A DNA stretch of 64,000 nt from Arthrobacter sp. EM1 (GTDB taxonomy: Bacteria > Actinomycetota > Actinomycetes > Actinomycetales > Micrococcaceae). The stretch lies in contig NZ_CP124836.1 of assembly GCF_029964055.1 (NCBI RefSeq), positions 186,001 to 250,000 of the forward strand, in the 5' to 3' direction. This document shows, piece after piece, positions 1 to 64,000 of the stretch. The notes below the pieces were generated by a model. It searched no databases. It saw nothing but the letters and a program-made list of their open reading frames with translations, and was not told the origin of the DNA. Numbering within the stretch: position 1 is the first letter of the stretch; the number at the start of each line of letters is the position of its first letter. The position numbers and the translations under genes were made by a program.

Positions 1-2280
1 GTCCGGGTGGTCGCTCGGGCCCTGGCCGCAGATGCCGACGTACTTCCCGCGCGACTTGCAGGCCTTGATGGCCATGCTGAGCAGCTTTTTCACGGCGGGG
101 TTGCGCTCATCGAAGCTGCCGGCGACGATCGCGGAATCCCGGTCCAGGCCCAGTGCCAGCTGGGTCATGTCGTTGGAGCCGATGGAGAAGCCGTCAAAGT
201 AGTCCAGGAACTCATCGGCCAGCAGCGCGTTGGACGGAATTTCGCACATCATGATGACTTCCAGGCCGTTTTCGCCGCGGCGCAAGCCGTTCTCTGCGAG
301 CAGGTCGATCACGCCGCTGGCCTCATCGACGGTGCGCACGAACGGGATCATCAACTTCACGTTGGTCAGGCCCATCTCGTTCCGGACAAAGGACAGGGCC
401 TCGCACTCGAGGTCGAAGCAGTCCCGGAAGGACGGCTCCAGGTACCGCGAGGCGCCGCGGAACCCGATCATCGGGTTCTCCTCGTGCGGCTCGTAGGCCG
501 GTCCGCCGAGGAGATTCGCGTACTCGTTGGACTTGAAGTCGGACATCCGCACAATCACCGGTTCCGGTGCGAAGGCCGCAGCGATGGTCGCCACACCCTC
601 GGCGAGGCGCTTGATGTAGTACTCGCGCGGGCTGCCATAGGCGGCGATCCGCTCCTTGATTTCCGCCAGCACGTCCGCGGGCTGGTCGGCCATGTTCAGC
701 AGTGCCTTCGGGTGGATGCCGATCTGGCGGTTGATGATGAATTCCAGCCGGGCCAGGCCCACCCCGTGGTTGGGCAGCTGCGCAAAGGTGAAAGCCTGCT
801 CGGGGGTGCCGACGTTCATCATGACCTTGACCGGCGCTTCGGGCAGCTGCGTGATCTCGGTTTCCTCGACGCTAAAGTCCAGGATCCCTTCGTAAATCAG
901 GCCGGTCTCGCCGTCGGCGCACGAGACGGTGACCTCAAGGCCGTCGGAAAGGGCGTCGGTGGCGCCACCGGTGCCGACGACGGCGGGAATCCCCAGTTCC
1001 CGGGCGATGATGGCCGCATGGCAGGTACGTCCGCCGCGGTTGGTCACGATGGCGGAGGCGCGCTTCATGATCGGTTCCCAGTCCGGGTCGGTCATATCCG
1101 CGACAAGGACGTCGCCGGTCTTGAACGCCGCCATCTGGTCAATCGCGGTGAGGATCCGGACGCGGCCGGCCCCGATGCGCTGGCCGATGGCGCGGCCCTC
1201 GACCAGCACCCGGCCGGAGCCGTTCAGCCGGAATCGGCTCAGGCTGCCGGAGGTGCGCCGGGACTGCACGGTCTCCGGGCGTGCCTGCAGGATGTACAGG
1301 CCGCCGTCGATCCCGTCCTTGCCCCATTCGATGTCCATGGGCCGTCCGTAGTGGTTTTCGATCGCGACTGCGTGCCGGGCGAGCTGTTCGACGTCGTCGT
1401 CGTCAAGGCTGAAGCGGTTCCGCAGGGACGCCTCCACCGGAACGAAGTCAATGGTGTGCCCGATTTCGCGGTTGCTTGTGTACGTCATCTGGAGGGCCTT
1501 CTCACCCAGGCCGCGCTTGAGGATGGCCGGGCGCCCTGCCTCGAGGGCGGGCTTGTACACGTAGAACTCGTCCGGGTTGACGGCCCCCTGGACGACGGCC
1601 TCGCCGAGGCCGTAGGAGGAGGTGACGAAGACAGCGTCCTGGAACCCGGATTCGGTGTCCATTGTGAACATCACGCCGGAAGCGCCGACGTCGGAACGCA
1701 CCATCCGCTGGATGCCGGCCGAGAGCGCCACTTCGGCGTGCTCGAACTTGTGGTGCACCCGGTAGGCGATGGCCCGGTCGTTGTAGAGGGACGCGAAGAC
1801 ATCCCTGATGGCCACCAGGATGTTCTCGATGCCCCGGACGTTCAGGAACGTCTCCTGCTGCCCGGCGAAGGAGGCATCGGGAAGATCTTCCGCCGTCGCG
1901 CTGGAGCGGACCGCCCAGGAAAGGTCGTCGGAGCCGCCGTGCTTTTCCACAAGCGCCTGGTATGCGGCGCGGATCTGGGCTTCAAAGCCCGGCAGGAAGG
2001 GCGTCTCGCGCATCAGGGTCCGGATTTCCTGGCCCGCGGCTGCCAACGCCGTCACGTCATCGGTATCCAGGCCGACGAGCCGGTCGGCAATCCTCTGGTC
2101 CAGGCCGGAGCCGGCCAGGAAGCTGCGGTAGGCATCTGCCGTCGTCGCGAATCCGTCAGGCACCTGGACGCCGGCGGAGGTCAGGTTCTGCACCATCTCG
2201 CCGAGGGAGGCGTTTTTGCCGCCCACCCGGTCCAGATCTTTGAGGCCGAGTTCTGAGAACCACAGGATGTCTGTCGTCAT
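1..2280 (-). CDS. ppsA: phosphoenolpyruvate synthase (3' end outside window)
   Basis: Phosphoenolpyruvate synthase converts pyruvate, ATP and water into PEP, AMP and phosphate for gluconeogenesis. The visible 760 codons begin [20 protein letters not shown] and contain the pyruvate/ATP-binding domain. The swivelling phosphohistidine motif RGGRTCHAA has its His near residue 420. The C-terminal motif [11 protein letters not shown] sits right at the window edge, so only the last few dozen residues are missing. The ATG at 2280 has an AGGAGC ribosome-binding site. PpsR, the regulator of this enzyme, is encoded upstream on the same strand with a 149-bp gap, which supports the assignment. Assignment is certain; only the exact C-terminus is unseen. 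Confidence 0.96.
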
Positions 2281-2429
2281 GGTTGCTGCTCCTTTGCAGA
2301 TGGTGGCAATCGGTGCCGCGGCCCGCTTTGGGCGGCAGCCAGTTGATGGCGCAATTCCTGTCCACAGTGACAGGTCCGCGCCGGTGGTTCCAGCTGATGT
2401 GGCCCACGCAACACTGGTGAATCGACGGC

Positions 2430-3248
2430 CTAGTGTTTAAGGTTCATTTTCTGGAGGATGGTGGCGGCCATTTCCTCGACGGACACGCTGGCCGAATTCA
2501 GGTAGGGGATCCCGTGCGAGACATACAGCCGCTCGGCGCTGCGCAGCTCGAAGCCGCACTGCCGCAGCGACGCGTAGGGCGAGCCGCGGCGGCGTTCGGT
2601 GCGGACCTGGCTCAGCCGGAGCGGGTTGGTGGTGAGGCCGAAGCACTTCGACACGAAGGGACGCAGCGGTTTGGGGAGGCCTTCGCGTTCAAAATCCTCG
2701 TCCACCAGCGGGAAATTGGCGGCGAAGATGCCGTGCTGCAGCGCCAGGTACATGGTGGTGGGGGTCTTGCCGCAGCGCGACGGCGCCACCAGGATCACTT
2801 GGGCTTTCTCGAGCGCACGCAGGCTCTGCCCGTCGTCGTGCTCCATTGCGTATTCGACGGCGGCCATCCGGGACTGGTAGCGGGCGGCGTTGCCCAGGCC
2901 GTGGGCCCGGCCCGGTTCGCCGCTGGCTTCGCTTCCGAGGGCCCGCTCCAGCTGCCCGACGTGCGTGCCGATGAGGTCCACGATGATCCCGTTGCAGGTG
3001 CCCAGGGCCTGGCGGATGTCGCTGCCGACGGCGGTGGAGAAGACGATTGGCTGCAGTCCGGTGGAGGCTAGGTTGTCGATGACTTTGACGACGGCCCTGG
3101 CCTGGTCGACAGTGGTGATGAACGGGACCGTGATGCGGTCAAAAAGGTTCTCGGGGAATTGAGTCAGCAGGGTGTTGCCGAGCGTTTCTGCGGTGATGCC
3201 CGTACTGTCCGAAAGAAAGTAGACCGGGCGTGGAGCGTCATTGGTCAT
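2430..3248 (-). CDS. ppsR: PEP synthase regulatory protein (kinase/pyrophosphorylase, DUF299)
   Basis: This 272-residue protein belongs to the PpsR/PDRP family. Members inactivate PEP synthase by ADP-dependent phosphorylation and reactivate it by phosphate-dependent phosphorolysis. It shows the family N-terminus [17 protein letters not shown] and a P-loop-like [15 protein letters not shown] around residues 150-165. The frame is open upstream, but the ATG at 3248 gives the normal family length and N-terminus, so the longer start at 3371 was not used. It lies directly upstream of ppsA on the same strand, matching the family's usual linkage. Confidence 0.95.
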
Positions 3249-3384
3249 AGACGCATTGTGCCCCAGTGCGGGCCGGGTATTCTTCCGCGACGCACCCGAC
3301 GGTGTCGCCGGCGCCGGCCGGCTCGGCCCGTGCCGGCCCGACGGCGGGGAGTAGGCTGTGTCCCACCTCACCTAAGGAGCCCGC

Positions 3385-3588
3385 ATGAGCTACAAATACC
3401 GGACCGTCAAGGTCCGCGGTACGGACCTGGTCGGAACCATTGCCCGCAGGCACGGCGGTGCCCCCGAAATCTACGAAACTTCGAAGGACCCCAGCACTTC
3501 TGTTGTTCCCGTGTATTTCCCGGAAACCGGCGAGATCCGCTTCTTCGACCGGACGGTGCTGGAGGACGTCGCGCACCCGGCGGGCTAG
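3385..3588 (+). CDS. small conserved hypothetical protein
   Basis: A 67-residue protein beginning MSYKYRTVKVRGTDLVG, with an AAGGAG ribosome-binding site 6 bases before the ATG. It has no signal peptide or membrane segment and is predicted cytosolic. The composition is balanced, with mixed charged and beta-prone residues ending FFDRTVLEDVAHPAG. I do not recognise a domain. It is divergently transcribed from ppsR with an intergenic gap of about 136 bp, and it is the last intact housekeeping-type gene before the accessory islet. Coding is well supported by the ribosome-binding site and codon bias; function is unknown. Confidence 0.75.
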   Translation: MSYKYRTVKVRGTDLVGTIARRHGGAPEIYETSKDPSTSVVPVYFPETGEIRFFDRTVLEDVAHPAG

Positions 3589-3655
3589 GCGTGGGCGCCA
3601 GCAAGGATCCCGGGCGCACATCAGATCCGTTCGACGGGCAGTGGGCAGCTGCGGG

Positions 3656-3919
3656 TTAGCGCTGATCTGATCCTGATCCGCAGCACAAGCCGGTTGGAGG
3701 CTTCGCGTCGGTTTTGCCAGCTCCGAGATAGGTCGCGGCCGCATGGTGTGCGACCTGTCCGGGGATGCAGAGCAGCTGCTGCGCGTGTGCGGCCAACGGC
3801 GCCGCAACGCCAGCGTTCAGATCCGTGGCCCATCAGAGCTCCCCTCCGTCGGCGATCTTCGCAACCGTGGCAATAAGGTCGAGAAGTTCGGTTTTGTCGT
3901 TCGCGACCCGCGCGGACAC
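3656..3919 (-). pseudogene. IS110-family transposase remnant
   Basis: Read on the minus strand, two adjoining frames give pieces typical of the N-terminal half of IS110-family (DEDD) transposases. The first is RVANDKTELLDLIATVAKIA followed by DGGEL and a stop. After a frameshift it continues ATDLNAGVAAPLAAHAQQLL, then CIPGQVAHHAAATYLGAGKT and DAK. These match the family pattern of a D-L-N-A-G motif, an IPG motif, and a Y-G-x-GKTDAK motif. The sequence then loses similarity and stops at 3656. The N-terminal catalytic Asp region and the whole C-terminal half are absent, so this is a dead fragment. Recognition is by motif reading, not a database search. Confidence 0.7.
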
Positions 3920-4222
3920 CTACGCAATTCTCGACGGCGGCACCGGGCCGTACCGCCGATTCCGCGACATTCCCCACGATCGCGGCTGGGCTGAGCCGCG
4001 CAGTGCGTAGTTTCGCTGAAGGCTGAACCGGTTGGGGTTTCTACGGCCGGATGGCCATGGCAGCGGCATCATTCCGGGGCCCGGGCTAGGCCGGAATCCT
4101 CGCGCCTTCCAAGTTTCGGCAGCTCCCACTCCGTTGGCGTCAGGATTACTTCATGCTCCCCGGTGAACTGCAAGTCACATGAGGAGTGTCGGCCCTGCTG
4201 CGGCAAGGCTTCACGTTCGGTC
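3920..4222. other. gene-free stretch between IS remnant and peptide locus
   Basis: I see no convincing gene here. Open frames lack ribosome-binding sites and actinobacterial codon bias. The part nearest 3920 may contain further eroded upstream sequence of the IS110-type element, since the frame entering from the minus strand is blocked by stops. Base composition begins to fall toward the AT-rich promoter at 4223. Confidence 0.5.
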
Positions 4223-4231
4223 TGTTATATT
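4223..4231 (+). promoter_or_regulatory. extended -10 promoter element
   Basis: TGTTATATT matches an extended -10 (TG-n-TATATT). No good -35 lies 16-18 bases upstream, which an extended -10 can tolerate. The surrounding bases are unusually AT-rich for this chromosome. It lies 60 bp upstream of the peptide start codon at 4292. Confidence 0.45.
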
Positions 4232-4237
4232 CTCTTT

Positions 4238-4256
4238 TTGTCCAGCGAATGGACAA
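4238..4256. promoter_or_regulatory. candidate operator, inverted repeat
   Basis: TTGTCC-AGCGAAT-GGACAA is a perfect 6-bp inverted repeat with a 7-bp spacer. It covers the expected transcription start of the promoter at 4223-4231. Such placement is typical of repressor or quorum-regulator sites. No regulator gene remains nearby, so the binding protein is unknown. Confidence 0.4.
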
Positions 4257-4291
4257 TTGCATCCTGCTACTTCTGAGGGGAGTTAAGGACT

Positions 4292-4438
4292 GTGGAGAAC
4301 CGACTCGCTCAGATTGAGCAGCCTGAAGAGATCGACGCGCCCGGATGGGGCGAATGGGTTGCCGGAGTAGGCGTAGGCGCAGTTGTTGGCGACGGTCTTG
4401 TTTACGGCGGGATCGGCATCGGCGTAGCCATCACCTAG
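4292..4438 (+). CDS. daptide-like RiPP precursor peptide
   Basis: A 48-residue peptide starting at GTG, preceded by AGGGGAG and AAGGA. An upstream in-frame stop at 4274 fixes this start. The first half is acidic and leader-like (AQIEQPEEIDAPGWGEW). The second half is Gly/Val/Ile-rich and very hydrophobic, ending GGIGIGVAIT. An APGW-type leader end, a hydrophobic helix-prone core and a terminal Thr are the signature I associate with daptides. In that RiPP class the C-terminal Thr is converted to a dimethylated diamine by a dehydrogenase, an aminotransferase and a methyltransferase. None of those enzymes is in the window. Neighbours are small membrane proteins and a broken ABC ATPase. It could alternatively be an unmodified bacteriocin-like peptide. 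The assignment is by pattern only. Confidence 0.6.
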   Translation: MENRLAQIEQPEEIDAPGWGEWVAGVGVGAVVGDGLVYGGIGIGVAIT

Positions 4439-4449
4439 AAATGATTGTC

Positions 4450-4486
4450 CCTGTGGGGGTGGAAGTCTTATTTCCGCCCCCACAGG
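4450..4486 (+). terminator. stem-loop after precursor gene (attenuator or terminator)
   Basis: A 15-bp stem pairs 4450-4464 with 4472-4486 (CCTGTGGGGG pairs CCCCCACAGG, then one G-T wobble and GGAA with TTCC), around a 7-base loop. It begins 12 bases after the peptide stop and lacks a long T tract. Partial terminators at this position are common in peptide clusters, where they keep precursor expression above that of downstream genes. Confidence 0.55.
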
Positions 4487-4523
4487 CATTTCCCACGACA
4501 TCAAATTGCAGAAAAGAGCGACG

Positions 4524-4721
4524 ATGCGAATGACGCAAGGCAAGGCAACCATCCCCCTTATCGCCGTACTTGGTGCCCTCGTAGCCACGCTGGGCGGCCT
4601 GACCGCGATGCTGGCCGTGACTGGCACCCAGCCCGTCCTCCTGGGCATTACGTTGGCTGTCGGCCTGATCCTGCTGGTTGTGCTCGGGGTTTTCATCGGA
4701 CTCCTGCGGGAGCGGAGCTAA
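4524..4721 (+). CDS. small two-helix membrane protein
   Basis: A 65-residue protein ([20 protein letters not shown]...) with two predicted transmembrane helices at about residues 9-29 and 35-58 and a short basic tail ending LRERS. The ATG at 4524 is preceded by AAAAGAG 5 bases upstream. A TTG start 18 bases earlier is possible but has no ribosome-binding site. It lies between the precursor peptide and the ABC ATPase remnant, on the same strand and 4 bases before the latter, so the three were probably one operon. No family is recognised. In this setting a role in peptide export or self-protection is plausible but unproven. Confidence 0.6.
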
Positions 4722-4725
4722 TCCT

Positions 4726-5055
4726 ATGGCCGCGCAACCAATCGTTTCAGTGACAGGCCTGGAAAAGAGGTATGGACAGAAAACAGGCATCGCAGGAGTG
4801 ACCTTCGGTATTGGCCGGGGCGAGTGTGTCGGTCTGCTCGGTCCGAACGGGGCCGGGAAGTCGACCCTCCTGAAGATTCTCTGTGGACTGATGCGACCGA
4901 CTGCAGCAGGTGTTTTGGCGCGGCGAGACCCAGGCCGGCTCACCGCAGTCCTGTGCGGCCATTGTGGCAACACTGGACGAGATCGATGGGCTAGGCATCG
5001 TGTCGTCGACAGCCCGCAAGGGCGGCATCGTACTTCAATCATGCAGGGGGACTGA
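4726..5055 (+). pseudogene. ABC-transporter ATPase, internally deleted and frameshifted
   Basis: The frame opens [20 protein letters not shown] and carries a perfect Walker [21 protein letters not shown]. That is the start of a DrrA/bacteriocin-type exporter ATPase. After about residue 62 the frame breaks. Another frame reads FWRGETQAG and then a C-terminal-like segment [21 protein letters not shown] third frame ends with YFNHAGG, resembling the DVYF-x-HTG end of this family. Only about 330 bp remain of an expected 700-900. The Q-loop, signature, Walker B and H-loop are all missing. The stop overlaps the next start codon as TGATG, showing the original tight operon. The gene cannot encode a working transporter. 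Confidence 0.75.
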
Positions 5056-5285
5056 TGGAGAAGACGCCAACCGAACGCTATGGCACGCGGCTGGCAGGGT
5101 GGCTGGGGATCTTCGTTTCGACGACGGTTGCCGGCCCGGCATGGTTCCGGCTGCTGGAGCGGGGCTTCAGCTGGCCTGACGCTTTGCTCCTGGCAGCTGG
5201 TGCTTTCCTGTTCGTGTTCTGGGCCGCCCGGCTGGTCCTGCTCGAACGCGCGCTCCGGACTGGAGCTGGCCGCGGCAACCGGTGA
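5055..5285 (+). CDS. small membrane protein of the peptide locus
   Basis: A 76-residue protein beginning MEKTPTERYGTRLAGWLG, with two hydrophobic segments at about residues 13-30 and 41-60 and a basic C-terminal tail. CAGGGGGA precedes the ATG by 4-5 bases. The start overlaps the stop of the ABC ATPase remnant, indicating an ancestral operon. It may be one subunit of the exporter system or an immunity-type protein. No family is recognised. Because its upstream partner is wrecked, it may no longer be functional. Confidence 0.5.
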   Translation: MEKTPTERYGTRLAGWLGIFVSTTVAGPAWFRLLERGFSWPDALLLAAGAFLFVFWAARLVLLERALRTGAGRGNR

Positions 5286-5448
5286 TAGCCGGCTGGCTGT
5301 TTCAAGCCGCCCAGAACGAAGCCGATTGCGCGCAGATCGAGTCCTCGGCCCGATTGCAGGTACGGGTCGTCCGGCGGCGGAAACGTCCTAGCGGCAAGGA
5401 CGCCAGTATTGCCAGGTCTTTGCCGATGAGTCCATCCAGGTCACAGCA

Positions 5449-5491
5449 AAAGGCCCTGCTTCCCTTTGTTTACCAGGGAAGCAGGGCCTTT
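5449..5491 (-). terminator. terminator of tRNA-Ser(CGA)
   Basis: A perfect 17-bp stem (AAAGGCCCTGCTTCCCT with its complement at 5475-5491) lies 8 bases beyond the tRNA 3' end. On the minus strand it is followed by TTTTGC. It also separates the tRNA from the peptide islet transcribed toward it. Confidence 0.85.
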
Positions 5492-5499
5492 CTCATTCG

Positions 5500-5584
5500 C
5501 GGTGACGGTGGGATTTGAACCCACGTTGGCTTTCACCAAACAACATTTCGAGTGTTGCACCTTCGGCCGCTCGGACACGTCACC
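5500..5584 (-). tRNA. tRNA-Ser(CGA)
   Basis: The minus strand folds as a class II tRNA. The acceptor GGTGACG pairs with CGTCACC, the discriminator is G, and there is a long variable arm. The T loop is GTTCAAATC. The anticodon stem CAACA/TGTTG encloses CTCGAAA, giving anticodon CGA. CCA is not encoded. It borders the accessory islet at 3.6-5.3 kb. Confidence 0.95.
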
Positions 5585-5735
5585 AACCTGAATAGGTTAC
5601 CGGAGCCAAGCGCTGATGCACAAAACGGCACCCCGGCAGATCACCCAGCGGCGCCCCGGGGACCGCTGGCGGCGGCGCGCCCGGGATGGCCCGGGCTTCC
5701 CCGCGCATGGGTAGGGGACTAGATTCGTCAGCAGG

Positions 5736-6746
5736 ATGAGCAATTCAGACGAGCAACCACCGCAGCAGAGAACCGCCACCGCTTACTGGACGGTCGGCCT
5801 GGAAAAGGGCGAGCTCCGGCGCGAGGACCTGCCGGCCCCCGGGCCCGGCGAGGCGCTGGTGCGGAGCCTCTACTCCGGCATCAGCAAGGGCACCGAGCTG
5901 GTGGTCCACAACGCCCGCGTGCCGGAGTGCGTGGCGGAGGAAATGGCCGCCCCTAACCAGGAAGGCTCCTTCCCGTCCCCGGTGAAGTTCGGCTACCTCT
6001 CCGTCGGCGTCGTTGAGGCGGGCCCTGCGGACTGGGCGGGCAAAACGGTATTCTGCCTGTACCCGCACCAGGACCTGTACATCGTCCCGGTGGAGTCACT
6101 CACCGTGGTTCCGGCGGACGTGCCGGCCCGCCGCGCCGTGCTGACCGGCACCGTCGAGACCGCGATCAACGGGATCTGGGAGGCCGGTCCCCGCCTGGGT
6201 GACCGCGTCGCCGTCATCGGCGCCGGCCTCGTCGGCGGCATGGTGGCCAAGCTCCTGGGCTCCTTCCCGCTCGGACGGCTGCAGCTGATCGACGTCGACC
6301 CGGCCAAGCGGGCGTTCGCCGAGACGCTCGGCGTGGAGTTCAGCCACCCGGACGATGCCCGGGGCGACTGCGACATCGTTATCCACTGCTCCGCTTCGGA
6401 AGCGGGCCTCGGGCGAGCCCTGCAGCTCGCGGGCGACGACGGCGACGTCATCGAAATGTCCTGGTACGCCGACCGTAAAGTTAGCGTCCCGCTGGGCGAA
6501 GATTTCCACGCCCGCAGGCTGTCCATCCGCGCCAGCCAGGTGGGCGTTGTGGCCCGCGCGCGCCGGCACCGCCGCACCAACGCCGACCGGCTGCGGCTCG
6601 CCGTCGCTCTGCTGAGCGATCCCGCCTTCGAGGTGTTCCTCACCGGCTCGTCCCCGCTCGCGCAGCTGCCCGACGTCGTCCAGCAGCTCTCCGACGGCGT
6701 ACTGGACGCGCTCTGCCATGTTATTGAATACCCGGCGAGTGCGTAG
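5736..6746 (+). CDS. zinc-type alcohol dehydrogenase-like oxidoreductase
   Basis: A 336-residue medium-chain dehydrogenase/reductase-like protein. The N-terminal GroES-like half includes GEALVRSLYSGISKGTE. The Rossmann half contains the NAD(P)-binding motif VAVIGAGLVGGMVAKLLG, at about residues 158-175. The usual structural zinc Cys cluster is absent. It lies 44 bp upstream of a 6-pyruvoyl-tetrahydropterin-synthase-like gene on the same strand. This pairing recurs in actinobacteria and suggests a shared, undefined pathway. The ATG at 5736 follows GCAGGATG with only a weak ribosome-binding site. Family membership is fairly clear; the substrate is unknown. Confidence 0.8.
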   Translation: MSNSDEQPPQQRTATAYWTVGLEKGELRREDLPAPGPGEALVRSLYSGISKGTELVVHNARVPECVAEEMAAPNQEGSFPSPVKFGYLSVGVVEAGPADWAGKTVFCLYPHQDLYIVPVESLTVVPADVPARRAVLTGTVETAINGIWEAGPRLGDRVAVIGAGLVGGMVAKLLGSFPLGRLQLIDVDPAKRAFAETLGVEFSHPDDARGDCDIVIHCSASEAGLGRALQLAGDDGDVIEMSWYADRKVSVPLGEDFHARRLSIRASQVGVVARARRHRRTNADRLRLAVALLSDPAFEVFLTGSSPLAQLPDVVQQLSDGVLDALCHVIEYPASA

Positions 6747-6790
6747 CAAATCCGTACAGCCAGCCCCCACAGAAGCCACGAGGTAAATCC

Positions 6791-7225
6791 GTGTTCAGCC
6801 TGACCGTCCGCCGCAACTTTATGATCGCCCACAGCCTCCCGCGCCCTGCCTTCGGGCCCGCCCAGGGGATGCACGGCGCCACTTTCGTCACGGAAGTGAC
6901 CTTCCGCCGTCGCACCCTGAACGGTGACTCGATCGTTGTGGATATTGGCGACGCCGGCACCGTGCTGGATTCCATCCTTGACGGCCTGAACTACAAGAAC
7001 CTTGACGAGCACCCTGATTTTGCCGGCAGGCTCAGCACCACCGAGGCCCTGGCCCAGTACATAGCCGACGCCGTAGCGGCCAGGATCCGCACCGGCGCGG
7101 ACGGGCGAGAGCTCGCCGGGCTGGACGTTACCTTGCGCGAAACCCCCGACGCGTGGGCCAGCTACACGCTCGACTTCGAGGCTGGCCCGGACGCCGGCGA
7201 CGACCGAAAGCAGGGTGCAGCTTAA
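6791..7225 (+). CDS. 6-pyruvoyl tetrahydropterin synthase/QueD family protein
   Basis: A 144-residue protein of the tunnelling-fold PTPS/QueD family. It starts at GTG with GAGGT 6 bases upstream. It keeps the core FMIAHSLP and the later GLNYKNLDEHP segment and STTEALAQY helix typical of the family. The zinc-binding HxH element is altered: the sequence reads MHGATF, so the second His of HGH is Ala. The catalytic Cys before that motif is also absent. Real QueD or PTPS activity is therefore doubtful, and a divergent reaction is likely. It appears to be co-transcribed with the oxidoreductase upstream. Confidence 0.8.
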   Translation: MFSLTVRRNFMIAHSLPRPAFGPAQGMHGATFVTEVTFRRRTLNGDSIVVDIGDAGTVLDSILDGLNYKNLDEHPDFAGRLSTTEALAQYIADAVAARIRTGADGRELAGLDVTLRETPDAWASYTLDFEAGPDAGDDRKQGAA

Positions 7226-7373
7226 CGCTCCCTGCCTCCGGCGTGCCTGCCGCGCTCCGGGTTCCTGGCGTCCAATCCGCATCTGCGTGATTCAGGCTTA
7301 CGAGGCTAACCGCCCGCGTACTTTGTGATCATCGCAGGCTGGTTCAACGCCAATGTGCCGGGTGACCCGGTTC

Positions 7374-7610
7374 CTACAGGTTGTACATCAATCGCCACCT
7401 GGACGGCTTCCCGTTTATGTAGACATCGGCGGTACAAAACTGCACGATTGTGCCGCGCTGACTGAAGTAGTCGGCAGCCTGGGAACACTGGGAAAGGGAT
7501 GAGTAATAAGACACCCGGGGCGTGGCCGCTTGTGCTGGCAGCGCTCCACCAATAAATACCGCCGCGGCCGCCGCAGGGGCAGCCAGGAAAGCGATCAGTT
7601 TACGTTTCAA
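7374..7610 (-). CDS. small secreted protein
   Basis: A 78-residue protein with a classical Sec signal peptide (MKRKLIAFLAAPAAAAAVFI, cleavage after AQA). The mature part is about 51 residues, with two Cys, many Tyr and a C-terminal RWRLMYNL. Two TTG starts are possible. The one at 7610 has GGAGA 6 bases upstream, whereas the one at 7616 abuts it, so 7610 is preferred. It is the last gene of a three-gene minus-strand cluster of small exported proteins. I recognise no domain. A surface-exposed or antimicrobial-type role would be a guess. Confidence 0.65.
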   Translation of the reverse strand: MKRKLIAFLAAPAAAAAVFIGGALPAQAATPRVSYYSSLSQCSQAADYFSQRGTIVQFCTADVYINGKPSRWRLMYNL

Positions 7611-7657
7611 TTTCAATCTCCATCGTGTCGATCAATTGGTTTTTGGAAACTACTATT

Positions 7658-7687
7658 CGCTCGCCTGCCGCACGCGGCAGGCGAGCG
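7658..7687. repeat. strong hairpin between two secreted-protein genes
   Basis: CGCTCGCCTGCCGC is followed after AC by its perfect complement, a 14-bp inverted repeat (effective loop about 6). It lies between the stop at 7737 and the start at 7610. No T tract follows on the minus strand, so it may be a weak terminator or an RNA-stabilising element rather than a full stop. Confidence 0.6.
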
Positions 7688-7736
7688 TCGAGTGTCCGAC
7701 GGGGGCAGTGCCACCTCGTTTTTGTTGGCCTGGACG

Positions 7737-8051
7737 TTACCCCACGCGATCCAGTTGTGTGACCCAGGTCCAGCACGAAGATTTCACCCTAAAGGATGAT
7801 CCGTAGCCCACGGTGATCGTCTTGCGGATGCTTGCGCCGTTTTTTAGGCCGAAGCAAGAATGAGCCACGGTGATCGTTGCGTTGGGGCCGGGGTTGTTGG
7901 CGGTGCAGCTGCCCACGATGTATTGCCCGTCGGCAGCCAGCGATGAGCATCCACCAACGCCGGCCATTGCTGGTGCCGGTGCACCAATAAGGAACATTGC
8001 GCTGAGGGCCGCGGTCCCGAGGGAGGCCGTGAGTGTACGAAGTTTTTTCAT
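7737..8051 (-). CDS. small secreted four-Cys protein, paralogue of next gene
   Basis: A 104-residue protein with signal peptide MKKLRTLTASLGTAALSAMF cleaved after AMA. The mature domain of about 74 residues shows the pattern CSSL-x-YIVGSC-x-NNPGP-x-SC-x-YGSSFRV-x-SC-x-W. The upstream-encoded protein has the same order: CSSL, YVVGSC, NKGPGA, EC, YGASFRV, GC, W. The two are therefore tandem paralogues, probably with two disulfides. The ATG at 8051 has AAGGAAC 7 bases upstream, and that site overlaps the stop of the preceding gene, indicating translational coupling. Function is not recognised. Confidence 0.75.
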   Translation of the reverse strand: MKKLRTLTASLGTAALSAMFLIGAPAPAMAGVGGCSSLAADGQYIVGSCTANNPGPNATITVAHSCFGLKNGASIRKTITVGYGSSFRVKSSCWTWVTQLDRVG

Positions 8052-8062
8052 CAAGTTGTTCC

Positions 8063-8401
8063 TTAGGTTGGACTGTAGGTAACCTGGCGGGCGCCCCATC
8101 CTCCACACCCGGAGTCGACGCGGAACGACGCCCCATAGTTGAGCGTGACGTACACGTTCCTCCAGCCGGTCACGTGGCATTCGACGCGAAGCATAAGTCG
8201 AGCGCCCGGGCCCTTGTTGGGGGGAACGCAGGAGCCAACCACGTAATCATGGTTTGGGAAGTACGAGACCCTGTCGAGGGTCAATGATGAGCAGTGCCCC
8301 AAGTTGGCGGCACTGGCGGGGGCCGAAGAGGCTACAACCCCGATCGATGCCAAACCGCAGGCCGTTATGAGGGCCAAAGCGGCGCGAGCCTTCTTTTTCA
8401 T
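8063..8401 (-). CDS. small secreted four-Cys protein, first of tandem pair
   Basis: A 112-residue protein with signal peptide MKKKARAALALITACGLASI cleaved after ASA, and a mature domain of about 80 residues sharing the Cys pattern of its downstream paralogue. The ATG at 8401 has AAGGGAGA upstream. The frame stays open for another 150 codons upstream, but that extension lacks a start with a ribosome-binding site and reads as noncoding. The beta-rich, glycine-poor mature part with aromatic residues suggests a compact disulfide-bonded extracellular domain. No domain family is recognised. Confidence 0.75.
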   Translation of the reverse strand: MKKKARAALALITACGLASIGVVASSAPASAANLGHCSSLTLDRVSYFPNHDYVVGSCVPPNKGPGARLMLRVECHVTGWRNVYVTLNYGASFRVDSGCGGWGARQVTYSPT

Positions 8402-8642
8402 GGATCTCCCTTGTTTTATCCAATAAATGGAATAACCATGCTTGACACTGTCTGGCAGCCTGCTCCTTGTCAACCCCGGCGAGGGGGTTTTACCGGGGAT
8501 GTTGTACATCTTCAGGTTTCTTGAGGGGAACGGTCGGCCCGGCTGGGATGCCAGGGGCCGGTCCGGGTGAAATGCTGAAACCGGAGCGTCCGGCCGGGCC
8601 GCCGACGGCCGGACCGCCGGAAAATGCCTGCCGTGGAAGATT

Positions 8643-8663
8643 CCCCTGCCGCATCGGCAGGGG
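8643..8663 (+). promoter_or_regulatory. hairpin covering the ribosome-binding site of the next gene
   Basis: CCCCTGCC-GCATC-GGCAGGGG is a perfect 8-bp stem with a 5-base loop. Its 3' arm supplies the only purine-rich Shine-Dalgarno-like run before the ATG at 8676, so it could occlude ribosome binding. No regulatory ligand is suggested by the sequence. Confidence 0.35.
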
Positions 8664-8675
8664 GACAATGACCCC

Positions 8676-9938
8676 ATGACCCCCGAGCCACTTACTTCGC
8701 AGCCACTTTCTACGCAGCCACCTCCGGCGAACACGCCGCCGGCCGGGACCCTCACCCGGGAGCGGCTGCGCGCGTGGGCCTGGCACAAGCAGGGACTGGA
8801 CGGCTCGTTGACCGGCTGTACCGCGGAGCAGGTGTTCGCCCGGGCCGGATGGGCCCGCTCCGTGGGTGGCGCCAACCCCTACCTCGCACTCTTTGCCCGG
8901 GCTGGAATCCGCCGCGAACAGGCGGACGCCGATGTCCTGGCGCGCCGGATCCTGGAACTCCCGGCTGCGCGCGGCTGCACCTACGTTATGGGCCGGGACG
9001 ACTTTGCGTGGGCGCTGCGGCTCGGCCGGGATGCGGCCGACTCCGCGGTCAAGGTGCTCGGCAGGCTCGGCGTGGACCGCGGCGAAATCACACTGCTGGA
9101 GGAGCAGGTGCTCCATACCCTGGCCGAGGCAGCAGCCCCGATGGACCCCCGGCAGCTCAAGGAGGAGTTGGGCGATTCGGTGCGGAACCTCGGCGAGGAA
9201 GGCAAAAAGAAGGGCGCCGCCACCACGCTGCCCACGGCCCTGGGAATCCTGCAGTCGCAGGGGCGGATTCGCCGGGTTCCGGCCAACGGACGACTGGACC
9301 AGCAGCGCTACGCCTATGACCTGTGGAATTTGCCGCCGGGCCAGATCGACGATGACGAAGCCCGCACCGAACTGATCCGTCGCTACCTCGGCTGGACCGG
9401 AGGGGCCACGTTCAAGCAGTCACAATGGTTCACGGCTTTTACAGTGGCCCAGAGCAAGGCGGCGCTTGCGGCAGCGGGCGCGGCGGAAGTAGCCACTGCC
9501 GCCGGCGAGGCGCTGTGGATGCTGCCCGCGGACGTCGGGCGCCTAGCGGCCTTCGAGGAGCCAGCCGGCGAGCAGATCCAGCTGCTCGCCGGAACCGACT
9601 CACTGACGCTCTTGCGGCGCAACGCGGCGGAAATGCTGGCCGAGGAGGACCGGCACCTGATAACAAGGGGTTCGCTTGCCCTTCAGGCGGACCTTCCGGA
9701 TCACCCGATTTTCGACCGGGGCCGGATCATCGGACTCTGGCAGTACGATCCCGGGAAGGAACGGATCGTGCCGTGGCTGTTCCACCGGCCTACGGCTGCC
9801 GTGATCCGGCGGATCGCCGAAGTTCAGGAGTGGATCCGTGCGGACTTGGGCGACTTTCGCGCCTTCAGCCTCGACTCGCCGGCCACCCGGCAAAAGCGCA
9901 TCGACGGCCTGGCGGCAGCCGCAACCGGCTCCAGCTAG
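8676..9938 (+). CDS. winged-helix AlkZ/YcaQ-superfamily protein
   Basis: A 420-residue protein of the winged-helix DNA-binding family that includes the alkylpurine and crosslink DNA glycosylases AlkZ and YcaQ. Supporting segments are GWARSVGGANPYLALFARAG near residues 52-71, ELPAARGCTYVMGRDDF, the central GTPxxP-like linker, and the C-terminal DRGRIIGLWQYDP with FHRP. Where glycosylases of this family carry the catalytic Q-x-Q motif, this protein has RSVGGA, so base-excision activity of the known type is unlikely. A distal QSQ occurs near residue 250 but is in a different part of the fold. The role may be DNA binding or repair; the substrate is unknown. Confidence 0.75.
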   Translation: MTPEPLTSQPLSTQPPPANTPPAGTLTRERLRAWAWHKQGLDGSLTGCTAEQVFARAGWARSVGGANPYLALFARAGIRREQADADVLARRILELPAARGCTYVMGRDDFAWALRLGRDAADSAVKVLGRLGVDRGEITLLEEQVLHTLAEAAAPMDPRQLKEELGDSVRNLGEEGKKKGAATTLPTALGILQSQGRIRRVPANGRLDQQRYAYDLWNLPPGQIDDDEARTELIRRYLGWTGGATFKQSQWFTAFTVAQSKAALAAAGAAEVATAAGEALWMLPADVGRLAAFEEPAGEQIQLLAGTDSLTLLRRNAAEMLAEEDRHLITRGSLALQADLPDHPIFDRGRIIGLWQYDPGKERIVPWLFHRPTAAVIRRIAEVQEWIRADLGDFRAFSLDSPATRQKRIDGLAAAATGSS

Positions 9939-9971
9939 TGTGCGGAAGCGGTGAAGAGGACCCGGCCGGGC

Positions 9972-10475
9972 TTAGCTGCCGCGGTGCCCGGCAAAAAAAT
10001 CCCGCAGCAGCGCCGCACTTTCGGACTCCCTGATCCCGCCATACACTTCCACCCAGTGGTTGAGCCGGCGCTCGCGGAGGATGTCGAAGACGGAGCCGGC
10101 GGCCCCGGCCTTCTCGTCCCACGCTCCGAATACCACGCGCGGAATCCGGGCCAACACCACGGCCCCGGCACACATGGCGCAAGGCTCCAGGGTCACCACC
10201 AGGGTGCAGTCCGCCAAACGCCAGCCGTCCCCGCCGTTCCGGCCCCGCGAATCAGGCTCCTGCAGCCGCGCGGCAGCCGCCCGGATGGCTACCATCTCGG
10301 CGTGCGCCGTCGGGTCCCCGAGGGCCTCGCGTTCATTGCGGCCGCGGCCGAGCACCGTACCGTCCGGACCGATGACAACGGCGCCGATCGGTACGTCCGC
10401 AGTGGCCAGTGCGGCACGAGCGTCCTCAAGGGCCAGGCCCATCCAATCGGCATGGCGGGGGTGCGGGGAAGTCAT
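9972..10475 (-). CDS. tadA: tRNA adenosine(34) deaminase / nucleoside deaminase
   Basis: A 167-residue cytidine-deaminase-fold enzyme with the zinc motif HAE at residues 58-60 and PCAMC at 98-102. This is the TadA arrangement that converts wobble adenosine to inosine in tRNA-Arg(ACG). A tRNA-Arg(ACG) gene, its expected substrate, is present in this window at 27.5 kb. The length and the C-terminal GIRESESAALLRDFF helix fit the family. It is divergently transcribed from the PAP2 gene with a 71-bp gap. A guanine- or cytosine-specific relative cannot be excluded but is less likely. Confidence 0.85.
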   Translation of the reverse strand: MTSPHPRHADWMGLALEDARAALATADVPIGAVVIGPDGTVLGRGRNEREALGDPTAHAEMVAIRAAAARLQEPDSRGRNGGDGWRLADCTLVVTLEPCAMCAGAVVLARIPRVVFGAWDEKAGAAGSVFDILRERRLNHWVEVYGGIRESESAALLRDFFAGHRGS

Positions 10476-10546
10476 GGCTCAATGATAGTTTCGACAGTAA
10501 GCAAGCTGTGCAGCCCGGCTGCCCGGCACGACATTCGGGAGAAACC

Positions 10547-11389
10547 GTGAAGACCGGGACAGAGCGCTGGTTGACCCGCCGTTGGGGTAAATGGGTGGTG
10601 CCCTACGCGGCGCTGTGGGCCACGATGCTGATCGGCGGTGTGGTGGTGCTGGTCCTGGCCCTGCTAAGCGCCGAGGTCTACGACAACGTGGTGGACGACG
10701 CCGGCCTGGCCAACCTGGACAAGCCCACCCTCGGGATGATGGAACAGTTGCGCAGTCCCGCCCTCGACTCGTTCGTCACGGGATTCACCAATATCGGCGG
10801 CGGGATCGGGATGCCCATCCTGGCCAGCCTGCTTACGGCGGCGCTCATCTGGGCCAGCCGGACCTGGCGGCCGCTGATCCTGATCGGAGGCGCCGCCGCG
10901 GTCTCTGTGACGGCAACCGCCATCGGCAAGAAACTGATCGGCCGGACCCGCCCGGACCACACCGACGCCGTGCCGCCTTATGAGTCATCGCCGTCGTTCC
11001 CCAGCGGCCACACGCTCAATACCACTGTGGTGATCGGCCTGGTGGTGTACCTCGCATGCCTGCAGATCACACGCACCATCGCCCGGGTGGGCCTGATAGC
11101 GGCCGGCGCGGTCTTCATCTTCGCGATGGGAATGAGCCGGGTCTATCTGGGCCACCACTGGATGACCGATGTAATCTTCGGCTGGATTCTGGGCCTGGCA
11201 TGGGTCGGGATAGTGATCCTGGCCCACCGGCTCTTCCACGTCCTGCGGCACCGCGAACAGGCCGGTCCAGCCCCGACGTTTGACAACGAGGTCCACCTTA
11301 ACGCCGACGCCACCGGCGGCAGCACTGCGGGTGAGGAGCGCGACGCCGGCGCCCCCGGTCCCACGGGCAGGACCCCATCCGCCGGGTGA
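10547..11389 (+). CDS. PAP2-family membrane phosphatase
   Basis: A 280-residue integral membrane protein of the phosphatidic-acid-phosphatase type 2 family. It has about six transmembrane helices. The three active-site motifs are KKLIGRTRP, SFPSGHT and SRVYLGHHWMTD, covering the conserved Lys/Arg, Ser-Gly-His and Arg/His/Asp residues. A hydrophilic tail of about 50 residues rich in Gly, Ala and Thr follows. The GTG at 10547 has CGGGAGA 4 bases upstream and gives the right N-terminus. Members dephosphorylate lipid phosphates such as undecaprenyl pyrophosphate or phosphatidic acid at the outer membrane face. The substrate here is not deducible. upp follows 12 bp downstream. Confidence 0.88.
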   Translation: MKTGTERWLTRRWGKWVVPYAALWATMLIGGVVVLVLALLSAEVYDNVVDDAGLANLDKPTLGMMEQLRSPALDSFVTGFTNIGGGIGMPILASLLTAALIWASRTWRPLILIGGAAAVSVTATAIGKKLIGRTRPDHTDAVPPYESSPSFPSGHTLNTTVVIGLVVYLACLQITRTIARVGLIAAGAVFIFAMGMSRVYLGHHWMTDVIFGWILGLAWVGIVILAHRLFHVLRHREQAGPAPTFDNEVHLNADATGGSTAGEERDAGAPGPTGRTPSAG

Positions 11390-11401
11390 TAGTTTTGACC
11401 C

Positions 11402-12037
11402 ATGCGCACTTTCGTTGTGGACCACCCGCTGGTCGCCCATAAACTCACCGTTCTGCGGGACAAAAACACCCCGTCCCCGGTCTTCCGCCAGCTCACCGAG
11501 GAGCTCGTCACGCTCCTGGCGTATGAGGCCACCCGCGATGTCCGCACCCAACCGGTGACCATCGAGACGCCGGTCAGCACCACAGTTGGCACCGCCTTCA
11601 CCAAACCGACTCCGTTGGTTGTCCCCATCCTGCGAGCCGGCCTCGGCATGCTCGAGGGCATGACCAAGCTGGTCCCCACCGCTGAGGTCGGTTTCCTGGG
11701 CATGGCCCGCGACGAAGAAACCCTGGACATCATCACGTACGCCGAGCGCCTCCCCGAGGACCTCACGGACCGGCAGATCTTCGTCCTGGACCCCATGCTT
11801 GCCACCGGCGGGACGTTGCGCGAGGCCATCAAGTTCCTCTTCAAGCGCGGCGCCTCCGATGTCACCTGCATCTGCCTGCTGGCCGCGCCGGAAGGCCTGG
11901 CGAAGCTGGAAGAAGAGCTGGCTGACGCCAACGTCACGATCGTGCTTGCTTCGATCGACGAGAAGCTCAACGAGAAGTCCTATATCGTCCCGGGTCTGGG
12001 CGACGCCGGCGACCGTCTCTACGGTGTGGCCGGCTGA
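11402..12037 (+). CDS. upp: uracil phosphoribosyltransferase
   Basis: A 211-residue enzyme that makes UMP from uracil and PRPP in pyrimidine salvage. It begins [20 protein letters not shown]. It carries [15 protein letters not shown], the PRPP-binding loop [10 protein letters not shown] near residues 130-139, and the C-terminal uracil-binding [11 protein letters not shown]. Length and all motifs match Upp. The start lies 12 bp after the PAP2 gene, so the two may be co-transcribed. Confidence 0.97.
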
Positions 12038-12130
12038 GCCAGCGCCCGGCAGCAACACCGGCGCGGCGGACCTTCCCACCAGTGGGGGCCCGGCCTGCCG
12101 GGAAACTCAACACGGGACTGGCCTGAGCCC

Positions 12131-12394
12131 ATGGACTGGAAACTCGAACTCATTTTAGTTCCCGTATCCGATGCCGGGCTCGGGCTGCTCGATCGCGTTC
12201 GGTGAGGGCCCCAGCGATGCACCGCCGGGTACGGCACCGACCCTGCAACTCGTGGTCAGCGACATTCAGGCCGCCCACAAGCAGCTCAAGGACAACGGCG
12301 TGGACGGCAGCGGCGTCGATGTCCAGGACTGGGGACATTTCCTCTACTTTGCCGATCCCGACGGCAACAAGTGGGCGGTGCAACAGCTCACGGC
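12131..12394 (+). pseudogene. VOC/glyoxalase-family gene with internal deletion
   Basis: The first frame reads MDWKLELILVPVSDAG, a typical start of a VOC-family protein, then stops at 12205. A second frame beginning near 12171 gives PGSGCSIAFGEGPSD, then LQLVVSDIQAAHKQLKDNGV and WGHFLYFADPDGNKWAVQQL. That is the second half of the same protein type. The intervening roughly 40-45 residues that would join VSDxxRAKxFY to PGSACSIAFG are missing, and the frames do not match. The gene is therefore dead by a deletion near 12172. The second frame has no stop and continues into the HAD phosphatase. Confidence 0.75.
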
Positions 12395-12461
12395 ACGGTC
12401 AACCGGCTCCGGACAGCCAAGGGATCCGGAACATCCGGTTGGTACGCGGCAAGATGGGACG

Positions 12462-13145
12462 ATGACTTCAGTTACCGGCACCGCGCTTCCGACCGCCTTC
12501 ACCGTCCGGGCGGTGCTTTTTGACATGGACGGGACTCTCGTTGATTCCACCGCAGCGGTGGAACAGGTCTGGGGGGAGTTTGCTGCCCGCTATGGTCTGG
12601 ACCTTGCCGAGATCCTGCGCACCTCCCATGGCGTTCAGGCAGCGGACACGGTGCGGCGCTTCGCGCCGGCGGGAGCCGACGTCGCGGCCCTCACCGCGGA
12701 ACTGGGTGCCATGGAACGCGCCAGGACTGCCGGCATCGTGGCATTGCCGGGCGCTGCCGGGTTGCTGCGCCTGCTGCCGGCGGACGCCGTCGCCCTGGTG
12801 ACATCGGCGGACCGGCTGCTGGCAGACATTCGGATGGCCGCCGCCGGTCTTGCCTTGCCCGCCACCGCCGTGACAGCAGATCTCGTCGGCCGCGGTAAGC
12901 CACACCCGGAAGGCTACCTGCGCGCGGCCGAACTGCTCGGAGTGGACCCGGCGGACGCTGTGGTTTTCGAGGACGCGCCGGCCGGCATCGCCGCCGGCCT
13001 GGCTGCCGGGATGCGGACGGTGGCGGTAGGCCCGAACCCCGGCGAACTGCCCGACGGCGTGCTGCGCATCGCCGATTACTCAGCCGTCTTGTGCGAGGTC
13101 GGGGTCGACGACGCCGGCCGCAGCATCATCTCTTTCCGGCTGTGA
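12462..13145 (+). CDS. HAD-superfamily sugar-phosphatase-like hydrolase
   Basis: A 227-residue HAD hydrolase with motif I FDMDGTLVDS near residues 21-30, motif II TSAD, motif III Lys in GRGKPHPEGYL and motif IV FEDAPAGIAAG. This arrangement is typical of beta-phosphoglucomutase-like sugar-phosphate phosphatases such as the YfbT/DOG group. The ATG at 12462 is the natural family start, but its ribosome-binding site is weak. The same reading frame extends back into the VOC remnant without a stop. Translation could therefore begin earlier and add a remnant of that domain. The substrate is not deducible. Confidence 0.85.
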   Translation: MTSVTGTALPTAFTVRAVLFDMDGTLVDSTAAVEQVWGEFAARYGLDLAEILRTSHGVQAADTVRRFAPAGADVAALTAELGAMERARTAGIVALPGAAGLLRLLPADAVALVTSADRLLADIRMAAAGLALPATAVTADLVGRGKPHPEGYLRAAELLGVDPADAVVFEDAPAGIAAGLAAGMRTVAVGPNPGELPDGVLRIADYSAVLCEVGVDDAGRSIISFRL

Positions 13146-13187
13146 AACCGTGGCCCCGTTTCGAAGGGCCGGTGCCTCCGCCGCAGC

Positions 13188-13922
13188 TCAGTACCAGTTG
13201 TTCGCGTAGTGGAAGTTCAGCGCCCCGCACGGTGAGCCGTAGCGTTCCTGGACGTAGTTCAGTCCCCAGTTGATCTGCGTCCGGTAATTCGTGAGGTAGT
13301 CGGCGCCTGCGCTGGCCATCTTCTCGGCCGGGAGGGACTGAACCACGCCGTAGGCGCCGCTGCTCGGGTTGGTGGCAGTAGTCTTCCAGTCAGACTCCTT
13401 GGTCCAGAGTTTGACCAGGCACTGCATCTGGCCGGCGTCCCAGCCGTGGGCACCCAGTTGGCTGGCCGCATAAGCCTGCGCTCCGGCGGGATCGTCAACG
13501 GCAACAGGAACCGGCGCGGGCTCCGGCGCCGGTGCGGCGGCGGGGGCCGGTAACTCGGCAGGCTTAACCTCGGCGACCGGGGCCGGGGTATCGGCCGGCG
13601 GGCTGACGGTCTGGTTCGCCACCAGGACGCGTTCAAAGTCGAGGTGCTGCAGCGGATCCGCGCTGACTGCCGATTTTGTGGCGCTGCTGGCGCTGCTGGC
13701 GTTGCGGGTGGCTGTCTCCGACGCTTGGCCGGCGGCGCCGGCTCCCACGAGCACTGCACACGCCGCTGCGACAACTGCCGCCCGGCGGCCGGTGGAGCCC
13801 AGGCCGGTGGTGAACCGGGACAGGGCCGACGCCGGTTTGGCGGGCTCGGCGCGGTGTCGCGACGGCTTGGAGCGCCTCTTTACATCGCCCTCAGGGCGTG
13901 TTTGTACCGTGAATTCAGTCAT
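13188..13922 (-). CDS. secreted transglycosylase-like muralytic protein
   Basis: A 244-residue protein with a basic N-terminal region and a hydrophobic signal-anchor at about residues 45-65 (RRAAVVAAACAVLVGAGAAG). A long Pro/Ala/Val linker follows. The C-terminal domain of about 95 residues contains CLVKLWTKESDW, SSGAYGVVQSLP and GLNYVQERYGSPCGALNFHY. This is the SLT/resuscitation-factor-like lytic transglycosylase pattern, with the Glu of TKESDW as likely catalytic acid. It probably cleaves or remodels peptidoglycan outside the membrane. A c-di-AMP riboswitch lies directly upstream, a regulator often found ahead of such genes in actinobacteria. The ATG at 13922 has GAGAGG upstream. Confidence 0.85.
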   Translation of the reverse strand: MTEFTVQTRPEGDVKRRSKPSRHRAEPAKPASALSRFTTGLGSTGRRAAVVAAACAVLVGAGAAGQASETATRNASSASSATKSAVSADPLQHLDFERVLVANQTVSPPADTPAPVAEVKPAELPAPAAAPAPEPAPVPVAVDDPAGAQAYAASQLGAHGWDAGQMQCLVKLWTKESDWKTTATNPSSGAYGVVQSLPAEKMASAGADYLTNYRTQINWGLNYVQERYGSPCGALNFHYANNWY

Positions 13923-13933
13923 GGTCGCCTCTC

Positions 13934-14098
13934 AACGCCTGCGGAGTTAGCTGTCGGGTTCGGATGAGGTCACCCGGCCGCACGGAATCTCACGTGACGG
14001 CTTCACCCCAAGGGCGCAATGTGCAGAAATGCCCGGGAACTCTGGGTCCCCCGCCTCTGCCTAATCCAGCGGAATCCGGGAGGCGGCAGAGTTTGGCG
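13934..14098 (-). promoter_or_regulatory. ydaO-type c-di-AMP riboswitch
   Basis: On the minus strand the leader has CTTGGGGTGAAGCC in the middle. It ends with CCGAACCCGACAGCTAACTC followed by CGCAGGCGTT, which is the conserved 3' core of the ydaO/c-di-AMP aptamer. The pairing stem GCCGCCTCC...GGCGGGGG fits an internal arm. It ends about 11 bases before the start of the transglycosylase-like gene. Known class members turn expression off when c-di-AMP is high. Boundaries are approximate. Confidence 0.85.
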
Positions 14099-14218
14099 TG
14101 CATCCGGATATGCGGTCCGAGTGATGACCGCACGCTAAAAACGGTACAGGACCGGAACGCCAATGTCACATTTCGATAACAGGAGCGGCGGGTTCGGCGC
14201 GGCGGATTGCTTCGCGGA

Positions 14219-15850
14219 TTAGCTGGAGCGGCGGGGTGTCCGGTCCTCGGCCGGAGCGTCCGGCAGCCGAACGGTGAACTCGGTCCGGCCCGGCACCGAC
14301 GTTACGCTGACAGTGCCGCCATGGGCTTCGACAATCGACTGCACAATTGACAATCCCAGCCCGCTGGTGCCCTCAGACGACGCGGCAGTTCGGGCCGGGC
14401 CGGCAGCCGCGGCGGCGAGGGGTGAGTCCGCACCCGGTGCGGACGGCAGCCGGTGTGCGCGCAGCGGCACGAGCGGGCGCGGCCGGCCGGATACCGGCGT
14501 TGTACCGGTTGCAGGATTCCTGCGCGACGCATCCGCGCGCGTAAACCTCGAAAAGACCCGGTCCACGAACTCCGGGGCGATCCCGGGGCCGTTGTCCGTT
14601 ACGGTCATCACGGCGGTGCCGTCGGGAGCCCGCTGCACAGCTGTCACCACGGTGGTGCCGGTTCCAGTGTGCTTGCGTGCGTTGGAGAGCAGGTTGGCCA
14701 GAACCTGGTGGAGCTGGGTCGTGTCGCCGCGGACCACCACCGGCTCCGCTGGGAGCTCCAAGTGCCATACCCGGTCCGGTGCCATCACTTTTTCGTCGCT
14801 CACCGTCTCGATGGCCAGCTGGGTGAGGTCCACGTCGCTGAGGCGGAGCGGCCGGCCCTCGTCCAGCCGGGCAAGCAGGAGCAGATCCTCCACCAGGGTG
14901 GTCATCCGCTCGGACTGGCTCTGCACCCGGGCCAGGGACTTCTCGCCGTCTGGGGTGAAGTGTTCGGTCATCCGCATCAGTTCGGTGTACCCGCGGATCG
15001 CCGTCAGGGGTGTGCGCAGCTCGTGCGAGGCGTCTGCGACAAACTGGCGGACCTTCATTTCGCTCTTCTGCCGGGCTTCGAGTGCGTTGGATACATTGTC
15101 CAGCATCAGGTTCAGGGCGTGGCCAACACTGCCCACCTCGGTGCCGGGATGTGCTGCGGATGCGGGCACCCGCATGGCAAGTCCGACTTCTCCGGCGTCG
15201 AGGGGGAGGCGGGACACTTTCGTGGCCACCTCGGAGAGCTGATCGAGCGGCTTCATGGTGCGGCGAATCAACGCCGTGCCGGCGAGGCCAATGACAACAA
15301 GGCCGCCCGCAGAGACAAGCACCATAGTCCAAACCAAAGAGGCCAGCGTGTTCAATTTCTCGGTGAGCGGCAGCCCGGTCACGATCACGCCGCCGTCCGG
15401 GGCCGTGAAGGCTACCAGCCGGTAGGCCCCGGCGGAAAGAGATCGGTTGACCGGCTCGCTGCTCGCAGGGAGCGACAGGAGAGCTGCGTTGTCCTCCCTG
15501 GTCAGGGACTTTCGGGTGGCGTCTTCGGCGAGGAAACCGGCGCCGCGTACCGAGCCGGCCACGATCCTGGCGTTAAGGGTCCCGATTCCCTGGCCCCGGG
15601 CCTCAAGGGGGTCGGCGCGGCCGCCGGTGCGGCCAAACTCGCGGGCACGGTCCGCGGCTTGCGCGAGTTGTGTGTCGAGCTGCCTGGTCAGGAAGGAATC
15701 CATCGAGGCGTAACTGACTAGGCCGACAGCACCGCAGATCGCCACCAGAAGGGCCATGGCAACCAGAACAAGCCGGGTGCGCAGGTGCCAGCTGGAAGGG
15801 GTGTGCCACACGGGTCCGGCGGGGCCGGCCCTGCCGGAACGGACAGGCAC
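14219..15850 (-). CDS. sensor histidine kinase
   Basis: A 543-residue membrane kinase. Transmembrane helices at about 24-46 and 171-193 flank an extracytoplasmic sensor region. HAMP spans about 194-250. The dimerisation domain has the phosphoacceptor His276 in DASHELRTPL. The ATPase domain has the N box LANLLSNARKH, G1 DNGPGIAP, F box FSRFTRAD and G2 GTSGLGLSIV. Between F and G2 lies an unusual insert of about 50 residues (441-492) rich in Pro, Ala and Arg, where relatives have roughly 10. It is encoded 3 bp downstream of the response regulator gene and forms a classic OmpR-type pair resembling TcrYA/CutRS. The stimulus is unknown. Confidence 0.93.
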   Translation of the reverse strand: MPVRSGRAGPAGPVWHTPSSWHLRTRLVLVAMALLVAICGAVGLVSYASMDSFLTRQLDTQLAQAADRAREFGRTGGRADPLEARGQGIGTLNARIVAGSVRGAGFLAEDATRKSLTREDNAALLSLPASSEPVNRSLSAGAYRLVAFTAPDGGVIVTGLPLTEKLNTLASLVWTMVLVSAGGLVVIGLAGTALIRRTMKPLDQLSEVATKVSRLPLDAGEVGLAMRVPASAAHPGTEVGSVGHALNLMLDNVSNALEARQKSEMKVRQFVADASHELRTPLTAIRGYTELMRMTEHFTPDGEKSLARVQSQSERMTTLVEDLLLLARLDEGRPLRLSDVDLTQLAIETVSDEKVMAPDRVWHLELPAEPVVVRGDTTQLHQVLANLLSNARKHTGTGTTVVTAVQRAPDGTAVMTVTDNGPGIAPEFVDRVFSRFTRADASRRNPATGTTPVSGRPRPLVPLRAHRLPSAPGADSPLAAAAAGPARTAASSEGTSGLGLSIVQSIVEAHGGTVSVTSVPGRTEFTVRLPDAPAEDRTPRRSS

Positions 15851-15853
15851 GAT

Positions 15854-16594
15854 TCAGTCCGCCGGCTTCAGGACATAGCCGGCGCCGCGGACCGTGTGGA
15901 TCATTGGCGGGTGGACGGCGTCGACCTTTTTGCGGAGGTAGGAGATGTAGAGCTCCACGATGTTGGCCTGCCCGCCAAAGTCGTAGTCCCAGACACGGTC
16001 CAGGATTTGGGCTTTGCTGACGACCCGTTTCGGGTTCTCCATGAGGTAGCGCAGCAGCTCGAACTGGGTGGCCGTGAGGTGGAGCTCGTCACCTGCGCGC
16101 CGCACTTCCCGTGTGTCGATGTTCAAGACAAGGTCCCCGACGACGAGTTCGGCCGTATCCATTGCTGCCACCCCGGACCGCTGGACCAGCCGGTGCAGGC
16201 GGAGCAACACTTCCTCCATGCTGAACGGCTTAGTCACGTAGTCGTCGCCGCCGGCAGCCAGCCCGGTGATGCGGTCCTGGACGTCGTCCTTTGCCGTCAG
16301 GAACAAGGCCGGTAGCTCCGGCGCGAAGGCCCGGATCCTGCCGAGGAGCTCGACGCCGTCGAACCCGGGCAGCATCACGTCGAGCACCAGGACGTCGGGC
16401 CGGAATTCCCGGGCGAGCTTCATGGCCTCCGGTCCGTCGGCGGCGACAGCCACCGACCAGCCCGCCATTCGCAGGCCCATGCTCATCAGCTCGGAGAGGC
16501 TCGGTTCATCGTCCACTACCAGGGCGCGGATGGGGGAGCCGTCCGGATGGCTCAGCTGCGGGAGGTTGTTGGTCATGGAGTGCGAGGTGGCCAT
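15854..16594 (-). CDS. OmpR-family response regulator
   Basis: A 246-residue regulator. The receiver domain spans about residues 22-140, with acidic pair VVDDE, phosphoacceptor Asp72 in VLDVMLPG, Thr in FLTAKDD and Lys in TKPF. A winged-helix DNA-binding domain follows from about 150, ending ELYISYLRKKVD and VRGAGYVL. It lies immediately upstream of the histidine kinase, so phosphotransfer between the two is expected. The ATG at 16594 is used, though an ATG six codons later (16576) is possible. No target is evident beyond the operon itself. Confidence 0.93.
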   Translation of the reverse strand: MATSHSMTNNLPQLSHPDGSPIRALVVDDEPSLSELMSMGLRMAGWSVAVAADGPEAMKLAREFRPDVLVLDVMLPGFDGVELLGRIRAFAPELPALFLTAKDDVQDRITGLAAGGDDYVTKPFSMEEVLLRLHRLVQRSGVAAMDTAELVVGDLVLNIDTREVRRAGDELHLTATQFELLRYLMENPKRVVSKAQILDRVWDYDFGGQANIVELYISYLRKKVDAVHPPMIHTVRGAGYVLKPAD

Positions 16595-17277
16595 GGGACA
16601 ACTCTCCGATCTGCCGGTTAGCTACGCCTTTGGTGATCCTGTGCGGCACCTGTGAATCCCACCCTAGCGAGCTGGAGAGGAGACTGCCCACGGCAGCGTC
16701 CTGCTGATGCGGTCGCCAAGATAAGCCGCTGGGCGGTCGCCAAGCTGCGTGATCCCGGGTCCGGGCGCTTCCCGGCAGCAGGATGACCACCAGGTGGGAC
16801 GGCAGCCCCGCGTGGAGTGGCGGCCCAGTAGTCACTCAACTCGCCAGCAAAGAATTATGCATGCTCGTTGTCTCGATTTGCCGAATAGGATTCGCAAAAG
16901 GCGGCATTTGCTTACTGATCGTAAAATCTGTTGCTCGACTCGCCCTCTTGGCCGAAGCGTGATCCGCGCCACATTGTGGATATTCGTCTCAGAATGTGGA
17001 ATCCAGGAGCCTTTGTTACTTGCAAGTTTTCATTGTTACGTTGCACACTTCAATTGTGAACAAGAACTCAACAGCACCTGCAGCCGCAGTTTCCTGGATC
17101 AGCGCACCCGCTGACGCAGGGAAGCGCTGTTGTCGAATGCACGCCTAACCTTTACACCCCAAAGGTTTCTAGGCATTCGCCCCAGCCCAGTGTCGGGCGC
17201 CCCTCCCCAGTATTCATTGCGGGGAAAAGTAGCATTCGAGCCGCGATGACGGCCATTCACATTGAGGTAAGCAATCC
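16595..17277. other. 683-bp intergenic region, AT-richer core
   Basis: No gene is supported here. The stretch from about 16840 to 17090 is clearly poorer in G and C than its flanks, and its open frames lack ribosome-binding sites and coding bias. It holds the divergent promoters of the response regulator and of the winged-helix gene at 17278, and a C-loop hairpin at 17143-17174. Confidence 0.6.
17143..17174 (+). ncRNA. C-loop hairpin in the leader of the winged-helix gene
   Basis: An 11-bp stem (GCCTA/TAGGC outside, ACCTTT/AAAGGT inside, with a TTC bulge) closes a 7-base loop ACACCCC. A second C-rich stretch, GCCCCTCCCC, follows 30 bases later. It recalls C-loop actinobacterial RNAs such as 6C but has too few loop cytosines to assign. 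It may be a leader element of the downstream gene. Confidence 0.3.
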
Positions 17278-18141
17278 ATGTCAGTTGCATCCGGATACGT
17301 CCACATCTCCGTCCGTAACGCCGGCAAAGCCGGCCAGACCTCCGGTATTCGCCAAGGCTTCGGCGACAGGGCATCCTTCGCGCCCGCCGGCTCCGGAAAC
17401 AGCTTCCCCACTCCGGGTTTTGCACCCCAGGGCTACAACCCCAACTCCTATGGACAGCTCCGGGCTGTTCCGCCGGCACCGGCCACTGCGCCGACGCCCG
17501 TGATTGCCCCTGCCGGCGGCAGCCCCCTCCGCCCCGTCCCGGTTGACAACGTCGCCCGGGGTTTTGTGCTCTACATGGGTATCGATGAGGAGACAGCAGC
17601 GGCTGCCGGCACCTCCATTGCCAAGCTGGCCCAGGAAATCCGGGCCTACGCCCAGTCGCTGGTATCCGGTGCCGAAAGCTACGCCGCCGTCGCCGTCGCA
17701 CCGGCCAGCGCGCCGGGCTCCGCCCTCGACGTCGTCCGTTCCACCTTCGGCGACCCCACAGTGGGCTCCCGCCAGCGGTCCGAGAGCGCCCGCCTGCAGC
17801 AGCCGCAGGATCCGCGCCCGTCCGGTGTGCTGATCGACCTTGCCCGCCGTGAAGTGGCACTCGACGGCGAATCCCTGAACCTTACGTTCAAGGAGTTCGA
17901 GCTGCTCAACTACCTCGTTGAGAACGGCACCCGTACCGTAGGCCGTGATGAATTGCTGGAGGGCCTGTGGCGCAATGCCGAAGAAGTGCCCAACGAGCGG
18001 ACCATCGACGTCCACATCCGCCGCCTGCGCTCCAAGCTCGGCCGCCTCGCCAACACGGTGCGGACGGTCCGCGGCCAGGGTTACCGGTTCTATGAGCACC
18101 CGGAAGTTGTGGTCTGGGCCGCACCGGAGTACTCGATCTAG
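17278..18141 (+). CDS. orphan winged-helix (OmpR/PhoB-type) DNA-binding protein
   Basis: A 287-residue protein. The C-terminal domain at about residues 180-275 is a PhoB-type winged helix (LTFKEFELLNYLVENGTRTV, then TIDVHIRRLRSKLG and VRGQGYRF). There is no receiver domain with an Asp phosphosite. Instead the N-terminal half has a Gly/Pro/Asn-rich low-complexity segment (residues 18-90) and an Ala-rich helical region around VARGFVLYMGIDEETAA. GAGGTAA sits 9 bases before the ATG. It is monocistronic, closed by a terminator at 18166. It is probably a transcription factor controlled by something other than phosphorylation. The target is unknown. Confidence 0.8.
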   Translation: MSVASGYVHISVRNAGKAGQTSGIRQGFGDRASFAPAGSGNSFPTPGFAPQGYNPNSYGQLRAVPPAPATAPTPVIAPAGGSPLRPVPVDNVARGFVLYMGIDEETAAAAGTSIAKLAQEIRAYAQSLVSGAESYAAVAVAPASAPGSALDVVRSTFGDPTVGSRQRSESARLQQPQDPRPSGVLIDLARREVALDGESLNLTFKEFELLNYLVENGTRTVGRDELLEGLWRNAEEVPNERTIDVHIRRLRSKLGRLANTVRTVRGQGYRFYEHPEVVVWAAPEYSI

Positions 18142-18165
18142 CGTTGGGCCCACACGCCCCACGCG

Positions 18166-18200
18166 AAAGCGTCCGTCCTTTGAACCGGGGCGGGCGCTTT
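18166..18200 (+). terminator. terminator after winged-helix gene
   Basis: A 13-bp stem with two G-T pairs joins 18166-18178 (AAAGCGTCCGTCC) to 18188-18200 (GGGCGGGCGCTTT), with a 9-base loop and a following TTGCGTTT. It lies 25 bases past the stop codon of the winged-helix gene. Confidence 0.7.
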
Positions 18201-18251
18201 TGCGTTTCCGGATTGAGCGGACCGGGTGATACCCCGCACTAGGATTGATCC

Positions 18252-18779
18252 ATGAGCGCGCATCACATCAAACGGCTGGTGATCATGCGCCATGCCAAGG
18301 CGGATTGGCCCGGCGGCGTAGCGGACCATGACCGGCCGCTGGAAGAGCGCGGTCACCGTGATGCTCCGCAGGCCGGTAAGTGGCTGCTGAAACATGGTGT
18401 GGTCCCGGACTTTATTCTTTGCTCCAGCGCCCTGCGCACGCGGCAGACCTGCACTTGGGTTTGCAGCGAATTAGGCGACAAGGCACCGACGCCGAAACTT
18501 GAGCACGGACTTTACGCCGCCTCGGCGTCGCGGATGCTGACAGTCATCAACCACGTCCCGGATACCGTTACCACCCTGATGGTGATCTCGCACATGCCCG
18601 GAGTGCAGGACCTCGCGATGCACCTCGCGTCCCGGGACTCGAGCCACGATGCCTACATGGATGCCGCCACGCGATACCCCACCAGTGCGCTGACCGTTAT
18701 GGAGACGGAGAAGTCCTGGGCCGAACTGGACGGCCAGGACGCGAGGCTCACGCACTTTAAGGTTCCCAGGGCTACATAA
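18252..18779 (+). CDS. SixA-type histidine phosphatase
   Basis: A 175-residue histidine-phosphatase-superfamily protein with the catalytic RHA motif at residues 13-15 (VIMRHAKADW), ALRTRQT and the second His in VISHMPGVQDL. Length and layout match SixA, which removes phosphate from phosphohistidine of phosphotransfer proteins. Actinobacterial members are often annotated only as phosphohistidine phosphatases and may act on other phosphomonoesters. It stands alone between a terminator and the heliorhodopsin gene. The substrate is uncertain. Confidence 0.85.
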   Translation: MSAHHIKRLVIMRHAKADWPGGVADHDRPLEERGHRDAPQAGKWLLKHGVVPDFILCSSALRTRQTCTWVCSELGDKAPTPKLEHGLYAASASRMLTVINHVPDTVTTLMVISHMPGVQDLAMHLASRDSSHDAYMDAATRYPTSALTVMETEKSWAELDGQDARLTHFKVPRAT

Positions 18780-18947
18780 TCCCCGGCCGACGTCGTCTCA
18801 GCGGTCCGGCAGCCTGGAAACAGGCCCGAACTGCCGGCCGGATCGATGCCGGCGCAGCCCATCAGCGGTGTGTCCTTCAGCTCGACGGGTTCCTCTGCGC
18901 CTGCGTCCCTGCTAGTGTCTGCCTCATCCACTCTGAAGGAGTTCCTG

Positions 18948-19748
18948 ATGGCACGGAAAGTACGCACTGCCGATCAGAAGATCTCCCGGCTGAGGGCATA
19001 CAACATCGTGGCCGGCTCCCTGCATCTGGTGCAGGCCCTCGGCTTCGCCTACGTACTGACCCTGCTGGGCAGCCAGGTCACCTTCGCGGTCACGGCCGAC
19101 TACCTCAGCGGTCCTCCCGGTGTTCCGCTGCCGCCTGAGCGGGTAACTCTGTTCGATGTGAACGTGGGTCTGGGAGTAGTGGCGTTCCTGGCGTTGTCTG
19201 CCGTGTTCCATTTCCTCATCTCATCGCCGTGGTTCTTTCCCCGCTACGCGGCCGGCTTGAAGGCGAATCACAACTACTTCCGCTGGGTCGAGTACTCGCT
19301 AAGTTCGTCGATCATGATCTGGCTGATCGCCCAGATTACCGGCATCACGGATATCGCGGCGCTGTTCTCGATCTTCGCCGTCAACGCGGCGATGATTATG
19401 TTCGGGGCCCTGCAGGAAAAGTACGAAACACCCGGCAACGGAAGGTTCCTGCCGTTTGTCTTTGGCTCGATCGCGGGCGTGGTGCCGTGGATCGTGATCA
19501 TCATTTACTTCTTGGCTCCGGGCTCCACCACGGAGGCCTCCCCGCCGGCCTTTGTCTACGGGATCATCATTTCGCTGTTCCTGTTCTTCAACACGTTCGC
19601 AATAAACCAGCTGCTGCAGTACCGGCAGGTCGGCGGCTGGCGGGACTATCTGCGCGGCGAGCGGGCCTACATTACGCTGAGCCTTGTCGCCAAGACCGCG
19701 CTGGCCTGGCAGGTTTTTTCGGGCGCGATTATCCCGGCACTCACCTAG
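18948..19748 (+). CDS. heliorhodopsin
   Basis: A 266-residue seven-helix membrane protein with heliorhodopsin hallmarks. Helix 7 carries the retinal-binding Lys249 in TLSLVAKTALAWQVF. Helix 3 carries the counterion Glu115 in RWVEYSLSSSIMIWLIAQ. An interhelical NHNYFRW segment precedes helix 3. Heliorhodopsins bind retinal with inverted membrane orientation and have a long photocycle, and no ion pumping is known for most. The ATG at 18948 has AAGGAG 6 bases upstream; in-frame upstream codons were not used because they lack such a site. No retinal synthesis gene is in the window, although a carotenoid-desaturase-like gene lies 18 kb away. Biological role is unknown. Confidence 0.92.
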   Translation: MARKVRTADQKISRLRAYNIVAGSLHLVQALGFAYVLTLLGSQVTFAVTADYLSGPPGVPLPPERVTLFDVNVGLGVVAFLALSAVFHFLISSPWFFPRYAAGLKANHNYFRWVEYSLSSSIMIWLIAQITGITDIAALFSIFAVNAAMIMFGALQEKYETPGNGRFLPFVFGSIAGVVPWIVIIIYFLAPGSTTEASPPAFVYGIIISLFLFFNTFAINQLLQYRQVGGWRDYLRGERAYITLSLVAKTALAWQVFSGAIIPALT

Positions 19749-19860
19749 CCGAGCGGCCGAGGGAACGCCCGGCGGGCCACCAGCGGGCGGCGGTCACTTC
19801 CGGATACCGGGAAATCCACCGGCCATTGCCGCAACAGGTGAAATGTGTTTCACTGTTCGT

Positions 19861-19953
19861 GGAGGGGAGTATCCCCTGGATGTTTCGTCGTCAGCCCGGC
19901 CGCCCCTGAGCGGCCCGGCGGAGCAGGCCCCCTTTGGGCCGGGAAAGACCTCC
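19861..19953 (+). promoter_or_regulatory. yybP-ykoY-type manganese riboswitch
   Basis: The leader of the TerC gene opens GGAGGGGAGTAT and closes AAAGACCTCC, so GGAGG pairs with CCTCC as helix P1 around the conserved GGGGAGTA strand. CGTCGTCAG in the middle matches the second conserved strand of this class. A GC-rich hairpin (GGCCGCCCCTGAGCGGCC) lies between. TerC/MntP-type exporters are the known downstream genes of this riboswitch. Known members sense Mn(II). Edges are approximate. Confidence 0.8.
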
Positions 19954-19987
19954 GGTTGGTTAGAGCTGACTGGAAGCGGGTATCCCC

Positions 19988-21100
19988 ATGAATGTTCCCT
20001 TTTGGGCTTGGCTGGCTGTGCTTGGCGGCATCGTCCTGATGCTTGCGGTCGACCTGTTTGCCCACCGCCGCGCACACGTGATCCGTGTCCGGGAAGCGGC
20101 CCTATGGTCCGCGGTCTGGGTTGTTGTCGGGGTTGGTTTCGGCGCCCTGATCTGGCAGATTTACGGCCAGGAGTTTGGCCAGCAATACTTCGCCGGCTAC
20201 CTGATCGAGAAATCCCTCGCCGTCGATAACGTGTTCATCTGGGCAATTATCTTCACGTACTTCGCGGTACCCCGCGAATACCAGCACCGGGTCCTGTTCT
20301 TCGGGGTCCTCGGCGCGCTGGTCTTCCGTGGCGTTTTCATCGCCGCGGGCGCGGTAATCATCGCCAGTGCCGAATGGGTGCTGTACCTCTTTGCAGCGTT
20401 CCTGCTCATCACCGGCTACCGGATGATCCGCCACCGCAACGACGTGCTTGACCCGGAAAAGTCCCGGGCACTGAAACTTTTCCGCCGGCGTGTGCCCATG
20501 ACGGACGACTTCCACGGCCAGCGCTTCCTGATCCGCAAGGACGGCGTCCTGCTGGCCACCCCGCTGCTCGCGGTGCTGGCCCTCATTGAGGTCACCGACA
20601 TCATTTTCGCCGTGGACTCCATCCCCGCGATCTTCGCCGTCACCGACGAAGTGTTCCTGGTCTTCACCGCCAACGCGTTCGCCATCCTGGGCCTGCGGGC
20701 AATGTACTTCCTACTCTCTGACATGATCCACCGCTTCATCTACCTCAAAATCGGACTCGCGCTCGTCCTGATCTGGGTAGGCATCAAAATGTTCCTTAAG
20801 ATCGACCTCTACTACATCCCCACACCGCTGTCTCTGGCCGTCATCGCCACTATCCTGGCGGTGTCCATCGGAATCAGCCTCTGGGCCACCCGGGGCCAAG
20901 AACGCACGGTTCCCGAGGCGCCGGCATCCTCCCCGTTCGGAACCGCCTCGGCTGCGGAGATCGCCGAGCTGGAACCACTGTGGGGACGCGCGCGCCAGCG
21001 CACGGAAGCAACAACCACGGCCACCGCCGATGCCCCCGGCAACGGTGACACCGGCGGTTCCGCGGACGCGCCGGGTCCGGGTCCGGGTGAACGCAGATGA
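19988..21100 (+). CDS. TerC/Alx-family membrane protein
   Basis: A 370-residue integral membrane protein of the TerC family with about nine helices. It has the paired acidic motifs EKSLAVDNVFIW (near residue 75) and EVTDIIFAVDSIPAI (near residue 200), which line the proposed metal pathway. A poorly conserved cytosolic tail of about 70 residues rich in Ala, Gly and Pro follows. Family members export Mn(II) or load metals onto secreted enzymes. The Mn-type riboswitch directly upstream supports a manganese export role. GGAAG lies 10 bases before the ATG. A MarR-like gene follows 73 bp downstream. Confidence 0.92.
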   Translation: MNVPFWAWLAVLGGIVLMLAVDLFAHRRAHVIRVREAALWSAVWVVVGVGFGALIWQIYGQEFGQQYFAGYLIEKSLAVDNVFIWAIIFTYFAVPREYQHRVLFFGVLGALVFRGVFIAAGAVIIASAEWVLYLFAAFLLITGYRMIRHRNDVLDPEKSRALKLFRRRVPMTDDFHGQRFLIRKDGVLLATPLLAVLALIEVTDIIFAVDSIPAIFAVTDEVFLVFTANAFAILGLRAMYFLLSDMIHRFIYLKIGLALVLIWVGIKMFLKIDLYYIPTPLSLAVIATILAVSIGISLWATRGQERTVPEAPASSPFGTASAAEIAELEPLWGRARQRTEATTTATADAPGNGDTGGSADAPGPGPGERR

Positions 21101-21173
21101 GCGGACACGAACTATTGCTTATGCCGCATCCGCAATCCGATCCCGCCAGCGCACACGTCAGCCAGGAGCAACC

Positions 21174-21521
21174 ATGACCGTTCCGCCCAGCAGACCAGTC
21201 ACGATCCTGAATCAAATGATCCGCGCCGAGCCGGCCGCATCCCCACGCCCGGCCTGGACCTTCCTCACGAACCACGGACATGTCCTTTTGGCCGTGGCGA
21301 CGGATCCGCGGCTGCGGGTCACTGACATCGCCGAACGAGTCGGCATAACGCCACGTGCAGCCCTGCAGATCCTCAAGGACCTGGAAACCGGAGGGTACCT
21401 GCACCGCACCCGCGTCGGACGGCGCACCCAGTACGCCATCGAACCCCATCAGCACTTCCGCCACCCCACCACCGCGGCCCGGGAAATCGACGGACTCATC
21501 GAGCTATTCTCCGAACCGTGA
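21174..21521 (+). CDS. small winged-helix (MarR/ArsR-like) regulator
   Basis: A 115-residue single-domain winged-helix protein. The helix-turn-helix is in DIAERVGITPRAALQILKDL and the wing in GGYLHRTRVGRRTQYAIEP. AGGAG lies 7 bases before the ATG at 21174. It follows terC on the same strand, so the two may be co-transcribed and the regulator may act on metal or stress genes. No metal-binding Cys/His cluster is obvious. Family placement between MarR and ArsR is uncertain. Confidence 0.8.
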   Translation: MTVPPSRPVTILNQMIRAEPAASPRPAWTFLTNHGHVLLAVATDPRLRVTDIAERVGITPRAALQILKDLETGGYLHRTRVGRRTQYAIEPHQHFRHPTTAAREIDGLIELFSEP

Positions 21522-21608
21522 GCCGCGACCCGGGCCAAGCCATCCCACAATTCTTCCGGACGGGATGGTCACGAGCCGGGCAGACGATCCCGCCGGGCAT
21601 GCCCGGCG

Positions 21609-21688
21609 GCCGGCGCTGAGCCGGGGTATGCCCGCCCGGGGGCCGGCGCTGAGCCGGGGTATGCCCGGCGGGGGGCCGGCGCACCGAA
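21609..21688. repeat. 33-bp tandem repeat, about 2.3 copies
   Basis: The unit starts GGCCGGCGCTGAGCCGGGGT and continues ATGCCCG plus a variable C/G run. Copies begin at 21609, 21642 and 21675, the last one partial. The flank at 21591-21608 (GGGCATGCCCGGCGGCC) is related. It lies in the convergent gap between the winged-helix regulator and the membrane protein gene. Confidence 0.75.
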
Positions 21689-21690
21689 GT

Positions 21691-22380
21691 TCAGCGGCGC
21701 GTCGACGACCGTGCCGGGGTGCGTTCCACTGATTTGGCGGGGCCTTTGGCAACGGACTTTGTGCCGGTGGTTCGCCCGGCGGACGGGGCCGGACGCCTGG
21801 CTCCCGGGGCTGCAGGCCGCGGGGCAGGAGCGCGTGCCGGCGGCGCTGCGGACCGTGGTGCCGGCCGCTGGCTGGCAGTCCGGGAGGGTGCGCGGCGGCC
21901 GGCCGGGGCTTTGGAAGCGGTGCCCCGCGCGGCCGTCGGACGGCGGCCGGGAACGGAACCGCGGGGCCGCGGTTGCCTGCCCCGCCCCGGGAGGACGGTT
22001 CCGGCAACCAGCAGCAGCAGGGTAGCTGCGCCGGCCGCGGCGGCGAGGTAGAAGTACAGGTCCGGGTGGTCCGAATCCACCGGAGCCGACATCGCATCCG
22101 GATCAGCGTTGAAGGCCAATCCCCACTGTCGCAGGAACGCTATGCCGAAGGCGATAAACAGCATGCTCCCGATCCCGCTGGCTGCCAGCGTCCGGTGCCG
22201 CCGGCGGATGACCACCTCGGAAACGCAGGCCACATAGGCTGCCCCGGCGGCCGCCAGGAACCACAGGAACACCGTTTCGTGGAGTGTGATGCCAGCCAAC
22301 GCCAGAAGCGCCAGGGCGGCGAGGAACGCACCGATGGCAAACTTGCCGCTGTTACTCATGTGGCCCATGTGAATCATCAT
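21691..22380 (-). CDS. membrane protein with long basic Ala/Pro/Arg tail
   Basis: A 229-residue protein with four hydrophobic helices in the first 130 residues (FAIGAFLAALALLALAGITL, then FLWFLAAAGAAYVACVSEVV, SGIGSMLFIAFGIAFL and YFYLAAAAGAATLLLLVAG). A tail of about 95 residues made almost only of Ala, Pro, Arg, Ser, Gly and Lys follows. Such tails may bind nucleic acid or cell-wall polymers. Several ATG codons lie near the start; 22380 and 22359 are both possible, and neither has a strong ribosome-binding site. The family is not recognised. Confidence 0.65.
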   Translation of the reverse strand: MMIHMGHMSNSGKFAIGAFLAALALLALAGITLHETVFLWFLAAAGAAYVACVSEVVIRRRHRTLAASGIGSMLFIAFGIAFLRQWGLAFNADPDAMSAPVDSDHPDLYFYLAAAAGAATLLLLVAGTVLPGRGRQPRPRGSVPGRRPTAARGTASKAPAGRRAPSRTASQRPAPRSAAPPARAPAPRPAAPGARRPAPSAGRTTGTKSVAKGPAKSVERTPARSSTRR

Positions 22381-22392
22381 CCCCGAGCGGGG

Positions 22393-23010
22393 CTACTTTG
22401 CAACGTAGCCGCGCATGGAGGTCATAATGGCGCCGACGCTTTGCTCGCGGGTCCGCTCCGGGTTGTAGGCCTGCCGGTCCAGGCCAACTACGAAGCAGGC
22501 CCCCAGGATGGCGGTCTCCAGGCTGCCGCGGGACACGGCAGGATCCACCGGGTAGACGGCCGCCACCGCATCGATCGCCGCTCCGACTACTTCCAGCAGC
22601 CGTCCGCGGAGCTCGGCGAACGTCTCCTGCCATTCACTTGGGGTACGCCAGTTCTCGCTGACCCACAGCCTCGCGAAGGAGGGGTATTCAGCCATAAAGT
22701 CCATGGCCCGGCCGATCATAACGTCCATTTGTTCCAACGGATCCCCGGATTCATCCCGAACGCTGAGCAGCCCGGTCAGCAGGATGTCCACGCCGTAGCG
22801 GAGCAACTGGGCAATCAGATCGGACTTGCTGCCGAAGTTGTAGTACACGGTTCCTTTGGAAACGCCGGCCGCCGCAGCAATCTCATCCACCGTGACGCCG
22901 GCGGCCCCGCGTTCACCGATCAGCTCCATCGAGGCCTCGAACAGCTTCTGCTTGGTGGCGTTGGTCCGTCCGGGGCGGAGCTTCTTGTCGCCGGACTCCA
23001 CTTCGCTCAT
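22393..23010 (-). CDS. TetR-family repressor of the YhgE operon
   Basis: A 205-residue TetR/AcrR regulator with an N-terminal helix-turn-helix (VDEIAAAAGVSKGTVYYNFG, residues about 42-61) and a helical ligand-binding domain. Its ATG overlaps the stop of the YhgE/Pip gene by ATGA, so it is the third gene of a translationally coupled operon with the ABC-like and membrane genes. A perfect palindrome in the promoter of that operon is the likely operator, giving autoregulation. The ligand is unknown. Confidence 0.92.
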   Translation of the reverse strand: MSEVESGDKKLRPGRTNATKQKLFEASMELIGERGAAGVTVDEIAAAAGVSKGTVYYNFGSKSDLIAQLLRYGVDILLTGLLSVRDESGDPLEQMDVMIGRAMDFMAEYPSFARLWVSENWRTPSEWQETFAELRGRLLEVVGAAIDAVAAVYPVDPAVSRGSLETAILGACFVVGLDRQAYNPERTREQSVGAIMTSMRGYVAK

Positions 23011-25055
23011 ACTGTGATCTCCGGTTTCAGGGTCTTGAGGGTCCAGAACTTGTGCTTGTGAACGGCCAGCGTGGACAGCGCCGCCCCCAGCACGGTGTAA
23101 CCAAGCAGGCCCGCCGCCGTGGGCACGATCATTGACAGGTCGGCGCCGTAGATCAGGTGCCGCATTCCGGACACCACGTATCCCATTGGCAGGACCTCGT
23201 GGACAACGTGCAGCGGCGGGGGAGTGGTCTGCCAGGGGAAAGTTCCGCCGGAGGAGACCAGCTGCAGGACCAGAAGGACAAGAACCACAAATTTCCCCGG
23301 AGTTCCCAGCAGTGCCACCACACCCTGGATGATGGCGGTGAAGGCCATCGCGGCAGCCAGCATAAACAACCACATCAGGACGGGGTGAACGGGGTTGAGG
23401 CCCAGCGCTACGTCGACCACGAGGGTGAGCAGGCTTGCCTGGACCACCGCGACGGCCAGGAAGGGCAGCCAGCCGCCTACGGCGATCTTCCACGACGGGG
23501 CGTTGGATGCCAGCGCCCGCTGCGTGATCGGCCGCATTGCCTGGACCAGCATAAATATCCCGATCCATAGTGCCAGCGTCAGGAAGAACGGGGCCAGGCC
23601 CGCACCATAGGAAGCGGCCTTGGCCTGCGAGACGTTGCTGACCGCCACTGGGTCAGCGATCACCTTGGACAGGCTGCTTTTTTGGGAGTCGTTGGGGTTC
23701 GGGACCTGGCCGGCACCCTTGGCGAGTTCGGCGGCGAGGGTGCCCGCGCCGTCGGCTGCCGTCGCCGTTCCACTTTCCAGCTGCGCGGCACCGTCGTCGA
23801 GTGTTTGCGCACCTCCGGAGAGTTTTGCGGCACCGTCCAGGGCGCTTTGCTCACCGGCGGCGAGGCCGGACGCGCCGGCGGCCAGCTGGTCCGCGCCGGT
23901 GGATGACTGGCTAATGGCGCTGCCGAGGGCCGGGGTTGCTTCCGCAAGCCGGGACGCTCCTGCGCTGACAGCCGCTGAGCCGTCCGCCAGCTGCTGGATC
24001 TGCCCTGCGGCTGACTTGAGCGCGGCCGCAGGTCCCGGGGAGGCCGGCGGGGCGGCATTTGCGTCGAAGTCCGCGAGGATGAGACCGGCCTGGGCCGGGG
24101 TGATGCTGCCGGCCGCGACGAGCCGGTCATTGGACGCGAGGACGCGGCCGCGCTGGGCCTGGGCGGTCGCCTGCTCGGTGGCTGCCAGCTGCCCTGCGAG
24201 TCCCTGTACCTTCGTGTTCAGCGCCGCGTTTCCGGCGGCGATCTGCGCGGCGCCGTCGGCCAGGGTCCGGGAATCGGCAGGCAAGGTGGCGGTTTTGTCC
24301 TTGAGCTGGGACAGTCCGCTGCTGAGCTGGTCCGCCCCGGTGTTGAGGGCGGTGGCCCCGTCCCGGAGTTTGAGCTGGCCGGCGTAGAGCTCGGCGGCGC
24401 CGCTCTTGAGATCGCCGGTGCCCTGGTGGAGGGCGAACGCCCCCTCGCGGAGCTTGGCGACTCCGCCGGCGAGTTGCCCGGCGCCGTCGGACGCCTTGAC
24501 CATCTGGGTGTGGATGGTGCCAAAGCCGGTCAGCAGTTCGTTGGCCGTTTCCTCGCCCACCTCCTTGGCCACCGTTGAGTGCACGGCGGTGGTCAGCTTG
24601 TCCACAACGGTGCTGAGCACATAGCTGTTGGCATCGTTGGTGGTGACATTCAGCATCGCCTGGTTTGCGGCGTCAAAGCTGCCCGGCGAGACGAGATTGG
24701 CCGAGAAGTCCCTGGGAATCTTGAGCGCGAACGAGTACTTGCCGCTGTTCACGCCCTGGTCTGCTTCTTCGGCAGTGGCTACGGTCTGCCAGTTGAAGAC
24801 GTGGGCCTCGACCAGGCTGTCTGCGACCGTCTTTCCGGTTTCCAGCCGGGTTCCGTCGCTGGCGGCCGCCCCCGTGTCCTCGACCACCAGGGCGGCGTCG
24901 ATCTGGTCCAGGTTCCCGTAGGGATCCCAGTTGGCGTAGAGATACACCGCGCCATAGAGCAACGGCACCAGGGTCAGGGCAAGGATGGTCAGCTTCGGCA
25001 GGAGTCCGCCGGTCATACGCTTGAGTTCGGAGCGGGCCAGCCGCAGAACAGTCAC
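23007..25055 (-). CDS. YhgE/Pip-family membrane protein (ABC-2 type)
   Basis: A 682-residue protein. One N-terminal helix (LTILALTLVPLLYGAVYLYA) is followed by a large extracytoplasmic region with many repeats of the L-x2-GA-x2-L-x2-G type (residues about 190-430), then five C-terminal helices of the ABC-2 permease fold. This layout defines the YhgE/Pip family, related to phage-infection proteins and type VII-associated EsaA. A GTG start at 25055 overlaps the upstream stop by GTGA. It is encoded between an ABC-like ATPase and a TetR regulator, suggesting an exporter or envelope complex. The substrate is unknown. Confidence 0.88.
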   Translation of the reverse strand: MTVLRLARSELKRMTGGLLPKLTILALTLVPLLYGAVYLYANWDPYGNLDQIDAALVVEDTGAAASDGTRLETGKTVADSLVEAHVFNWQTVATAEEADQGVNSGKYSFALKIPRDFSANLVSPGSFDAANQAMLNVTTNDANSYVLSTVVDKLTTAVHSTVAKEVGEETANELLTGFGTIHTQMVKASDGAGQLAGGVAKLREGAFALHQGTGDLKSGAAELYAGQLKLRDGATALNTGADQLSSGLSQLKDKTATLPADSRTLADGAAQIAAGNAALNTKVQGLAGQLAATEQATAQAQRGRVLASNDRLVAAGSITPAQAGLILADFDANAAPPASPGPAAALKSAAGQIQQLADGSAAVSAGASRLAEATPALGSAISQSSTGADQLAAGASGLAAGEQSALDGAAKLSGGAQTLDDGAAQLESGTATAADGAGTLAAELAKGAGQVPNPNDSQKSSLSKVIADPVAVSNVSQAKAASYGAGLAPFFLTLALWIGIFMLVQAMRPITQRALASNAPSWKIAVGGWLPFLAVAVVQASLLTLVVDVALGLNPVHPVLMWLFMLAAAMAFTAIIQGVVALLGTPGKFVVLVLLVLQLVSSGGTFPWQTTPPPLHVVHEVLPMGYVVSGMRHLIYGADLSMIVPTAAGLLGYTVLGAALSTLAVHKHKFWTLKTLKPEITV

Positions 25056-25828
25056 TGTGAGTCCTCGGTTTCGAGCAGGATTGATGGGTGGTCCCGGTGC
25101 TTTCCGGGAGGGATGTCCATTTTCCGAGTGTCGGACGTGCCGGACGTGCCGGACGTGTCGGCGTCAGCGGGTGCCACCGCCGCCGGTGCAGCTGCGGGCG
25201 CAGCCTCAACGGCGTTCCCAATGGCGGCGAAGGGTCCGGTCCAGCCGACCGGAAGCGCTGCGACCGTCGCGACGACGGCGAGCGGCCGTCCGCCGTCGTA
25301 CGCCAGTTCCTGCAGCCGGGGCAGCCAGTCGCCGGAATCCGCGCTGTGCCGGTCCGGGGAGTCGATGACCAGGAGATCCGTGCGGGGATTCGCCAAGGCC
25401 AGTGCGGTGAGCAGTTCGACGCGCCGCCGGGCCGGAATCTCCTCGGTCCACAGATCGGCAATGTCCTCGAAGCGGTTGACCTTGAGCCAGGGTTTGCTGA
25501 GCAGCGCTCCGCGATAACGCCGGGGGACAAGCGCCAGGTCCTCGGTGACCAGATCGCCCACGCTGAGATGCTGTTCGGGCTCGTTGACACCCGGGGAGTC
25601 CACCAGGGAGCTGGCCAGGCGGAGGCGCTTGATCTTGGGGTTGCCGTCCCAGCTGATCACTCCGCCGGAGGGCCTCATCCGGCCGCTGAGTGTGAGCGCG
25701 AGTGCGGTCCGCTGGTCCTGGCCGTCGCCTTCCACCAGAAGCAGCTCCCCGGGGAGCACCTCAAGGGAGGTGGGCGGAAGCAGGTCATTCCGGCGGCCGT
25801 TCACCTGGAGGTGTTGCGCGGAGAGCAT
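25052..25828 (-). CDS. ABC ATPase-like protein with degenerate nucleotide site
   Basis: A 258-residue ABC-ATPase-fold protein. The Walker A position reads VEGDGQDQRTALALTLSGR, with Arg replacing the essential Lys. The signature LSGGQ is replaced by IPARRRVE. Walker B is DLLVIDSPD with no catalytic Glu after the Asp. The tail is low-complexity (PADADTSGTSGTSDT). ATP hydrolysis by the usual mechanism is doubtful, so it may be a regulatory or scaffold partner of the YhgE/Pip protein encoded next. AAAGGC precedes the ATG at 25828. It is the first gene of the TetR-controlled operon. Confidence 0.8.
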   Translation of the reverse strand: MLSAQHLQVNGRRNDLLPPTSLEVLPGELLLVEGDGQDQRTALALTLSGRMRPSGGVISWDGNPKIKRLRLASSLVDSPGVNEPEQHLSVGDLVTEDLALVPRRYRGALLSKPWLKVNRFEDIADLWTEEIPARRRVELLTALALANPRTDLLVIDSPDRHSADSGDWLPRLQELAYDGGRPLAVVATVAALPVGWTGPFAAIGNAVEAAPAAAPAAVAPADADTSGTSGTSDTRKMDIPPGKHRDHPSILLETEDSQ

Positions 25829-25864
25829 ATAAGCCTTTCGGGTCGGGTCTCCTCCAAGGCTAAC

Positions 25865-25884
25865 TGAACTGACTGGTCAGTTCA
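25865..25884. promoter_or_regulatory. TetR operator palindrome
   Basis: TGAACTGACTGGTCAGTTCA is a 20-bp palindrome (9-bp perfect arms around TG), 37 bases upstream of the ABC-like gene. On the minus strand it sits between a -35-like TTGAAC and a -10-like TAGCCT spaced 17 bases. This is a classic repressor position. The TetR regulator encoded in the same operon is the natural candidate. Confidence 0.8.
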
Positions 25885-25913
25885 AATAAGAATCCTCCCG
25901 TGTGATCAACTGA

Positions 25914-27371
25914 TCACAGGCCGTACGCTTCGAGCAGCCGGAGCCACACCTCACTGATGGTGGGGTAGGACGGGACGGCATGCCAGAGCCGGTCCAGCGG
26001 AACTTCTCCGACGATGGCAATGGTCGCGGCGTGCAGCAGTTCGGCCACGTCCGGTCCCGCGAACGTGGCGCCGAGCAGGACCGTGCGCTCTTCATCGATC
26101 ACCAGCTGGGCCCAGCCCTCATAGTGCTCGGCGTGGAGCGCGGAACCGGCCACCTGGATGGGCAGCTGCACGGAAGTGGCGCGGTAGCCGTCCTTGTGGG
26201 CCTGGTCCACACTCCGGCCCACACTCGCCAGTTCGGGATCCGTGAAAACGACATTGGGGACGGCGTGCTCGTCTGCTGTCTGGGCGAAGCGGCTCCACGG
26301 GGCCGGATCGCCTGAGAGCTCGCCCTTGGCGCGGGCGGCAATCGCATCGCCGGTGGCCCGGGCCTCATACTTGCCTTGATGAGTCAGCATGACCTTGCCC
26401 GCTGCATCGCCGACGGCGTAGAGCCACGGGTCCCCGCCGTTCCCGGCCAAACCCGTGACCAGGCCGGTGGAGTCGGTGCTCAGCCGGAGACCTTTGCCGT
26501 CCGCGGCGACAAGGCCAACACTTTCCAGTCCAATCCCCGCCAGGGCGGGATGCCGGCCGGTGGTGACCAGGACTTTGTCGGCTGTCACGGAGCTGCCGCC
26601 CGCCAGCTCGAGGGTGAGCGAGCCGTCGCTGTTTTCCCGGACGCTTTTGGTTCCGGTGTGCAGGCGGAGATCGACGCCGTCCGCACGCAGTCCGGCGGCG
26701 ACCAGGGAGCTTGCCTCCGCCGGGAAAGAGCCGAGCAGGCTGCTGCGGGCCACCACTGTCACGGCGGAGCCCAGCCGGGCGAAGGCCTGGGCGAGTTCGG
26801 TGCCTGCCACGCCGCCGCCGAGCACCGCCAGCCGCTCCGGGATGACCTTCGCGGACGTTGCTTCGCGGGTGGTCCAGTAATCCACCTGGGACAGGCCTTC
26901 GAGCGGCGGCACGGTTGGTGCGGACCCGGTTGCCACCACCACTGCGTGCCGCGCCGTGAGCGAGTATCCGTTGCCGTCCAGTCCCGCGACCTCGACGCTG
27001 CGGCTGCCGGTGATCCAGCCATGGCCGCGGATGAGTTCGATCCCGGCGTCCGCTACCCAGGTGACCTGGCCGTCGTCCTGCCAGTTGGACGTAAAGGAGT
27101 CGCGGCGCTTCAGGACGGCGGCTACGTCCAGGGTCCGGGTGACTGCTTCCGCTGCACCGGGAACGGTCTGGGTGCCGTGCAGGGCGGTACCCGGCCGCAG
27201 CAGCGCCTTGGAAGGCATGCAAGCCCAGTAGGAGCATTCGCCGCCGACGAGTTCCGCCTCGATCAGCACTGCGGTCAGCCCGCCCCGGACCACACGTTCC
27301 GCCACGTTCTCGCCCACGGCACCGGCGCCGATCACAATGACATCGAATTCCTGTTTTTGCTGTGCCGTCAT
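25914..27371 (-). CDS. FAD-dependent pyridine nucleotide-disulfide oxidoreductase
   Basis: A 485-residue flavoprotein of the glutathione reductase/lipoamide dehydrogenase/mercuric reductase family. It has the FAD motif VIVIGAGAVGENVAE, the redox disulfide Cys46-x4-Cys51 in GGECSYWACMPSK, the NAD(P) motif LAVLGGGVAGTELAQAF and the FAD motif YAVGDAAGK. The dimerisation domain follows (VPNVVFTDPELASVG). The canonical C-terminal HxxxxE acid-base pair of the family is not obvious, and the end reads HAVPSYPTISEVW. No Hg-binding CC tail is present. The actual substrate is uncertain. It is monocistronic and followed upstream by tRNA-Arg. Confidence 0.87.
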   Translation of the reverse strand: MTAQQKQEFDVIVIGAGAVGENVAERVVRGGLTAVLIEAELVGGECSYWACMPSKALLRPGTALHGTQTVPGAAEAVTRTLDVAAVLKRRDSFTSNWQDDGQVTWVADAGIELIRGHGWITGSRSVEVAGLDGNGYSLTARHAVVVATGSAPTVPPLEGLSQVDYWTTREATSAKVIPERLAVLGGGVAGTELAQAFARLGSAVTVVARSSLLGSFPAEASSLVAAGLRADGVDLRLHTGTKSVRENSDGSLTLELAGGSSVTADKVLVTTGRHPALAGIGLESVGLVAADGKGLRLSTDSTGLVTGLAGNGGDPWLYAVGDAAGKVMLTHQGKYEARATGDAIAARAKGELSGDPAPWSRFAQTADEHAVPNVVFTDPELASVGRSVDQAHKDGYRATSVQLPIQVAGSALHAEHYEGWAQLVIDEERTVLLGATFAGPDVAELLHAATIAIVGEVPLDRLWHAVPSYPTISEVWLRLLEAYGL

Positions 27372-27452
27372 GGCAAAAGCCTAACCCCCGCGAGGTCCGG
27401 CCGGGCCGTCCGCAGCGGGCACGCCGGGGCTGGGCCCGCCGGTGGGTTAAAC

Positions 27453-27488
27453 AGAAGATCCGCACCGGCAGGCCGGTGCGGATCTTCT
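27453..27488 (-). terminator. terminator of tRNA-Arg
   Basis: AGAAGATCCGCACCGG pairs perfectly with CCGGTGCGGATCTTCT around a short CAGG loop. It begins 6 bases beyond the tRNA 3' end. It separates the tRNA from the flavin reductase gene transcribed in the same direction. Confidence 0.85.
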
Positions 27489-27494
27489 TCTCTG

Positions 27495-27568
<74 letters not shown>

Positions 27569-27666
27569 ATTTTCTGTTCCTGGAACTTCTCGCTCCCTGA
27601 ACCTCGAATTACTTTACGCGAGAGGGGGCCGCGGTGACAAATCGAAACAGGTGTAATATAGCTGAC

Positions 27667-27678
27667 TAGACCGGTCTA
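27667..27678. promoter_or_regulatory. 12-bp palindrome upstream of pckG
   Basis: TAGACCGGTCTA is perfectly self-complementary and abuts the CRP-type site at 27679. It lies about 165 bp before the pckG start and could be a second regulator's site, for example GntR-like. The protein is not identifiable from sequence. Confidence 0.45.
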
Positions 27679-27694
27679 CGTGACCTTAGTCACA
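27679..27694. promoter_or_regulatory. CRP/GlxR-type binding site upstream of pckG
   Basis: CGTGACCTTAGTCACA matches 15 of 16 positions of TGTGA-N6-TCACA, the cAMP-receptor-family consensus (GlxR in corynebacteria). It lies about 150 bp upstream of the PEP carboxykinase start. PEP carboxykinase is a gluconeogenic gene that such regulators commonly control. Confidence 0.65.
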
Positions 27695-27843
27695 AAATAG
27701 CATCGGTCCGCAGTGTTGATTCCTTGAATTTCCGGGCTTTTTGAAATCCCTTCCCCCATTCACCCCACATACTGCCCCATTTTCGGGGGGTGATCTAGCC
27801 CTACATTTAGGACACACGACTGAACCCGAGGAAGGGAACCGTA

Positions 27844-29676
27844 ATGGGAGATTTGGCGCGACTGCCGTTGCTTGAAAAGGCACCCACCACACATGCCGGG
27901 CTGCTGGCATGGGTTGAAGAGGTAGCTGAACTGACCCAGCCGGACCGGATCCACTGGGTAGACGGCTCCGAAGAAGAGAATACCCGGCTCACGGATGAAC
28001 TCGTTGCCGCGGGCACACTGACCCGCCTGAACGAAAAGCTGTTCCCCAAATCTTTCGCGGCATTCTCCGATCCCGCCGATGTGGCCCGGGTCGAGGAGCA
28101 GACCTTCATCTGCTCGGAAAACGAACGTGATGCAGGCTTTACCAACAACTGGATGGCTCCGGTGGAGATGAAGGAGAAGCTGCGCGGCCTGTTCAGCGGC
28201 TCCATGCACGGCCGCACCATGTACGTCATCCCGTTTGTTATGGGCCACCTTGACGCCGAGGATCCCAAGTTTGGTGTGGAGATTACGGACAGCGCGTACG
28301 TTGTCGCCTCCATGCGCATCATGGCCACGATCGGCACCGAGGTGCTGGAGAAGATCACCGCGACCAATGCCTTCTTCGTCCCGGCACTGCACTCCCTGGG
28401 CGCACCGCTGGCCGCCGGCCAGGAAGACGTTGCCTGGCCCTGCAATCCGGACAAGTGGATCGTGCACTTCCCGGAGGAGCGCTCGATCTGGTCCTTCGGC
28501 TCCGGCTACGGCGGCAACGCCCTGCTGGGCAAAAAGTGCTACGCCCTGCGCATCGCCTCCGTGATGGCCCGCGATGAGGGGTGGCTTGCTGAGCACATGC
28601 TCATCCTCAAGCTGACCTCGCCGGAGAAAAAGAACTACTACATCTCTGCCGCGTTCCCGTCGGCCTGCGGCAAAACCAACCTCGCCCTGCTGGATCCGAC
28701 CATCGAGGGTTGGGGCGTCGAAACCCTTGGCGACGACATCACCTGGATGCGGATCGGCAAGGAAGGTGAATTGCGGGCCACCAACCCGGAGGCCGGGCTG
28801 TTCGGCGTCGCCCCCGGCACCGGCTGGGGTACCAACCCCAACGCCATGCGCGCCATCGCCAAGGGCCACAGCATCTTCACCAACGTGGCCCTGACGGACG
28901 ACGGCGGCGTCTGGTGGGAGGGGATGACGGACGAGGTTCCCGCGCACCTGACCGACTGGCAGGGCAACTCCTGGACTCCTGGTTCGGACCAGCCTGCAGC
29001 CCACCCGAACTCCCGCTTCTGCACCCCGATATCACAGGTCGACATGCTGGCCGAGGAGTACTACAGCCCCGATGGTGTGGAGCTTTCCGCGATCCTCTTT
29101 GGCGGCCGGCGCAAGACCACTGTGCCCCTGGTTACCCAGGCCCGGAGCTGGACCAATGGCATTTTTATGGGCTCCACCCTGTCCTCGGAAACGACCGCCG
29201 CGGCGGCCGGCAAGGTCGGTGTGCTGCGGCGCGACCCGATGGCCATGCTCCCGTTCATCGGCTACGACGCGGGGGACTACCTCAAGCACTGGATCAGCGT
29301 CTCCGGGAAGGCTGATCCCGAACGCCTGCCGCACATCTTCCTGGTCAACTGGTTCCGGCGCACCGCCGAGGGCGGCTTCGCCTGGCCCGGCTTCGGCGAC
29401 AACGCTCGGGTCCTCAAATGGGCCATCGAGCGGATCGAAGGCAAGGCGGAGGCCGTGGAAACCCCCATCGGCTTCGTCCCGGCCGGGCACTCCCTGGATC
29501 TGACCGGACTGGACCTCACGCACGCTCATGTCGAAGACGCCGTCCGCGTGGACCGCGAGGAGTGGGACACCGAACTCGCCTCGATCGAAGAGTGGTACGC
29601 GAGGTTCGGTGACTCCCTGCCTGAGGCCCTGCGCTCCGAACTCGAAGGCCTGAAGGAACGCATGGCCGCCCACTAG
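27844..29676 (+). CDS. pckG: phosphoenolpyruvate carboxykinase (GTP)
   Basis: A 610-residue GTP-type PEP carboxykinase, interconverting oxaloacetate plus GTP with PEP, CO2 and GDP. The P-loop [14 protein letters not shown] includes the reactive Cys275 and Lys277. The sequence also contains the Mn/PEP-binding [12 protein letters not shown] and the guanine-binding FVNWFRR-like segment [20 protein letters not shown]. Length is typical of the family. AGGAAGGGAACC precedes the ATG. It is monocistronic, with a strong convergent terminator shared with hmp. Together with ppsA at the left edge this window holds two routes to PEP. Confidence 0.97.
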
Positions 29677-29691
29677 CAGCGGGCTGATCTG

Positions 29692-29738
29692 ACGACGGCG
29701 GCCCCGCACCTTGCGAAAAGGTGCGGGGCCGCCGTCGT
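29692..29738. terminator. bidirectional terminator between pckG and hmp
   Basis: A perfect 21-bp stem (29692-29712 with 29718-29738) with loop GCGAA begins 15 bases after the pckG stop. It points toward the 3' end of the convergent hmp gene, so it can serve both. Confidence 0.85.
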
Positions 29739-29775
29739 TCCCTCGCCGGGGTCTACGAAGCCAGGGCGGTGGGAT

Positions 29776-30936
29776 CTAGCTTGCGAGCCAGATGTCCGGA
29801 CCAAATACCTCGTAGTGGATCTTGGTCGCCGGGATACCAGCGTTGATGGCCTCGTTGCGGATGCTCTTCATAAAGGGCAGCGGGCCGCACAGGTACAGCG
29901 AGGCGTTGGCCGGAAGGTCCACTTCGCGCAGCGACATAAAGCCGTTCTTGGCACCGGCTGCCGGGCTCTCGAGCCAGAGCTGGAGGTCGGCACCGTCGAG
30001 GCGTTCGACGTCGTCGGTCATCTGGCTGCGCAAAGCCCAGGACTCCAGGTCGCTTTCCGCGTGCAGGACCAGGACCTGGCGGTCCGAGCCGGCGTCCGCG
30101 AGGGAGCGCAGGATCGAGGCAGTCGGTGTGCAGCCGATGCCTGCGGAGGCCAGCACAACGGGGCCTTCGCCTTCCTTAAGGGTGATTTCACCATAGGGGT
30201 TGGAGATCTCGAGTATGTCGCCCACCCGGACGTTGTTGTGCAGGACGGGGGAGACTTCGCCGCCGTCGTCCTTTTTGGTGGTGAAGGTGCGGCTGGTGCC
30301 GGCGCTGCCGGACAGCGAGTACTGGCGGACCTGGCGCAGCCCGTCCGGCAGTTGGACCTTGACGCTCACGTACTGCCCGGCGAGGGCCTCAGTGACAGGG
30401 GTGTCGTCGGCCGGTTCCAGGGTGAAGGTCGTGGAGCCGGTCCCGGCAGCGGCCTTGGCGGCGACCCGCCACGGGCTCCACATCGTGCCGTTGGCCTGTG
30501 CGGCATAGAGGCCCTTTTCGAGCTTGATCAGCGCATCCGCCATGAGCCAGTAGACCTCGGTCCATGCATCGGCGATCTCCGGGGTGATCACCTCGGCAAG
30601 GTCCTCGGCGATGGCGGCAAAGAGGTGCTCGTAGACCACCTGGTACTGGGGTTCGGTGATGCCGAGGGAAGCGTGGCGGTGGGCGATGCGGGCGAGCACC
30701 GTCTCGGGCAGGGTGCCGGGGTTGTTCACCAGGTGGGTGGCGAACGCGGCGATGCTCCCGGCCAGCGCCTGCTGCTGGTTGCCGTTGCGCTGGTTGGAGC
30801 GGCTGAAGAGTCCGTCCAGCAGTTCCGGGTGTGCTGCGAAGAGTCGGGCGTAGAACTTGGGCGTGATTTCACCGATCCGGGAACCGACCAGGGGAAGGGT
30901 GGCCTCGATCACGGGGAAGGATTTGTCCGAGAGCAT
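29776..30936 (-). CDS. hmp: flavohaemoglobin, nitric oxide dioxygenase
   Basis: A 386-residue flavohaemoprotein that oxidises NO to nitrate using NADPH and oxygen. The globin domain (1 to about 135) has B10 Tyr29 (KFYARLF), the proximal haem His88 in AHRHASLGI and E7-region Gln residues. The FAD domain has RQYSLSG. The NAD(P) domain has GIGCTPTASIL and YLCGPLPFMKSI. The end is EVFGPD. An NsrR-type operator lies 48-72 bases upstream of the start, and nsrR itself is the next gene upstream, so nitric-oxide-responsive control is expected. Confidence 0.96.
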   Translation of the reverse strand: MLSDKSFPVIEATLPLVGSRIGEITPKFYARLFAAHPELLDGLFSRSNQRNGNQQQALAGSIAAFATHLVNNPGTLPETVLARIAHRHASLGITEPQYQVVYEHLFAAIAEDLAEVITPEIADAWTEVYWLMADALIKLEKGLYAAQANGTMWSPWRVAAKAAAGTGSTTFTLEPADDTPVTEALAGQYVSVKVQLPDGLRQVRQYSLSGSAGTSRTFTTKKDDGGEVSPVLHNNVRVGDILEISNPYGEITLKEGEGPVVLASAGIGCTPTASILRSLADAGSDRQVLVLHAESDLESWALRSQMTDDVERLDGADLQLWLESPAAGAKNGFMSLREVDLPANASLYLCGPLPFMKSIRNEAINAGIPATKIHYEVFGPDIWLAS

Positions 30937-30983
30937 TGGGACTCCTGAGATAGTGGCCCGGGTCTGTAACCGGACCGATGAAA

Positions 30984-31008
30984 ATACATGTATTTGAAAT
31001 GCAAGTAT
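30984..31008. promoter_or_regulatory. NsrR-type operator upstream of hmp
   Basis: ATACATGTATTT-G-AAATGCAAGTAT is an 12-1-12 inverted repeat with 10 of 12 positions matching. This is the layout of NsrR sites, two AT-rich half-sites meeting at TTT-n-AAA. A nested perfect palindrome AAATACATGTATTT covers 30982-30995. It lies between nsrR and hmp in the hmp promoter region and is strikingly AT-rich. Confidence 0.75.
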
Positions 31009-31107
31009 TTATACTTCAGTTTTACAGCGTGTAGAAAACAACTTCAAATCGGGTGGATTCCCGGGCGCGGCGACTGGGTGCTGGGGTGGGGCGGGCGAAG
31101 CGGGGGT

Positions 31108-31557
31108 TCAGAGGCCCGGGCGCAGGCCAATCACCTGGAACACCGGCGCCATCTGCCGGGAGGTGGGCAGCGATGCGACCACCAGATCGTCAAGTTCGAG
31201 GTAGAAGGCCTCGCGGGCCCGTGCGAGGGCGCCGCGGAGGCGGCATTCGTTAATCAGCGGGCACACTCCGCCGGTAGAGACGCAGTCGGCAGGGTCAAGG
31301 CGTGTGTCCAGCTGGCGCAGGAGCGCCCCGACGGTGGCGGTCCGGCCGGCGCTGCTGAGCCGGGCACCGCCGTGCCGGCCGCGTTCGACGTCGATCATGC
31401 CCAGTTCGCGCAGCTTCGCCATCGCCTTACTGACATGGTTGTACGGCGTGGCGACGGCGTCGGCGACGCTCTGGGTGGTGAGGAGTCCGCCGTCGGGAGC
31501 CGCGGCGAGCACCATCATGGCCCGCAGGCTCACATCCGCGAAGGCGTTAATCTTCAT
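31108..31557 (-). CDS. nsrR: NsrR, nitric-oxide-sensing Rrf2-family repressor
   Basis: A 149-residue Rrf2-family winged-helix regulator. The helix-turn-helix lies near residues 27-50 (TQSVADAVATPYNHVSKAMA) and the recognition helix is followed by the wing GRHGGARLS. Three Cys at 92, 99 and 105 (DCVSTGGVCPLINEC) are spaced as in NsrR proteins that bind a [4Fe-4S] cluster, which NO destroys. It is transcribed toward hmp, whose promoter carries a matching operator. Only 20 bp separate it from the upstream hypothetical gene, so it may also be read from the phosphomannomutase operon. Confidence 0.9.
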   Translation of the reverse strand: MKINAFADVSLRAMMVLAAAPDGGLLTTQSVADAVATPYNHVSKAMAKLRELGMIDVERGRHGGARLSSAGRTATVGALLRQLDTRLDPADCVSTGGVCPLINECRLRGALARAREAFYLELDDLVVASLPTSRQMAPVFQVIGLRPGL

Positions 31558-31577
31558 AACACCAGTTTACCGGCGGT

Positions 31578-32072
31578 CTAGTCCACCCAAACGACGGGCT
31601 CGTTGGTGTCGGCGGAGAGCTCGCCGAATTCCAGCTCACGGGTCGCAGGGTTGGCGGCGTAGGGCAGGACCGCGGCAAACAGCGAGCCGTCACGATGCTC
31701 AGCGGCCACGTGGATGGCGTCCGAAGCTTCTTCCAGCAGGGTGATGTCACAAACGATTGCCGCGGCACGGAACTCGTCCCGGTGCTGCCTCAGCAGTTCC
31801 GTGAGGTCGCTGATCATCGAGTCCGCGTCAAAATCGGCGTCGGTACCCTCGTCTGCGTCGGCGGGGGTGACGGCGACGAGCCGGACCTCGCCGTCGTTCT
31901 CCACCACCAGGGCGAATGGCAGGAAGCCGCCGTTGCGCTCAAGCTGCTCCTGGGCGGCACCGACCCCGGTGCCGAGCAGGTTCTCCAGATCGGTGGCGCT
32001 GGCTTCCGGGACGGTGCCGCGCCAGGAATTAGGAGCGGAGGGGGCAGATGTCTCCGAGGGCAGTTCCGACAC
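31578..32072 (-). CDS. conserved hypothetical acidic protein
   Basis: A 164-residue soluble acidic protein beginning MSELPSETSAPSAPNSWRGT. It has no signal peptide, helix-turn-helix or cofactor motif. The central segment GGFLPFALVVENDGEVRLVA and the later FRAAAIVCDITLLEEASDAI suggest an alpha/beta fold of the kind that measures small regulatory inputs, but no family is recognised. It starts 4 bp after the phosphomannomutase gene, so the two form an operon and may share a function in sugar-nucleotide metabolism. nsrR follows 20 bp downstream. Confidence 0.7.
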   Translation of the reverse strand: MSELPSETSAPSAPNSWRGTVPEASATDLENLLGTGVGAAQEQLERNGGFLPFALVVENDGEVRLVAVTPADADEGTDADFDADSMISDLTELLRQHRDEFRAAAIVCDITLLEEASDAIHVAAEHRDGSLFAAVLPYAANPATRELEFGELSADTNEPVVWVD

Positions 32073-32076
32073 GCGC

Positions 32077-33495
32077 CTAGCCCCGGACCAGTGCCAGGAC
32101 GCGGTCGCGGACCCGCTCCATTGTGGCCTTGTCCGTCGCCTCGACGTTCAAGCGGAGGAAAGGCTCGGTGTTGGAAGGGCGGAGATTGAACCAGTAGCTG
32201 CCGTCGGTGGCAATGAAGGTGCTGCCGTCGAGGTAGTCGATCTCGACGTCCTCGGAATGGAAGTCGTGGCGGACCCGTTCCACGGCGCCGGCCTTGTCTT
32301 CGATTTCCGAGTTAATCTCGCCGGAGGACCGGTATGGCTCGTACTCGCGGCCGAGCTCGGACAGCGGGCCGGCCTGCTCCCCGAGGGCCGCGAGGACATG
32401 CATCGCGGCGAGCATGCCGGTGTCCGCGTTCCAGAAGTCGCGGAAGTAGAAGTGCGCGGAGTGTTCGCCGCCGAAGACGGCCCCTTCTGCTGCCATCTCG
32501 GCCTTGATGAACGAGTGGCCGACGCGGGTGCGCACTGCCCGGCCGCCGTGGCGCGCCACCAGCTCGGGGACGGCGCGGGAGGTCAGCAGGTTATGGATGA
32601 CAGTGGGGTTCTCCTCGCCGAGTCCCTGCGCGCGGGCAATTTCGCGGCGGGCCACCATGCCGGTGATCGCGGACGGCGAGACCGGTTCGCCGTTCTCATC
32701 GATGACAAAGCAACGGTCGGCGTCGCCGTCGAAGGCCAGCCCGATGTCTGCCCCGTGTTCGAGGACGGCAGCCTGCAGGTCACGCAGGTTCTCGGGCTCC
32801 AGCGGGTTGGCGGGGTGGTTCGGGAACGATCCGTCGAGCTCGAAGTACAGCGGAATGATTTCGAGGGGGAGCGCGGGCAGCAGGGTGTCCCCGAGCACCG
32901 CGGGCGTGGTGAGGCCGGCCATGCCGTTGCCGGCATCGACGACGACTTTCAGCGGGCGGTTGCCGGCAAGCTCCACCAGGCTGCGGAGGTACTCGGCGTA
33001 GTCCTTCAGGACGTCATGGACGCCGATCAGGCCGCGGGCGGCGGCGGCGGGGATCGAACCGGCGTTGAGGTATTCCTCGGCGCGGGCCTGGATTTCCTTG
33101 AGTCCGGATTCGGAGGAGATCGGCTCGGCGCCGGCCTTGGCCATTTTGATGCCGTTGTACGCGGCGGGGTTGTGGCTGGCGGTGAAGGTGGCGCCGGCTG
33201 CATTGAGCGCGCCGCAGGCGTAGTAGAGCTCATCGGTGGAGATCAGGTCGAGCAGCTGGACGTTGGCCCCGCGCCGGGCGGCACCGTTGGCGAAGGCCTT
33301 GCTGAATTCGGGGGAGGAGGGGCGCATATCGCCGCCGACCAGGACCATTTCGCCTTCCAGCTGCAGGACGTCAACGAACGCTGCGCCCACAGCCTCGACG
33401 ATCTCCGCGGTGATTGACTCGCCGACAATGCCGCGCACGTCGTAGGCCTTGAAGGAGGCCGAAAGGTCAAAAGTCTTCGTCTTTTCCGTAGTCAC
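32077..33495 (-). CDS. manB: phosphomannomutase/phosphoglucomutase
   Basis: A 472-residue alpha-D-phosphohexomutase that interconverts hexose 6- and 1-phosphates, supplying GDP-mannose or UDP-glucose precursors. It has the catalytic phosphoserine Ser107 in TASHNPAAYNG, the metal loop FDGDADRC, the sugar-specificity loop FGGEHSAHFYF and the phosphate-binding RPSNTEPFLRL. The order and EHSAH loop fit bifunctional PMM/PGM enzymes. The GTG at 33495 gives the normal family N-terminus (FKAYDVRG at about residue 15). A longer open frame upstream has no support. Confidence 0.93.
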   Translation of the reverse strand: MTTEKTKTFDLSASFKAYDVRGIVGESITAEIVEAVGAAFVDVLQLEGEMVLVGGDMRPSSPEFSKAFANGAARRGANVQLLDLISTDELYYACGALNAAGATFTASHNPAAYNGIKMAKAGAEPISSESGLKEIQARAEEYLNAGSIPAAAARGLIGVHDVLKDYAEYLRSLVELAGNRPLKVVVDAGNGMAGLTTPAVLGDTLLPALPLEIIPLYFELDGSFPNHPANPLEPENLRDLQAAVLEHGADIGLAFDGDADRCFVIDENGEPVSPSAITGMVARREIARAQGLGEENPTVIHNLLTSRAVPELVARHGGRAVRTRVGHSFIKAEMAAEGAVFGGEHSAHFYFRDFWNADTGMLAAMHVLAALGEQAGPLSELGREYEPYRSSGEINSEIEDKAGAVERVRHDFHSEDVEIDYLDGSTFIATDGSYWFNLRPSNTEPFLRLNVEATDKATMERVRDRVLALVRG

Positions 33496-33644
33496 GCGTC
33501 TTATCTTACGTTGCAGCCGTTCACCGCTGTGGAGGAGTGCCGGCGAAGTCGGTCCGCGGCGGATCTGCCGGCGGACGCTGTGATTGTCCACATAGCGGCC
33601 CCTGCGTCTTCGCGGCTCTCGGCGGCGGCTGGGATACTGAAGCA

Positions 33645-35834
33645 ATGGCCACTAACCAGAACGCTGCACTGCTGTCCGCCGCTCCCGATGCTGCCGCCGG
33701 GCCCGGCGGAACCCGGGAACTGGCCCAGGCGGTGTTGCGCGAGCTGGTCGGCCACCCGGCTGCGGAGTTCCATGACGGCCAGTTTGAGGCGATTGAGGCC
33801 CTCGTCGACGGCGGCCGGCGGGCCCTTGTGGTGCAGCGCACCGGCTGGGGCAAATCGGCGGTGTATTTTGTTGCCTCACTGCTGCTCCGGCGCCGCGGCG
33901 CCGGGCCCACGCTGATTGTCTCCCCGCTGCTGGCCCTGATGCGTGACCAGGTGGCCGCCGCGGCCCGCGCCGGTGTGCGGGCGGTGGCCATTAACTCCGC
34001 CAACCAGCTGGATTGGGACAGCGTCCGTGAACAGCTCGCGGCGGATGAAGTCGATGTCCTGCTGGTCTCGCCGGAGCGGCTCACCAATCCCTCGTTCCGG
34101 GAGAACCAGCTGCCGGAACTAATCCGCCGCACCGGGCTCCTGGTCATCGATGAGGCCCACTGCATCTCTGACTGGGGCCACGATTTCCGTCCCGACTACC
34201 GGCGTATCGCGGACCTGATCACCCAGCTGCCGGACTCCGTCCCGGTGCTGGCCACCACCGCCACCGCCAACTCCCGGGTGGTTCATGACATCGAGGAGCA
34301 GCTGGGCGCCGGTGTGCTGACCATCCGCGGCGCCCTCGGCCGTGATTCCCTCCGGCTGGGCGTGCTGAGCCTGCGGGACTCCCGGGACCGGCTTGGCTGG
34401 CTGCTCACGCACCTGACAGACTTGCCCGGCAGTGGAATTATCTACACGCTGACGGTCTCCGCTGCCGAGGATACCGCCCGGCTTCTCGCCGAAGCCGGAC
34501 ACGAAGTGCTCGCCTACACCGGACGGACAGACCCTGCGGACCGGGAACGCGCGGAGCAGCTCCTGAAGGACAACCAGGTCAAGGCGCTCGTGGCCACCTC
34601 TGCCCTTGGCATGGGCTTTGACAAGCCCGATCTCGGGTTTGTGGTGCACCTCGGCGCGCCGTCCTCGCCGGTGGCCTACTACCAGCAGGTCGGCCGTGCG
34701 GGCCGTGGGGCCGCGAACGCCGACGTGCTGCTGCTCCCCGGTTCCGAGGACCGCGATATCTGGCAGTATTTCGCCACCGCATCCATGCCCTCGGAGGAGA
34801 AAGCCGGCGCCGTACTGACCGCTCTTGCCGAAGCCGGGGCTGCTGTGTCAACGGTGGCGCTGGAGGCGCGGGTGGACCTGCGCCGGACCCCTTTGGAGCT
34901 GCTGTTGAAGGTGCTGGCAGTTGACGGTGCGGTGGAGCGTGTGGGCGGCGGCTGGCGGGCCACCGGACGGCCGTGGACCTACGATGCCGAGCGTTACGGC
35001 CGGATCGCGGAAGCCCGGGTGGACGAACAGGACTCGATGGTGATCTACCAGGACACCGCCGGTTGCCGGATGGAATACATCACGTCGGTCCTCGACGACG
35101 AGACAGCCCGCCCCTGCGGCCGCTGCGATAACTGCGCCGGTCAGTGGTTCCCCGCAGACATTGCCGCCGCGGCCACCGAAGCAGCGGGCCAGACGCTGAG
35201 CCGCGCCGGTGTACCGCTGGAACCCCGGCTGCAATGGCCCAGCGGCATGGACCGGCTGGGCGTGCCGGTGAAGGGCAAAATAAAACCCGAAGAAAGCGTC
35301 GCAAGCGGCCGGGCGCTGGCCAGGCTTACGGACCTGGGCTGGGGCGGCGCCCTGCGCGAAGCGTTCGCCGCCGGAGCCCCCGACCGCACGGTGGACGCCG
35401 GCATGCTTCAGGCATGCGTTCAGGTGCTGCGTGAATGGGGTGCCGGTGACTCCCGCACGCCCGGCTGGAGTGGTGCCGGCCGGCCCGCCGCGATCATCAG
35501 TATCCCGTCCCGCAGCAAGCCCGCGCTGGTCGACTCGCTGGCCCGCGGCATCTCGGAGATCGGCCGGCTCCCCTATCTGGGCCAGCTGCAACTGGGGCAC
35601 GGCGGACCGACCGGCGGCCGTGGAGGCAACAGCGCCTACCGGCTTGCGGGGGTCTGGGACCGGCTTGTGGTGGGCCCTGAACTGGAGGCGGCCCTTGCCG
35701 GGATCCAGGGCCAGAGTGTGATGCTGATTGACGATCTGGTTGACAGCCGCTGGAGCCTGACCGTCGCAGGCAGGGCCCTTAGGCTCGCGGGTGCCGGGGC
35801 GGTACTTCCGCTGGTGCTTGGCCAGGCCGGCTGA
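33645..35834 (+). CDS. RecQ-family DNA helicase with C-terminal phosphoribosyltransferase-like domain
   Basis: A 729-residue superfamily 2 helicase. The sequence shows the Q-motif-like region, Walker A QRTGWGKSAVYF (about 64-75), DEAH box VIDEAHCISDWGHDFRPDYR and motif III TTATA. Helicase domain C has QQVGRAGRG, and the zinc-binding cluster is CRMEYI...CGRCDNC (about 473-497). The last 45 residues read SVMLIDDLVDSRWSLTVAGR, the PRPP-loop signature of phosphoribosyltransferases. This extension recurs in actinobacterial RecQ-like proteins. The ATG at 33645 is chosen over an upstream in-frame start. The 3' end overlaps the convergent MFS gene by 56 bp. Confidence 0.92.
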   Translation: MATNQNAALLSAAPDAAAGPGGTRELAQAVLRELVGHPAAEFHDGQFEAIEALVDGGRRALVVQRTGWGKSAVYFVASLLLRRRGAGPTLIVSPLLALMRDQVAAAARAGVRAVAINSANQLDWDSVREQLAADEVDVLLVSPERLTNPSFRENQLPELIRRTGLLVIDEAHCISDWGHDFRPDYRRIADLITQLPDSVPVLATTATANSRVVHDIEEQLGAGVLTIRGALGRDSLRLGVLSLRDSRDRLGWLLTHLTDLPGSGIIYTLTVSAAEDTARLLAEAGHEVLAYTGRTDPADRERAEQLLKDNQVKALVATSALGMGFDKPDLGFVVHLGAPSSPVAYYQQVGRAGRGAANADVLLLPGSEDRDIWQYFATASMPSEEKAGAVLTALAEAGAAVSTVALEARVDLRRTPLELLLKVLAVDGAVERVGGGWRATGRPWTYDAERYGRIAEARVDEQDSMVIYQDTAGCRMEYITSVLDDETARPCGRCDNCAGQWFPADIAAAATEAAGQTLSRAGVPLEPRLQWPSGMDRLGVPVKGKIKPEESVASGRALARLTDLGWGGALREAFAAGAPDRTVDAGMLQACVQVLREWGAGDSRTPGWSGAGRPAAIISIPSRSKPALVDSLARGISEIGRLPYLGQLQLGHGGPTGGRGGNSAYRLAGVWDRLVVGPELEAALAGIQGQSVMLIDDLVDSRWSLTVAGRALRLAGAGAVLPLVLGQAG

Positions 35835-37284
35835 CTTCCGCCCCGGCATGGCGGGGCAGCGTCAGGCTGTCCAGTGCGCTCAGGAGCATCAGCGCAGCAA
35901 TCGCAAAAAACGCTGCACGGTAGGCTGCCACCGGATCGCCGGCGGCGGCTGCCGCACCAGCCCCGCCCGGCAGGGGGCCGCCGGCTTCGAAGGTGCGGAT
36001 CAGCAGTGCCCCAATCGCTATCCCGGCCGCCGCAGCGAGCTGCACGAGGGTCGCGGACACGGCGTTGGCGGATGTCATCTGGGCCGGAAGGACGTCGGCG
36101 TACTGCACCGAGGCGTAAGCCGAGAAACCGATGGACCGGAAGGCTCCGCTGGCCGCGAGCAGTGCGAAGATCAGCGGCTCCGGGGTGCCGGCGTCGAGGA
36201 GGGCGCACAGCGTAAAGGTGGCGGCCGAGGCCAGGGATGCGAACACCAGCACCGCTTTAAAACCGAAGTGCCGGATCAGCGGGGTCGTGGCCGGTTTGAT
36301 CCCGATATTGCCCACGAATACTGCAGCGACGAGCACCCCGGCGTGCAGCGGATCCCAGCCGAAGCCGTTTTGGAACATCAGCGGCAAGAGGAAGGGCGCG
36401 GCACTGATCGTCAGGCGGTAGATAAAACCGCCGGTCGCCGTGGCGCGGAATGTACGGGCGGAAAAGACGACCAGATCGAACAAGGGGTACCGGGCCCGCC
36501 GCAGCCACCAGACGGCAGCACCGAGCAACGGTGCCCCAGCGGTGCAGGTGAGGGCCGCCGGGGCGCCGGCACCGCGGCCGCCGGCCAGCTCCAGGCCCAC
36601 CACGACGGTCCCCACGCCCAGGGTCGTAAGCGCCAGTCCCACCCAGTCCAGGCGTCGGCTACGGTCGCCCGGGACGGCCGGAACCAGCCGCAGCGCCGTG
36701 AGGAGTGCCGCGAGGCCCAGCGGGAGGTTGACCAGAAATATCCAGTGCCATGACAGGAACGTTGTGAGTGCGCCTCCGACGAGCGGGGCCAGGACAGGTG
36801 CCAGCAATCCCGGCCACACCAGGTAGGCAGTGGCGCGAAGCAGATCCTTCTTTGCTGAGCCGCGGAGCACCAGGAGGGTGCCCACCGGGACCATCATCGC
36901 GCCGCCCGCGCCCTGCAACACCCGGCTCAGGGTCAGCATCGTCAGGTCCTGGCTCAGTGCGCACAGGAGGGAGGCCGCCGTGAACGTCGCGATGGCCAGG
37001 CAGAAAACACGGCGCGCGCCGACGCGTTCGGCCAGCCAGGCACTGAGCGGAATCCCCATCGCCACGGTCATCAGATAGGCGGTCATTGTGATGTTGACGT
37101 CAGCGGACGGCACCGAGAAGTCCGCCGCGATACTGGGGATCGCCGTGGTCAGGACGGTGCCGTCCAGGAACTCCATAAAAAACGTCGCGGCGACGAGCAA
37201 GGCCAGCCGGGGGCTCCAGCCGTCCGACGGCGTGCTGCCGGGACCGCGGGGGGTCGTGGCGTCAGCGGGCGGGTCCCCACTCAT
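35779..37284 (-). CDS. MFS drug-efflux-type transporter (DHA2-like)
   Basis: A 501-residue transporter with about 14 transmembrane helices. Motif A-like GIPLSAWLAERVGARRVF follows helix 2 and motif C-like PVLAPLVGGALTTFLSW is in helix 5, preceded by LDGTVLTTAIPSI in helix 1. This is the 14-helix DHA2/EmrB group of proton-coupled exporters. Its ATG overlaps the stop of the desaturase-like gene by ATGA, so the two are translationally coupled. That suggests the pair handles a shared, possibly terpenoid, compound. The last 56 bp overlap the 3' end of the convergent helicase gene. Confidence 0.9.
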   Translation of the reverse strand: MSGDPPADATTPRGPGSTPSDGWSPRLALLVAATFFMEFLDGTVLTTAIPSIAADFSVPSADVNITMTAYLMTVAMGIPLSAWLAERVGARRVFCLAIATFTAASLLCALSQDLTMLTLSRVLQGAGGAMMVPVGTLLVLRGSAKKDLLRATAYLVWPGLLAPVLAPLVGGALTTFLSWHWIFLVNLPLGLAALLTALRLVPAVPGDRSRRLDWVGLALTTLGVGTVVVGLELAGGRGAGAPAALTCTAGAPLLGAAVWWLRRARYPLFDLVVFSARTFRATATGGFIYRLTISAAPFLLPLMFQNGFGWDPLHAGVLVAAVFVGNIGIKPATTPLIRHFGFKAVLVFASLASAATFTLCALLDAGTPEPLIFALLAASGAFRSIGFSAYASVQYADVLPAQMTSANAVSATLVQLAAAAGIAIGALLIRTFEAGGPLPGGAGAAAAAGDPVAAYRAAFFAIAALMLLSALDSLTLPRHAGAEVSRPGQAPAEVPPRHPRA

Positions 37285-38993
37285 TCGGGGACTGCTTCGG
37301 CGCCACCCTCAGCCTCATCGGACACGGGCGGAGTACGCCGGCCGGATTCGAGCTTTTCGGCCTCCAGTACAGCCATCGCCGCGTTGTGCCCGCCGATGGC
37401 GCTGACGGCTCCGCCGCGCCGGGCGCCGGAGCCGCAGAGCAGGATCCGCGCGTCGTCCGTCGCGACACCCCAGCGCCTCGCCGGGGTGTCCAACGGGGCG
37501 TTATCCTCCACGAAGGGCCAGTCGAGGCCGCCGTGGAAGATGTTGCCCCGCGGCATACCGAGCGCGCGTCCAATGTCCAGGGTGGTTTTGGTTTCGATGC
37601 AGGGCTGACCGTCCGGGCCGCTCAGCAGCAGGTCCTCGATGGGCTCGGCCAGGACAGAGTTCAGGGATTTCAGCACCGCTGCCTGAAGTTCGGCCCGACG
37701 CCGGTCATTGTTGCCTGCCGAAACCAGCCGGTCCGGGACGTGGAGACCGAATACCGTGAGAGTCTGCGCGCCGGATGCTTGCAATTCCGGGGAAAGGATA
37801 CTGGGGTCGGTAAGCGAATGGCAGTAGATCTCGCACGGCAGCGGATCCGGGATGGTTCCCGCGGCGGCGGCGCGGTAGGCGGCGTCGAGCTGCGGGAAGG
37901 TCTCGTTGACGTGGAAGGTTCCGCCGAACGCCGCTGCCGGGCTGACCTGCGGATCCAACAGCCGGGGGAGGCGCTTCAGGAGCAGGTTCACCTTGACCTG
38001 TGCGCCCTCCCGGAGGTGGTTCGGGTTCGAGGGGGTATTCGGTGCCGCCCAGCCGGTCCTGAGCCGGTCCAGGACCGCCGGGGCCACATTGGCGAGGATC
38101 CAGGACCCGGCGGCCGTATGCTCCGCCCCGTGCTGGCGGTAGTTAACCACACCTCCCGGGCGGACGGCGGTAACCTCCGCGGAGGTCACAATGGTCGCCC
38201 CGGCGTCGCGGGCGGCGCGTTCGAGCTCTCCGGAGACGGCGCCCATTCCGCCGACGGGCACATCCCAGTCACCCGTCCCGCCGCCGACCAGGTGGTACAG
38301 GAAACAGATGTTTTGCTGCAGGTCCTCGTCGAAGGCCCGGGCAAAGGTGCCGATCAAGGCGTCCGTCAGCACCACACCACGGACCAGTTCGTGCTGCAGA
38401 GAGCGGGTGATGGCTTCCCCGATTGGCCGTTCAACGATGGCATCCCACGCTTCCAGGGCACCGGCGCGGACTGCGAGCTCCCTTGCCTCCGAGCGCGTCG
38501 GCAGTGGCGCCGTCATCGTGGGCCAAAGGGCACCGGTGAGCCGTCGGCAATCGTCGTAGAAGCCGGTAAATGCGCGGAATTCGCTCTCCGGCGCCCCGAC
38601 AGTGGTGAACGATGCAGCGCTGGCCGCCGCATCTGCGTTGTCGATCAGCAGCGCGCGGCGCCCGTCGTGGGGGTCGGGGGTGTAGGACGAATACCGCCGC
38701 CGGGCCAGCCGGATGTGCAGCCCAAGGTCGTCGATGACTTGCTGCGGGAGCAGGCTCACCAGGTACGAGTACCGCGAGAGGTTGGCGTCGACGCCCTCGA
38801 ACGCCCGGGCGGATACCGCGGCGCCGCCGGGCTGCTCAAGCTTCTCCAGCAACAGGACCGCCTTGCCGGCCTTGGCGAGGTACGCAGCCGCGGCCAGGCC
38901 ATTGTGGCCGCCGCCGACAATGATCGCGTCAAACGCGCTGGCGTCCGGCGCGGTGTTGTCCGTGCTGCTGTTCGACCTGGGGGTGCTCGACAT
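37281..38993 (-). CDS. phytoene-desaturase-like FAD oxidoreductase
   Basis: A 570-residue flavoprotein with an N-terminal dinucleotide-binding motif IIVGGGHNGLAAAAYLAKAG, followed by EKLEQPGGAAVSAR. The C-terminal FAD motif is near ILLCGSGARRGGAVSAIGGHNAA. This is the CrtI/amine-oxidase-like group often annotated as phytoene desaturase or NAD(P)/FAD-dependent oxidoreductase (PYROXD2-like). True carotenoid desaturases are usually about 500 residues and clustered with crtB and crtE, which are absent here. Its substrate is therefore uncertain. It is upstream of, and overlaps by 4 bp, the MFS gene. Confidence 0.85.
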   Translation of the reverse strand: MSSTPRSNSSTDNTAPDASAFDAIIVGGGHNGLAAAAYLAKAGKAVLLLEKLEQPGGAAVSARAFEGVDANLSRYSYLVSLLPQQVIDDLGLHIRLARRRYSSYTPDPHDGRRALLIDNADAAASAASFTTVGAPESEFRAFTGFYDDCRRLTGALWPTMTAPLPTRSEARELAVRAGALEAWDAIVERPIGEAITRSLQHELVRGVVLTDALIGTFARAFDEDLQQNICFLYHLVGGGTGDWDVPVGGMGAVSGELERAARDAGATIVTSAEVTAVRPGGVVNYRQHGAEHTAAGSWILANVAPAVLDRLRTGWAAPNTPSNPNHLREGAQVKVNLLLKRLPRLLDPQVSPAAAFGGTFHVNETFPQLDAAYRAAAAGTIPDPLPCEIYCHSLTDPSILSPELQASGAQTLTVFGLHVPDRLVSAGNNDRRRAELQAAVLKSLNSVLAEPIEDLLLSGPDGQPCIETKTTLDIGRALGMPRGNIFHGGLDWPFVEDNAPLDTPARRWGVATDDARILLCGSGARRGGAVSAIGGHNAAMAVLEAEKLESGRRTPPVSDEAEGGAEAVPE

Positions 38994-39113
38994 GGGCCCA
39001 TCCTGCCATCCGGGCGACTACGGGGCCTCAGGTGTCCGGCAGCCGGACGTGCCGCGCCGGGCACCGGTCCTGTGACCCTGCAACCGGGGGTTGGCGGGTT
39101 CGGATACGCAAAA

Positions 39114-39137
39114 GGCCCCGGTCCAAGGACCGGGGCC
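39114..39137 (-). terminator. terminator of tRNA-Ser(GCT)
   Basis: GGCCCCGGTC-CAAG-GACCGGGGCC is a perfect 10-bp stem with a tetraloop. On the minus strand it is followed by TTTTGCG. It begins 6 bases after the tRNA 3' end. Confidence 0.85.
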
Positions 39138-39142
39138 AAACG

Positions 39143-39230
39143 CGGAGACGGGGGGATTTGAACCCCCGGTGGAGTTGTGCCCCACACTTCATTAGCAGTG
39201 AAGCCCATTCGGCCGCTCTGGCACGTCTCC
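39143..39230 (-). tRNA. tRNA-Ser(GCT)
   Basis: A class II tRNA of 88 bases on the minus strand. The acceptor GGAGACG pairs with CGTCTCC, the discriminator is G and there is a long variable arm. The anticodon stem CTTCA/TGAAG surrounds CTGCTAA, giving anticodon GCT. T arm is GGTTCAAATCC. CCA is not encoded. Confidence 0.95.
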
Positions 39231-39315
39231 AAATGCTATTAACTAGCCAACCAAGGATACGCAGAAGGGGCCACGCAGTGCAAAACGGCCACAACTGTCG
39301 CAGCGGCTCAACGGC

Positions 39316-41556
39316 TCAGGCCCCGCGGCCGGCCAGTGACCGCCAGAGGAAGTGCTGGCTGCGGCTCTGCAGCGCCGCGGCCTGGCGGTTGTCCGAGGCG
39401 CCCGCATGGCCGCCCTCCAGCGCCTCGTGGAACCAGATGTTGGGGATGCCCATCGCCTGCATGCGGGCTGCCATCTTCCGTGCCTGCACCGGGCCTACCC
39501 GGTCATCCGAGGTGGCCGTCCAGATGAACGTCTCAGGGTAGTCCACCCCGTCCTTGAGGAGGTGGTACGGGGAAAACGTCTTGATAAATTCCCACTGCTC
39601 CGGAACGTCCGGATCACCGTATTCAGCAATCCAAGAGTAGCCGGCGGACAGTTTTGTATAGCGGCGCATATCCAGCAGCGGGACACCGCAGGAGGCGGCC
39701 CCGAAGAGCTCCGGATACCGCGTGAGCATGTTTCCCACCAGCAGTCCGCCGTTGGATCCGCCCACGCAGCCGAGCCGCTCGCGGGAGGTCACACCGCGGG
39801 AGATCAGGTCCGCCGCCACGGCCGCGAAGTCCTCGTAGGCGCGGTGCCGCTTCTCCTGCAGGGCAGCGCGGTGCCAGGCGGGACCGTATTCGCCGCCGCC
39901 GCGGATGTTGGCCACAACGTAGACGCCGCCGCGGGTGTGCGGGGCGTCCCCCTCGTGCCCGGCCGATTCCTCGGTGCGGCGTTCCAGCCAGGCACGGCCG
40001 ACCGTGCCGCTGTAGGCCGGAGTCCGTGAGATTTCGAAGCCGCCGTAGCCTGAGAGCTGCGTGGGGTTCTGGCCGTCCAGCACCAGATCCTTGGATGCCA
40101 CCTGGAAATAGGGCACCCGGGTGCCGTCCTGGGAGACCGCAAAGTGCTGCTGGACCTCGTACGCCCCTTCGTTGAAGAACGACGGCGAGGACCGCAGAGC
40201 CTCGTGCGTGCTGAGCACGCCGGCGCCGTCGGGTCCGCGCTTGAGGCTTCCGCGGGTGAGGGTGCTCGGCGTCGTGAAGCCGGTAGCCACCAGCCAAAAG
40301 TCGTTCCCGGCGCCGGAAGCGTCCGAGCCGCCGTCCTCATCTTCGTCGTCGACGGCGTAAGCGTTGACGTCATGCAACGGCGGACACGCGTCCAGCACGG
40401 TGGATGCCCAGGCGGAGTCCTCCCCGGGCCGCTGCGGATCGAGGACCCGGATTTCCGAAGACACGTCGCGGAGCAGGTTCAGCAGCAGGAAGTCCCGCGT
40501 CCAGCTCCACGACTGCAGCGAGGTGTGCTCATCAGGGGTGAACAGCACGGACAGTTCCCGGCTGCCGGCCAGGAACGCATCGAACCCCACTGCGAGGAGG
40601 GACCCGGCCGGATACCTGGCTGCGCCGATGGTCCAGTCTGTTTGCGGACGGAACAGCAGCCATTCGCGGTGGGTGCTGAGGTTTACGTCCGCCGGGACAT
40701 CGAACTGCACCCACTGCCCGTCGCGCAGCACCGAGGTGGTCTTCTCGAAGAAGCTGATCCAGTCCACGGCAAAAGTCCGCTCGAAACCAGGGGTCGAGTC
40801 GTGCGCCACGAGGGCCATCATGTGGTCCTCGGGGATGTCAAAAACCCGCTCGGCGGTGACCAGGGATTCGCCGCGGCGCAGTTTGACGCCGGTCCGGGCG
40901 TAGGAGGATGTGGTCTTTGGCATTCCCTCGGCAGTGGAGGCGACCAACAGGGTGTCCGCGTCCAGCCAGGAAGCGTTGCCCTTTGCCGTCGGCAGATCAA
41001 AGCCGCCGGCCGCCGGGTCCACGAAGCTGCGGGACCCGACGTCGAACTCCCGGTAGCGGTTGGCGTCGCCGCCGTCGGGGGACAGCGCGAGCAGCGCCCG
41101 CCGGTGCGGTTCGCCCTCGGCCGGGCGCAGGAAGGCGGCTCCATGGAACACCCACTCCTCACCTTCGGCGGCGGCCAGTGCGTCCACATCCAGCAGGACG
41201 TCCCACTCCGGTGATCCGCCGCGATAGCTTTCCCAGCGGGTTCGGCGCCACACGCCCTTGGGGTTCTCCCGGTCCTTCCAGAAGTTGTAGTACCACTCGC
41301 CGTGCTTGCCCACCATGGCGATCCGGTCGGTGGAGTCGAGTACCTCCAGGATGCTGTTTTCCAGCTCGGCGTAGTCCGTGTCTTCCAGCAACTCCTCGGT
41401 GCGGGCGTTCTGCTCCCGGACCCAGGCGAGCTGTTCCTCGCCGTAGATTTCCTCAAGCCAAATGTTCTCGTCGACCGGTTCGGGGGCGGTGCCCGCCGCG
41501 GCGGGGTCGGTGGGCAGGGCGGACTCGGGCGGGTGAGCAGCTTCAGCGGTGGTCAT
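39316..41556 (-). CDS. prolyl oligopeptidase family (S9) serine peptidase
   Basis: A 746-residue cytosolic peptidase of family S9. It has an N-terminal helix and beta-propeller (about 35-480) and a C-terminal alpha/beta hydrolase domain. Catalytic residues are the Ser in GCVGGSNGGLLVG (near 600), the Asp in ATSDDRVGP (near 680) and the His in EGGHAG (near 717). Such enzymes cleave short peptides, usually after proline. The ATG at 41556 has GGGAAA upstream. A long open frame further upstream lacks coding signs. No signal peptide is present. Confidence 0.92.
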   Translation of the reverse strand: MTTAEAAHPPESALPTDPAAAGTAPEPVDENIWLEEIYGEEQLAWVREQNARTEELLEDTDYAELENSILEVLDSTDRIAMVGKHGEWYYNFWKDRENPKGVWRRTRWESYRGGSPEWDVLLDVDALAAAEGEEWVFHGAAFLRPAEGEPHRRALLALSPDGGDANRYREFDVGSRSFVDPAAGGFDLPTAKGNASWLDADTLLVASTAEGMPKTTSSYARTGVKLRRGESLVTAERVFDIPEDHMMALVAHDSTPGFERTFAVDWISFFEKTTSVLRDGQWVQFDVPADVNLSTHREWLLFRPQTDWTIGAARYPAGSLLAVGFDAFLAGSRELSVLFTPDEHTSLQSWSWTRDFLLLNLLRDVSSEIRVLDPQRPGEDSAWASTVLDACPPLHDVNAYAVDDEDEDGGSDASGAGNDFWLVATGFTTPSTLTRGSLKRGPDGAGVLSTHEALRSSPSFFNEGAYEVQQHFAVSQDGTRVPYFQVASKDLVLDGQNPTQLSGYGGFEISRTPAYSGTVGRAWLERRTEESAGHEGDAPHTRGGVYVVANIRGGGEYGPAWHRAALQEKRHRAYEDFAAVAADLISRGVTSRERLGCVGGSNGGLLVGNMLTRYPELFGAASCGVPLLDMRRYTKLSAGYSWIAEYGDPDVPEQWEFIKTFSPYHLLKDGVDYPETFIWTATSDDRVGPVQARKMAARMQAMGIPNIWFHEALEGGHAGASDNRQAAALQSRSQHFLWRSLAGRGA

Positions 41557-41688
41557 TTTCCCATCCAAGCAACATCGGAGCTCCGGTAGCAAGTCACACC
41601 GTTTCCGCGGTGTCCGGCCCGGCGGTGTCCGGCCCGGACGTACCGGGACGGTCCGGCCGGCCAGCCGGTTACGGATACGCTGGATGCC

Positions 41689-43713
41689 GTGGGCATATCG
41701 CAGAGCATCCGGACGGCAGTGATTGGCGCCGGTCCCCGCGGCACCAGCGTGCTGGAGCGGTTGCTGGCCAACTGGGGTGCCGCCGCACCGGGTTCCACCC
41801 TGCACATTGACGTCATTGACCCCTATCCCGCGGGGCCGGGTCACGTTTGGCAGACCGGCCAGTCCAGGCTCTACCTGATGAACACCCAGTCGTTTTACCC
41901 TTCAGTCATCCCCGAGGACACGGACCTCGCACAGCCGCTTGCCGGTCACACTTTTGACCGGTGGCGCGAACTGCAACGCAGGCAGCCCCACCCGGACCTC
42001 ACCGCCGAAGAGCGCGCCGAGCTGTCAGCGCTGGGCCCGGCGGACTTTCCCAGCCGGGCACTGTACGGGCGCTACCTGCGCTCGACGGTGCAAGAGCTGC
42101 TGACCCGGTTACCATCCGGGGCCACAGTAGATTTCCACCGCACGAGGGCAACATCCGTCCGGCACGCCGCCGCCAGCGCCGCCGCCGCCAGCGCCGCCGC
42201 CGCCAGCGCCGCCGCCGCCAGCGCCGCCGGCGACGAAAACCGTGTCAGCTTCGACGTCGCGCTGGCCAGCGGCAGGGTCCTCACGGTTGATTCCGTGGTG
42301 CTGGCTCTCGGCCACCTCGAATCGCGGCTTAACCCGGAACAGCGCGAACTCCAGGCCGCGGCCGCGGAGCTCGGGCTGCTCTACCTGCCGCCGGCTGCCC
42401 CGGCCGACGTCGACTGGTCCCGTGTGCCGGCCGCCAAACCGGTCCTGGTACGCGGTATGGGCCTGAACTTCTTCGACGTTATGGGTCAGCTGACCGAAGG
42501 CCGTGGCGGACAGTTCCTGCCCGGCGGCGACGGCAGGATGACATACCTGCCCTCCGGCCGCGAACCGCTGATCATCGCCGGGTCCCGGCGCGGCACCCCG
42601 TACCGGGCTAAGGCAACCCTCGCCGGGTACTACCCCGGCGCCGTCACGCTGAGGTACTGCACCGAAGGCGCCCTGGCGAAATTCGCGGCAGCGGGAATCC
42701 GGCCTGCCTTTGACCACGACTTCTGGCCGCTCCTGCACCGCGACGCGCTCTGGGCTTACTACTCCACCCTGGCGCGCTCGCAGCCGGGTGCCATCCTGAC
42801 GGACCCTGACGACTTCCTGGCGGTCCTTGCGGAAGCTCTGCGCCCGCACGCGCACTCTGCCGCCAAATGGGAGGACCAGGTGGACTCCGTGCTGGAGGTG
42901 CACGTCCGCCCGGCCCACCGGCTGGATCTCCTGGGGCTGGCGGCACCGCTGGCCGGGAGGTCGTTCGCCGCCAGGGCCGAACTCGATAATGCCGTCGTTG
43001 ACTACCTGCTCGACGACGCCCGGCGGTCCGCCCTGGCGGAGGATGATCCGGTGAAGATGACCATCGGGGCCCTGCACCACGGCCGCGCGGTACTGAAGAG
43101 CGCCGTCGCGGACGGCGGAATCACCGACGAGTCCTGGGTCGCGGGACTCCGCGGCTGGTTCGAATCGTTTGTGGAAGGGCTGGCCAGCGGACCCCCCGCG
43201 CAGCGGGCCGAACAGCTCGCGGCCCTGGCCCGGGCCGGCGTCGTCCGGTTCGTCGGACCGGACCCCAAGTTCGGGGTGGACCGCCGAGCGGGGTCCTTCA
43301 CGGCCGTCTCGCCCTGGGTGGGACCGGGCACCGGCGACGGCGGCGGGGACGTGGTGACAGCCGCCGCCATGATCGAGGCACTGGCGCCGGCCAACAAGGT
43401 CGCGGTGAACGTCTCAGCCCTGCTGGAACAACTGATGGCCGAAGGGTTGGTCCGGCCGCGGCTTATGATGACCGTCGAAGGAACGCCGGTGCCGACCTCG
43501 GGGCTGGACGTGGTGCCGCATCCGTACCGGCCGCTGGGTGCCAACGGCTCGGTGACCGACGGCCTGTACGTGCTGGGACTGCAACTGTCCGCCGTGCAGT
43601 GGGGAACCGCGATCGCGGCCGAAGCGCAGCAGAAAACCGGGCCCGTTTACCGCAGCGGCCAGCGCACGCTGCGGGACGCCGACGAGATCGCCCGGGCCAT
43701 CCTGGGGTCCTGA
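41689..43713 (+). CDS. FAD/NAD(P)-binding protein (HI0933/FAD_NAD_binding_9-like)
   Basis: A 674-residue protein beginning with a dinucleotide-binding motif IRTAVIGAGPRGTSVLERLL. It then has the family's HVWQTGQSRLYLMNT segment and a C-terminal YVLGLQLSAVQWGTAIAAEA. This is the FAD-NAD(P)-binding family found in actinobacteria, near siderophore or adenylate hydroxylase-like enzymes. The reaction is unknown. A GTG start at 41689 is used; no Shine-Dalgarno is clear. Residues 160-180 are an Ala/Ser repeat encoded by four exact copies of a 15-bp unit. It is divergently transcribed from the peptidase gene. Confidence 0.8.
   Translation: MGISQSIRTAVIGAGPRGTSVLERLLANWGAAAPGSTLHIDVIDPYPAGPGHVWQTGQSRLYLMNTQSFYPSVIPEDTDLAQPLAGHTFDRWRELQRRQPHPDLTAEERAELSALGPADFPSRALYGRYLRSTVQELLTRLPSGATVDFHRTRATSVRHAAASAAAASAAAASAAAASAAGDENRVSFDVALASGRVLTVDSVVLALGHLESRLNPEQRELQAAAAELGLLYLPPAAPADVDWSRVPAAKPVLVRGMGLNFFDVMGQLTEGRGGQFLPGGDGRMTYLPSGREPLIIAGSRRGTPYRAKATLAGYYPGAVTLRYCTEGALAKFAAAGIRPAFDHDFWPLLHRDALWAYYSTLARSQPGAILTDPDDFLAVLAEALRPHAHSAAKWEDQVDSVLEVHVRPAHRLDLLGLAAPLAGRSFAARAELDNAVVDYLLDDARRSALAEDDPVKMTIGALHHGRAVLKSAVADGGITDESWVAGLRGWFESFVEGLASGPPAQRAEQLAALARAGVVRFVGPDPKFGVDRRAGSFTAVSPWVGPGTGDGGGDVVTAAAMIEALAPANKVAVNVSALLEQLMAEGLVRPRLMMTVEGTPVPTSGLDVVPHPYRPLGANGSVTDGLYVLGLQLSAVQWGTAIAAEAQQKTGPVYRSGQRTLRDADEIARAILGS
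42166..42225. repeat. four tandem copies of a 15-bp coding repeat
   Basis: GCCGCCGCCAGCGCC is repeated four times exactly, encoding Ala-Ala-Ala-Ser-Ala units inside the FAD/NAD(P)-binding protein. Copy number is a multiple of 3 bases, so slippage would change protein length without frameshift. Confidence 0.9.
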
Positions 43714-43728
43714 CCCGCGCCGTCCGAA

Positions 43729-43841
43729 TGAGCATGCCCTCCGTCCGGTGGGCCAAAAAATGAGCATGCCCTCCGTCCGTGCTGAGCGCTGGACATATTG
43801 GCTATATGTCCAGCGCTGCAGCCCGGGGGAGGGCATGCTCA
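43729..43841. repeat. palindromic intergenic repeat element
   Basis: TGAGCATGCCCTCCGTCCG occurs as a direct repeat at 43729 and 43761, 32 bp apart. From the second copy a large hairpin forms. The outer arms are TGAGCATGCCCTCC (43761-43774) and GGAGGGCATGCTCA (43828-43841). The inner arms are AGCGCTGGACATAT (43785-43798) and its complement (43804-43817), with loop TGGCT. It lies between the convergent ends of two genes. It looks like a REP/BIME-type mobile repeat or a strong bidirectional terminator. Confidence 0.7.
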
Positions 43842-43860
43842 GGGGCTCGGAGCCGGGAGG

Positions 43861-46800
43861 CTAGCCGCGGAGGCAGTTCCGGTACTTGATCCACGCGATC
43901 GAGTACTTGATCCAGCCCTTGAAGTCATACCACTTCGTCGGCGGAACCGGTGCGGTGCAGGCCGGCGGAACCGGTACGTTGGCTGCGACCACAACGCTTG
44001 CCTTCACCACTGTGCCGGATTCGACGGCGGTGAGCGTCAGGGTACCGGTGCCCGTTGCAGCGCCGGCGGGTACCTTCAGATCAACTGTGGCGGTTCCGGC
44101 GGAAACCGGTGTTGTGCCCAGCGCGGTGAGGGTGCCTCTGGCATCGGTGAACTCGGCGCGCAGCGAGGTGTTCACCGGGCTGCCCAGCGAGGTGAGATCC
44201 AGCTTGGAGACGGCCAGGGTGATGGCCTCCCCGCCCTTGACCTGCGCGGCGGTGGTGTTCACCACGGCAACGGAGCGGCGTGCGAAGTCCGGTGCGACCG
44301 GGCTGTGCACCTGCAGGTACTTGATCCACGCGTCGCGGTCCACGAGTCCGGAGTCCTTGGTGTTGGTGCCGGACTTGAAGATGCGGAAGTTGTCTCCTCC
44401 TGTTGCCAGGAAGTTGAACGTTCCGATCCGGTAGGACTTCGCGGGGTCGATCAGTACGCCGTTGACCCGGATCGAGGTGATCCGGTCACCGGCGGCGCGG
44501 GCGGCGTTGTAGGTGTAGTTGACGTTCTTGGACAATCCGAGCTGCTGGTAGGCGCGGCTGGGTACCGTGCCGTCCGGGTTGGTCTGCCACTGCTGCTCCA
44601 GGAGCGTCTTGAACTGCTCACCGGTCAGCGAGGTGGTCCAGAGGTTGTTCACGAACGGCAGGACCGCGTTGGCCTTGGCGTAGGTGACGGTCCCGTCCGG
44701 GGCGTAGTAGAGCTCGTTGCGCAGCCCGCCGGGGTTGACGACGCCGATCTCGGCAGCACCGAGGTCAGCCGGCTTGAGCGAGTCAACCAGCGCATCCGCG
44801 ACCAGGTTGCCCAGGGTGGACTCACTGCCGCGGTCATCGCGTGAGGCCGGAGTCGTGGTGGTGGCAGGCGTGAACGCCGTGGTGATGTCCGCGGTCACCG
44901 AGCCGACCGGCTGGTTGCCAACCACTGCAGCGTCGGCGAGTGCCTTGTCAACGATCGTCTTGACGGCGGCGACCCGCGGGTACGCGGCCACGAGATCGGC
45001 TGCCGGCTGGTCAGCGGAGGTGGTGCGCTTGACGTTGCCGGCCTTGTAGCCGGTCACCGACATGGTCTTCGTGTCGATGGTCAGCTGGATCTGGCCGATG
45101 TACTCGCCGTAGTTGCCGGTCTGGACGATCGGGCGGGTCTTGCCCTCAGCGCCGGGGACCGGGGCATCCCAGGAGTACTGCTTGTGGGTGTGGCCGTTGA
45201 AGATCGCGGCAACGTCCGGCGTGACCTCGGTGACCATCCTGGCGAACGGTCCGCCGGCGGCGACCTCCTGCGCCAGGGTGGCGCCTTCGGGCGCCCCGGA
45301 ACCGGCGCCGTCGTGGTTTTCCACCACGATCACGTCGGCAAGTTTGTCCGCCTTGATCTTCGCGGCGACGCGGTTGATCGCATCGACCGGGTCGCCGAAG
45401 TCAAGATCGGCGATGCCCGCAGGGGTAACCAAGGAGGGCACTTCCTGCGTAACGGTTCCGATCACGGCGACCTTGACGCCGTTCAGGTTGAGCACCGTGT
45501 ACTCCGGCAGAACCGGCTCGGTGGTGCCCTTTTTGTAAACGTTGGCACCGAGATACGGGAACTTGGCGTTGGCCCCGCCCGCAATGACGCGGTCGCGCAG
45601 ATCGGCCCAGCCGCCGTCAAACTCGTGGTTGCCGACGGCGGAGGTCCGCAGTTCAAGGGCGTTCAGCACATCGATCGTCGGCTGGTCCTTGGCAACGGCC
45701 GAGGCGAACAGCGAGGCGCCGATGTTGTCCCCCGCGGAGAGGAACGCCGTGGCGCCGGGGGCAGCCGCGGCCCGCAGCTTCTCGATGGTTCCGGCAAAGA
45801 ACAGGGTGTTGGAATCGATACGGCCGTGGAAGTCGTTGATGTTAAGCAGGTTCAGCTCAACGCTGGCAGGGGTGACGGGCAGGTTCAGGCCCACCACCAC
45901 CGGATCGTGGTCGCTCGCCCGGAACTGGTCCGCAGCGTAGTAGTCAGTCACGTTGTTGTTGTAGCGGCTGTATTCCAGGGCCACAGACTCCACGGAGTTG
46001 ATGTTCCAGATGTCGGCGCCGGTGACAACGGCGTTGGCTCCCGGTGAGGCGAGGATGTGGTCCAGCGAGCCCACCAGGCCACCGAAGAGGTAGGAGTGCT
46101 TGGCGGAACCGTCGGCGTTTTTGGCCTTCTCGTCCTGGTTGATGTAGCCAGCGGCCGTGAGGACGTTGATCGGGTCTTCCTTGGCGTAGGAGTTGAAGTC
46201 ACCGATCAGGAAGACTTTGTCCGTCCCCTTGGACTTCTGCAGTTCGTCGGAGAACGCCAGCAGCGACCGGGCCTGCGCGGTGCGGGCGAGGTTTGAGTTG
46301 CCCTGACCCTTGTCCGTGTCGTCCGGGGTGGCGGCTGAGCCCTTGGATTTGAAGTGGTTTGCGATCGCGATGAACTTCTTGTCATCGGACGCGCCCACCG
46401 GCTTGAAGACCTGTGCCAGCGGCTTGCGGGCACTTGCGAAGGCAACGGTGTCGTTGAGGATGATGGACTCGCCCACCGGCTCGGCTGTGGCCTTCTTGAA
46501 GATAAAGGCGGTGCGGATCATGTCCTCATCGGCCAGCGGGGGTGCGTTGGCGGGAGTCCGGACGTAGTCCCAGATCCCCGGCGTGGCGATGTTCAGTGCG
46601 TCAACCAGCTTGGCGAGGGCATCGTCACGGTTCTTGCCGAACTGTGCGGAGTTCTCGACCTCCATAAGCGATACAACGTCGGCGCCGGACTTGGAGATGG
46701 CGGCGACGATCTTGTCCTGCTGGCGCTGGAGGTTTTCGGCGTTCGCCGCGCCGCGGGCATCGCAGCCGCCGCGGACGGTGATCGGGTTCCCGGCACGGTC

Positions 46801-48426
46801 GGTGTAGTAGGTGCACCCGGTGAGCTGATCGCCAGTGGTGGGGAAGTAGTTGAGCACGTTGAACGAGGCAATCTTGAGGTTGCCGCCGACGGCCGCCGGA
46901 GCGTCCGCGCGGGTGCTGCCGCCAAAACTTACCGGCTGGACCGCGTCCGCGGTGGCGGGGGTCAGCTGCGTCAGCGGCTGGAACTTCCAGGCGTTGTTGG
47001 CGAAGCTGAGCACCACGTTGGTTTTGAAGCTCACCGGGGTGCCGACACGGACGTGCTCGGTAGTGGTCAGGTACGGCAGCTCCAGGGCCTTGGTGGTGGC
47101 GTCCTTGAGGAAGTTGGTGGTGGCGCCGTCGTCGAGCCGGATGCCGTTGGCGGCGTTGGCGGCGACGGTAGCGGTGTACTCTGCCGATCCGTAGGGGGCG
47201 ACGGCGGTGGGCTGCTCCAGCGGAGCAGACCCGCCGGCCAGGCCGATTTCACCGTACTGGTTCAGCGAGAAGTTGTCGGTGACAGTGACCGGTCCCTGCG
47301 GGGCCAGCAGCATTCCTTCCAGCGACTCGCGGAAGGTTTCCTCGGCTGGGAGCGAAAAGCCGGTGGCTTTGACCTCCGGGGCCGCTTCCGTGAGCTTCTT
47401 GAGGTCAGCTTCTGCGGCAACGGTCATTTGGGTCATGCCGAAGAATTCGCTGACGGCGCCCGTCACCTCGACGTAGTCGCCGATCTGGACGGCGCCGGCC
47501 GTGGCGGACGAGAAGACGAAGATGGCGTCCGACGCCGAGTGGCTGGCCGGGGTCAGGTCGCCGCCGGTGCCTGGGGTCTGGATGTAGTAGCCGGCGAACC
47601 CTCCGGTCGGGAAGGCTGCGGTGACTTTGCCGCGGGTGGTGACGGAGCTTCCGACGAGCGGGCTCGCAGTACCGTTGCCCTGGATCTCGGCAATCGTCTT
47701 GACGGCCGGGGGCGTGACGGGGCCGGGATCGACCGGCGGATCCACGGGAGCGGCCACACCGTTGGCAGCCTTGGGAGTGATGGTCGCGTTCAGGGTGAAG
47801 TCAGCAGCGTTGTTGTTGCTGTCCGCGCCGTTGCCGCGGTTCAGGCTCTTGACGTCGGTGTTGCCCGACGGCGCCGTCGCCGCCTGGGTTTCGAAGGTGT
47901 TGGAGGTCCCGTAGCCGAGCAGATCGGCGACATTGGCAGGTTCAACGACTGAGCCGGTGGCAAGGGGGTCCAGAGCGGTTGCCTGTTTGGCCAGGACGAT
48001 GGTGCCGGTTGTGCCGCTCGGGTTGAAACCAGCGGCTGACACGTCGGCGGCCGGCAGTTCAGGGGCCGTAGACGCGCTGGAGTTCGTCCCGCCCTTGACC
48101 AGGAAGTAGCCCTTGGCCGGGATGCTTCCGGTGAGCGAGGCGGTTGCACTGGGTGCCGCGGTGCCGGTTCCCGGGCGGTACTGGACGGACCAGCCGTCCA
48201 GCGAGACTGCCGCATCGGAGGTGTTGTACAGCTCAACGAACTTGTTCTTGTAGGCGCTGCCGGCGCTGCCGCCGCTGAGGTACGCCTCGTTGATGATCAC
48301 TGGCGAGCTGCCAGCCGCTGCCGGGGAGACTTCCACGGCAAACGCCGGCACAGCGGCCAGCGGGGCTGCGATGAGCCCTGCCGACAGCGCCGTGCAGAGC
48401 GCGGTTTTCCAAGGTAAGTGTTTCAT
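43861..48426 (-). CDS. secreted nuclease/5'-nucleotidase fusion (ExeM/NucH plus UshA-like)
   Basis: A 1521-residue exported protein with a Sec signal peptide (about 1-30). A lamin-tail domain follows (about 37-150, GSAYKNKFVELYN and LDGWSVQYRPG), then an OB-fold (about 245-345). An endonuclease/exonuclease/phosphatase domain follows (about 519-843: IASFNVLNYF, SLMEVENS, LIGDFNSYAKEDP, SDHDPVVV). Next is a metallophosphatase domain (about 857-1085: NDFHGRI, GDNIGAS, GNHEFDGGW, GHTHKQYS), and the 5'-nucleotidase C-terminal domain (NPGGLRNEL, LPFVNNLW). A final Ig-like region precedes a basic tail. It likely degrades extracellular DNA to nucleosides and phosphate. GAGCGG precedes the ATG. Confidence 0.92.
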   Translation of the reverse strand: MKHLPWKTALCTALSAGLIAAPLAAVPAFAVEVSPAAAGSSPVIINEAYLSGGSAGSAYKNKFVELYNTSDAAVSLDGWSVQYRPGTGTAAPSATASLTGSIPAKGYFLVKGGTNSSASTAPELPAADVSAAGFNPSGTTGTIVLAKQATALDPLATGSVVEPANVADLLGYGTSNTFETQAATAPSGNTDVKSLNRGNGADSNNNAADFTLNATITPKAANGVAAPVDPPVDPGPVTPPAVKTIAEIQGNGTASPLVGSSVTTRGKVTAAFPTGGFAGYYIQTPGTGGDLTPASHSASDAIFVFSSATAGAVQIGDYVEVTGAVSEFFGMTQMTVAAEADLKKLTEAAPEVKATGFSLPAEETFRESLEGMLLAPQGPVTVTDNFSLNQYGEIGLAGGSAPLEQPTAVAPYGSAEYTATVAANAANGIRLDDGATTNFLKDATTKALELPYLTTTEHVRVGTPVSFKTNVVLSFANNAWKFQPLTQLTPATADAVQPVSFGGSTRADAPAAVGGNLKIASFNVLNYFPTTGDQLTGCTYYTDRAGNPITVRGGCDARGAANAENLQRQQDKIVAAISKSGADVVSLMEVENSAQFGKNRDDALAKLVDALNIATPGIWDYVRTPANAPPLADEDMIRTAFIFKKATAEPVGESIILNDTVAFASARKPLAQVFKPVGASDDKKFIAIANHFKSKGSAATPDDTDKGQGNSNLARTAQARSLLAFSDELQKSKGTDKVFLIGDFNSYAKEDPINVLTAAGYINQDEKAKNADGSAKHSYLFGGLVGSLDHILASPGANAVVTGADIWNINSVESVALEYSRYNNNVTDYYAADQFRASDHDPVVVGLNLPVTPASVELNLLNINDFHGRIDSNTLFFAGTIEKLRAAAAPGATAFLSAGDNIGASLFASAVAKDQPTIDVLNALELRTSAVGNHEFDGGWADLRDRVIAGGANAKFPYLGANVYKKGTTEPVLPEYTVLNLNGVKVAVIGTVTQEVPSLVTPAGIADLDFGDPVDAINRVAAKIKADKLADVIVVENHDGAGSGAPEGATLAQEVAAGGPFARMVTEVTPDVAAIFNGHTHKQYSWDAPVPGAEGKTRPIVQTGNYGEYIGQIQLTIDTKTMSVTGYKAGNVKRTTSADQPAADLVAAYPRVAAVKTIVDKALADAAVVGNQPVGSVTADITTAFTPATTTTPASRDDRGSESTLGNLVADALVDSLKPADLGAAEIGVVNPGGLRNELYYAPDGTVTYAKANAVLPFVNNLWTTSLTGEQFKTLLEQQWQTNPDGTVPSRAYQQLGLSKNVNYTYNAARAAGDRITSIRVNGVLIDPAKSYRIGTFNFLATGGDNFRIFKSGTNTKDSGLVDRDAWIKYLQVHSPVAPDFARRSVAVVNTTAAQVKGGEAITLAVSKLDLTSLGSPVNTSLRAEFTDARGTLTALGTTPVSAGTATVDLKVPAGAATGTGTLTLTAVESGTVVKASVVVAANVPVPPACTAPVPPTKWYDFKGWIKYSIAWIKYRNCLRG

Positions 48427-48850
48427 CCGCTCTAACTCTCATGAGGTGCCCGGGTAAGGGCTGGGTGGAGGTGTCCGCGTAACGCCGCAGACCGCCGGTA
48501 GGTGCTCCTGGTCAAGCAGTTCCCGGCACATCAAAACAGAGGTGGGTGAACACGACATGTCTTGCATGTGCATTCGGCGAAACGTCCCCCAGCGGAACGC
48601 GTCACAGTCGGCACCGGGCCAGCAACGATGCGCCCCGGCGACGGAGTGGGTTGCCCCGAGCTGTGTCGGGTGAACCATGCCGGCCGGCTGGGGCCGCGCA
48701 TGCCAAAAGAATACCGGCCGGTGGCCGAAGTGGAGCGGCTGGCCGGTTATTCCCGGGGCATTTTTGCGGCAGGATTTCCTGAAGTTCTTGCTCAAGATTC
48801 CTTGAGCTTTGCCCTGACGCCCAGCTGCCCTGCGGACCGATGTCCGCGCT
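48427..48850. other. 424-bp region upstream of the nuclease gene
   Basis: No gene is supported here. The stretch must hold the promoter of the secreted nuclease. It contains isolated GTTCACCC-like octamers on the minus strand, but not the paired direct repeats of a Streptomyces-type PHO box, so phosphate control is not asserted. Open frames on both strands lack ribosome-binding sites. Confidence 0.5.
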
Positions 48851-49600
48851 CTACTGCGCCGTCGGGGCCGTGATCTTGAATCTGGCGCCGGTGGGGTCAG
48901 CGAGCGTGGCAAGGCGCCCGAACGGCGTATCGTCGGGCCCCTCGATCAGCTGGGCGCCCATGGCGACGGCTTTTTCGGTGGCGGCGTCCGTGTCCGCAAC
49001 CGCGAAGTACACCTGCCAATGGGAGGGGACCTCGGCGGGGAGGTATCCCGAGGCGTCCATGATTCCTGCCTTGGCGGTGTCTCCGGCCCCCAGCGTGGTG
49101 TAGCGGAATTCCGGGGTGTCGCTCATAACGTCGGTGTTCCAGCCAAAAACGTCCTGGTAAAACTTGACCGCCGTGGCGTAGTCCTTGGTGTGGAGTTCGT
49201 GCCACGCAGGGGTACCGTCTTCGGCGGCGAGCTCATAGCCCGTCATCTCCCCGGTCTGCCAGATGCCGATGGCCGCGCCGGTGGCGTCGCCCACCATGGC
49301 TTCCAGGTAGACGGCTCCGCCCTGCTCCGCCGCGCTCTTGACAGCCGCGCGGGCATCGTCCGTGCGCAGGTACGTGGACCAGGCGTCAGGGAAACCGGCC
49401 CGGTCCGGTTGCTTTTGCATGATTCCGGCGACCGACTTGCCGTTCTTCAGCGCAGTGATGTAACCGCCGTATTTCTCCTGGTCGCCAGTTTCGAACGTCC
49501 AACCGAAAAGGTCACCGTAAAACGCCTGGGCCTTTCCGGTGTCGGAGGTCATCAGGTCGATCCAGCACGGTGCTCCGTTGGAGTGCTCGGGTGTTGGCAT
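48851..49600 (-). CDS. two-domain VOC-family protein
   Basis: A 249-residue protein with two glyoxalase/bleomycin-resistance-type domains. The first (about 10-120) begins GAPCWIDLMTSDTGKAQAFYGDLFGWTF-like. The second (about 130-245) has WHELHTKDYATAVKFYQDVFGW and ends ATLADPTGARFKI. Metal-ligand positions are only partly preserved. Such proteins are common in actinobacteria (hydroxylase or drug-tolerance annotations), but their substrates are unknown. The ATG at 49600 has AGGAGT 6 bases upstream. Longer open frames upstream were not used. Confidence 0.85.
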   Translation of the reverse strand: MPTPEHSNGAPCWIDLMTSDTGKAQAFYGDLFGWTFETGDQEKYGGYITALKNGKSVAGIMQKQPDRAGFPDAWSTYLRTDDARAAVKSAAEQGGAVYLEAMVGDATGAAIGIWQTGEMTGYELAAEDGTPAWHELHTKDYATAVKFYQDVFGWNTDVMSDTPEFRYTTLGAGDTAKAGIMDASGYLPAEVPSHWQVYFAVADTDAATEKAVAMGAQLIEGPDDTPFGRLATLADPTGARFKITAPTAQ

Positions 49601-49789
49601 TGTGGACTCCTGTACTTTCTGCGGCGGTGAAAGGTACTGGCGGGGCGCCTTATCTTGGGACGGCGAAGCAGACACTGTGAGGGTATGCCTGAGCGCAGAC
49701 GGTTTCAACGGGTTCCGGGTGCCCGCCCCGCGGGCGGCTGGTACCGGTGACGAGTGGGCGGGGCATCTGCAGGCCGGCGATACGAGTGA

Positions 49790-49827
49790 GGCCGGTTGGG
49801 GCAACCTCTCGATTGCCCCAACCGGCC
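49790..49827 (-). terminator. hairpin downstream of tRNA-Ser(TGA)
   Basis: GGCCGGTTGGGGCAA pairs perfectly with TTGCCCCAACCGGCC (15 bp, loop of 8). It lies 29 bases beyond the tRNA 3' end. The T tract on the minus strand is poor, so termination strength is uncertain. Confidence 0.7.
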
Positions 49828-49855
49828 CCTAAGCCGCGCAAACTCTGCGCTCCCG

Positions 49856-49943
49856 CGGAAGGTAAGAGATTCGAACTCTTGGTACGGGGTCACCGCACAC
49901 TGGTTTTCAAGACCAGCTCCATCGGCCGCTCGGACAACCTTCC
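49856..49943 (-). tRNA. tRNA-Ser(TGA)
   Basis: A class II tRNA of 88 bases on the minus strand. The acceptor is GGAAGGT/ACCTTCC, the discriminator is G and there is a long variable arm. The anticodon stem CTGGT/ACCAG has loop CTTGAAA, giving anticodon TGA. T arm is AGTTCGAATCT. CCA is not encoded. Confidence 0.95.
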
Positions 49944-50112
49944 CTAACGAGTAGTGTTTCATAGGCAGTCGGCAGCAACAAAAACGCGGTTGCGCTCGCG
50001 GGCGCCGGTATCTCCTCCGCATATTCTGGGAGGAAGCGCTTCGGACATAATGTCCCGGCGGCGCAGCCGGGCCACACGGCCGCAATACGTTCGTTAGAAA
50101 TCGGAGTTCTCC

Positions 50113-51096
50113 ATGAAGGCTGTCTATATCTTAAGGCCGGGCGGACCCGAGGCCCTGGAGGTCCGCGAGGTCCCGTCCCCGGTGCCGGGTCCCGGTGAGG
50201 TGCTGATCGACGTCGTCGCCGCCGGGCTAAACCGCGCCGACGTCCAGCAGCGCAAGGGCCTGTACCCGCCGCCGCCCGGAGCCTCGGAGGTTCCCGGGCT
50301 GGAAGTCTCCGGCCGGATCGCTGGCTTTGGTCCCGGAGTCACCAAACCGTTCTCCGTGGGCGACAAAGTCGTTGCGCTGCTGGCCGGCGGCGGCTATGCC
50401 CAGCAGGTTGCTGTACACGCGGGGCAGGTCCTGCGGGTCCCCGAGGGGATCGACCTTGTCACCGCAGCATCTTTGCCCGAAGTAGCGGCGACGGTCTATT
50501 CCAACCTGATCATGACAGCGCAGCTGCAGCCGGGGGAGACCGTCCTCATCCACGGGGCGACCGGCGGCATCGGCACTATGGCCATCCAGCTCGCGAAGGC
50601 GTTCGGTGCCGTGGTCGCCACGACGGCCGGCACCGCGGAGAAAGTCGGCACCGCCAAGGCGTTTCTTGGCGCAGACATCGCGATCAACTATGCGGAAGAA
50701 GACTTCCCGGAGAGCCTGCGCGCGCAAAATGGCGGCAAGGGCGCCGATGTTATTCTCGACGTCGTCGGAGCCAAGTACCTGGGACAGAACGTGGACGCGC
50801 TGGCGGAGTACGGGCGGCTGGTGGTGATCGGGCTGCAGGGCGGTGCCAAAGGCGAGCTGGATCTTGGCAAACTGCTGGGTAAGCGTGCTGCGATTATCGC
50901 GACGGCGTTGCGCCCGCGGCCCGTAGCGGAGAAGACCGTGATTATGGACGCCGTCCGCGACGGTGTCTGGCCGATGCTCGCCGATGGCCGGATCCGGCCG
51001 CTGGTGGCGAAGACCTTCCCGCTGGACCAGGTCGCTGAGGCGCACCGGTACTTCGACTCCGGTGACCATGTGGGCAAGATTCTGCTCCTCCTGTAA
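50113..51096 (+). CDS. NAD(P)H quinone oxidoreductase (zinc-less MDR family)
   Basis: A 327-residue medium-chain reductase of the quinone oxidoreductase group (PIG3-like). It begins MKAVYILRPGGPEALEVREV. Further segments are VVAAGLNRADVQQRKGLYPP, the NADPH-binding VLIHGATGGIGTMAIQLAKA (about 140-159), ADVILDVVGAKYLG and HVGKILLL at the end. Structural zinc Cys residues are absent, as in this subgroup. It probably reduces quinones or enals with NADPH. CGGAGT lies 6 bases before the ATG. Confidence 0.9.
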   Translation: MKAVYILRPGGPEALEVREVPSPVPGPGEVLIDVVAAGLNRADVQQRKGLYPPPPGASEVPGLEVSGRIAGFGPGVTKPFSVGDKVVALLAGGGYAQQVAVHAGQVLRVPEGIDLVTAASLPEVAATVYSNLIMTAQLQPGETVLIHGATGGIGTMAIQLAKAFGAVVATTAGTAEKVGTAKAFLGADIAINYAEEDFPESLRAQNGGKGADVILDVVGAKYLGQNVDALAEYGRLVVIGLQGGAKGELDLGKLLGKRAAIIATALRPRPVAEKTVIMDAVRDGVWPMLADGRIRPLVAKTFPLDQVAEAHRYFDSGDHVGKILLLL

Positions 51097-51206
51097 GCCG
51101 GACCCGAGTCTCGGCCCGGCCGGCGGCGCCTCAAACACATTCTGTGGCGGGCATATCCGAATTGCTTGCGGAGAAGAAATGACTGTAATGTAATTCCATA
51201 CGCGGT

Positions 51207-51232
51207 ATACACGCGTCTTGGGGCGCGTGTAT
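51207..51232. promoter_or_regulatory. PadR-type operator palindrome
   Basis: ATACACGCG-N8-CGCGTGTAT is a 9-bp inverted repeat with an 8-bp spacer, matching the ATxxA-N8-style geometry of PadR-family sites. It ends 30 bases before the padR start codon and so probably overlaps its promoter, consistent with autoregulation. Confidence 0.6.
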
Positions 51233-51262
51233 GCTGTCGTCCCGCTACCCTCCGGGAGCAAC

Positions 51263-51799
51263 ATGTCCATCCGTCACAGTCTCCTCGCCCTCCTGCAGGA
51301 CCGGCCACACTATGGCTACCAGCTCAGGATCGAGTTCGAAGAGCGCACAGGGTCCTCCTGGCCCCTGAATATCGGGCAGGTCTACACGACTCTTGACCGC
51401 CTGGAGCGCGACGGGCTCGTCCGCAAGGATGGTGCCGACGGTGAGGGCCACATTGTTTACAGCATCACCGCGGACGGGCTTGCTGAAGTTACCCGCTGGT
51501 TCAGCTCCCCGGTGCAGCGGAGCAGTCCGCCGCGGAACGAACTGGCCATCAAGCTCGCGCTGGGGCTGACCTTGCCCGGTGTCAACGTCGGTGCCGCCAT
51601 TCATGCCCAGCGTGCCGTGTCAGTCCGGGCCCTGCAGGACTACACCAAAGCCCGGCGTGAGACGGCATCCCAGCAACGCTCCATGGATACCGCCCGGCTG
51701 CTGGTACTCGATTCCTTGATCTTCCAGACCGAGGCCGAAGTGCGCTGGCTTGACCTTTGTGAGGCGCGGCTGATGCAGTTGACCGGCCCGTCCGCCTGA
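51263..51799 (+). CDS. PadR-family transcriptional regulator
   Basis: A 178-residue PadR/Vir protein. The N-terminal winged helix (MSIRHSLLALLQDRPHYGYQLRIEFE, with QVYTTLDRLERDGLV as recognition region and wing GHIVYSITADG) is followed by the PadR C-terminal helical domain with charged coiled-coil residues (about 105-178). The ATG at 51263 has GGGAGC upstream. A palindrome of PadR geometry lies in its promoter. The next gene downstream is cstA, 150 bp away, which might be its target. Neither an ABC transporter nor a phenolic acid decarboxylase is nearby. Confidence 0.88.
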   Translation: MSIRHSLLALLQDRPHYGYQLRIEFEERTGSSWPLNIGQVYTTLDRLERDGLVRKDGADGEGHIVYSITADGLAEVTRWFSSPVQRSSPPRNELAIKLALGLTLPGVNVGAAIHAQRAVSVRALQDYTKARRETASQQRSMDTARLLVLDSLIFQTEAEVRWLDLCEARLMQLTGPSA

Positions 51800-51879
51800 G
51801 TTCGGCCGTTCGACGCGTTTGCCGCACCGTTCACCGCTTCCGCCGAACCGGTTGGCGCGGAAGCCATACCCATGCACCA

Positions 51880-51908
51880 CCTACGTTGGTAGGGTGCCTT
51901 GGGGCACC
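51880..51908 (+). promoter_or_regulatory. tandem small hairpins in the cstA leader
   Basis: CCTAC-GTTG-GTAGG (51880-51893) abuts GGTGCC-TTGG-GGCACC (51893-51908). Both stems are perfect, with tetraloops, and lie 33 bases before the cstA ribosome-binding site. They could stabilise the leader or mark an attenuator. Confidence 0.35.
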
Positions 51909-51949
51909 TCTGTCGGGGATTTGCCCAGTTGGTTTCTCAAGGAGGAGAC

Positions 51950-54250
51950 ATGGGCACAATGCCAGATGGCACGCCAAAGAACGTACTGGTCGACGACGGC
52001 ATCACGCCGGACCCGTTGCTGCCGCCCACCGCGGTGGACGCCGGCGTAACCGAAGCCGAAGAGCGCAACTGGACGCCGGCCAAGATCGCCCTCTGGGCCG
52101 CGATCTCCCTGCTGGGTGCGGTGGCCTGGTTTATGCTCGCGATAGTGCGCGGCGAAACAGTCAACGCCATCTGGTTCGTGTTCGCCGCAGTGTGCACCTA
52201 CCTGATCGGCTACCGCTTCTACTCCAAGGTCATCGAGCGCTACCTGACCAAACCGAACGACCGCCGCGCCACCCCGGCCGAGTACAAGGCCGACGGCAAA
52301 GACTACGTCCGTACGGACCGCAACGTGCTGTTCGGCCACCACTTTGCCGCTATCGCCGGTGCCGGCCCGCTCGTCGGTCCGATCATTGCCGCCCAGATGG
52401 GCTACCTTCCGGGCACCATTTGGATCATCCTCGGCGTCGTCCTGGCCGGTGCCGTCCAGGACTACCTCGTGCTGTTCTTCTCCATGCGCCGCGGCGGTCG
52501 CTCGCTGGGCCAGATGGCTCGCGAAGAGCTCGGGGTGATCGGCGGCACCGCTGCCCTGATCGCGACGCTCCTGATTATGGTGATCATCGTAGCGATCCTG
52601 GCCCTCGTCGTTGTGAACGCCCTCGGCGAGAGCCCCTGGGGCGTCTTTTCCGTGGGTATGACCATTCCGATCGCACTCTTTATGGGCGTGTACCTGCGCT
52701 ACCTTCGGCCCGGCAAGGTTATGGAAGTCTCCCTCATCGGCTTCGTGCTGCTTATGGCGGCCATCATCGGCGGCGGCGCCGTCGCCGGCACCGAGTGGGG
52801 AGCGGCCTTCTTCCATCTGGACAAGGTCACCATCGCCTGGGGACTCATCATCTACGGCTTCATTGCCGCGATCCTGCCCGTCTGGCTGCTGCTTGCACCG
52901 CGCGACTACCTGTCCACGTTTATGAAGATCGGTGTGATCGCCATGCTGGCTGTGGCCGTCATCGTGGTCCGTCCGGAAGTCAACGTACCGGCGTTTAGCG
53001 AGTTCGCCAGCCGGGACAACGGACCGGTCCTGTCCGGGTCCCTGTTCCCGTTCCTGTTTGTCACAATCGCCTGCGGCGCGTTGTCCGGCTTCCATGCCCT
53101 GATCGCCTCCGGCACCACGCCGAAACTGATCGAGAAGGAACGCCAGACCCGGTTTATTGGCTACGGCGGCATGCTGATGGAATCCTTCGTCGCCATCATG
53201 GCCCTCGTTGCAGCGATCTCCATTGACCGCGGCCTGTACTTTGCCATGAACGCCCCGGCGGCGTTGACCGGCGGCACCGTGGAGACCGCCGCGCAGTGGG
53301 TCAACAGCCTGGGGCTGGCCGGCGTGAACATCAGCCCGGATTTCCTGGCCCAGACGGCCAAGGATGTGGGCGAGGAGAGCATTATTTCCCGCACCGGCGG
53401 CGCCCCCACCCTGGCCGTGGGTCTGGCCCACATCATGCAGCAGTTCATCGGCGGTACGGCCATGATGGCGTTCTGGTACCACTTCGCCATTATGTTCGAG
53501 GCCTTGTTCATTCTCACCGCCGTCGACGCCGGTACCCGGGTTGCGCGCTTTATGCTGCAGGACTCGATTGGCAACTTTGTCCCTAAGTTCAAGGAGCACT
53601 CCTGGCGCCCCGGCGCCTGGCTCTGCACCGCGATTATGGTCGCGGCCTGGGGCGCGGTGTTGCTGATGGGCGTCACCGATCCGCTGGGCGGCATTAACAC
53701 CTTGTTCCCGCTGTTCGGCATAGCCAACCAACTGCTGGCAGCCATTGCCCTCTCGGTTTGTATGGCCATTGCGGCTAAGCGCGGATCCTTCAAGTACCTC
53801 TGGATTGTGGCGCTTCCCCTGGCTTTCGCAGCCGTTGTGACCATCACCGCCAGCTTCTACAAGATCTTCTCGCCGGTGCCCGCCGTGGGCTACTTCGCAA
53901 ACAACGCAGCCTTCACCAAGGCCCTTGCAGACGGCAAGACCTCCTTCGGCACGGCCAAGACCCAGCTGGCCATGGAGGCCGTGGTCCGCAACACCATGAT
54001 CCAGGGCTGGCTGTCGGTGATCTTTGTGGTGCTGAGCATCATCGTTATTATCACCGCGATCCTGGCCAGCGTGAAGGCGTTCCGCAATGCAACGCGCGGT
54101 TTGCCGAACCCGAATCATGAGGACCCAGCAGTCGCCTCGCGCGTTTTCGCCCCGGCCGGAGTGATCCCCACCCCGTCGGAGCGCGAGCTGATGGCCGAGT
54201 GGAACAAACTTCCGGCCGATCAGCGGTTCGAAAAGGCCGGCCAGCACTGA
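51950..54250 (+). CDS. cstA: CstA-family carbon-starvation transporter
   Basis: A 766-residue membrane protein with about 16-18 transmembrane helices. It has the CstA signatures GHHFAAIAGAGPLVGPIIAA and QDYLVLFFSMRRGGRSLGQ, plus GALSGFHALIASGTTPKLI. Relatives import peptides or pyruvate when carbon is scarce. AGGAGG is 5 bases before the ATG at 51950, and an upstream in-frame start is not needed. The small ybdD-type gene follows 13 bp downstream. That pairing is characteristic of CstA/BtsT transporters with their YbdD/YjiX partner. Confidence 0.95.
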   Translation: MGTMPDGTPKNVLVDDGITPDPLLPPTAVDAGVTEAEERNWTPAKIALWAAISLLGAVAWFMLAIVRGETVNAIWFVFAAVCTYLIGYRFYSKVIERYLTKPNDRRATPAEYKADGKDYVRTDRNVLFGHHFAAIAGAGPLVGPIIAAQMGYLPGTIWIILGVVLAGAVQDYLVLFFSMRRGGRSLGQMAREELGVIGGTAALIATLLIMVIIVAILALVVVNALGESPWGVFSVGMTIPIALFMGVYLRYLRPGKVMEVSLIGFVLLMAAIIGGGAVAGTEWGAAFFHLDKVTIAWGLIIYGFIAAILPVWLLLAPRDYLSTFMKIGVIAMLAVAVIVVRPEVNVPAFSEFASRDNGPVLSGSLFPFLFVTIACGALSGFHALIASGTTPKLIEKERQTRFIGYGGMLMESFVAIMALVAAISIDRGLYFAMNAPAALTGGTVETAAQWVNSLGLAGVNISPDFLAQTAKDVGEESIISRTGGAPTLAVGLAHIMQQFIGGTAMMAFWYHFAIMFEALFILTAVDAGTRVARFMLQDSIGNFVPKFKEHSWRPGAWLCTAIMVAAWGAVLLMGVTDPLGGINTLFPLFGIANQLLAAIALSVCMAIAAKRGSFKYLWIVALPLAFAAVVTITASFYKIFSPVPAVGYFANNAAFTKALADGKTSFGTAKTQLAMEAVVRNTMIQGWLSVIFVVLSIIVIITAILASVKAFRNATRGLPNPNHEDPAVASRVFAPAGVIPTPSERELMAEWNKLPADQRFEKAGQH

Positions 54251-54263
54251 TGCGGGCACGGAA

Positions 54264-54455
54264 ATGAACGCCGTCGTTGTGGGGTTGCGGGGTTTCGCCC
54301 GCTACCTGGGCAGCGTTATGGGCGCGGATGCCTATTCGAAGTACTCGGCGCATCATGCGGCCTTGGGCCACGGCACGACGCCGATGACTGAGCGGGAGTT
54401 TTGGCGGGACCAGACGGACCGCCAGGACGCCAACCCGCAGGGCCGATGCTGCTGA
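54264..54455 (+). CDS. ybdD: YbdD/YjiX-family small protein
   Basis: A 63-residue protein (DUF466/YbdD/YjiX). It has the family core GSVMGADAYSKYSAHHAALG and MTEREFWRDQTDRQDANPQG, and ends RCC. Partners of CstA/BtsT need this small soluble protein for transport activity in enterobacteria. Its position 13 bp after cstA supports the same role here. It has no membrane segment. Confidence 0.92.
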   Translation: MNAVVVGLRGFARYLGSVMGADAYSKYSAHHAALGHGTTPMTEREFWRDQTDRQDANPQGRCC

Positions 54456-54500
54456 CCGGTTCGCACCGGCCGGCGTAGCTGAACTCAGCCGGCAGGGGAC

Positions 54501-54536
54501 GGGCGACGCCGGGCACACAGGTGCCCGGCGTCGCCC
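54501..54536. terminator. bidirectional terminator after ybdD
   Basis: GGGCGACGCCGGGCAC pairs perfectly with GTGCCCGGCGTCGCCC around ACAG, a 16-bp stem. It lies 45 bases after the ybdD stop and 23 bases before the 3' end of the convergent hypothetical gene. Confidence 0.85.
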
Positions 54537-54559
54537 TTCGCCGCAGCTGTGCGGGCTAG

Positions 54560-55027
54560 TTAAACACCCTCCGTGGACACTCCGCTGAGGGTTTCGATGT
54601 AGTCCAGGGTTTTGGGGCTGACATGCCGCACGGACGCAAGGGCCTGCCGGAGACCGGTCCTCCTGGCCGGGTCACCGAGTGCGCCGCGGAGATCCATGAC
54701 GGTTTCGATGCCCTGATCCTCGAAAACGCCCGTTATGTCCTCGACCTGGGCGAGACGGCCAGGCGAGGGCCAGCTGATGACTTCAGCGAGCGTTCCCGTG
54801 TCGAGGTGCCGGCGGAATCCGCTGGTTGTGTCGGCATCCGGCCAGGTGTCGACCAGGGCGACAACGCGCGGCTTGACTGTCGAGTGGTAGTTCTGCCGGC
54901 GCTGCAGGGTGGCGTCGACAATGATGGCCCCGATATGGGCCCACCTGCGGCTGGATTCGGTCGCGGCGTCCGGGCCCTGGGGGTCCGTAAACGCCGAGCG
55001 GGTGGCCTCGTTGTGCTCGTTAGTCAT
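54560..55027 (-). CDS. conserved hypothetical protein
   Basis: A 155-residue soluble, mostly helical protein beginning MTNEHNEATRSAFTDPQGPD. The centre reads RRWAHIGAIIVDATLQRRQN and the C-terminal half has TLAEVISWPSPGRLAQVEDI and RHVSPKTLDYIETLSG. The latter resembles short helix-hairpin-helix-like segments but is not a confident match. No signal peptide or membrane helix is present. The ATG at 55027 is used; the open frame further upstream is not supported. It faces the ybdD terminator and is divergent from bpa. Function is unknown. Confidence 0.7.
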   Translation of the reverse strand: MTNEHNEATRSAFTDPQGPDAATESSRRWAHIGAIIVDATLQRRQNYHSTVKPRVVALVDTWPDADTTSGFRRHLDTGTLAEVISWPSPGRLAQVEDITGVFEDQGIETVMDLRGALGDPARRTGLRQALASVRHVSPKTLDYIETLSGVSTEGV

Positions 55028-55176
55028 AGGTGAATACTTCCACGTGCGGCAGCGGGCGTTGAGCTGCCTCAGCCCGGACCGGAGGGTGCAGCGCCGGAGG
55101 GGTGCGGGTGAGCGACTGCGTGGGCCCGGCCGGGTACGCCCGCAGCCGGGCACCCGGCTCGTGAGAGTATGAAGCC

Positions 55177-55869
55177 ATGAGCGATCCGCACGACACTCAG
55201 ACCGACGCCGTGGTACCTGTCGAGGGCACTACCCTGGACTCCAGCCCGGACGGCGATGGCGTCCAGCCGGGAGACAAACAGCTGCCGGAACCGCTGCGCC
55301 CCTCGGACCCGACGGAGCCGGCACGGTCGCGGCGTGCCGCGGATACCCGGGAAAGGACCGGCCAGCTCCAGGACCTCGTCGATGAACCGGCGAAAGTGAT
55401 GCGGATCGGCACCATGATGAAGCAGCTCCTGGACGAAGTGAAGTCTGCCCCGCTCGATGACGCCGCCCGCGCCCGGTTGGCCGAAATCCATCAGCGGTCC
55501 CTCAAGGAACTGGAAGACGGGCTCGCCCCGGAACTGGTCGAGGAACTGGAACGGATCACCCTTCCCTTTCCGGCGGAGGGGACCCCGTCGGACGCAGAAC
55601 TGCGGATCGCCCAGGCCCAGCTGGTCGGCTGGCTGGAGGGCCTCTTCCACGGAATCCAAACCGCCCTCGCGGCCAAACACGCTGCCCGGGAGCAGGCCGT
55701 GGCGCAGGCGCAGCTCCGCCAGTTGCCGCCCGGCACCATGATCGCCCCCGGCGTGATTATCGGTGCGAACGGCGAGCCCCAGCGGGCGGCGGCGCCGGCA
55801 CCGGGCGCGGAACCCTCCCGGCTTCCCGGGCCCGCAGACCCGGACCACGGTCCCGGCCAGTACCTGTAG
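55177..55869 (+). CDS. bpa: bacterial proteasome activator
   Basis: A 230-residue Bpa/PafE protein (DUF2587). It forms ring-shaped caps that open the gate of the actinobacterial 20S proteasome without ATP. The helical core spans about 65-190 (LVDEPAKVMRIGTMMKQLLD, later LVEELERITLPF, then AQLVGWLEGLFHGIQTALAA). The flexible N- and C-terminal regions are Pro/Ala-rich. The protein ends with GQYL, the HbYX-like motif that docks into the alpha-ring pockets, which is decisive for the assignment. Proteasome subunit genes are not in this window. An uncharacterised gene starts 6 bp downstream. Confidence 0.95.
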   Translation: MSDPHDTQTDAVVPVEGTTLDSSPDGDGVQPGDKQLPEPLRPSDPTEPARSRRAADTRERTGQLQDLVDEPAKVMRIGTMMKQLLDEVKSAPLDDAARARLAEIHQRSLKELEDGLAPELVEELERITLPFPAEGTPSDAELRIAQAQLVGWLEGLFHGIQTALAAKHAAREQAVAQAQLRQLPPGTMIAPGVIIGANGEPQRAAAPAPGAEPSRLPGPADPDHGPGQYL

Positions 55870-55875
55870 GCGCCC

Positions 55876-56331
55876 GTGGGTTTTTTCAGCGCCGCCCGGC
55901 AGGGGCGGAAAGACGACGCCGAGCTCGGCAAGGGGCTCTGGCGGCGGGCCCACGACCGCTTCATCCGGGGCTTGGACCGCTACCACCAAATCCTCGAGGG
56001 GGTCGAGGACGAGGCCCTCTACGCCGAGCTCCTGGCGGTCGGCAACGAACTCTCGGCGCTCTCGGGACGGGTCCGGCAAATCTGTGTGGAGGCCCAGCGC
56101 CGGGCGCCGAGCGAGGGACTCGACATCCCGGGGACCATGACGGGAGTCCACCGGGCACTGTCAACGGCAGGAAATTCCCTGGCGACCACAGCCGAAGCAG
56201 CGGCGATGGTCCGCCTCGCAGTCCACCCGGTCCCCGCAGGAGCGGAGTCGGTTCGACGCCGCGCCCAGATGGTCCTGGAGCACGTCATCGACGCCGAACG
56301 CCGCCTTGCCCAGGCGTCGGCTTCGAGCTGA
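55876..56331 (+). CDS. conserved hypothetical helical protein downstream of bpa
   Basis: A 151-residue, almost entirely helical protein beginning MGFFSAARQGRKDDAELGKG with a GTG start, 6 bp after the bpa stop. The tight spacing means it is co-translated with bpa. It shows DRYHQILEGVEDEALYAELL and later TMTGVHRALSTAGNSLATTA, and no signal peptide or membrane segment. No domain is recognised. Its context suggests a role linked to the proteasome activator, as partner or substrate adaptor, but that is inference only. Confidence 0.75.
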   Translation: MGFFSAARQGRKDDAELGKGLWRRAHDRFIRGLDRYHQILEGVEDEALYAELLAVGNELSALSGRVRQICVEAQRRAPSEGLDIPGTMTGVHRALSTAGNSLATTAEAAAMVRLAVHPVPAGAESVRRRAQMVLEHVIDAERRLAQASASS

Positions 56332-56437
56332 CGGACGGGACGTGCGCCGGATACGCGGGAAAATTCCCGGTTAAGCGCCTAGCTTAGCTGCGCGGTTTCC
56401 ACTGGCGCAGCGGCGTGGACGTTGGCACGATAGCCAG

Positions 56438-57283
56438 ATGACTTCTTCACCAGTAATGACTTTTAATGACGGCAATACCATCCCCCAGCTCGGCTACGGC
56501 GTGTGGCAGGTTGAGGATGACGTCGCTGAGAAGGTTGTCGTCCAGGCCTTCGAGGCGGGCTTCCGCCACATCGACACCGCCAAGATCTACGGCAACGAAG
56601 CAGGCGTGGGCAGGGCCATCGCACGTTCAGGGCTCACGCCCGAGGAAATCTTCATCACCACCAAGCTGTGGAACGCGGACCAGGGCTACGAGTCCACGCT
56701 GAAGGCCTTCGAGGAATCCATGGAGCGCCTGGGCCTGAAGACCCTGGATATGTACCTGATCCACTGGATGCAGCCCAAGCAGGACAAGTATGTGGATACC
56801 TGGAAGGCCCTCATTGAACTGCAGAAGCAGGGGCGGGTGAAGACCATCGGTGTTTCCAACTTCACCAAGGAAGGTCTGCAGCGGCTGATCGACGAGACCG
56901 GTGTGGTGCCGGCCATTAACCAGATCGAACTGCACCCGTTCTTCAGCCAGGCCGAGTTGCGCGAATTCAACTCCTCCCACGGCATCCTCACCCAGGCCTG
57001 GTCGCCGCTGGGCCAGGGCGGCGAGCTGTTGGAGAGCCCTGTCATCGCTCAGATTGCGGCAAAGCACAACGCCACTCCGGCGCAGGTCGTTATCGCCTGG
57101 CACCTGGCCATCGGCAACGTCGTTATCCCCAAGTCGGTGACCGAATCCCGTATCCGCGAGAACTACGCGGCACTGGAGGTCACCTTGGACGAGACCGATG
57201 TTCAGGCCATCAACGGAATGGACAACTCTGCCGAGGGCGCCGGCCGCATTGGCGCGGACCCGGCAGTCTCGGACTTCGCCTAA
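56438..57283 (+). CDS. aldo/keto reductase
   Basis: A 281-residue NADPH-dependent reductase of the aldo/keto reductase superfamily (2,5-diketo-gluconate reductase-like). It has the catalytic tetrad Asp46, Tyr51, Lys76 and His109 in HIDTAKIYGNE, FITTKLWN and MYLIHWMQP. The coenzyme-binding end reads VIPKSVTESRIRENYAAL. TIM-barrel length is standard. It likely reduces small aldehydes or ketones. Start is the ATG at 56438. It is monocistronic. Confidence 0.94.
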   Translation: MTSSPVMTFNDGNTIPQLGYGVWQVEDDVAEKVVVQAFEAGFRHIDTAKIYGNEAGVGRAIARSGLTPEEIFITTKLWNADQGYESTLKAFEESMERLGLKTLDMYLIHWMQPKQDKYVDTWKALIELQKQGRVKTIGVSNFTKEGLQRLIDETGVVPAINQIELHPFFSQAELREFNSSHGILTQAWSPLGQGGELLESPVIAQIAAKHNATPAQVVIAWHLAIGNVVIPKSVTESRIRENYAALEVTLDETDVQAINGMDNSAEGAGRIGADPAVSDFA

Positions 57284-57381
57284 AGCCACCCCGGCCAAGC
57301 CGCCGGCGAAGCGTGCAGCTGGGCCTTCACCCGAACCGGGTGGGGCCCATTCTGCTGTCCCGGGAGCGGAAGGCAACCCAG

Positions 57382-57561
57382 CTAGGCAGCCTTCCGGGCT
57401 TCCTCGACCGGAACGGCGTCAACCATTGCCCAGCCACGCTCGTCCGCGATCTGGCGGGCGGCGAAGCGTTCGGCGGCGTGGACGTCATCAAACGTCTCGG
57501 TGCGGATCCGGCCGCAGTCCGTGTCCAGGTACGTGACTTCGAAGTACTGGGTGCTTTCCAT
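57382..57561 (-). CDS. small conserved protein, 59 residues
   Basis: A short minus-strand gene encoding 59 residues, starting MESTQYFEVTYLDTDCGRIR and ending PVEEARKAA. The composition is regular, with alternating beta-strand-like residues followed by an amphipathic helix (DDVHAAERFAARQIADERG), and codon bias is typical of the chromosome. No clear Shine-Dalgarno precedes the ATG at 57561. It lies between the aldo/keto reductase and the coiled-coil gene. No family is recognised. Coding seems likely from the coherent third-position GC pattern. Confidence 0.6.
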   Translation of the reverse strand: MESTQYFEVTYLDTDCGRIRTETFDDVHAAERFAARQIADERGWAMVDAVPVEEARKAA

Positions 57562-57600
57562 GGACTAAGTGTGCCGCCGGGCACTGACACTAAGTGGCCA

Positions 57601-58596
57601 TCAGTCCGGCGTGTTGCCAATCCGCAGCACCCGTTCCCGTGCCAGGTCCTCGGCTCGCCGGGCCCTACCCGCCGCCCGATCAGCCTGCTGCGCTTGGGCA
57701 GCGGCCAGATCGCGCCGTTTCCTGGCCGCTTTGAGCTCCGGTTCGCACCGGGCCAGCTGCTCGCGCAGGTCCCGGGCCGTGTCGGAGAGTTCCGTTACCA
57801 GGGCAGTGGATTGGGCCAGCTCCGCATCACGCTGGCGGGCTTCATCGGCCGCCACGCTGGCTGTGTTTTCGGCTTCCTTCAGTGCGGCCCGTGCGCGTTC
57901 CTGCGCTGAGGGACTGGGCCGGCGCGGTTCCTCTCGGACGGCCTGCAGGCGGGGTCGCCCTGCAGCCTGCGGCGCAGTGGCTCCCGCCGGGGCGGCGTCG
58001 GAAGTCAGCGCTCCGGTCCTGCTGGACTCACCGCCAGGGGCCGGCGCGGAATCCGGTGCCGGCGTTGCTGGTGGGACCAGCCCCGGGAGTGCTACGGCGT
58101 CCGAAAGGTCCACCGCGTCGACACCGTCGGCGGACAGGCCCCGGAGGAGGCGACCGGACTGCACGGCCGCAGCTGCTCCCTCGTCCGCAGTCGCCGCCCG
58201 CAGCGTCCCTTCGACGTCCGCAGCGGTCGCCCCGCTGATCGTCCTGCCCTGCTGCTGGGCCACGTCCCGTGCTGCCTGGACTGCGCCGGCGAGAAGCCGG
58301 CGCCGTGTCTGTCCCAGCCGGCGCAGTGTCGTGGCATCAAGGGAGGACTGTGCAGCACGCATCGACTCTCCCAGCTCGGCGAGTTGCCGAAGGGTCTCCG
58401 GTCGCCGGGTCGCGAGCATGTTCACGGACCATGCGGCCAAGGACGGCTTGGGCAGGGCACGCACGTCCGCGGCGAGGGAATTCTTCGTGTTTGTGGCGCC
58501 GGCCGCTTTGGCAGCGGCGGTCCGGGCGGGGACAAAGTCGTCGAACGGGAGGGCATAGAGCCGCGCCGCAACGTCCGCCAGTCCGCGCTCTGCCAT
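57601..58596 (-). CDS. hypothetical protein with C-terminal coiled coil
   Basis: A 331-residue cytosolic protein. The N-terminal half is helical and conserved-looking (ARLYALPFDDFVPARTAAAK, then LPKPSLAAWSVNMLATRRPE). A Pro/Ala-rich linker spans about 165-225. The last 100 residues form a long charged Ala-rich helix (SAQERARAALKEAENTASVA...) with heptad spacing, a likely coiled coil. No catalytic motif is seen. A structural or DNA-related scaffold role is conceivable but untested. The ATG at 58596 is chosen because the longer frame upstream reads as noncoding. It is divergent from the DUF2231-like gene. Confidence 0.75.
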   Translation of the reverse strand: MAERGLADVAARLYALPFDDFVPARTAAAKAAGATNTKNSLAADVRALPKPSLAAWSVNMLATRRPETLRQLAELGESMRAAQSSLDATTLRRLGQTRRRLLAGAVQAARDVAQQQGRTISGATAADVEGTLRAATADEGAAAAVQSGRLLRGLSADGVDAVDLSDAVALPGLVPPATPAPDSAPAPGGESSRTGALTSDAAPAGATAPQAAGRPRLQAVREEPRRPSPSAQERARAALKEAENTASVAADEARQRDAELAQSTALVTELSDTARDLREQLARCEPELKAARKRRDLAAAQAQQADRAAGRARRAEDLARERVLRIGNTPD

Positions 58597-58668
58597 GCAA
58601 GAATCATAGAAGCCCGGCCCGGGAATGCGGCCGCAAAGGGGCAGTTCTGCTGGAGATAAAGGGCGCAC

Positions 58669-59142
58669 ATGATTGAAATAGCGGGGCTTCCAGCCCACAT
58701 TCTGCTCGTCCACGCGGTGGTCGTGCTGGCGCCGATCGCCGGTCTCGGCGCGATCGTATATGCCGTCGCACCACGCTGGCGGAACTACCTGGCCTGGCCG
58801 CTGGGAGTGCTTTCGCTGGGCCTGGTTCCTGTGTCCCTGCTCACCGCGCAGGCCGGGGAGCAGCTGCAGAACGCCCGGCCCTCATCTGCCTTGATCCGCG
58901 AGCATGTGGAACAGGGGGACGTACTCAAGGCCGTCTCCGTGGTGTTCTTTGTGGTTATCGCGGCGACCCTGGTGGTCAGTTACGAGCCCATCGGCCGGTG
59001 GTTTGCCTTCCTGGGGCCGCTGCGGAGCAACCGTGCGGTCCGGCTGGCCCTCCTTGTCATCGCGGCGGCGGCGGGGGCCGTTTTCGTCTACCAAAGCATC
59101 GTAACCGGCCATTCCGGCTCGGCCTCGGTCTGGAGCACCTAA
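58669..59142 (+). CDS. DUF2231-like four-helix membrane protein
   Basis: A 157-residue membrane protein with four transmembrane helices. Its start IEIAGLPAHILLVHAVVVLA carries the GLPxHxLLVH motif of the DUF2231 family, with two conserved His in helix 1. The motif QAGEQLQ and an acidic residue sit between helices 2 and 3, and EHVEQGD precedes helix 3. The pattern resembles small haem- or quinone-binding membrane proteins, but function is unknown. It is co-oriented with no close partner and convergent with the MFS gene. Confidence 0.85.
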   Translation: MIEIAGLPAHILLVHAVVVLAPIAGLGAIVYAVAPRWRNYLAWPLGVLSLGLVPVSLLTAQAGEQLQNARPSSALIREHVEQGDVLKAVSVVFFVVIAATLVVSYEPIGRWFAFLGPLRSNRAVRLALLVIAAAAGAVFVYQSIVTGHSGSASVWST

Positions 59143-59176
59143 GCAGGACCCCACAGCCGGGCCGGGGCTGCAGCGA

Positions 59177-60448
59177 TCAGTCCTGCCGCAGGGTCCGCGC
59201 CGAACGGCCCCGTTGCGGTTCGCGGTTCCGGAACAACGCCACCACCAAGACCGAGAAGGCGATCAGCTGCAGGACGGCCACGGCCAGGATCAGCAGCGGA
59301 CGGCTGCTATACAGCGAGCCGTACAGCCCACCGCCCGCCAGCGCCCCGGCACCTTCAAACGCCGCGAAGACGCCGTACGCCGTGCCCTGGCGCCCTTCCG
59401 GGACGAGGTCCGCGATAAGCGCCTTGACGGTGGAATCCTGGATACCTGTGGCCGTTCCCCAGACCAGGACTCCGGCAAATGCCAGGCCTGCGGCGGGCGC
59501 CAGCGCCAGCGGCGGGACTGCTGCGATCAGCAGGGGAAGCGCGAGGAGCGCCGCCGCCCCGGAACGGTCGTAAATGACGCCGCTCGCGAGGGCGCCGAGG
59601 GCTGCGGCTGCCATCGCCCCGGCGTACAGCAGCGGTACCACCGCCACTGGAACTCCCGCCGTCGTCGTGAGGTGGAAGGCGATAACACCGAACGCCACCA
59701 GGCCGGCGCTCCAGAAGAATGCGGCGACAGCGAACAGCAGGAAACCACGGGTGAAGACCGTCGCCGGTCGGTCGGCACCGGGCGGGGGTAAGGCGTCGAC
59801 GGCGGCAGGAACGGAAGACGGTACCCGGAGGCGCAGCCAGAACAGCATAAACATCGCTGCAGCTGCCGGCAGGGCCAGGACGGCGAAGGCCACCGACATG
59901 CTGCCGGTGGCGGCAAGTACTGCCGCGATCAGCACCGGCCCGAGGACCGCGCCGAGAAGGTCAAGTGATTTATGGACGGCGAAGCCGCGGCCCCGGCCGA
60001 CTTGTTTGGTGACCGCTGCCAGCAGAACTGTCTTGGCCGGGCTGCGGATGGCCTTGCCAACGCGGTCTCCGATAATCAGAACGGACGCCAGCACCAATCC
60101 GGCTTCCCCGGCGAGCGGCGCCAAAGCGAGCAGGGGCACACAAACCGCGGTGAGCCCGTATCCGGCCAGCGTGAACGTCCAGTACCGGCGGGTGCGGTCC
60201 GCCCAGGGTCCGAACAGCAGCCGCAGTCCCTGCGCCGCGGCCTCGGCTGCGCCGGTCACAAGGCCAACGACCAGTGCAGAGGCGCCCAGCTGGGCCAGCA
60301 GCGGACCAGCCAGCGGCCGGGCGCCGTCGGAGACAATGTCGGCTGCCAGGCTCACCAGGCCAAAGCCGACCACCGGACCCCAGAGGCGGCGCCGGTTCGC
60401 GCCGGGCACGGAAGTGCCGGCCGCCGTCCTCTGACCCCGCTGTTCCAT
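59177..60448 (-). CDS. MFS transporter
   Basis: A 423-residue transporter with 12 predicted helices. It has GFGLVSLAADIVSDGARPLAG in helix 1, motif A-like LLFGPWADRTRRYW after helix 2 and a corresponding IYDRSGAAALLALPL in the second half. It resembles the group of single-component permeases with a D-G-x-RP start, seen in actinobacterial sugar or drug efflux proteins. The substrate is unknown. The ATG at 60448 is used; the upstream extension lacks a ribosome-binding site. It is convergent with the DUF2231-like gene (34-bp gap). Confidence 0.88.
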   Translation of the reverse strand: MEQRGQRTAAGTSVPGANRRRLWGPVVGFGLVSLAADIVSDGARPLAGPLLAQLGASALVVGLVTGAAEAAAQGLRLLFGPWADRTRRYWTFTLAGYGLTAVCVPLLALAPLAGEAGLVLASVLIIGDRVGKAIRSPAKTVLLAAVTKQVGRGRGFAVHKSLDLLGAVLGPVLIAAVLAATGSMSVAFAVLALPAAAAMFMLFWLRLRVPSSVPAAVDALPPPGADRPATVFTRGFLLFAVAAFFWSAGLVAFGVIAFHLTTTAGVPVAVVPLLYAGAMAAAALGALASGVIYDRSGAAALLALPLLIAAVPPLALAPAAGLAFAGVLVWGTATGIQDSTVKALIADLVPEGRQGTAYGVFAAFEGAGALAGGGLYGSLYSSRPLLILAVAVLQLIAFSVLVVALFRNREPQRGRSARTLRQD

Positions 60449-60552
60449 CTGCCAATGGTCGGCTGCTGACCGGCGCCAGGACAAGAGGCAGCCGGCCCGG
60501 GCCCGGAAGCGAGGCGCCGTCGGGGACCCGACAGCCGTACCTGGGGGACAAA

Positions 60553-60590
60553 AAAGATCGGCCCCGGCGAAATCGCCGGGGCCGATCTTT
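60553..60590 (-). terminator. terminator of tRNA-Thr
   Basis: AAAGATCGGCCCCGGCG pairs perfectly with CGCCGGGGCCGATCTTT (17 bp, loop of 4) and is followed on the minus strand by TTTGTC. It begins 9 bases after the tRNA 3' end. Confidence 0.85.
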
Positions 60591-60598
60591 GCAACTCG

Positions 60599-60671
60599 AG
60601 CTTCCTGCCAGAATCGAACTGGCGACCTTCTCATTACGAGTGAGACGCTCTACCAACTGAGCTAAGGAAGC
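60599..60671 (-). tRNA. tRNA-Thr(CGT)
   Basis: A 73-base class I tRNA on the minus strand: acceptor GCTTCCT/AGGAAGC, D arm AGCTCAGTTGGTAGAGC, anticodon stem TCTCA/TGAGA with loop CTCGTAA (anticodon CGT) and T arm AGTTCGATTCT. CCA is not encoded. Confidence 0.95.
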
Positions 60672-60754
60672 ATCCGCGTGAACCGCCCGGGTGGCCCGAA
60701 CGCCTCATGCCAGAGATAACTGTAGTAGAGGCCTCCGGCCCGGTCAAAATGGGC

Positions 60755-62335
60755 TCAGCAGACCATGTTGTCCGCGGGGGTCTTTCCGTCGACAAAGTAG
60801 CCGTCCACGGCGTTGCCGATGCAGTCGTTGGAGCGGCCGTAGGCCGTGTGGCCTTCACCCTTCCAGGTCAGCAGCGAGGCCGTGCCGAGTTGCTTGCGCA
60901 GGGAGCCGGCCCACTCCACCGGGGTCGCAGGGTCGCCGGTGGTGCCAACCACAACGATGTCGGTGGAACCCGTATATTCCACCGGGGCGGGCGTCCTGAT
61001 GTTTTGGTACGGCCAGTCCGCGCAGCTTGTGCCGCCGTAGGCGAAGTAGGAGCCCAGCGTGGGCGAGAGTTCCCGCAGCTTTTGTTCTTCGGCACGCATC
61101 GAGGCTGTGTCCGCTGCCATCGGATAGTCGAGGCAGTTGATGGCATTAAAGGCGAAGGCCGAGTTGGCGGAGTAACTGCCGTCCGGTTCACGGTCGGCGC
61201 CGAAATCGGCGAGCCGGAGCATCGGGGTCATGTCGCCCTTGATGGCGCTGCCGAGGGCCTGCGTTAGGGCAGGCCAGTTGTCGTCGTTGTAGAACGGCAG
61301 GATAAAGCCGCTGACAAACATCGAAGCGTTGACGACCCGGCCGTCCTTGGCTGCCCTCGGATTCACCTCAACGCCCTTGATGATGTCCTGGATCTGGCCG
61401 ATGGCCTGATCCGGGGTGCCGCTGAGCGGACAGCCGCTGTTATCGAGGCAGTCCGTTACGTAGGCCCGGATGGCCTTCTCGAATGCCTTCGCCTGCCCGC
61501 TGGTCAGGTCCTCGAAGCTGAGGGAGGGATCCATCGCGCCGTCAAGGACCATACGGCCAATGTTGTCCGGGAACAGGGAGGCATAGGTGGAACCTAAGAA
61601 GGTTCCGTAGGAGTAGCCGAGGTAGTTCAGCTTGCTGTCATTGAGCACACCGCGCAGGACGTCAAGGTCCTTGGCGGCGCTGACGGTGTCGACGTGGCCG
61701 AGCACCGGTCCGGTCTTTTCCGCACATTTGGCCGCGATGGCCTGGTTGTCCGCCATGGCTTCAGCGAGCCCCGCGTCGGTGTCCAAGGCGTAGACCTTGG
61801 CGCGGGAGGCGTCGCGTTCCTGGTCGGTGAGGCAGGTGACGGGGGCGGATCGTTTCACCCCGCGCGGATCGAAACCGACGATGTCGTAGCTGGCCCGCAC
61901 TTTCTCCGAGATATTGGTGGCGCCGGCGTCCCGCACGAAGTCGTAGCCGGAGCCGCCGGGGCCGCCGGGGTTGACCAGCAGGCTGCCCTTTTTGCTGTTG
62001 CCCGACGTTGCCAGCTTCAGGGCCGCGATTTCGATGGTATCGCCGTCGGGCTTGCTGTAGTCCAAGGGCACTTTCACCTTGGTGCACTGGAAGTCGCCCT
62101 CGCAGCGGGTCCAGTTGAGCTGCTGGGAGTAGAAGCTGCGCAGTCCCTCCGGCGCTGCCGCGGCGATCGAGGGGTCGGCCGTCTGCTGGGCGTCCTTCGC
62201 GCCGCCGTCGCCAGTCCCGAAAAGACTGCAAGAAGACAGGATAAGTGCCATCACCAAGCCGAGCGCCAGAGCGCCGACGCCCCGCGCCCAGGCCGCGGGG
62301 GGTCGGTTCCTGGCGGGCAAAGATGGTTGCGTCAT
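60755..62335 (-). CDS. secreted alpha/beta-hydrolase lipoprotein peptidase (TAP-like)
   Basis: A 526-residue lipoprotein. A basic N-terminus and hydrophobic stretch end in the lipobox LSSC (Cys36). The alpha/beta-hydrolase domain has oxyanion region NPGGPGGSG, FDPRG, and the nucleophile Ser in YLGYSYGTFLGS (near 243). The acid and base are in DIVVVGTTGDPATP and GEGHTAYG near the C-terminus, which is the TAP-like C-terminal domain. The family includes Streptomyces tripeptidyl aminopeptidases. It probably cleaves peptides at the outer membrane face. The last residue is Cys, and several Cys suggest disulfides. Confidence 0.92.
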   Translation of the reverse strand: MTQPSLPARNRPPAAWARGVGALALGLVMALILSSCSLFGTGDGGAKDAQQTADPSIAAAAPEGLRSFYSQQLNWTRCEGDFQCTKVKVPLDYSKPDGDTIEIAALKLATSGNSKKGSLLVNPGGPGGSGYDFVRDAGATNISEKVRASYDIVGFDPRGVKRSAPVTCLTDQERDASRAKVYALDTDAGLAEAMADNQAIAAKCAEKTGPVLGHVDTVSAAKDLDVLRGVLNDSKLNYLGYSYGTFLGSTYASLFPDNIGRMVLDGAMDPSLSFEDLTSGQAKAFEKAIRAYVTDCLDNSGCPLSGTPDQAIGQIQDIIKGVEVNPRAAKDGRVVNASMFVSGFILPFYNDDNWPALTQALGSAIKGDMTPMLRLADFGADREPDGSYSANSAFAFNAINCLDYPMAADTASMRAEEQKLRELSPTLGSYFAYGGTSCADWPYQNIRTPAPVEYTGSTDIVVVGTTGDPATPVEWAGSLRKQLGTASLLTWKGEGHTAYGRSNDCIGNAVDGYFVDGKTPADNMVC

Positions 62336-62399
62336 GCGGTTCTCCTTGGGAATGGAACGGGCAACTCGGAGCGGATGGAGCAGATCGAGCCGTGCAGGG

Positions 62400-63542
62400 T
62401 CAGATGAGGCTGGCGGCCATGGCCTCGATGGTCAGCAGCGGCGCCACGTTCGATGTGGTGATGCGGTTGCGGGCCTTGTTGATGGCGTCCATGCGGGCAA
62501 GAGTCGTTTCCGCGGTGGAATGCCCGGCGAACGCAACCAGATCGGCCCTCAGTTCAATGTTGACCAGCTCCACGGCGTTCCCCAGCTGGATGATCAGCAC
62601 ATCCCGGTAAAAGGACAGCAGATCGGTCAGGGTGCGGTCGAGGGAGTCTGTCACCGAACGCTTGGCGCGGCGTTTCTGATCGTCCTCAAGCTGTTTGACC
62701 TGGCCGCGCATGGCCGGCGGCAGCGTGCCGCTTTCGGGTGCTCCGAGGGTGGCCAGCAGGGCGGCTCTTTCGGCGGCGTCGCGCTCATCGTTGGAGCTGT
62801 TCGCCTCCTCGGTGGCGATCTTAACAAGCTTTTCCGCCATCAGGACGGCGGCGGTAACTCCCCGCAGGGCCAGGGGGAACCGCACTGTTTCGAGGCGGCG
62901 CTCACGGGCCTCGGGATCCCGGGCCAGCCGGCGCGCGATCCCAACATGGCTTTGAGCTGCCCGGGCCGCCCGTTCGGCGACGGCCGGGTCGACGCCGTCG
63001 CGCCTGACCAGCAGGGCAGCGACATCGGCAGCAGGCGGAAGGCGCAAGGCCACTGCCCGGCAGCGGGAGCGGATAGTAACCAGGACATCGGCAGGGGACG
63101 GCGCACACAGCATCCAAATGGTGCGCGGGGTGGGTTCCTCGATGGCCTTGAGCAGTACGTTGGTGGTGCGTTCCGCCATCCGGTCCGCGTCCTCGACGAC
63201 GATGATCCGCCACCGGGCCGAGGACGGCCGGTTCCCGGCCGTGGAAACCAGCTCCCGGGCCTCATCGATGGTGATGGTGACCTTTTCGGTGCGCACAAAG
63301 GCCACATCCGAGTGGGTTTCGCCCAGGATGGTCAGGCACGCCGCGCACTCGCCGCAGCCGCGCAGGCGGACATCGTCCTGATCGCAGTTCAACGCTGCAG
63401 CGAAAGCCTTCGCAGCGTTGGACCGGCCGGACCCGGGCGGTCCGGTGAAAAGCCATGCATGGCTCAGCCCCGCACCTTGGGTCGCCTGGCGCAGTTGGGC
63501 CACAACAGCGGGCTGGCCCTGCAGATCATCCCAGACACTCAT
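62400..63542 (-). CDS. holB: DNA polymerase III subunit delta-prime
   Basis: A 380-residue clamp-loader subunit. It has a degenerate Walker A GPPGSGRSNAAK (Arg for Lys, as usual in delta-prime), four zinc-ligand Cys (53, 63, 66 and 69 in the CGECAAC region), VEDADRM in place of Walker B, and the SRC motif IRSRCRAVALRL. A C-terminal collar domain follows. Its ATG overlaps the stop of tmk by ATGA. This is the standard tmk-holB arrangement of actinobacteria. Together with the gamma/tau and delta subunits (not seen) it loads the beta clamp. Confidence 0.95.
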   Translation of the reverse strand: MSVWDDLQGQPAVVAQLRQATQGAGLSHAWLFTGPPGSGRSNAAKAFAAALNCDQDDVRLRGCGECAACLTILGETHSDVAFVRTEKVTITIDEARELVSTAGNRPSSARWRIIVVEDADRMAERTTNVLLKAIEEPTPRTIWMLCAPSPADVLVTIRSRCRAVALRLPPAADVAALLVRRDGVDPAVAERAARAAQSHVGIARRLARDPEARERRLETVRFPLALRGVTAAVLMAEKLVKIATEEANSSNDERDAAERAALLATLGAPESGTLPPAMRGQVKQLEDDQKRRAKRSVTDSLDRTLTDLLSFYRDVLIIQLGNAVELVNIELRADLVAFAGHSTAETTLARMDAINKARNRITTSNVAPLLTIEAMAASLI

Positions 63543-64000
63543 ACGCCCGCACCCAGGTGCCGGGACAGCAGGGTTTCGACCCTGTCGAGGATCCGTGCCG
63601 CCAGCTGATCGACCGGGAGGCCGGCCGGGAGCACCAGATACTGCCCGGGCCGGGCCTCTGCCAGGTCCAGGAAGGAGGCGCGGATCCGGGCGTGGAACTC
63701 GTCCGCTTCGGATTCCAGCCGGTCCTCGGCCGCGTCGCCGGCGGTCCGGCGGCGGCGGCCCACTGCAGGGTCGACGTCGAGCAGAACCGTCAGATCCGGT
63801 TGCAGGCCCGAGGTGGCCCACTCGTTGATGCGTCGGACAGCGTCGGTGCCAAGGTCCCGGCCGGCGCCCTGGTAGGCGACCGAGGAGTCGATATAGCGGT
63901 CGGTGAGGACGATTTCACCGCGTTCGAGGGCTGGGCGGATGACCTGGCCCGCGTGGGCGGCGCGGGACGCCGCGAAGATCAACGCTTCGGTGTGCGCGTC
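63539..64000 (-). CDS. tmk: thymidylate kinase (5' end outside window)
   Basis: The visible 153 residues are the C-terminal part of thymidylate kinase, which phosphorylates dTMP. They contain EALIFAASRAAHAG, the DRY motif in VLTDRYIDSSVAYQGAGRDL, the helical DLTVLLDVDPAVGRRRR and the lid region. The P-loop and start lie beyond the right edge. The stop overlaps the start of holB by 4 bp. Confidence 0.95.
   Translation of the reverse strand, partial: DAHTEALIFAASRAAHAGQVIRPALERGEIVLTDRYIDSSVAYQGAGRDLGTDAVRRINEWATSGLQPDLTVLLDVDPAVGRRRRTAGDAAEDRLESEADEFHARIRASFLDLAEARPGQYLVLPAGLPVDQLAARILDRVETLLSRHLGAGV

Follow-up and report, generated by a model that had tools for sequence, protein, structure and literature searches.

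The gene at 18948-19748 of the window (the whole 64,000-nucleotide stretch of Arthrobacter sp. EM1 DNA analysed here) is, judging from homology, near-certainly a genuine full-length heliorhodopsin (HeR), a further member of a known family, and the gene that follows it encodes a TerC/Alx family membrane protein. TerC recurs directly beside HeR genes, whatever their relative orientation. None of the carotenoid and retinal gene families that were searched has a match in the host genome. The reading tentatively favoured here, which falls somewhat short of probable, is that this HeR acts as a retinal-dependent photosensory regulator that uses external retinal and has TerC as its best-supported local partner. 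The features of the locus are as follows.

18252..18779, + strand: SixA-like histidine phosphatase (PF00300), an old neighbour at the insertion site that is not specific to HeR; found together with an upstream regulator in relatives without HeR there
18780..21980 (right edge approximate), no strand assigned: putative added segment with HeR, TerC, and the winged-helix gene; missing at the same site in 5 of 5 SixA-side loci
18948..19748, + strand: HeR gene, type A copy, identified by Pfam and NCBIfam profiles, PDB 48C12, and alignments
19838..19853, no strand assigned: perfect dyad GTGAAATGTGTTTCAC, a possible operator, upstream of the TerC leader
19861..19976, + strand: structured TerC leader resembling a manganese (yybP-ykoY-type) riboswitch, from a 12-sequence alignment
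19988..21100, + strand: TerC/Alx family membrane protein of 370 amino acids, a recurrent neighbour of HeR, identified by PF03741, TIGR03718, and adjacency
21030..21521, + strand: small winged-helix regulator (HTH_24/MarR_2), start uncertain, with homology from about 21144-21255

The HeR open reading frame runs on the forward strand from an ATG at 18948 to a stop at 19748, encodes 266 amino acids, and has AAGGAG upstream of its start at 18936-18941. Its product covers nearly the whole of two family profiles, scoring 324.4 bits against PF18761 Heliorhodopsin (cut-off 26.7) and 349 bits against the NCBIfam model NF038020 (cut-off 100). Among solved structures, 48C12 is the closest in sequence (302 bits), with identical residues at 151 of 251 aligned positions. 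These matches bear out the first-pass annotation, which had called the gene a heliorhodopsin from two marks, Lys249 in SLVAKTALAWQ and Glu115 in WVEYSLSSS. Both marks hold, since they align with K241 and E107 of 48C12 and are invariant in nine HeR sequences from the genus and 23 wider ones. In a computed mapping, the 48C12 residues that we take to be functionally important (H23, H80, N101, E107, E149, E230, S237, and K241) correspond to H26, H88, N109, E115, E157, E238, S245, and K249 of the window protein, and all are conserved; the loss of key helix contacts, which the annotation had given as grounds for rejecting the assignment, is not seen in the alignment. The SxxxK retinal-lysine motif of helix 7, which has been used as a heliorhodopsin criterion (PMC8612252, available in part), is formed by S245 and K249, and E115 is the glutamate counterion of helix 3.

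An AlphaFold2 model built with 23 homologues (mean pLDDT 84.3) predicts the 48C12 fold, with seven helices and a beta-stranded first loop (strands 45-52 and 64-72), and its top PDB match is 48C12 itself (6su4; TM 0.87/0.91; 57% identity). The N-terminal sequence MARKVRTADQKISRLR carries a strong positive charge, which agrees with an inside location by the positive-inside rule as read from the sequence. The likeness to 48C12 (PDB 6su3/6su4/6uh3) thus takes in full-length homology, the same Schiff-base, counterion, and histidine residues, and the same predicted fold, whereas the host is a different one and has no matches to known retinal genes. Purifying selection on HeR is strongly indicated by sequence comparison, because there is no amino-acid change relative to the copy in a second genome of the same species (G031) at a dS of 0.07 (dN 0), and dN/dS is 0.06-0.14 against five other HeRs in a hand-picked comparison set.

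The window genome (G000) is a single contig of 3.886 Mb that is 99.94% complete, and G031, assigned to the same species, is 95% complete; the host had been described as a soil-type actinobacterium, and an actinobacterial host is supported and fits Arthrobacter. HeR is present in 6 of 150 genomes of the genus and in 26 of 396 genomes of the order, and it was matched in 109 of 396 genomes of a phylum sample (108 above cut-off, some of the matches being fragments). Four of the six HeR-bearing genus genomes contain a second, divergent HeR (copy B; 38-40% identity), which in G000 lies at L019:9546-10340 (G000 C1:1472908-1473630). In two of the four (L019 of G000 and L026 of G130), copy B is directly flanked by a divergent TetR gene; in L025 and L027 (G014 and G140), a related TetR gene lies farther away. 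Genes that look transposase-like by eye are found a few kb from copy B in L019.

By sequence, the window HeR is closest to that of Arthrobacter sp. SO5 (94%), followed by a Cryobacterium group (88-91%), while the four other type-A HeRs of the genus sample lie below both at 79-86%. The HeR tree places the window copy with SO5 and five Cryobacterium rows (support 89/83, a branch that is not starred). The sequences therefore suggest that this HeR has passed between families, since it is closer to copies from Cryobacterium, which belongs to another family, than to the other type-A copies of its own genus.

Are the genes around HeR informative about its function? The SixA-like phosphatase that the first pass had noted as a neighbour is present (PF00300), though its TIGR00249 score of 53.1 bits lies below the cut-off of 74.5 for SixA phosphohistidine phosphatases. 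In relatives, this gene and its upstream regulator stay together, and HeR and TerC are missing from 5 of 5 such sites (L224-L227 and L233); the alignment with these relatives ends with SixA and picks up again at window positions 21803-22376, weakly in L226. Relatives carry the same TerC, together with its leader (from about 19823), at other places, and the small winged-helix gene follows it in four of five of these loci (L229-L232; it was not seen in L228). The comparison indicates that HeR, TerC, and the winged-helix regulator are an added segment, because the SixA sites of relatives lack HeR and TerC while the TerC module sits elsewhere. The parts of the segment have different nearest relatives: the TerC region has 87% DNA identity to G140, from the genus Arthrobacter, and HeR is closest to SO5. 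Two-component genes have been found to be enriched near HeRs (PMC8612252, available in part), and those at 14219-16594 were considered as partners of the window HeR, as was SixA. Both candidates were rejected: relatives that have no HeR at this site carry the two-component genes as well, and SixA belongs to the locus as it was before the insertion. As long-standing occupants of the locus, SixA and the two-component genes close by are uninformative on HeR. Elsewhere in the window, a c-di-AMP riboswitch was matched at 13921-14081 on the reverse strand (64.8 bits; gathering score 38), before the gene at 13188-13922.

The other neighbour, TerC, belongs to its family by two profiles, PF03741 (181.9 bits; cut-off 27.8) and TIGR03718 Alx (402.6 bits; cut-off 246.4), as do E. 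coli Alx and B. subtilis MeeF/MeeY; the function of the family is manganese transport or metalation (PMC10550928, available in part). Unlike these, the window TerC is linked to a rhodopsin gene, and its metal specificity is predicted. After five duplicates were dropped (the window, L020, L039, L048, and L052, which were also left out of the tree and the family control), 174 HeR loci were reduced to 169, of which 11 have TerC directly adjoining HeR and 158 do not. Counted by gene slots, TerC occupies 11 of 330 positions adjacent to HeR versus 2 of 1833 more distant ones (Fisher 5e-8), the gene calls in these neighbourhoods coming from a simple GC-frame picker rather than from annotation. The chance expectation is 0.38 loci if a genome is taken to have 4 TerC genes among about 3600, the number above cut-off in G000 being 4; it could be somewhat higher, since TerC genes are more numerous in G140 and G130.

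The 11 loci comprise nine of 80 named loci, L022 from the genus set, and L145 of 24 order-level loci, with none among 60 phylum-level loci, where a TerC model built from these same TerC genes could miss distant ones. They cover all four orientations; TerC is immediately adjacent to HeR in every one, and two or more TerC paralogues are involved. HeR is followed by TerC on the same strand in the window species and in L022, and TerC is followed by HeR in L056, L063, L067, L078, and L145; the pair is divergent in L030 and L100 and convergent in L057 and L071. The TerC of L063 and of L071 appears truncated or frame-broken. On the HeR tree (without L145), the TerC label requires six changes, of which starred branches force three; shuffled labels require 9.7 on average, so the label is also clustered on the tree. 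The 11 loci are not independent and represent some 6-7 juxtapositions, and the choice of TerC for this count was made after the neighbourhoods had been inspected. Among control families beside HeR, the next most frequent is MMPL (PF03176), with nine rows, three changes, and two orientations; it ties with TerC at nine among the 80 named loci, and no other listed neighbour family exceeds three changes. This MMPL-family transporter is a second recurrent membrane-protein neighbour of HeR, and its rows (for example L083:4251-6434 and eight others) all come from Rhodoluna, Aquiluna, or unnamed Micrococcales/Microbacteriaceae.

No TerC adjoins the HeR of SO5, the near relative, and within the genus TerC modules are mobile, their loci having little in common beyond TerC and the winged-helix gene. 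Several looser associations were also seen. In L061, HeR is immediately preceded by a winged-helix protein from the TerC-following family, with no TerC present (L061:7581-7943). G130 has possible ter/TerD-like stress genes, read by eye, less than 10 kb from HeR (L023:13965-18390). Lower-scoring TerC-family matches of 53-55 bits are found in G130, at a distance of about 10 kb from HeR, and in G140, at about 15 kb.

The pairing is known but little explored. Cho et al. (2024) listed TerC among ten frequent same-operon partners of HeR, so the linkage is already partly known, and a recurrence independent of orientation was not seen in the available part of that paper (PMC11109279). In L022, which is of the predicted same-operon type, a different TerC, sharing about 35% identity with that of the window, has its ATG 6 nt after the HeR stop. 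The window pair shares the direct adjacency of HeR and TerC with the group of Cho et al. but differs in that its TerC lies 240 bp from HeR with its own 5' leader, and divergent, convergent, and TerC-upstream pairs are also found in the present set. From gene order, a joint HeR-TerC transcript in the window is a candidate only; no terminator-like site was found in the gap between the two genes, and no promoter-like site was found at 18700-20050 in a scan that is uninformative for actinobacterial promoters. It had been stated that neither neighbouring gene explains the role of HeR. This stands for SixA, a gene of the old locus, and does not quite stand for TerC, given its enrichment beside HeR and the report of Cho et al., though TerC alone does not explain the role either.

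Is TerC under manganese control at this locus? In an alignment of 12 TerC genes, a hand-picked set, the leader has a P1 helix in which GGAGG at 19861-19865 pairs with CCTCC at 19949-19953, and an alternative helix, with weak covariation, pairs 19951-19955 with 19970-19974 close before the start codon. Across P1 (GGAGG/CCUCC) and a central stem, 13 of 21 pairs are changed on both sides, a number reached in 0 of 500 shuffles, most of the pairs having been proposed by RNAalifold from the same alignment and P1 by hand. The leader of this metal-transport gene thus contains a conserved paired structure. Its likeness to the yybP-ykoY manganese riboswitch, in comparison with what we take to be the aptamer consensus, consists of GGGGAGUA, CGUC..ACGG-like and GACCU elements, the P1 helix, and the position of a structured leader before TerC. 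In contrast to that riboswitch, neither window 19700-20100 nor the leaders of L078 and L030 matched Rfam RF00080 at E<=10, and assignment to the curated manganese riboswitch was rejected. SSRC10 scored 26.7 and 14.3 bits against 56 in the leaders of two relatives, which is sub-threshold. Manganese is a plausible ligand of the leader. Of the earlier description of a manganese-responsive TerC, the TerC identity and a conserved, covarying leader are upheld, while manganese responsiveness is plausible but unproved, Rfam having matched no such element in the window at E<=10.

The dyad GTGAAATGTGTTTCAC upstream of the leader is the sole perfect match to GTGAANNNNNNTTCAC in the window. By eye, it is perfect in six of eight Arthrobacter-genus alignment rows and has one mismatch in the other two. 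It is a possible operator for the predicted regulator encoded after TerC, a winged-helix protein with HTH_24/MarR_2 matches and a weak HTH_metalloreg match below cut-off.

Where would the retinal come from? The search for a cleavage dioxygenase that the first-pass annotation had proposed found none in the G000 genome: there is no match to Blh (PF15461; the same search was positive in 17 of 248 order genomes) or to RPE65-type oxygenases (PF03055; positive in 2 of 14 controls). The Blh search covered G000 and the order sample, and the RPE65 search covered G000 only among the six HeR genomes. Phytoene synthase (PF00494; positive in 7 of 14 controls), whose step precedes those of both cleavage enzymes, is likewise unmatched in G000, which therefore lacks the combination expected of a retinal-producing host, phytoene synthase with either Blh or an RPE65-type enzyme. 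Phytoene synthase occurs in 24 of 150 genus genomes and in none of the six with HeR; a statistical link between HeR and the absence of carotenoid genes was rejected, as 0/6 vs 24/144 has little power.

Yet G000 carries three rhodopsin genes, the two HeRs and a type-1 rhodopsin at L236:9593-10411 (G000 C1:2136652-2137329). The latter is actinorhodopsin/xanthorhodopsin-like, lies divergent from a MarR gene, has a D..T..E pattern when read by eye, and has Rhodoluna actinorhodopsin (9hfk; 268.7 bits) as its closest solved match; identification as a CryoRhodopsin was rejected (CryoR2, 70.2 bits). Type-1 rhodopsins occur in 3 of the 150 genus genomes (G000, G092, and G140), all within the six with HeR, and G031 has no match to a second HeR or to a type-1 rhodopsin (PF01036). 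Retinal is probably taken from outside, scavenging being the simplest reading because three rhodopsin genes are present while the retinal and carotenoid families are unmatched. HeRs have been described in organisms without a retinal pathway, with rapid retinal uptake (PMC9296517, available in part). An unrecognised retinal route is possible by analogy with Aurantimicrobium minutum, which makes retinal without known genes (PMC7734400, available in part); that strain has carotenoid genes, whereas phytoene synthase is unmatched in G000.

How might these observations fit together? On the tentatively favoured reading, HeR, which is maintained by selection, would act as a photosensory regulator rather than a pump and be loaded with retinal taken up from the environment. 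A light-driven change in HeR would then alter the activity or expression of TerC, and through this coupling manganese handling or the metalation of exoproteins would respond to light exposure. We infer a physical or regulatory coupling because of gene order and of precedents in which HeR regulates the product of its neighbour, namely glutamine synthetase (AbHeR-GS, PMC9529153), an ABC exporter (OcHeR-OmrDE, PMC11109279), and a photolyase (PMC9769723), all three sources being available in part. The proposed logic is that of OcHeR-OmrDE and AbHeR-GS, except that the partner would be TerC and not an ABC exporter or glutamine synthetase, and that the present pair is known from its genes. Against this reading, most HeR loci, that of the near relative SO5 included, have no TerC beside HeR, TerC modules are themselves mobile in the genus, and HeR may be unloaded, given the unmatched retinal and carotenoid families. 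The more specific proposal, that HeR is a light-dependent modulator of TerC under a manganese-riboswitch-like leader and tunes manganese export or metalation in a retinal auxotroph, is rather doubtful.

It is a serious possibility that HeR is a photosensor with other partners, and that its adjacency to TerC reflects small mobile modules landing in the same places. TerC and HeR each sit at shifting loci in the genus, most HeRs (158/169) have no TerC neighbour, and other families such as MMPL (nine rows) recur beside HeR too; copy B of G000 has a divergent TetR gene instead, and genes resembling transposases by eye lie at most a few kb away. Shared mobility does not, however, predict placement as the next gene in four orientations with different TerC paralogues, nor the 6-nt operon spacing of L022, and the six tree changes for TerC compare with at most three for the other listed families. 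Light-driven ion transport, as in the viral V2HeR3, is very unlikely: one HeR with proton transport does exist (PMC9448325, available in part), but the window HeR is closest among solved structures to the 48C12-type bacterial HeR, OcHeR showed no pumping in vesicles in the available part of PMC11109279, and G000 already has an actinorhodopsin-like gene with the D..T..E pattern seen by eye.

Two further explanations turn on retinal itself. HeR could capture scarce external retinal and perhaps hand it to the actinorhodopsin-like protein of the same cell. This is unlikely, although G000 combines two HeRs and a type-1 rhodopsin with no PF00494, PF03055, or PF15461 match, all three genus genomes with a type-1 rhodopsin are among the six with HeR (150 sampled), and retinal uptake by HeR is fast (PMC9296517, available in part); G031, G014, and G130 have HeR but no PF01036 match, and the counterion and Schiff-base residues are conserved as in photoactive HeRs. 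An unloaded or vestigial HeR, an apoprotein with no retinal source and no light function, would fit the unmatched retinal and carotenoid families of G000. It is improbable in view of the strong purifying selection, with zero amino-acid change at a dS of 0.07 against G031, and of A. minutum, which makes retinal without known genes, though that strain has carotenoid genes (PMC7734400, available in part).

Arthrobacter is a genus that is usually easy to grow. G000 is a clean case, with three rhodopsin genes and the searched carotenoid and retinal families unmatched, and any pigment would be external or come from an unknown pathway because those families have no match in the genome. The first-pass annotation regarded HeR function as still open, and this is supported. 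The role of bacterial HeRs is largely open, and the repeated juxtaposition with TerC, in every orientation and with different paralogues, offers a concrete test that combines light, retinal, metal, and TerC. If the proposed coupling is true, it would be a case of a rhodopsin controlling metal homeostasis.
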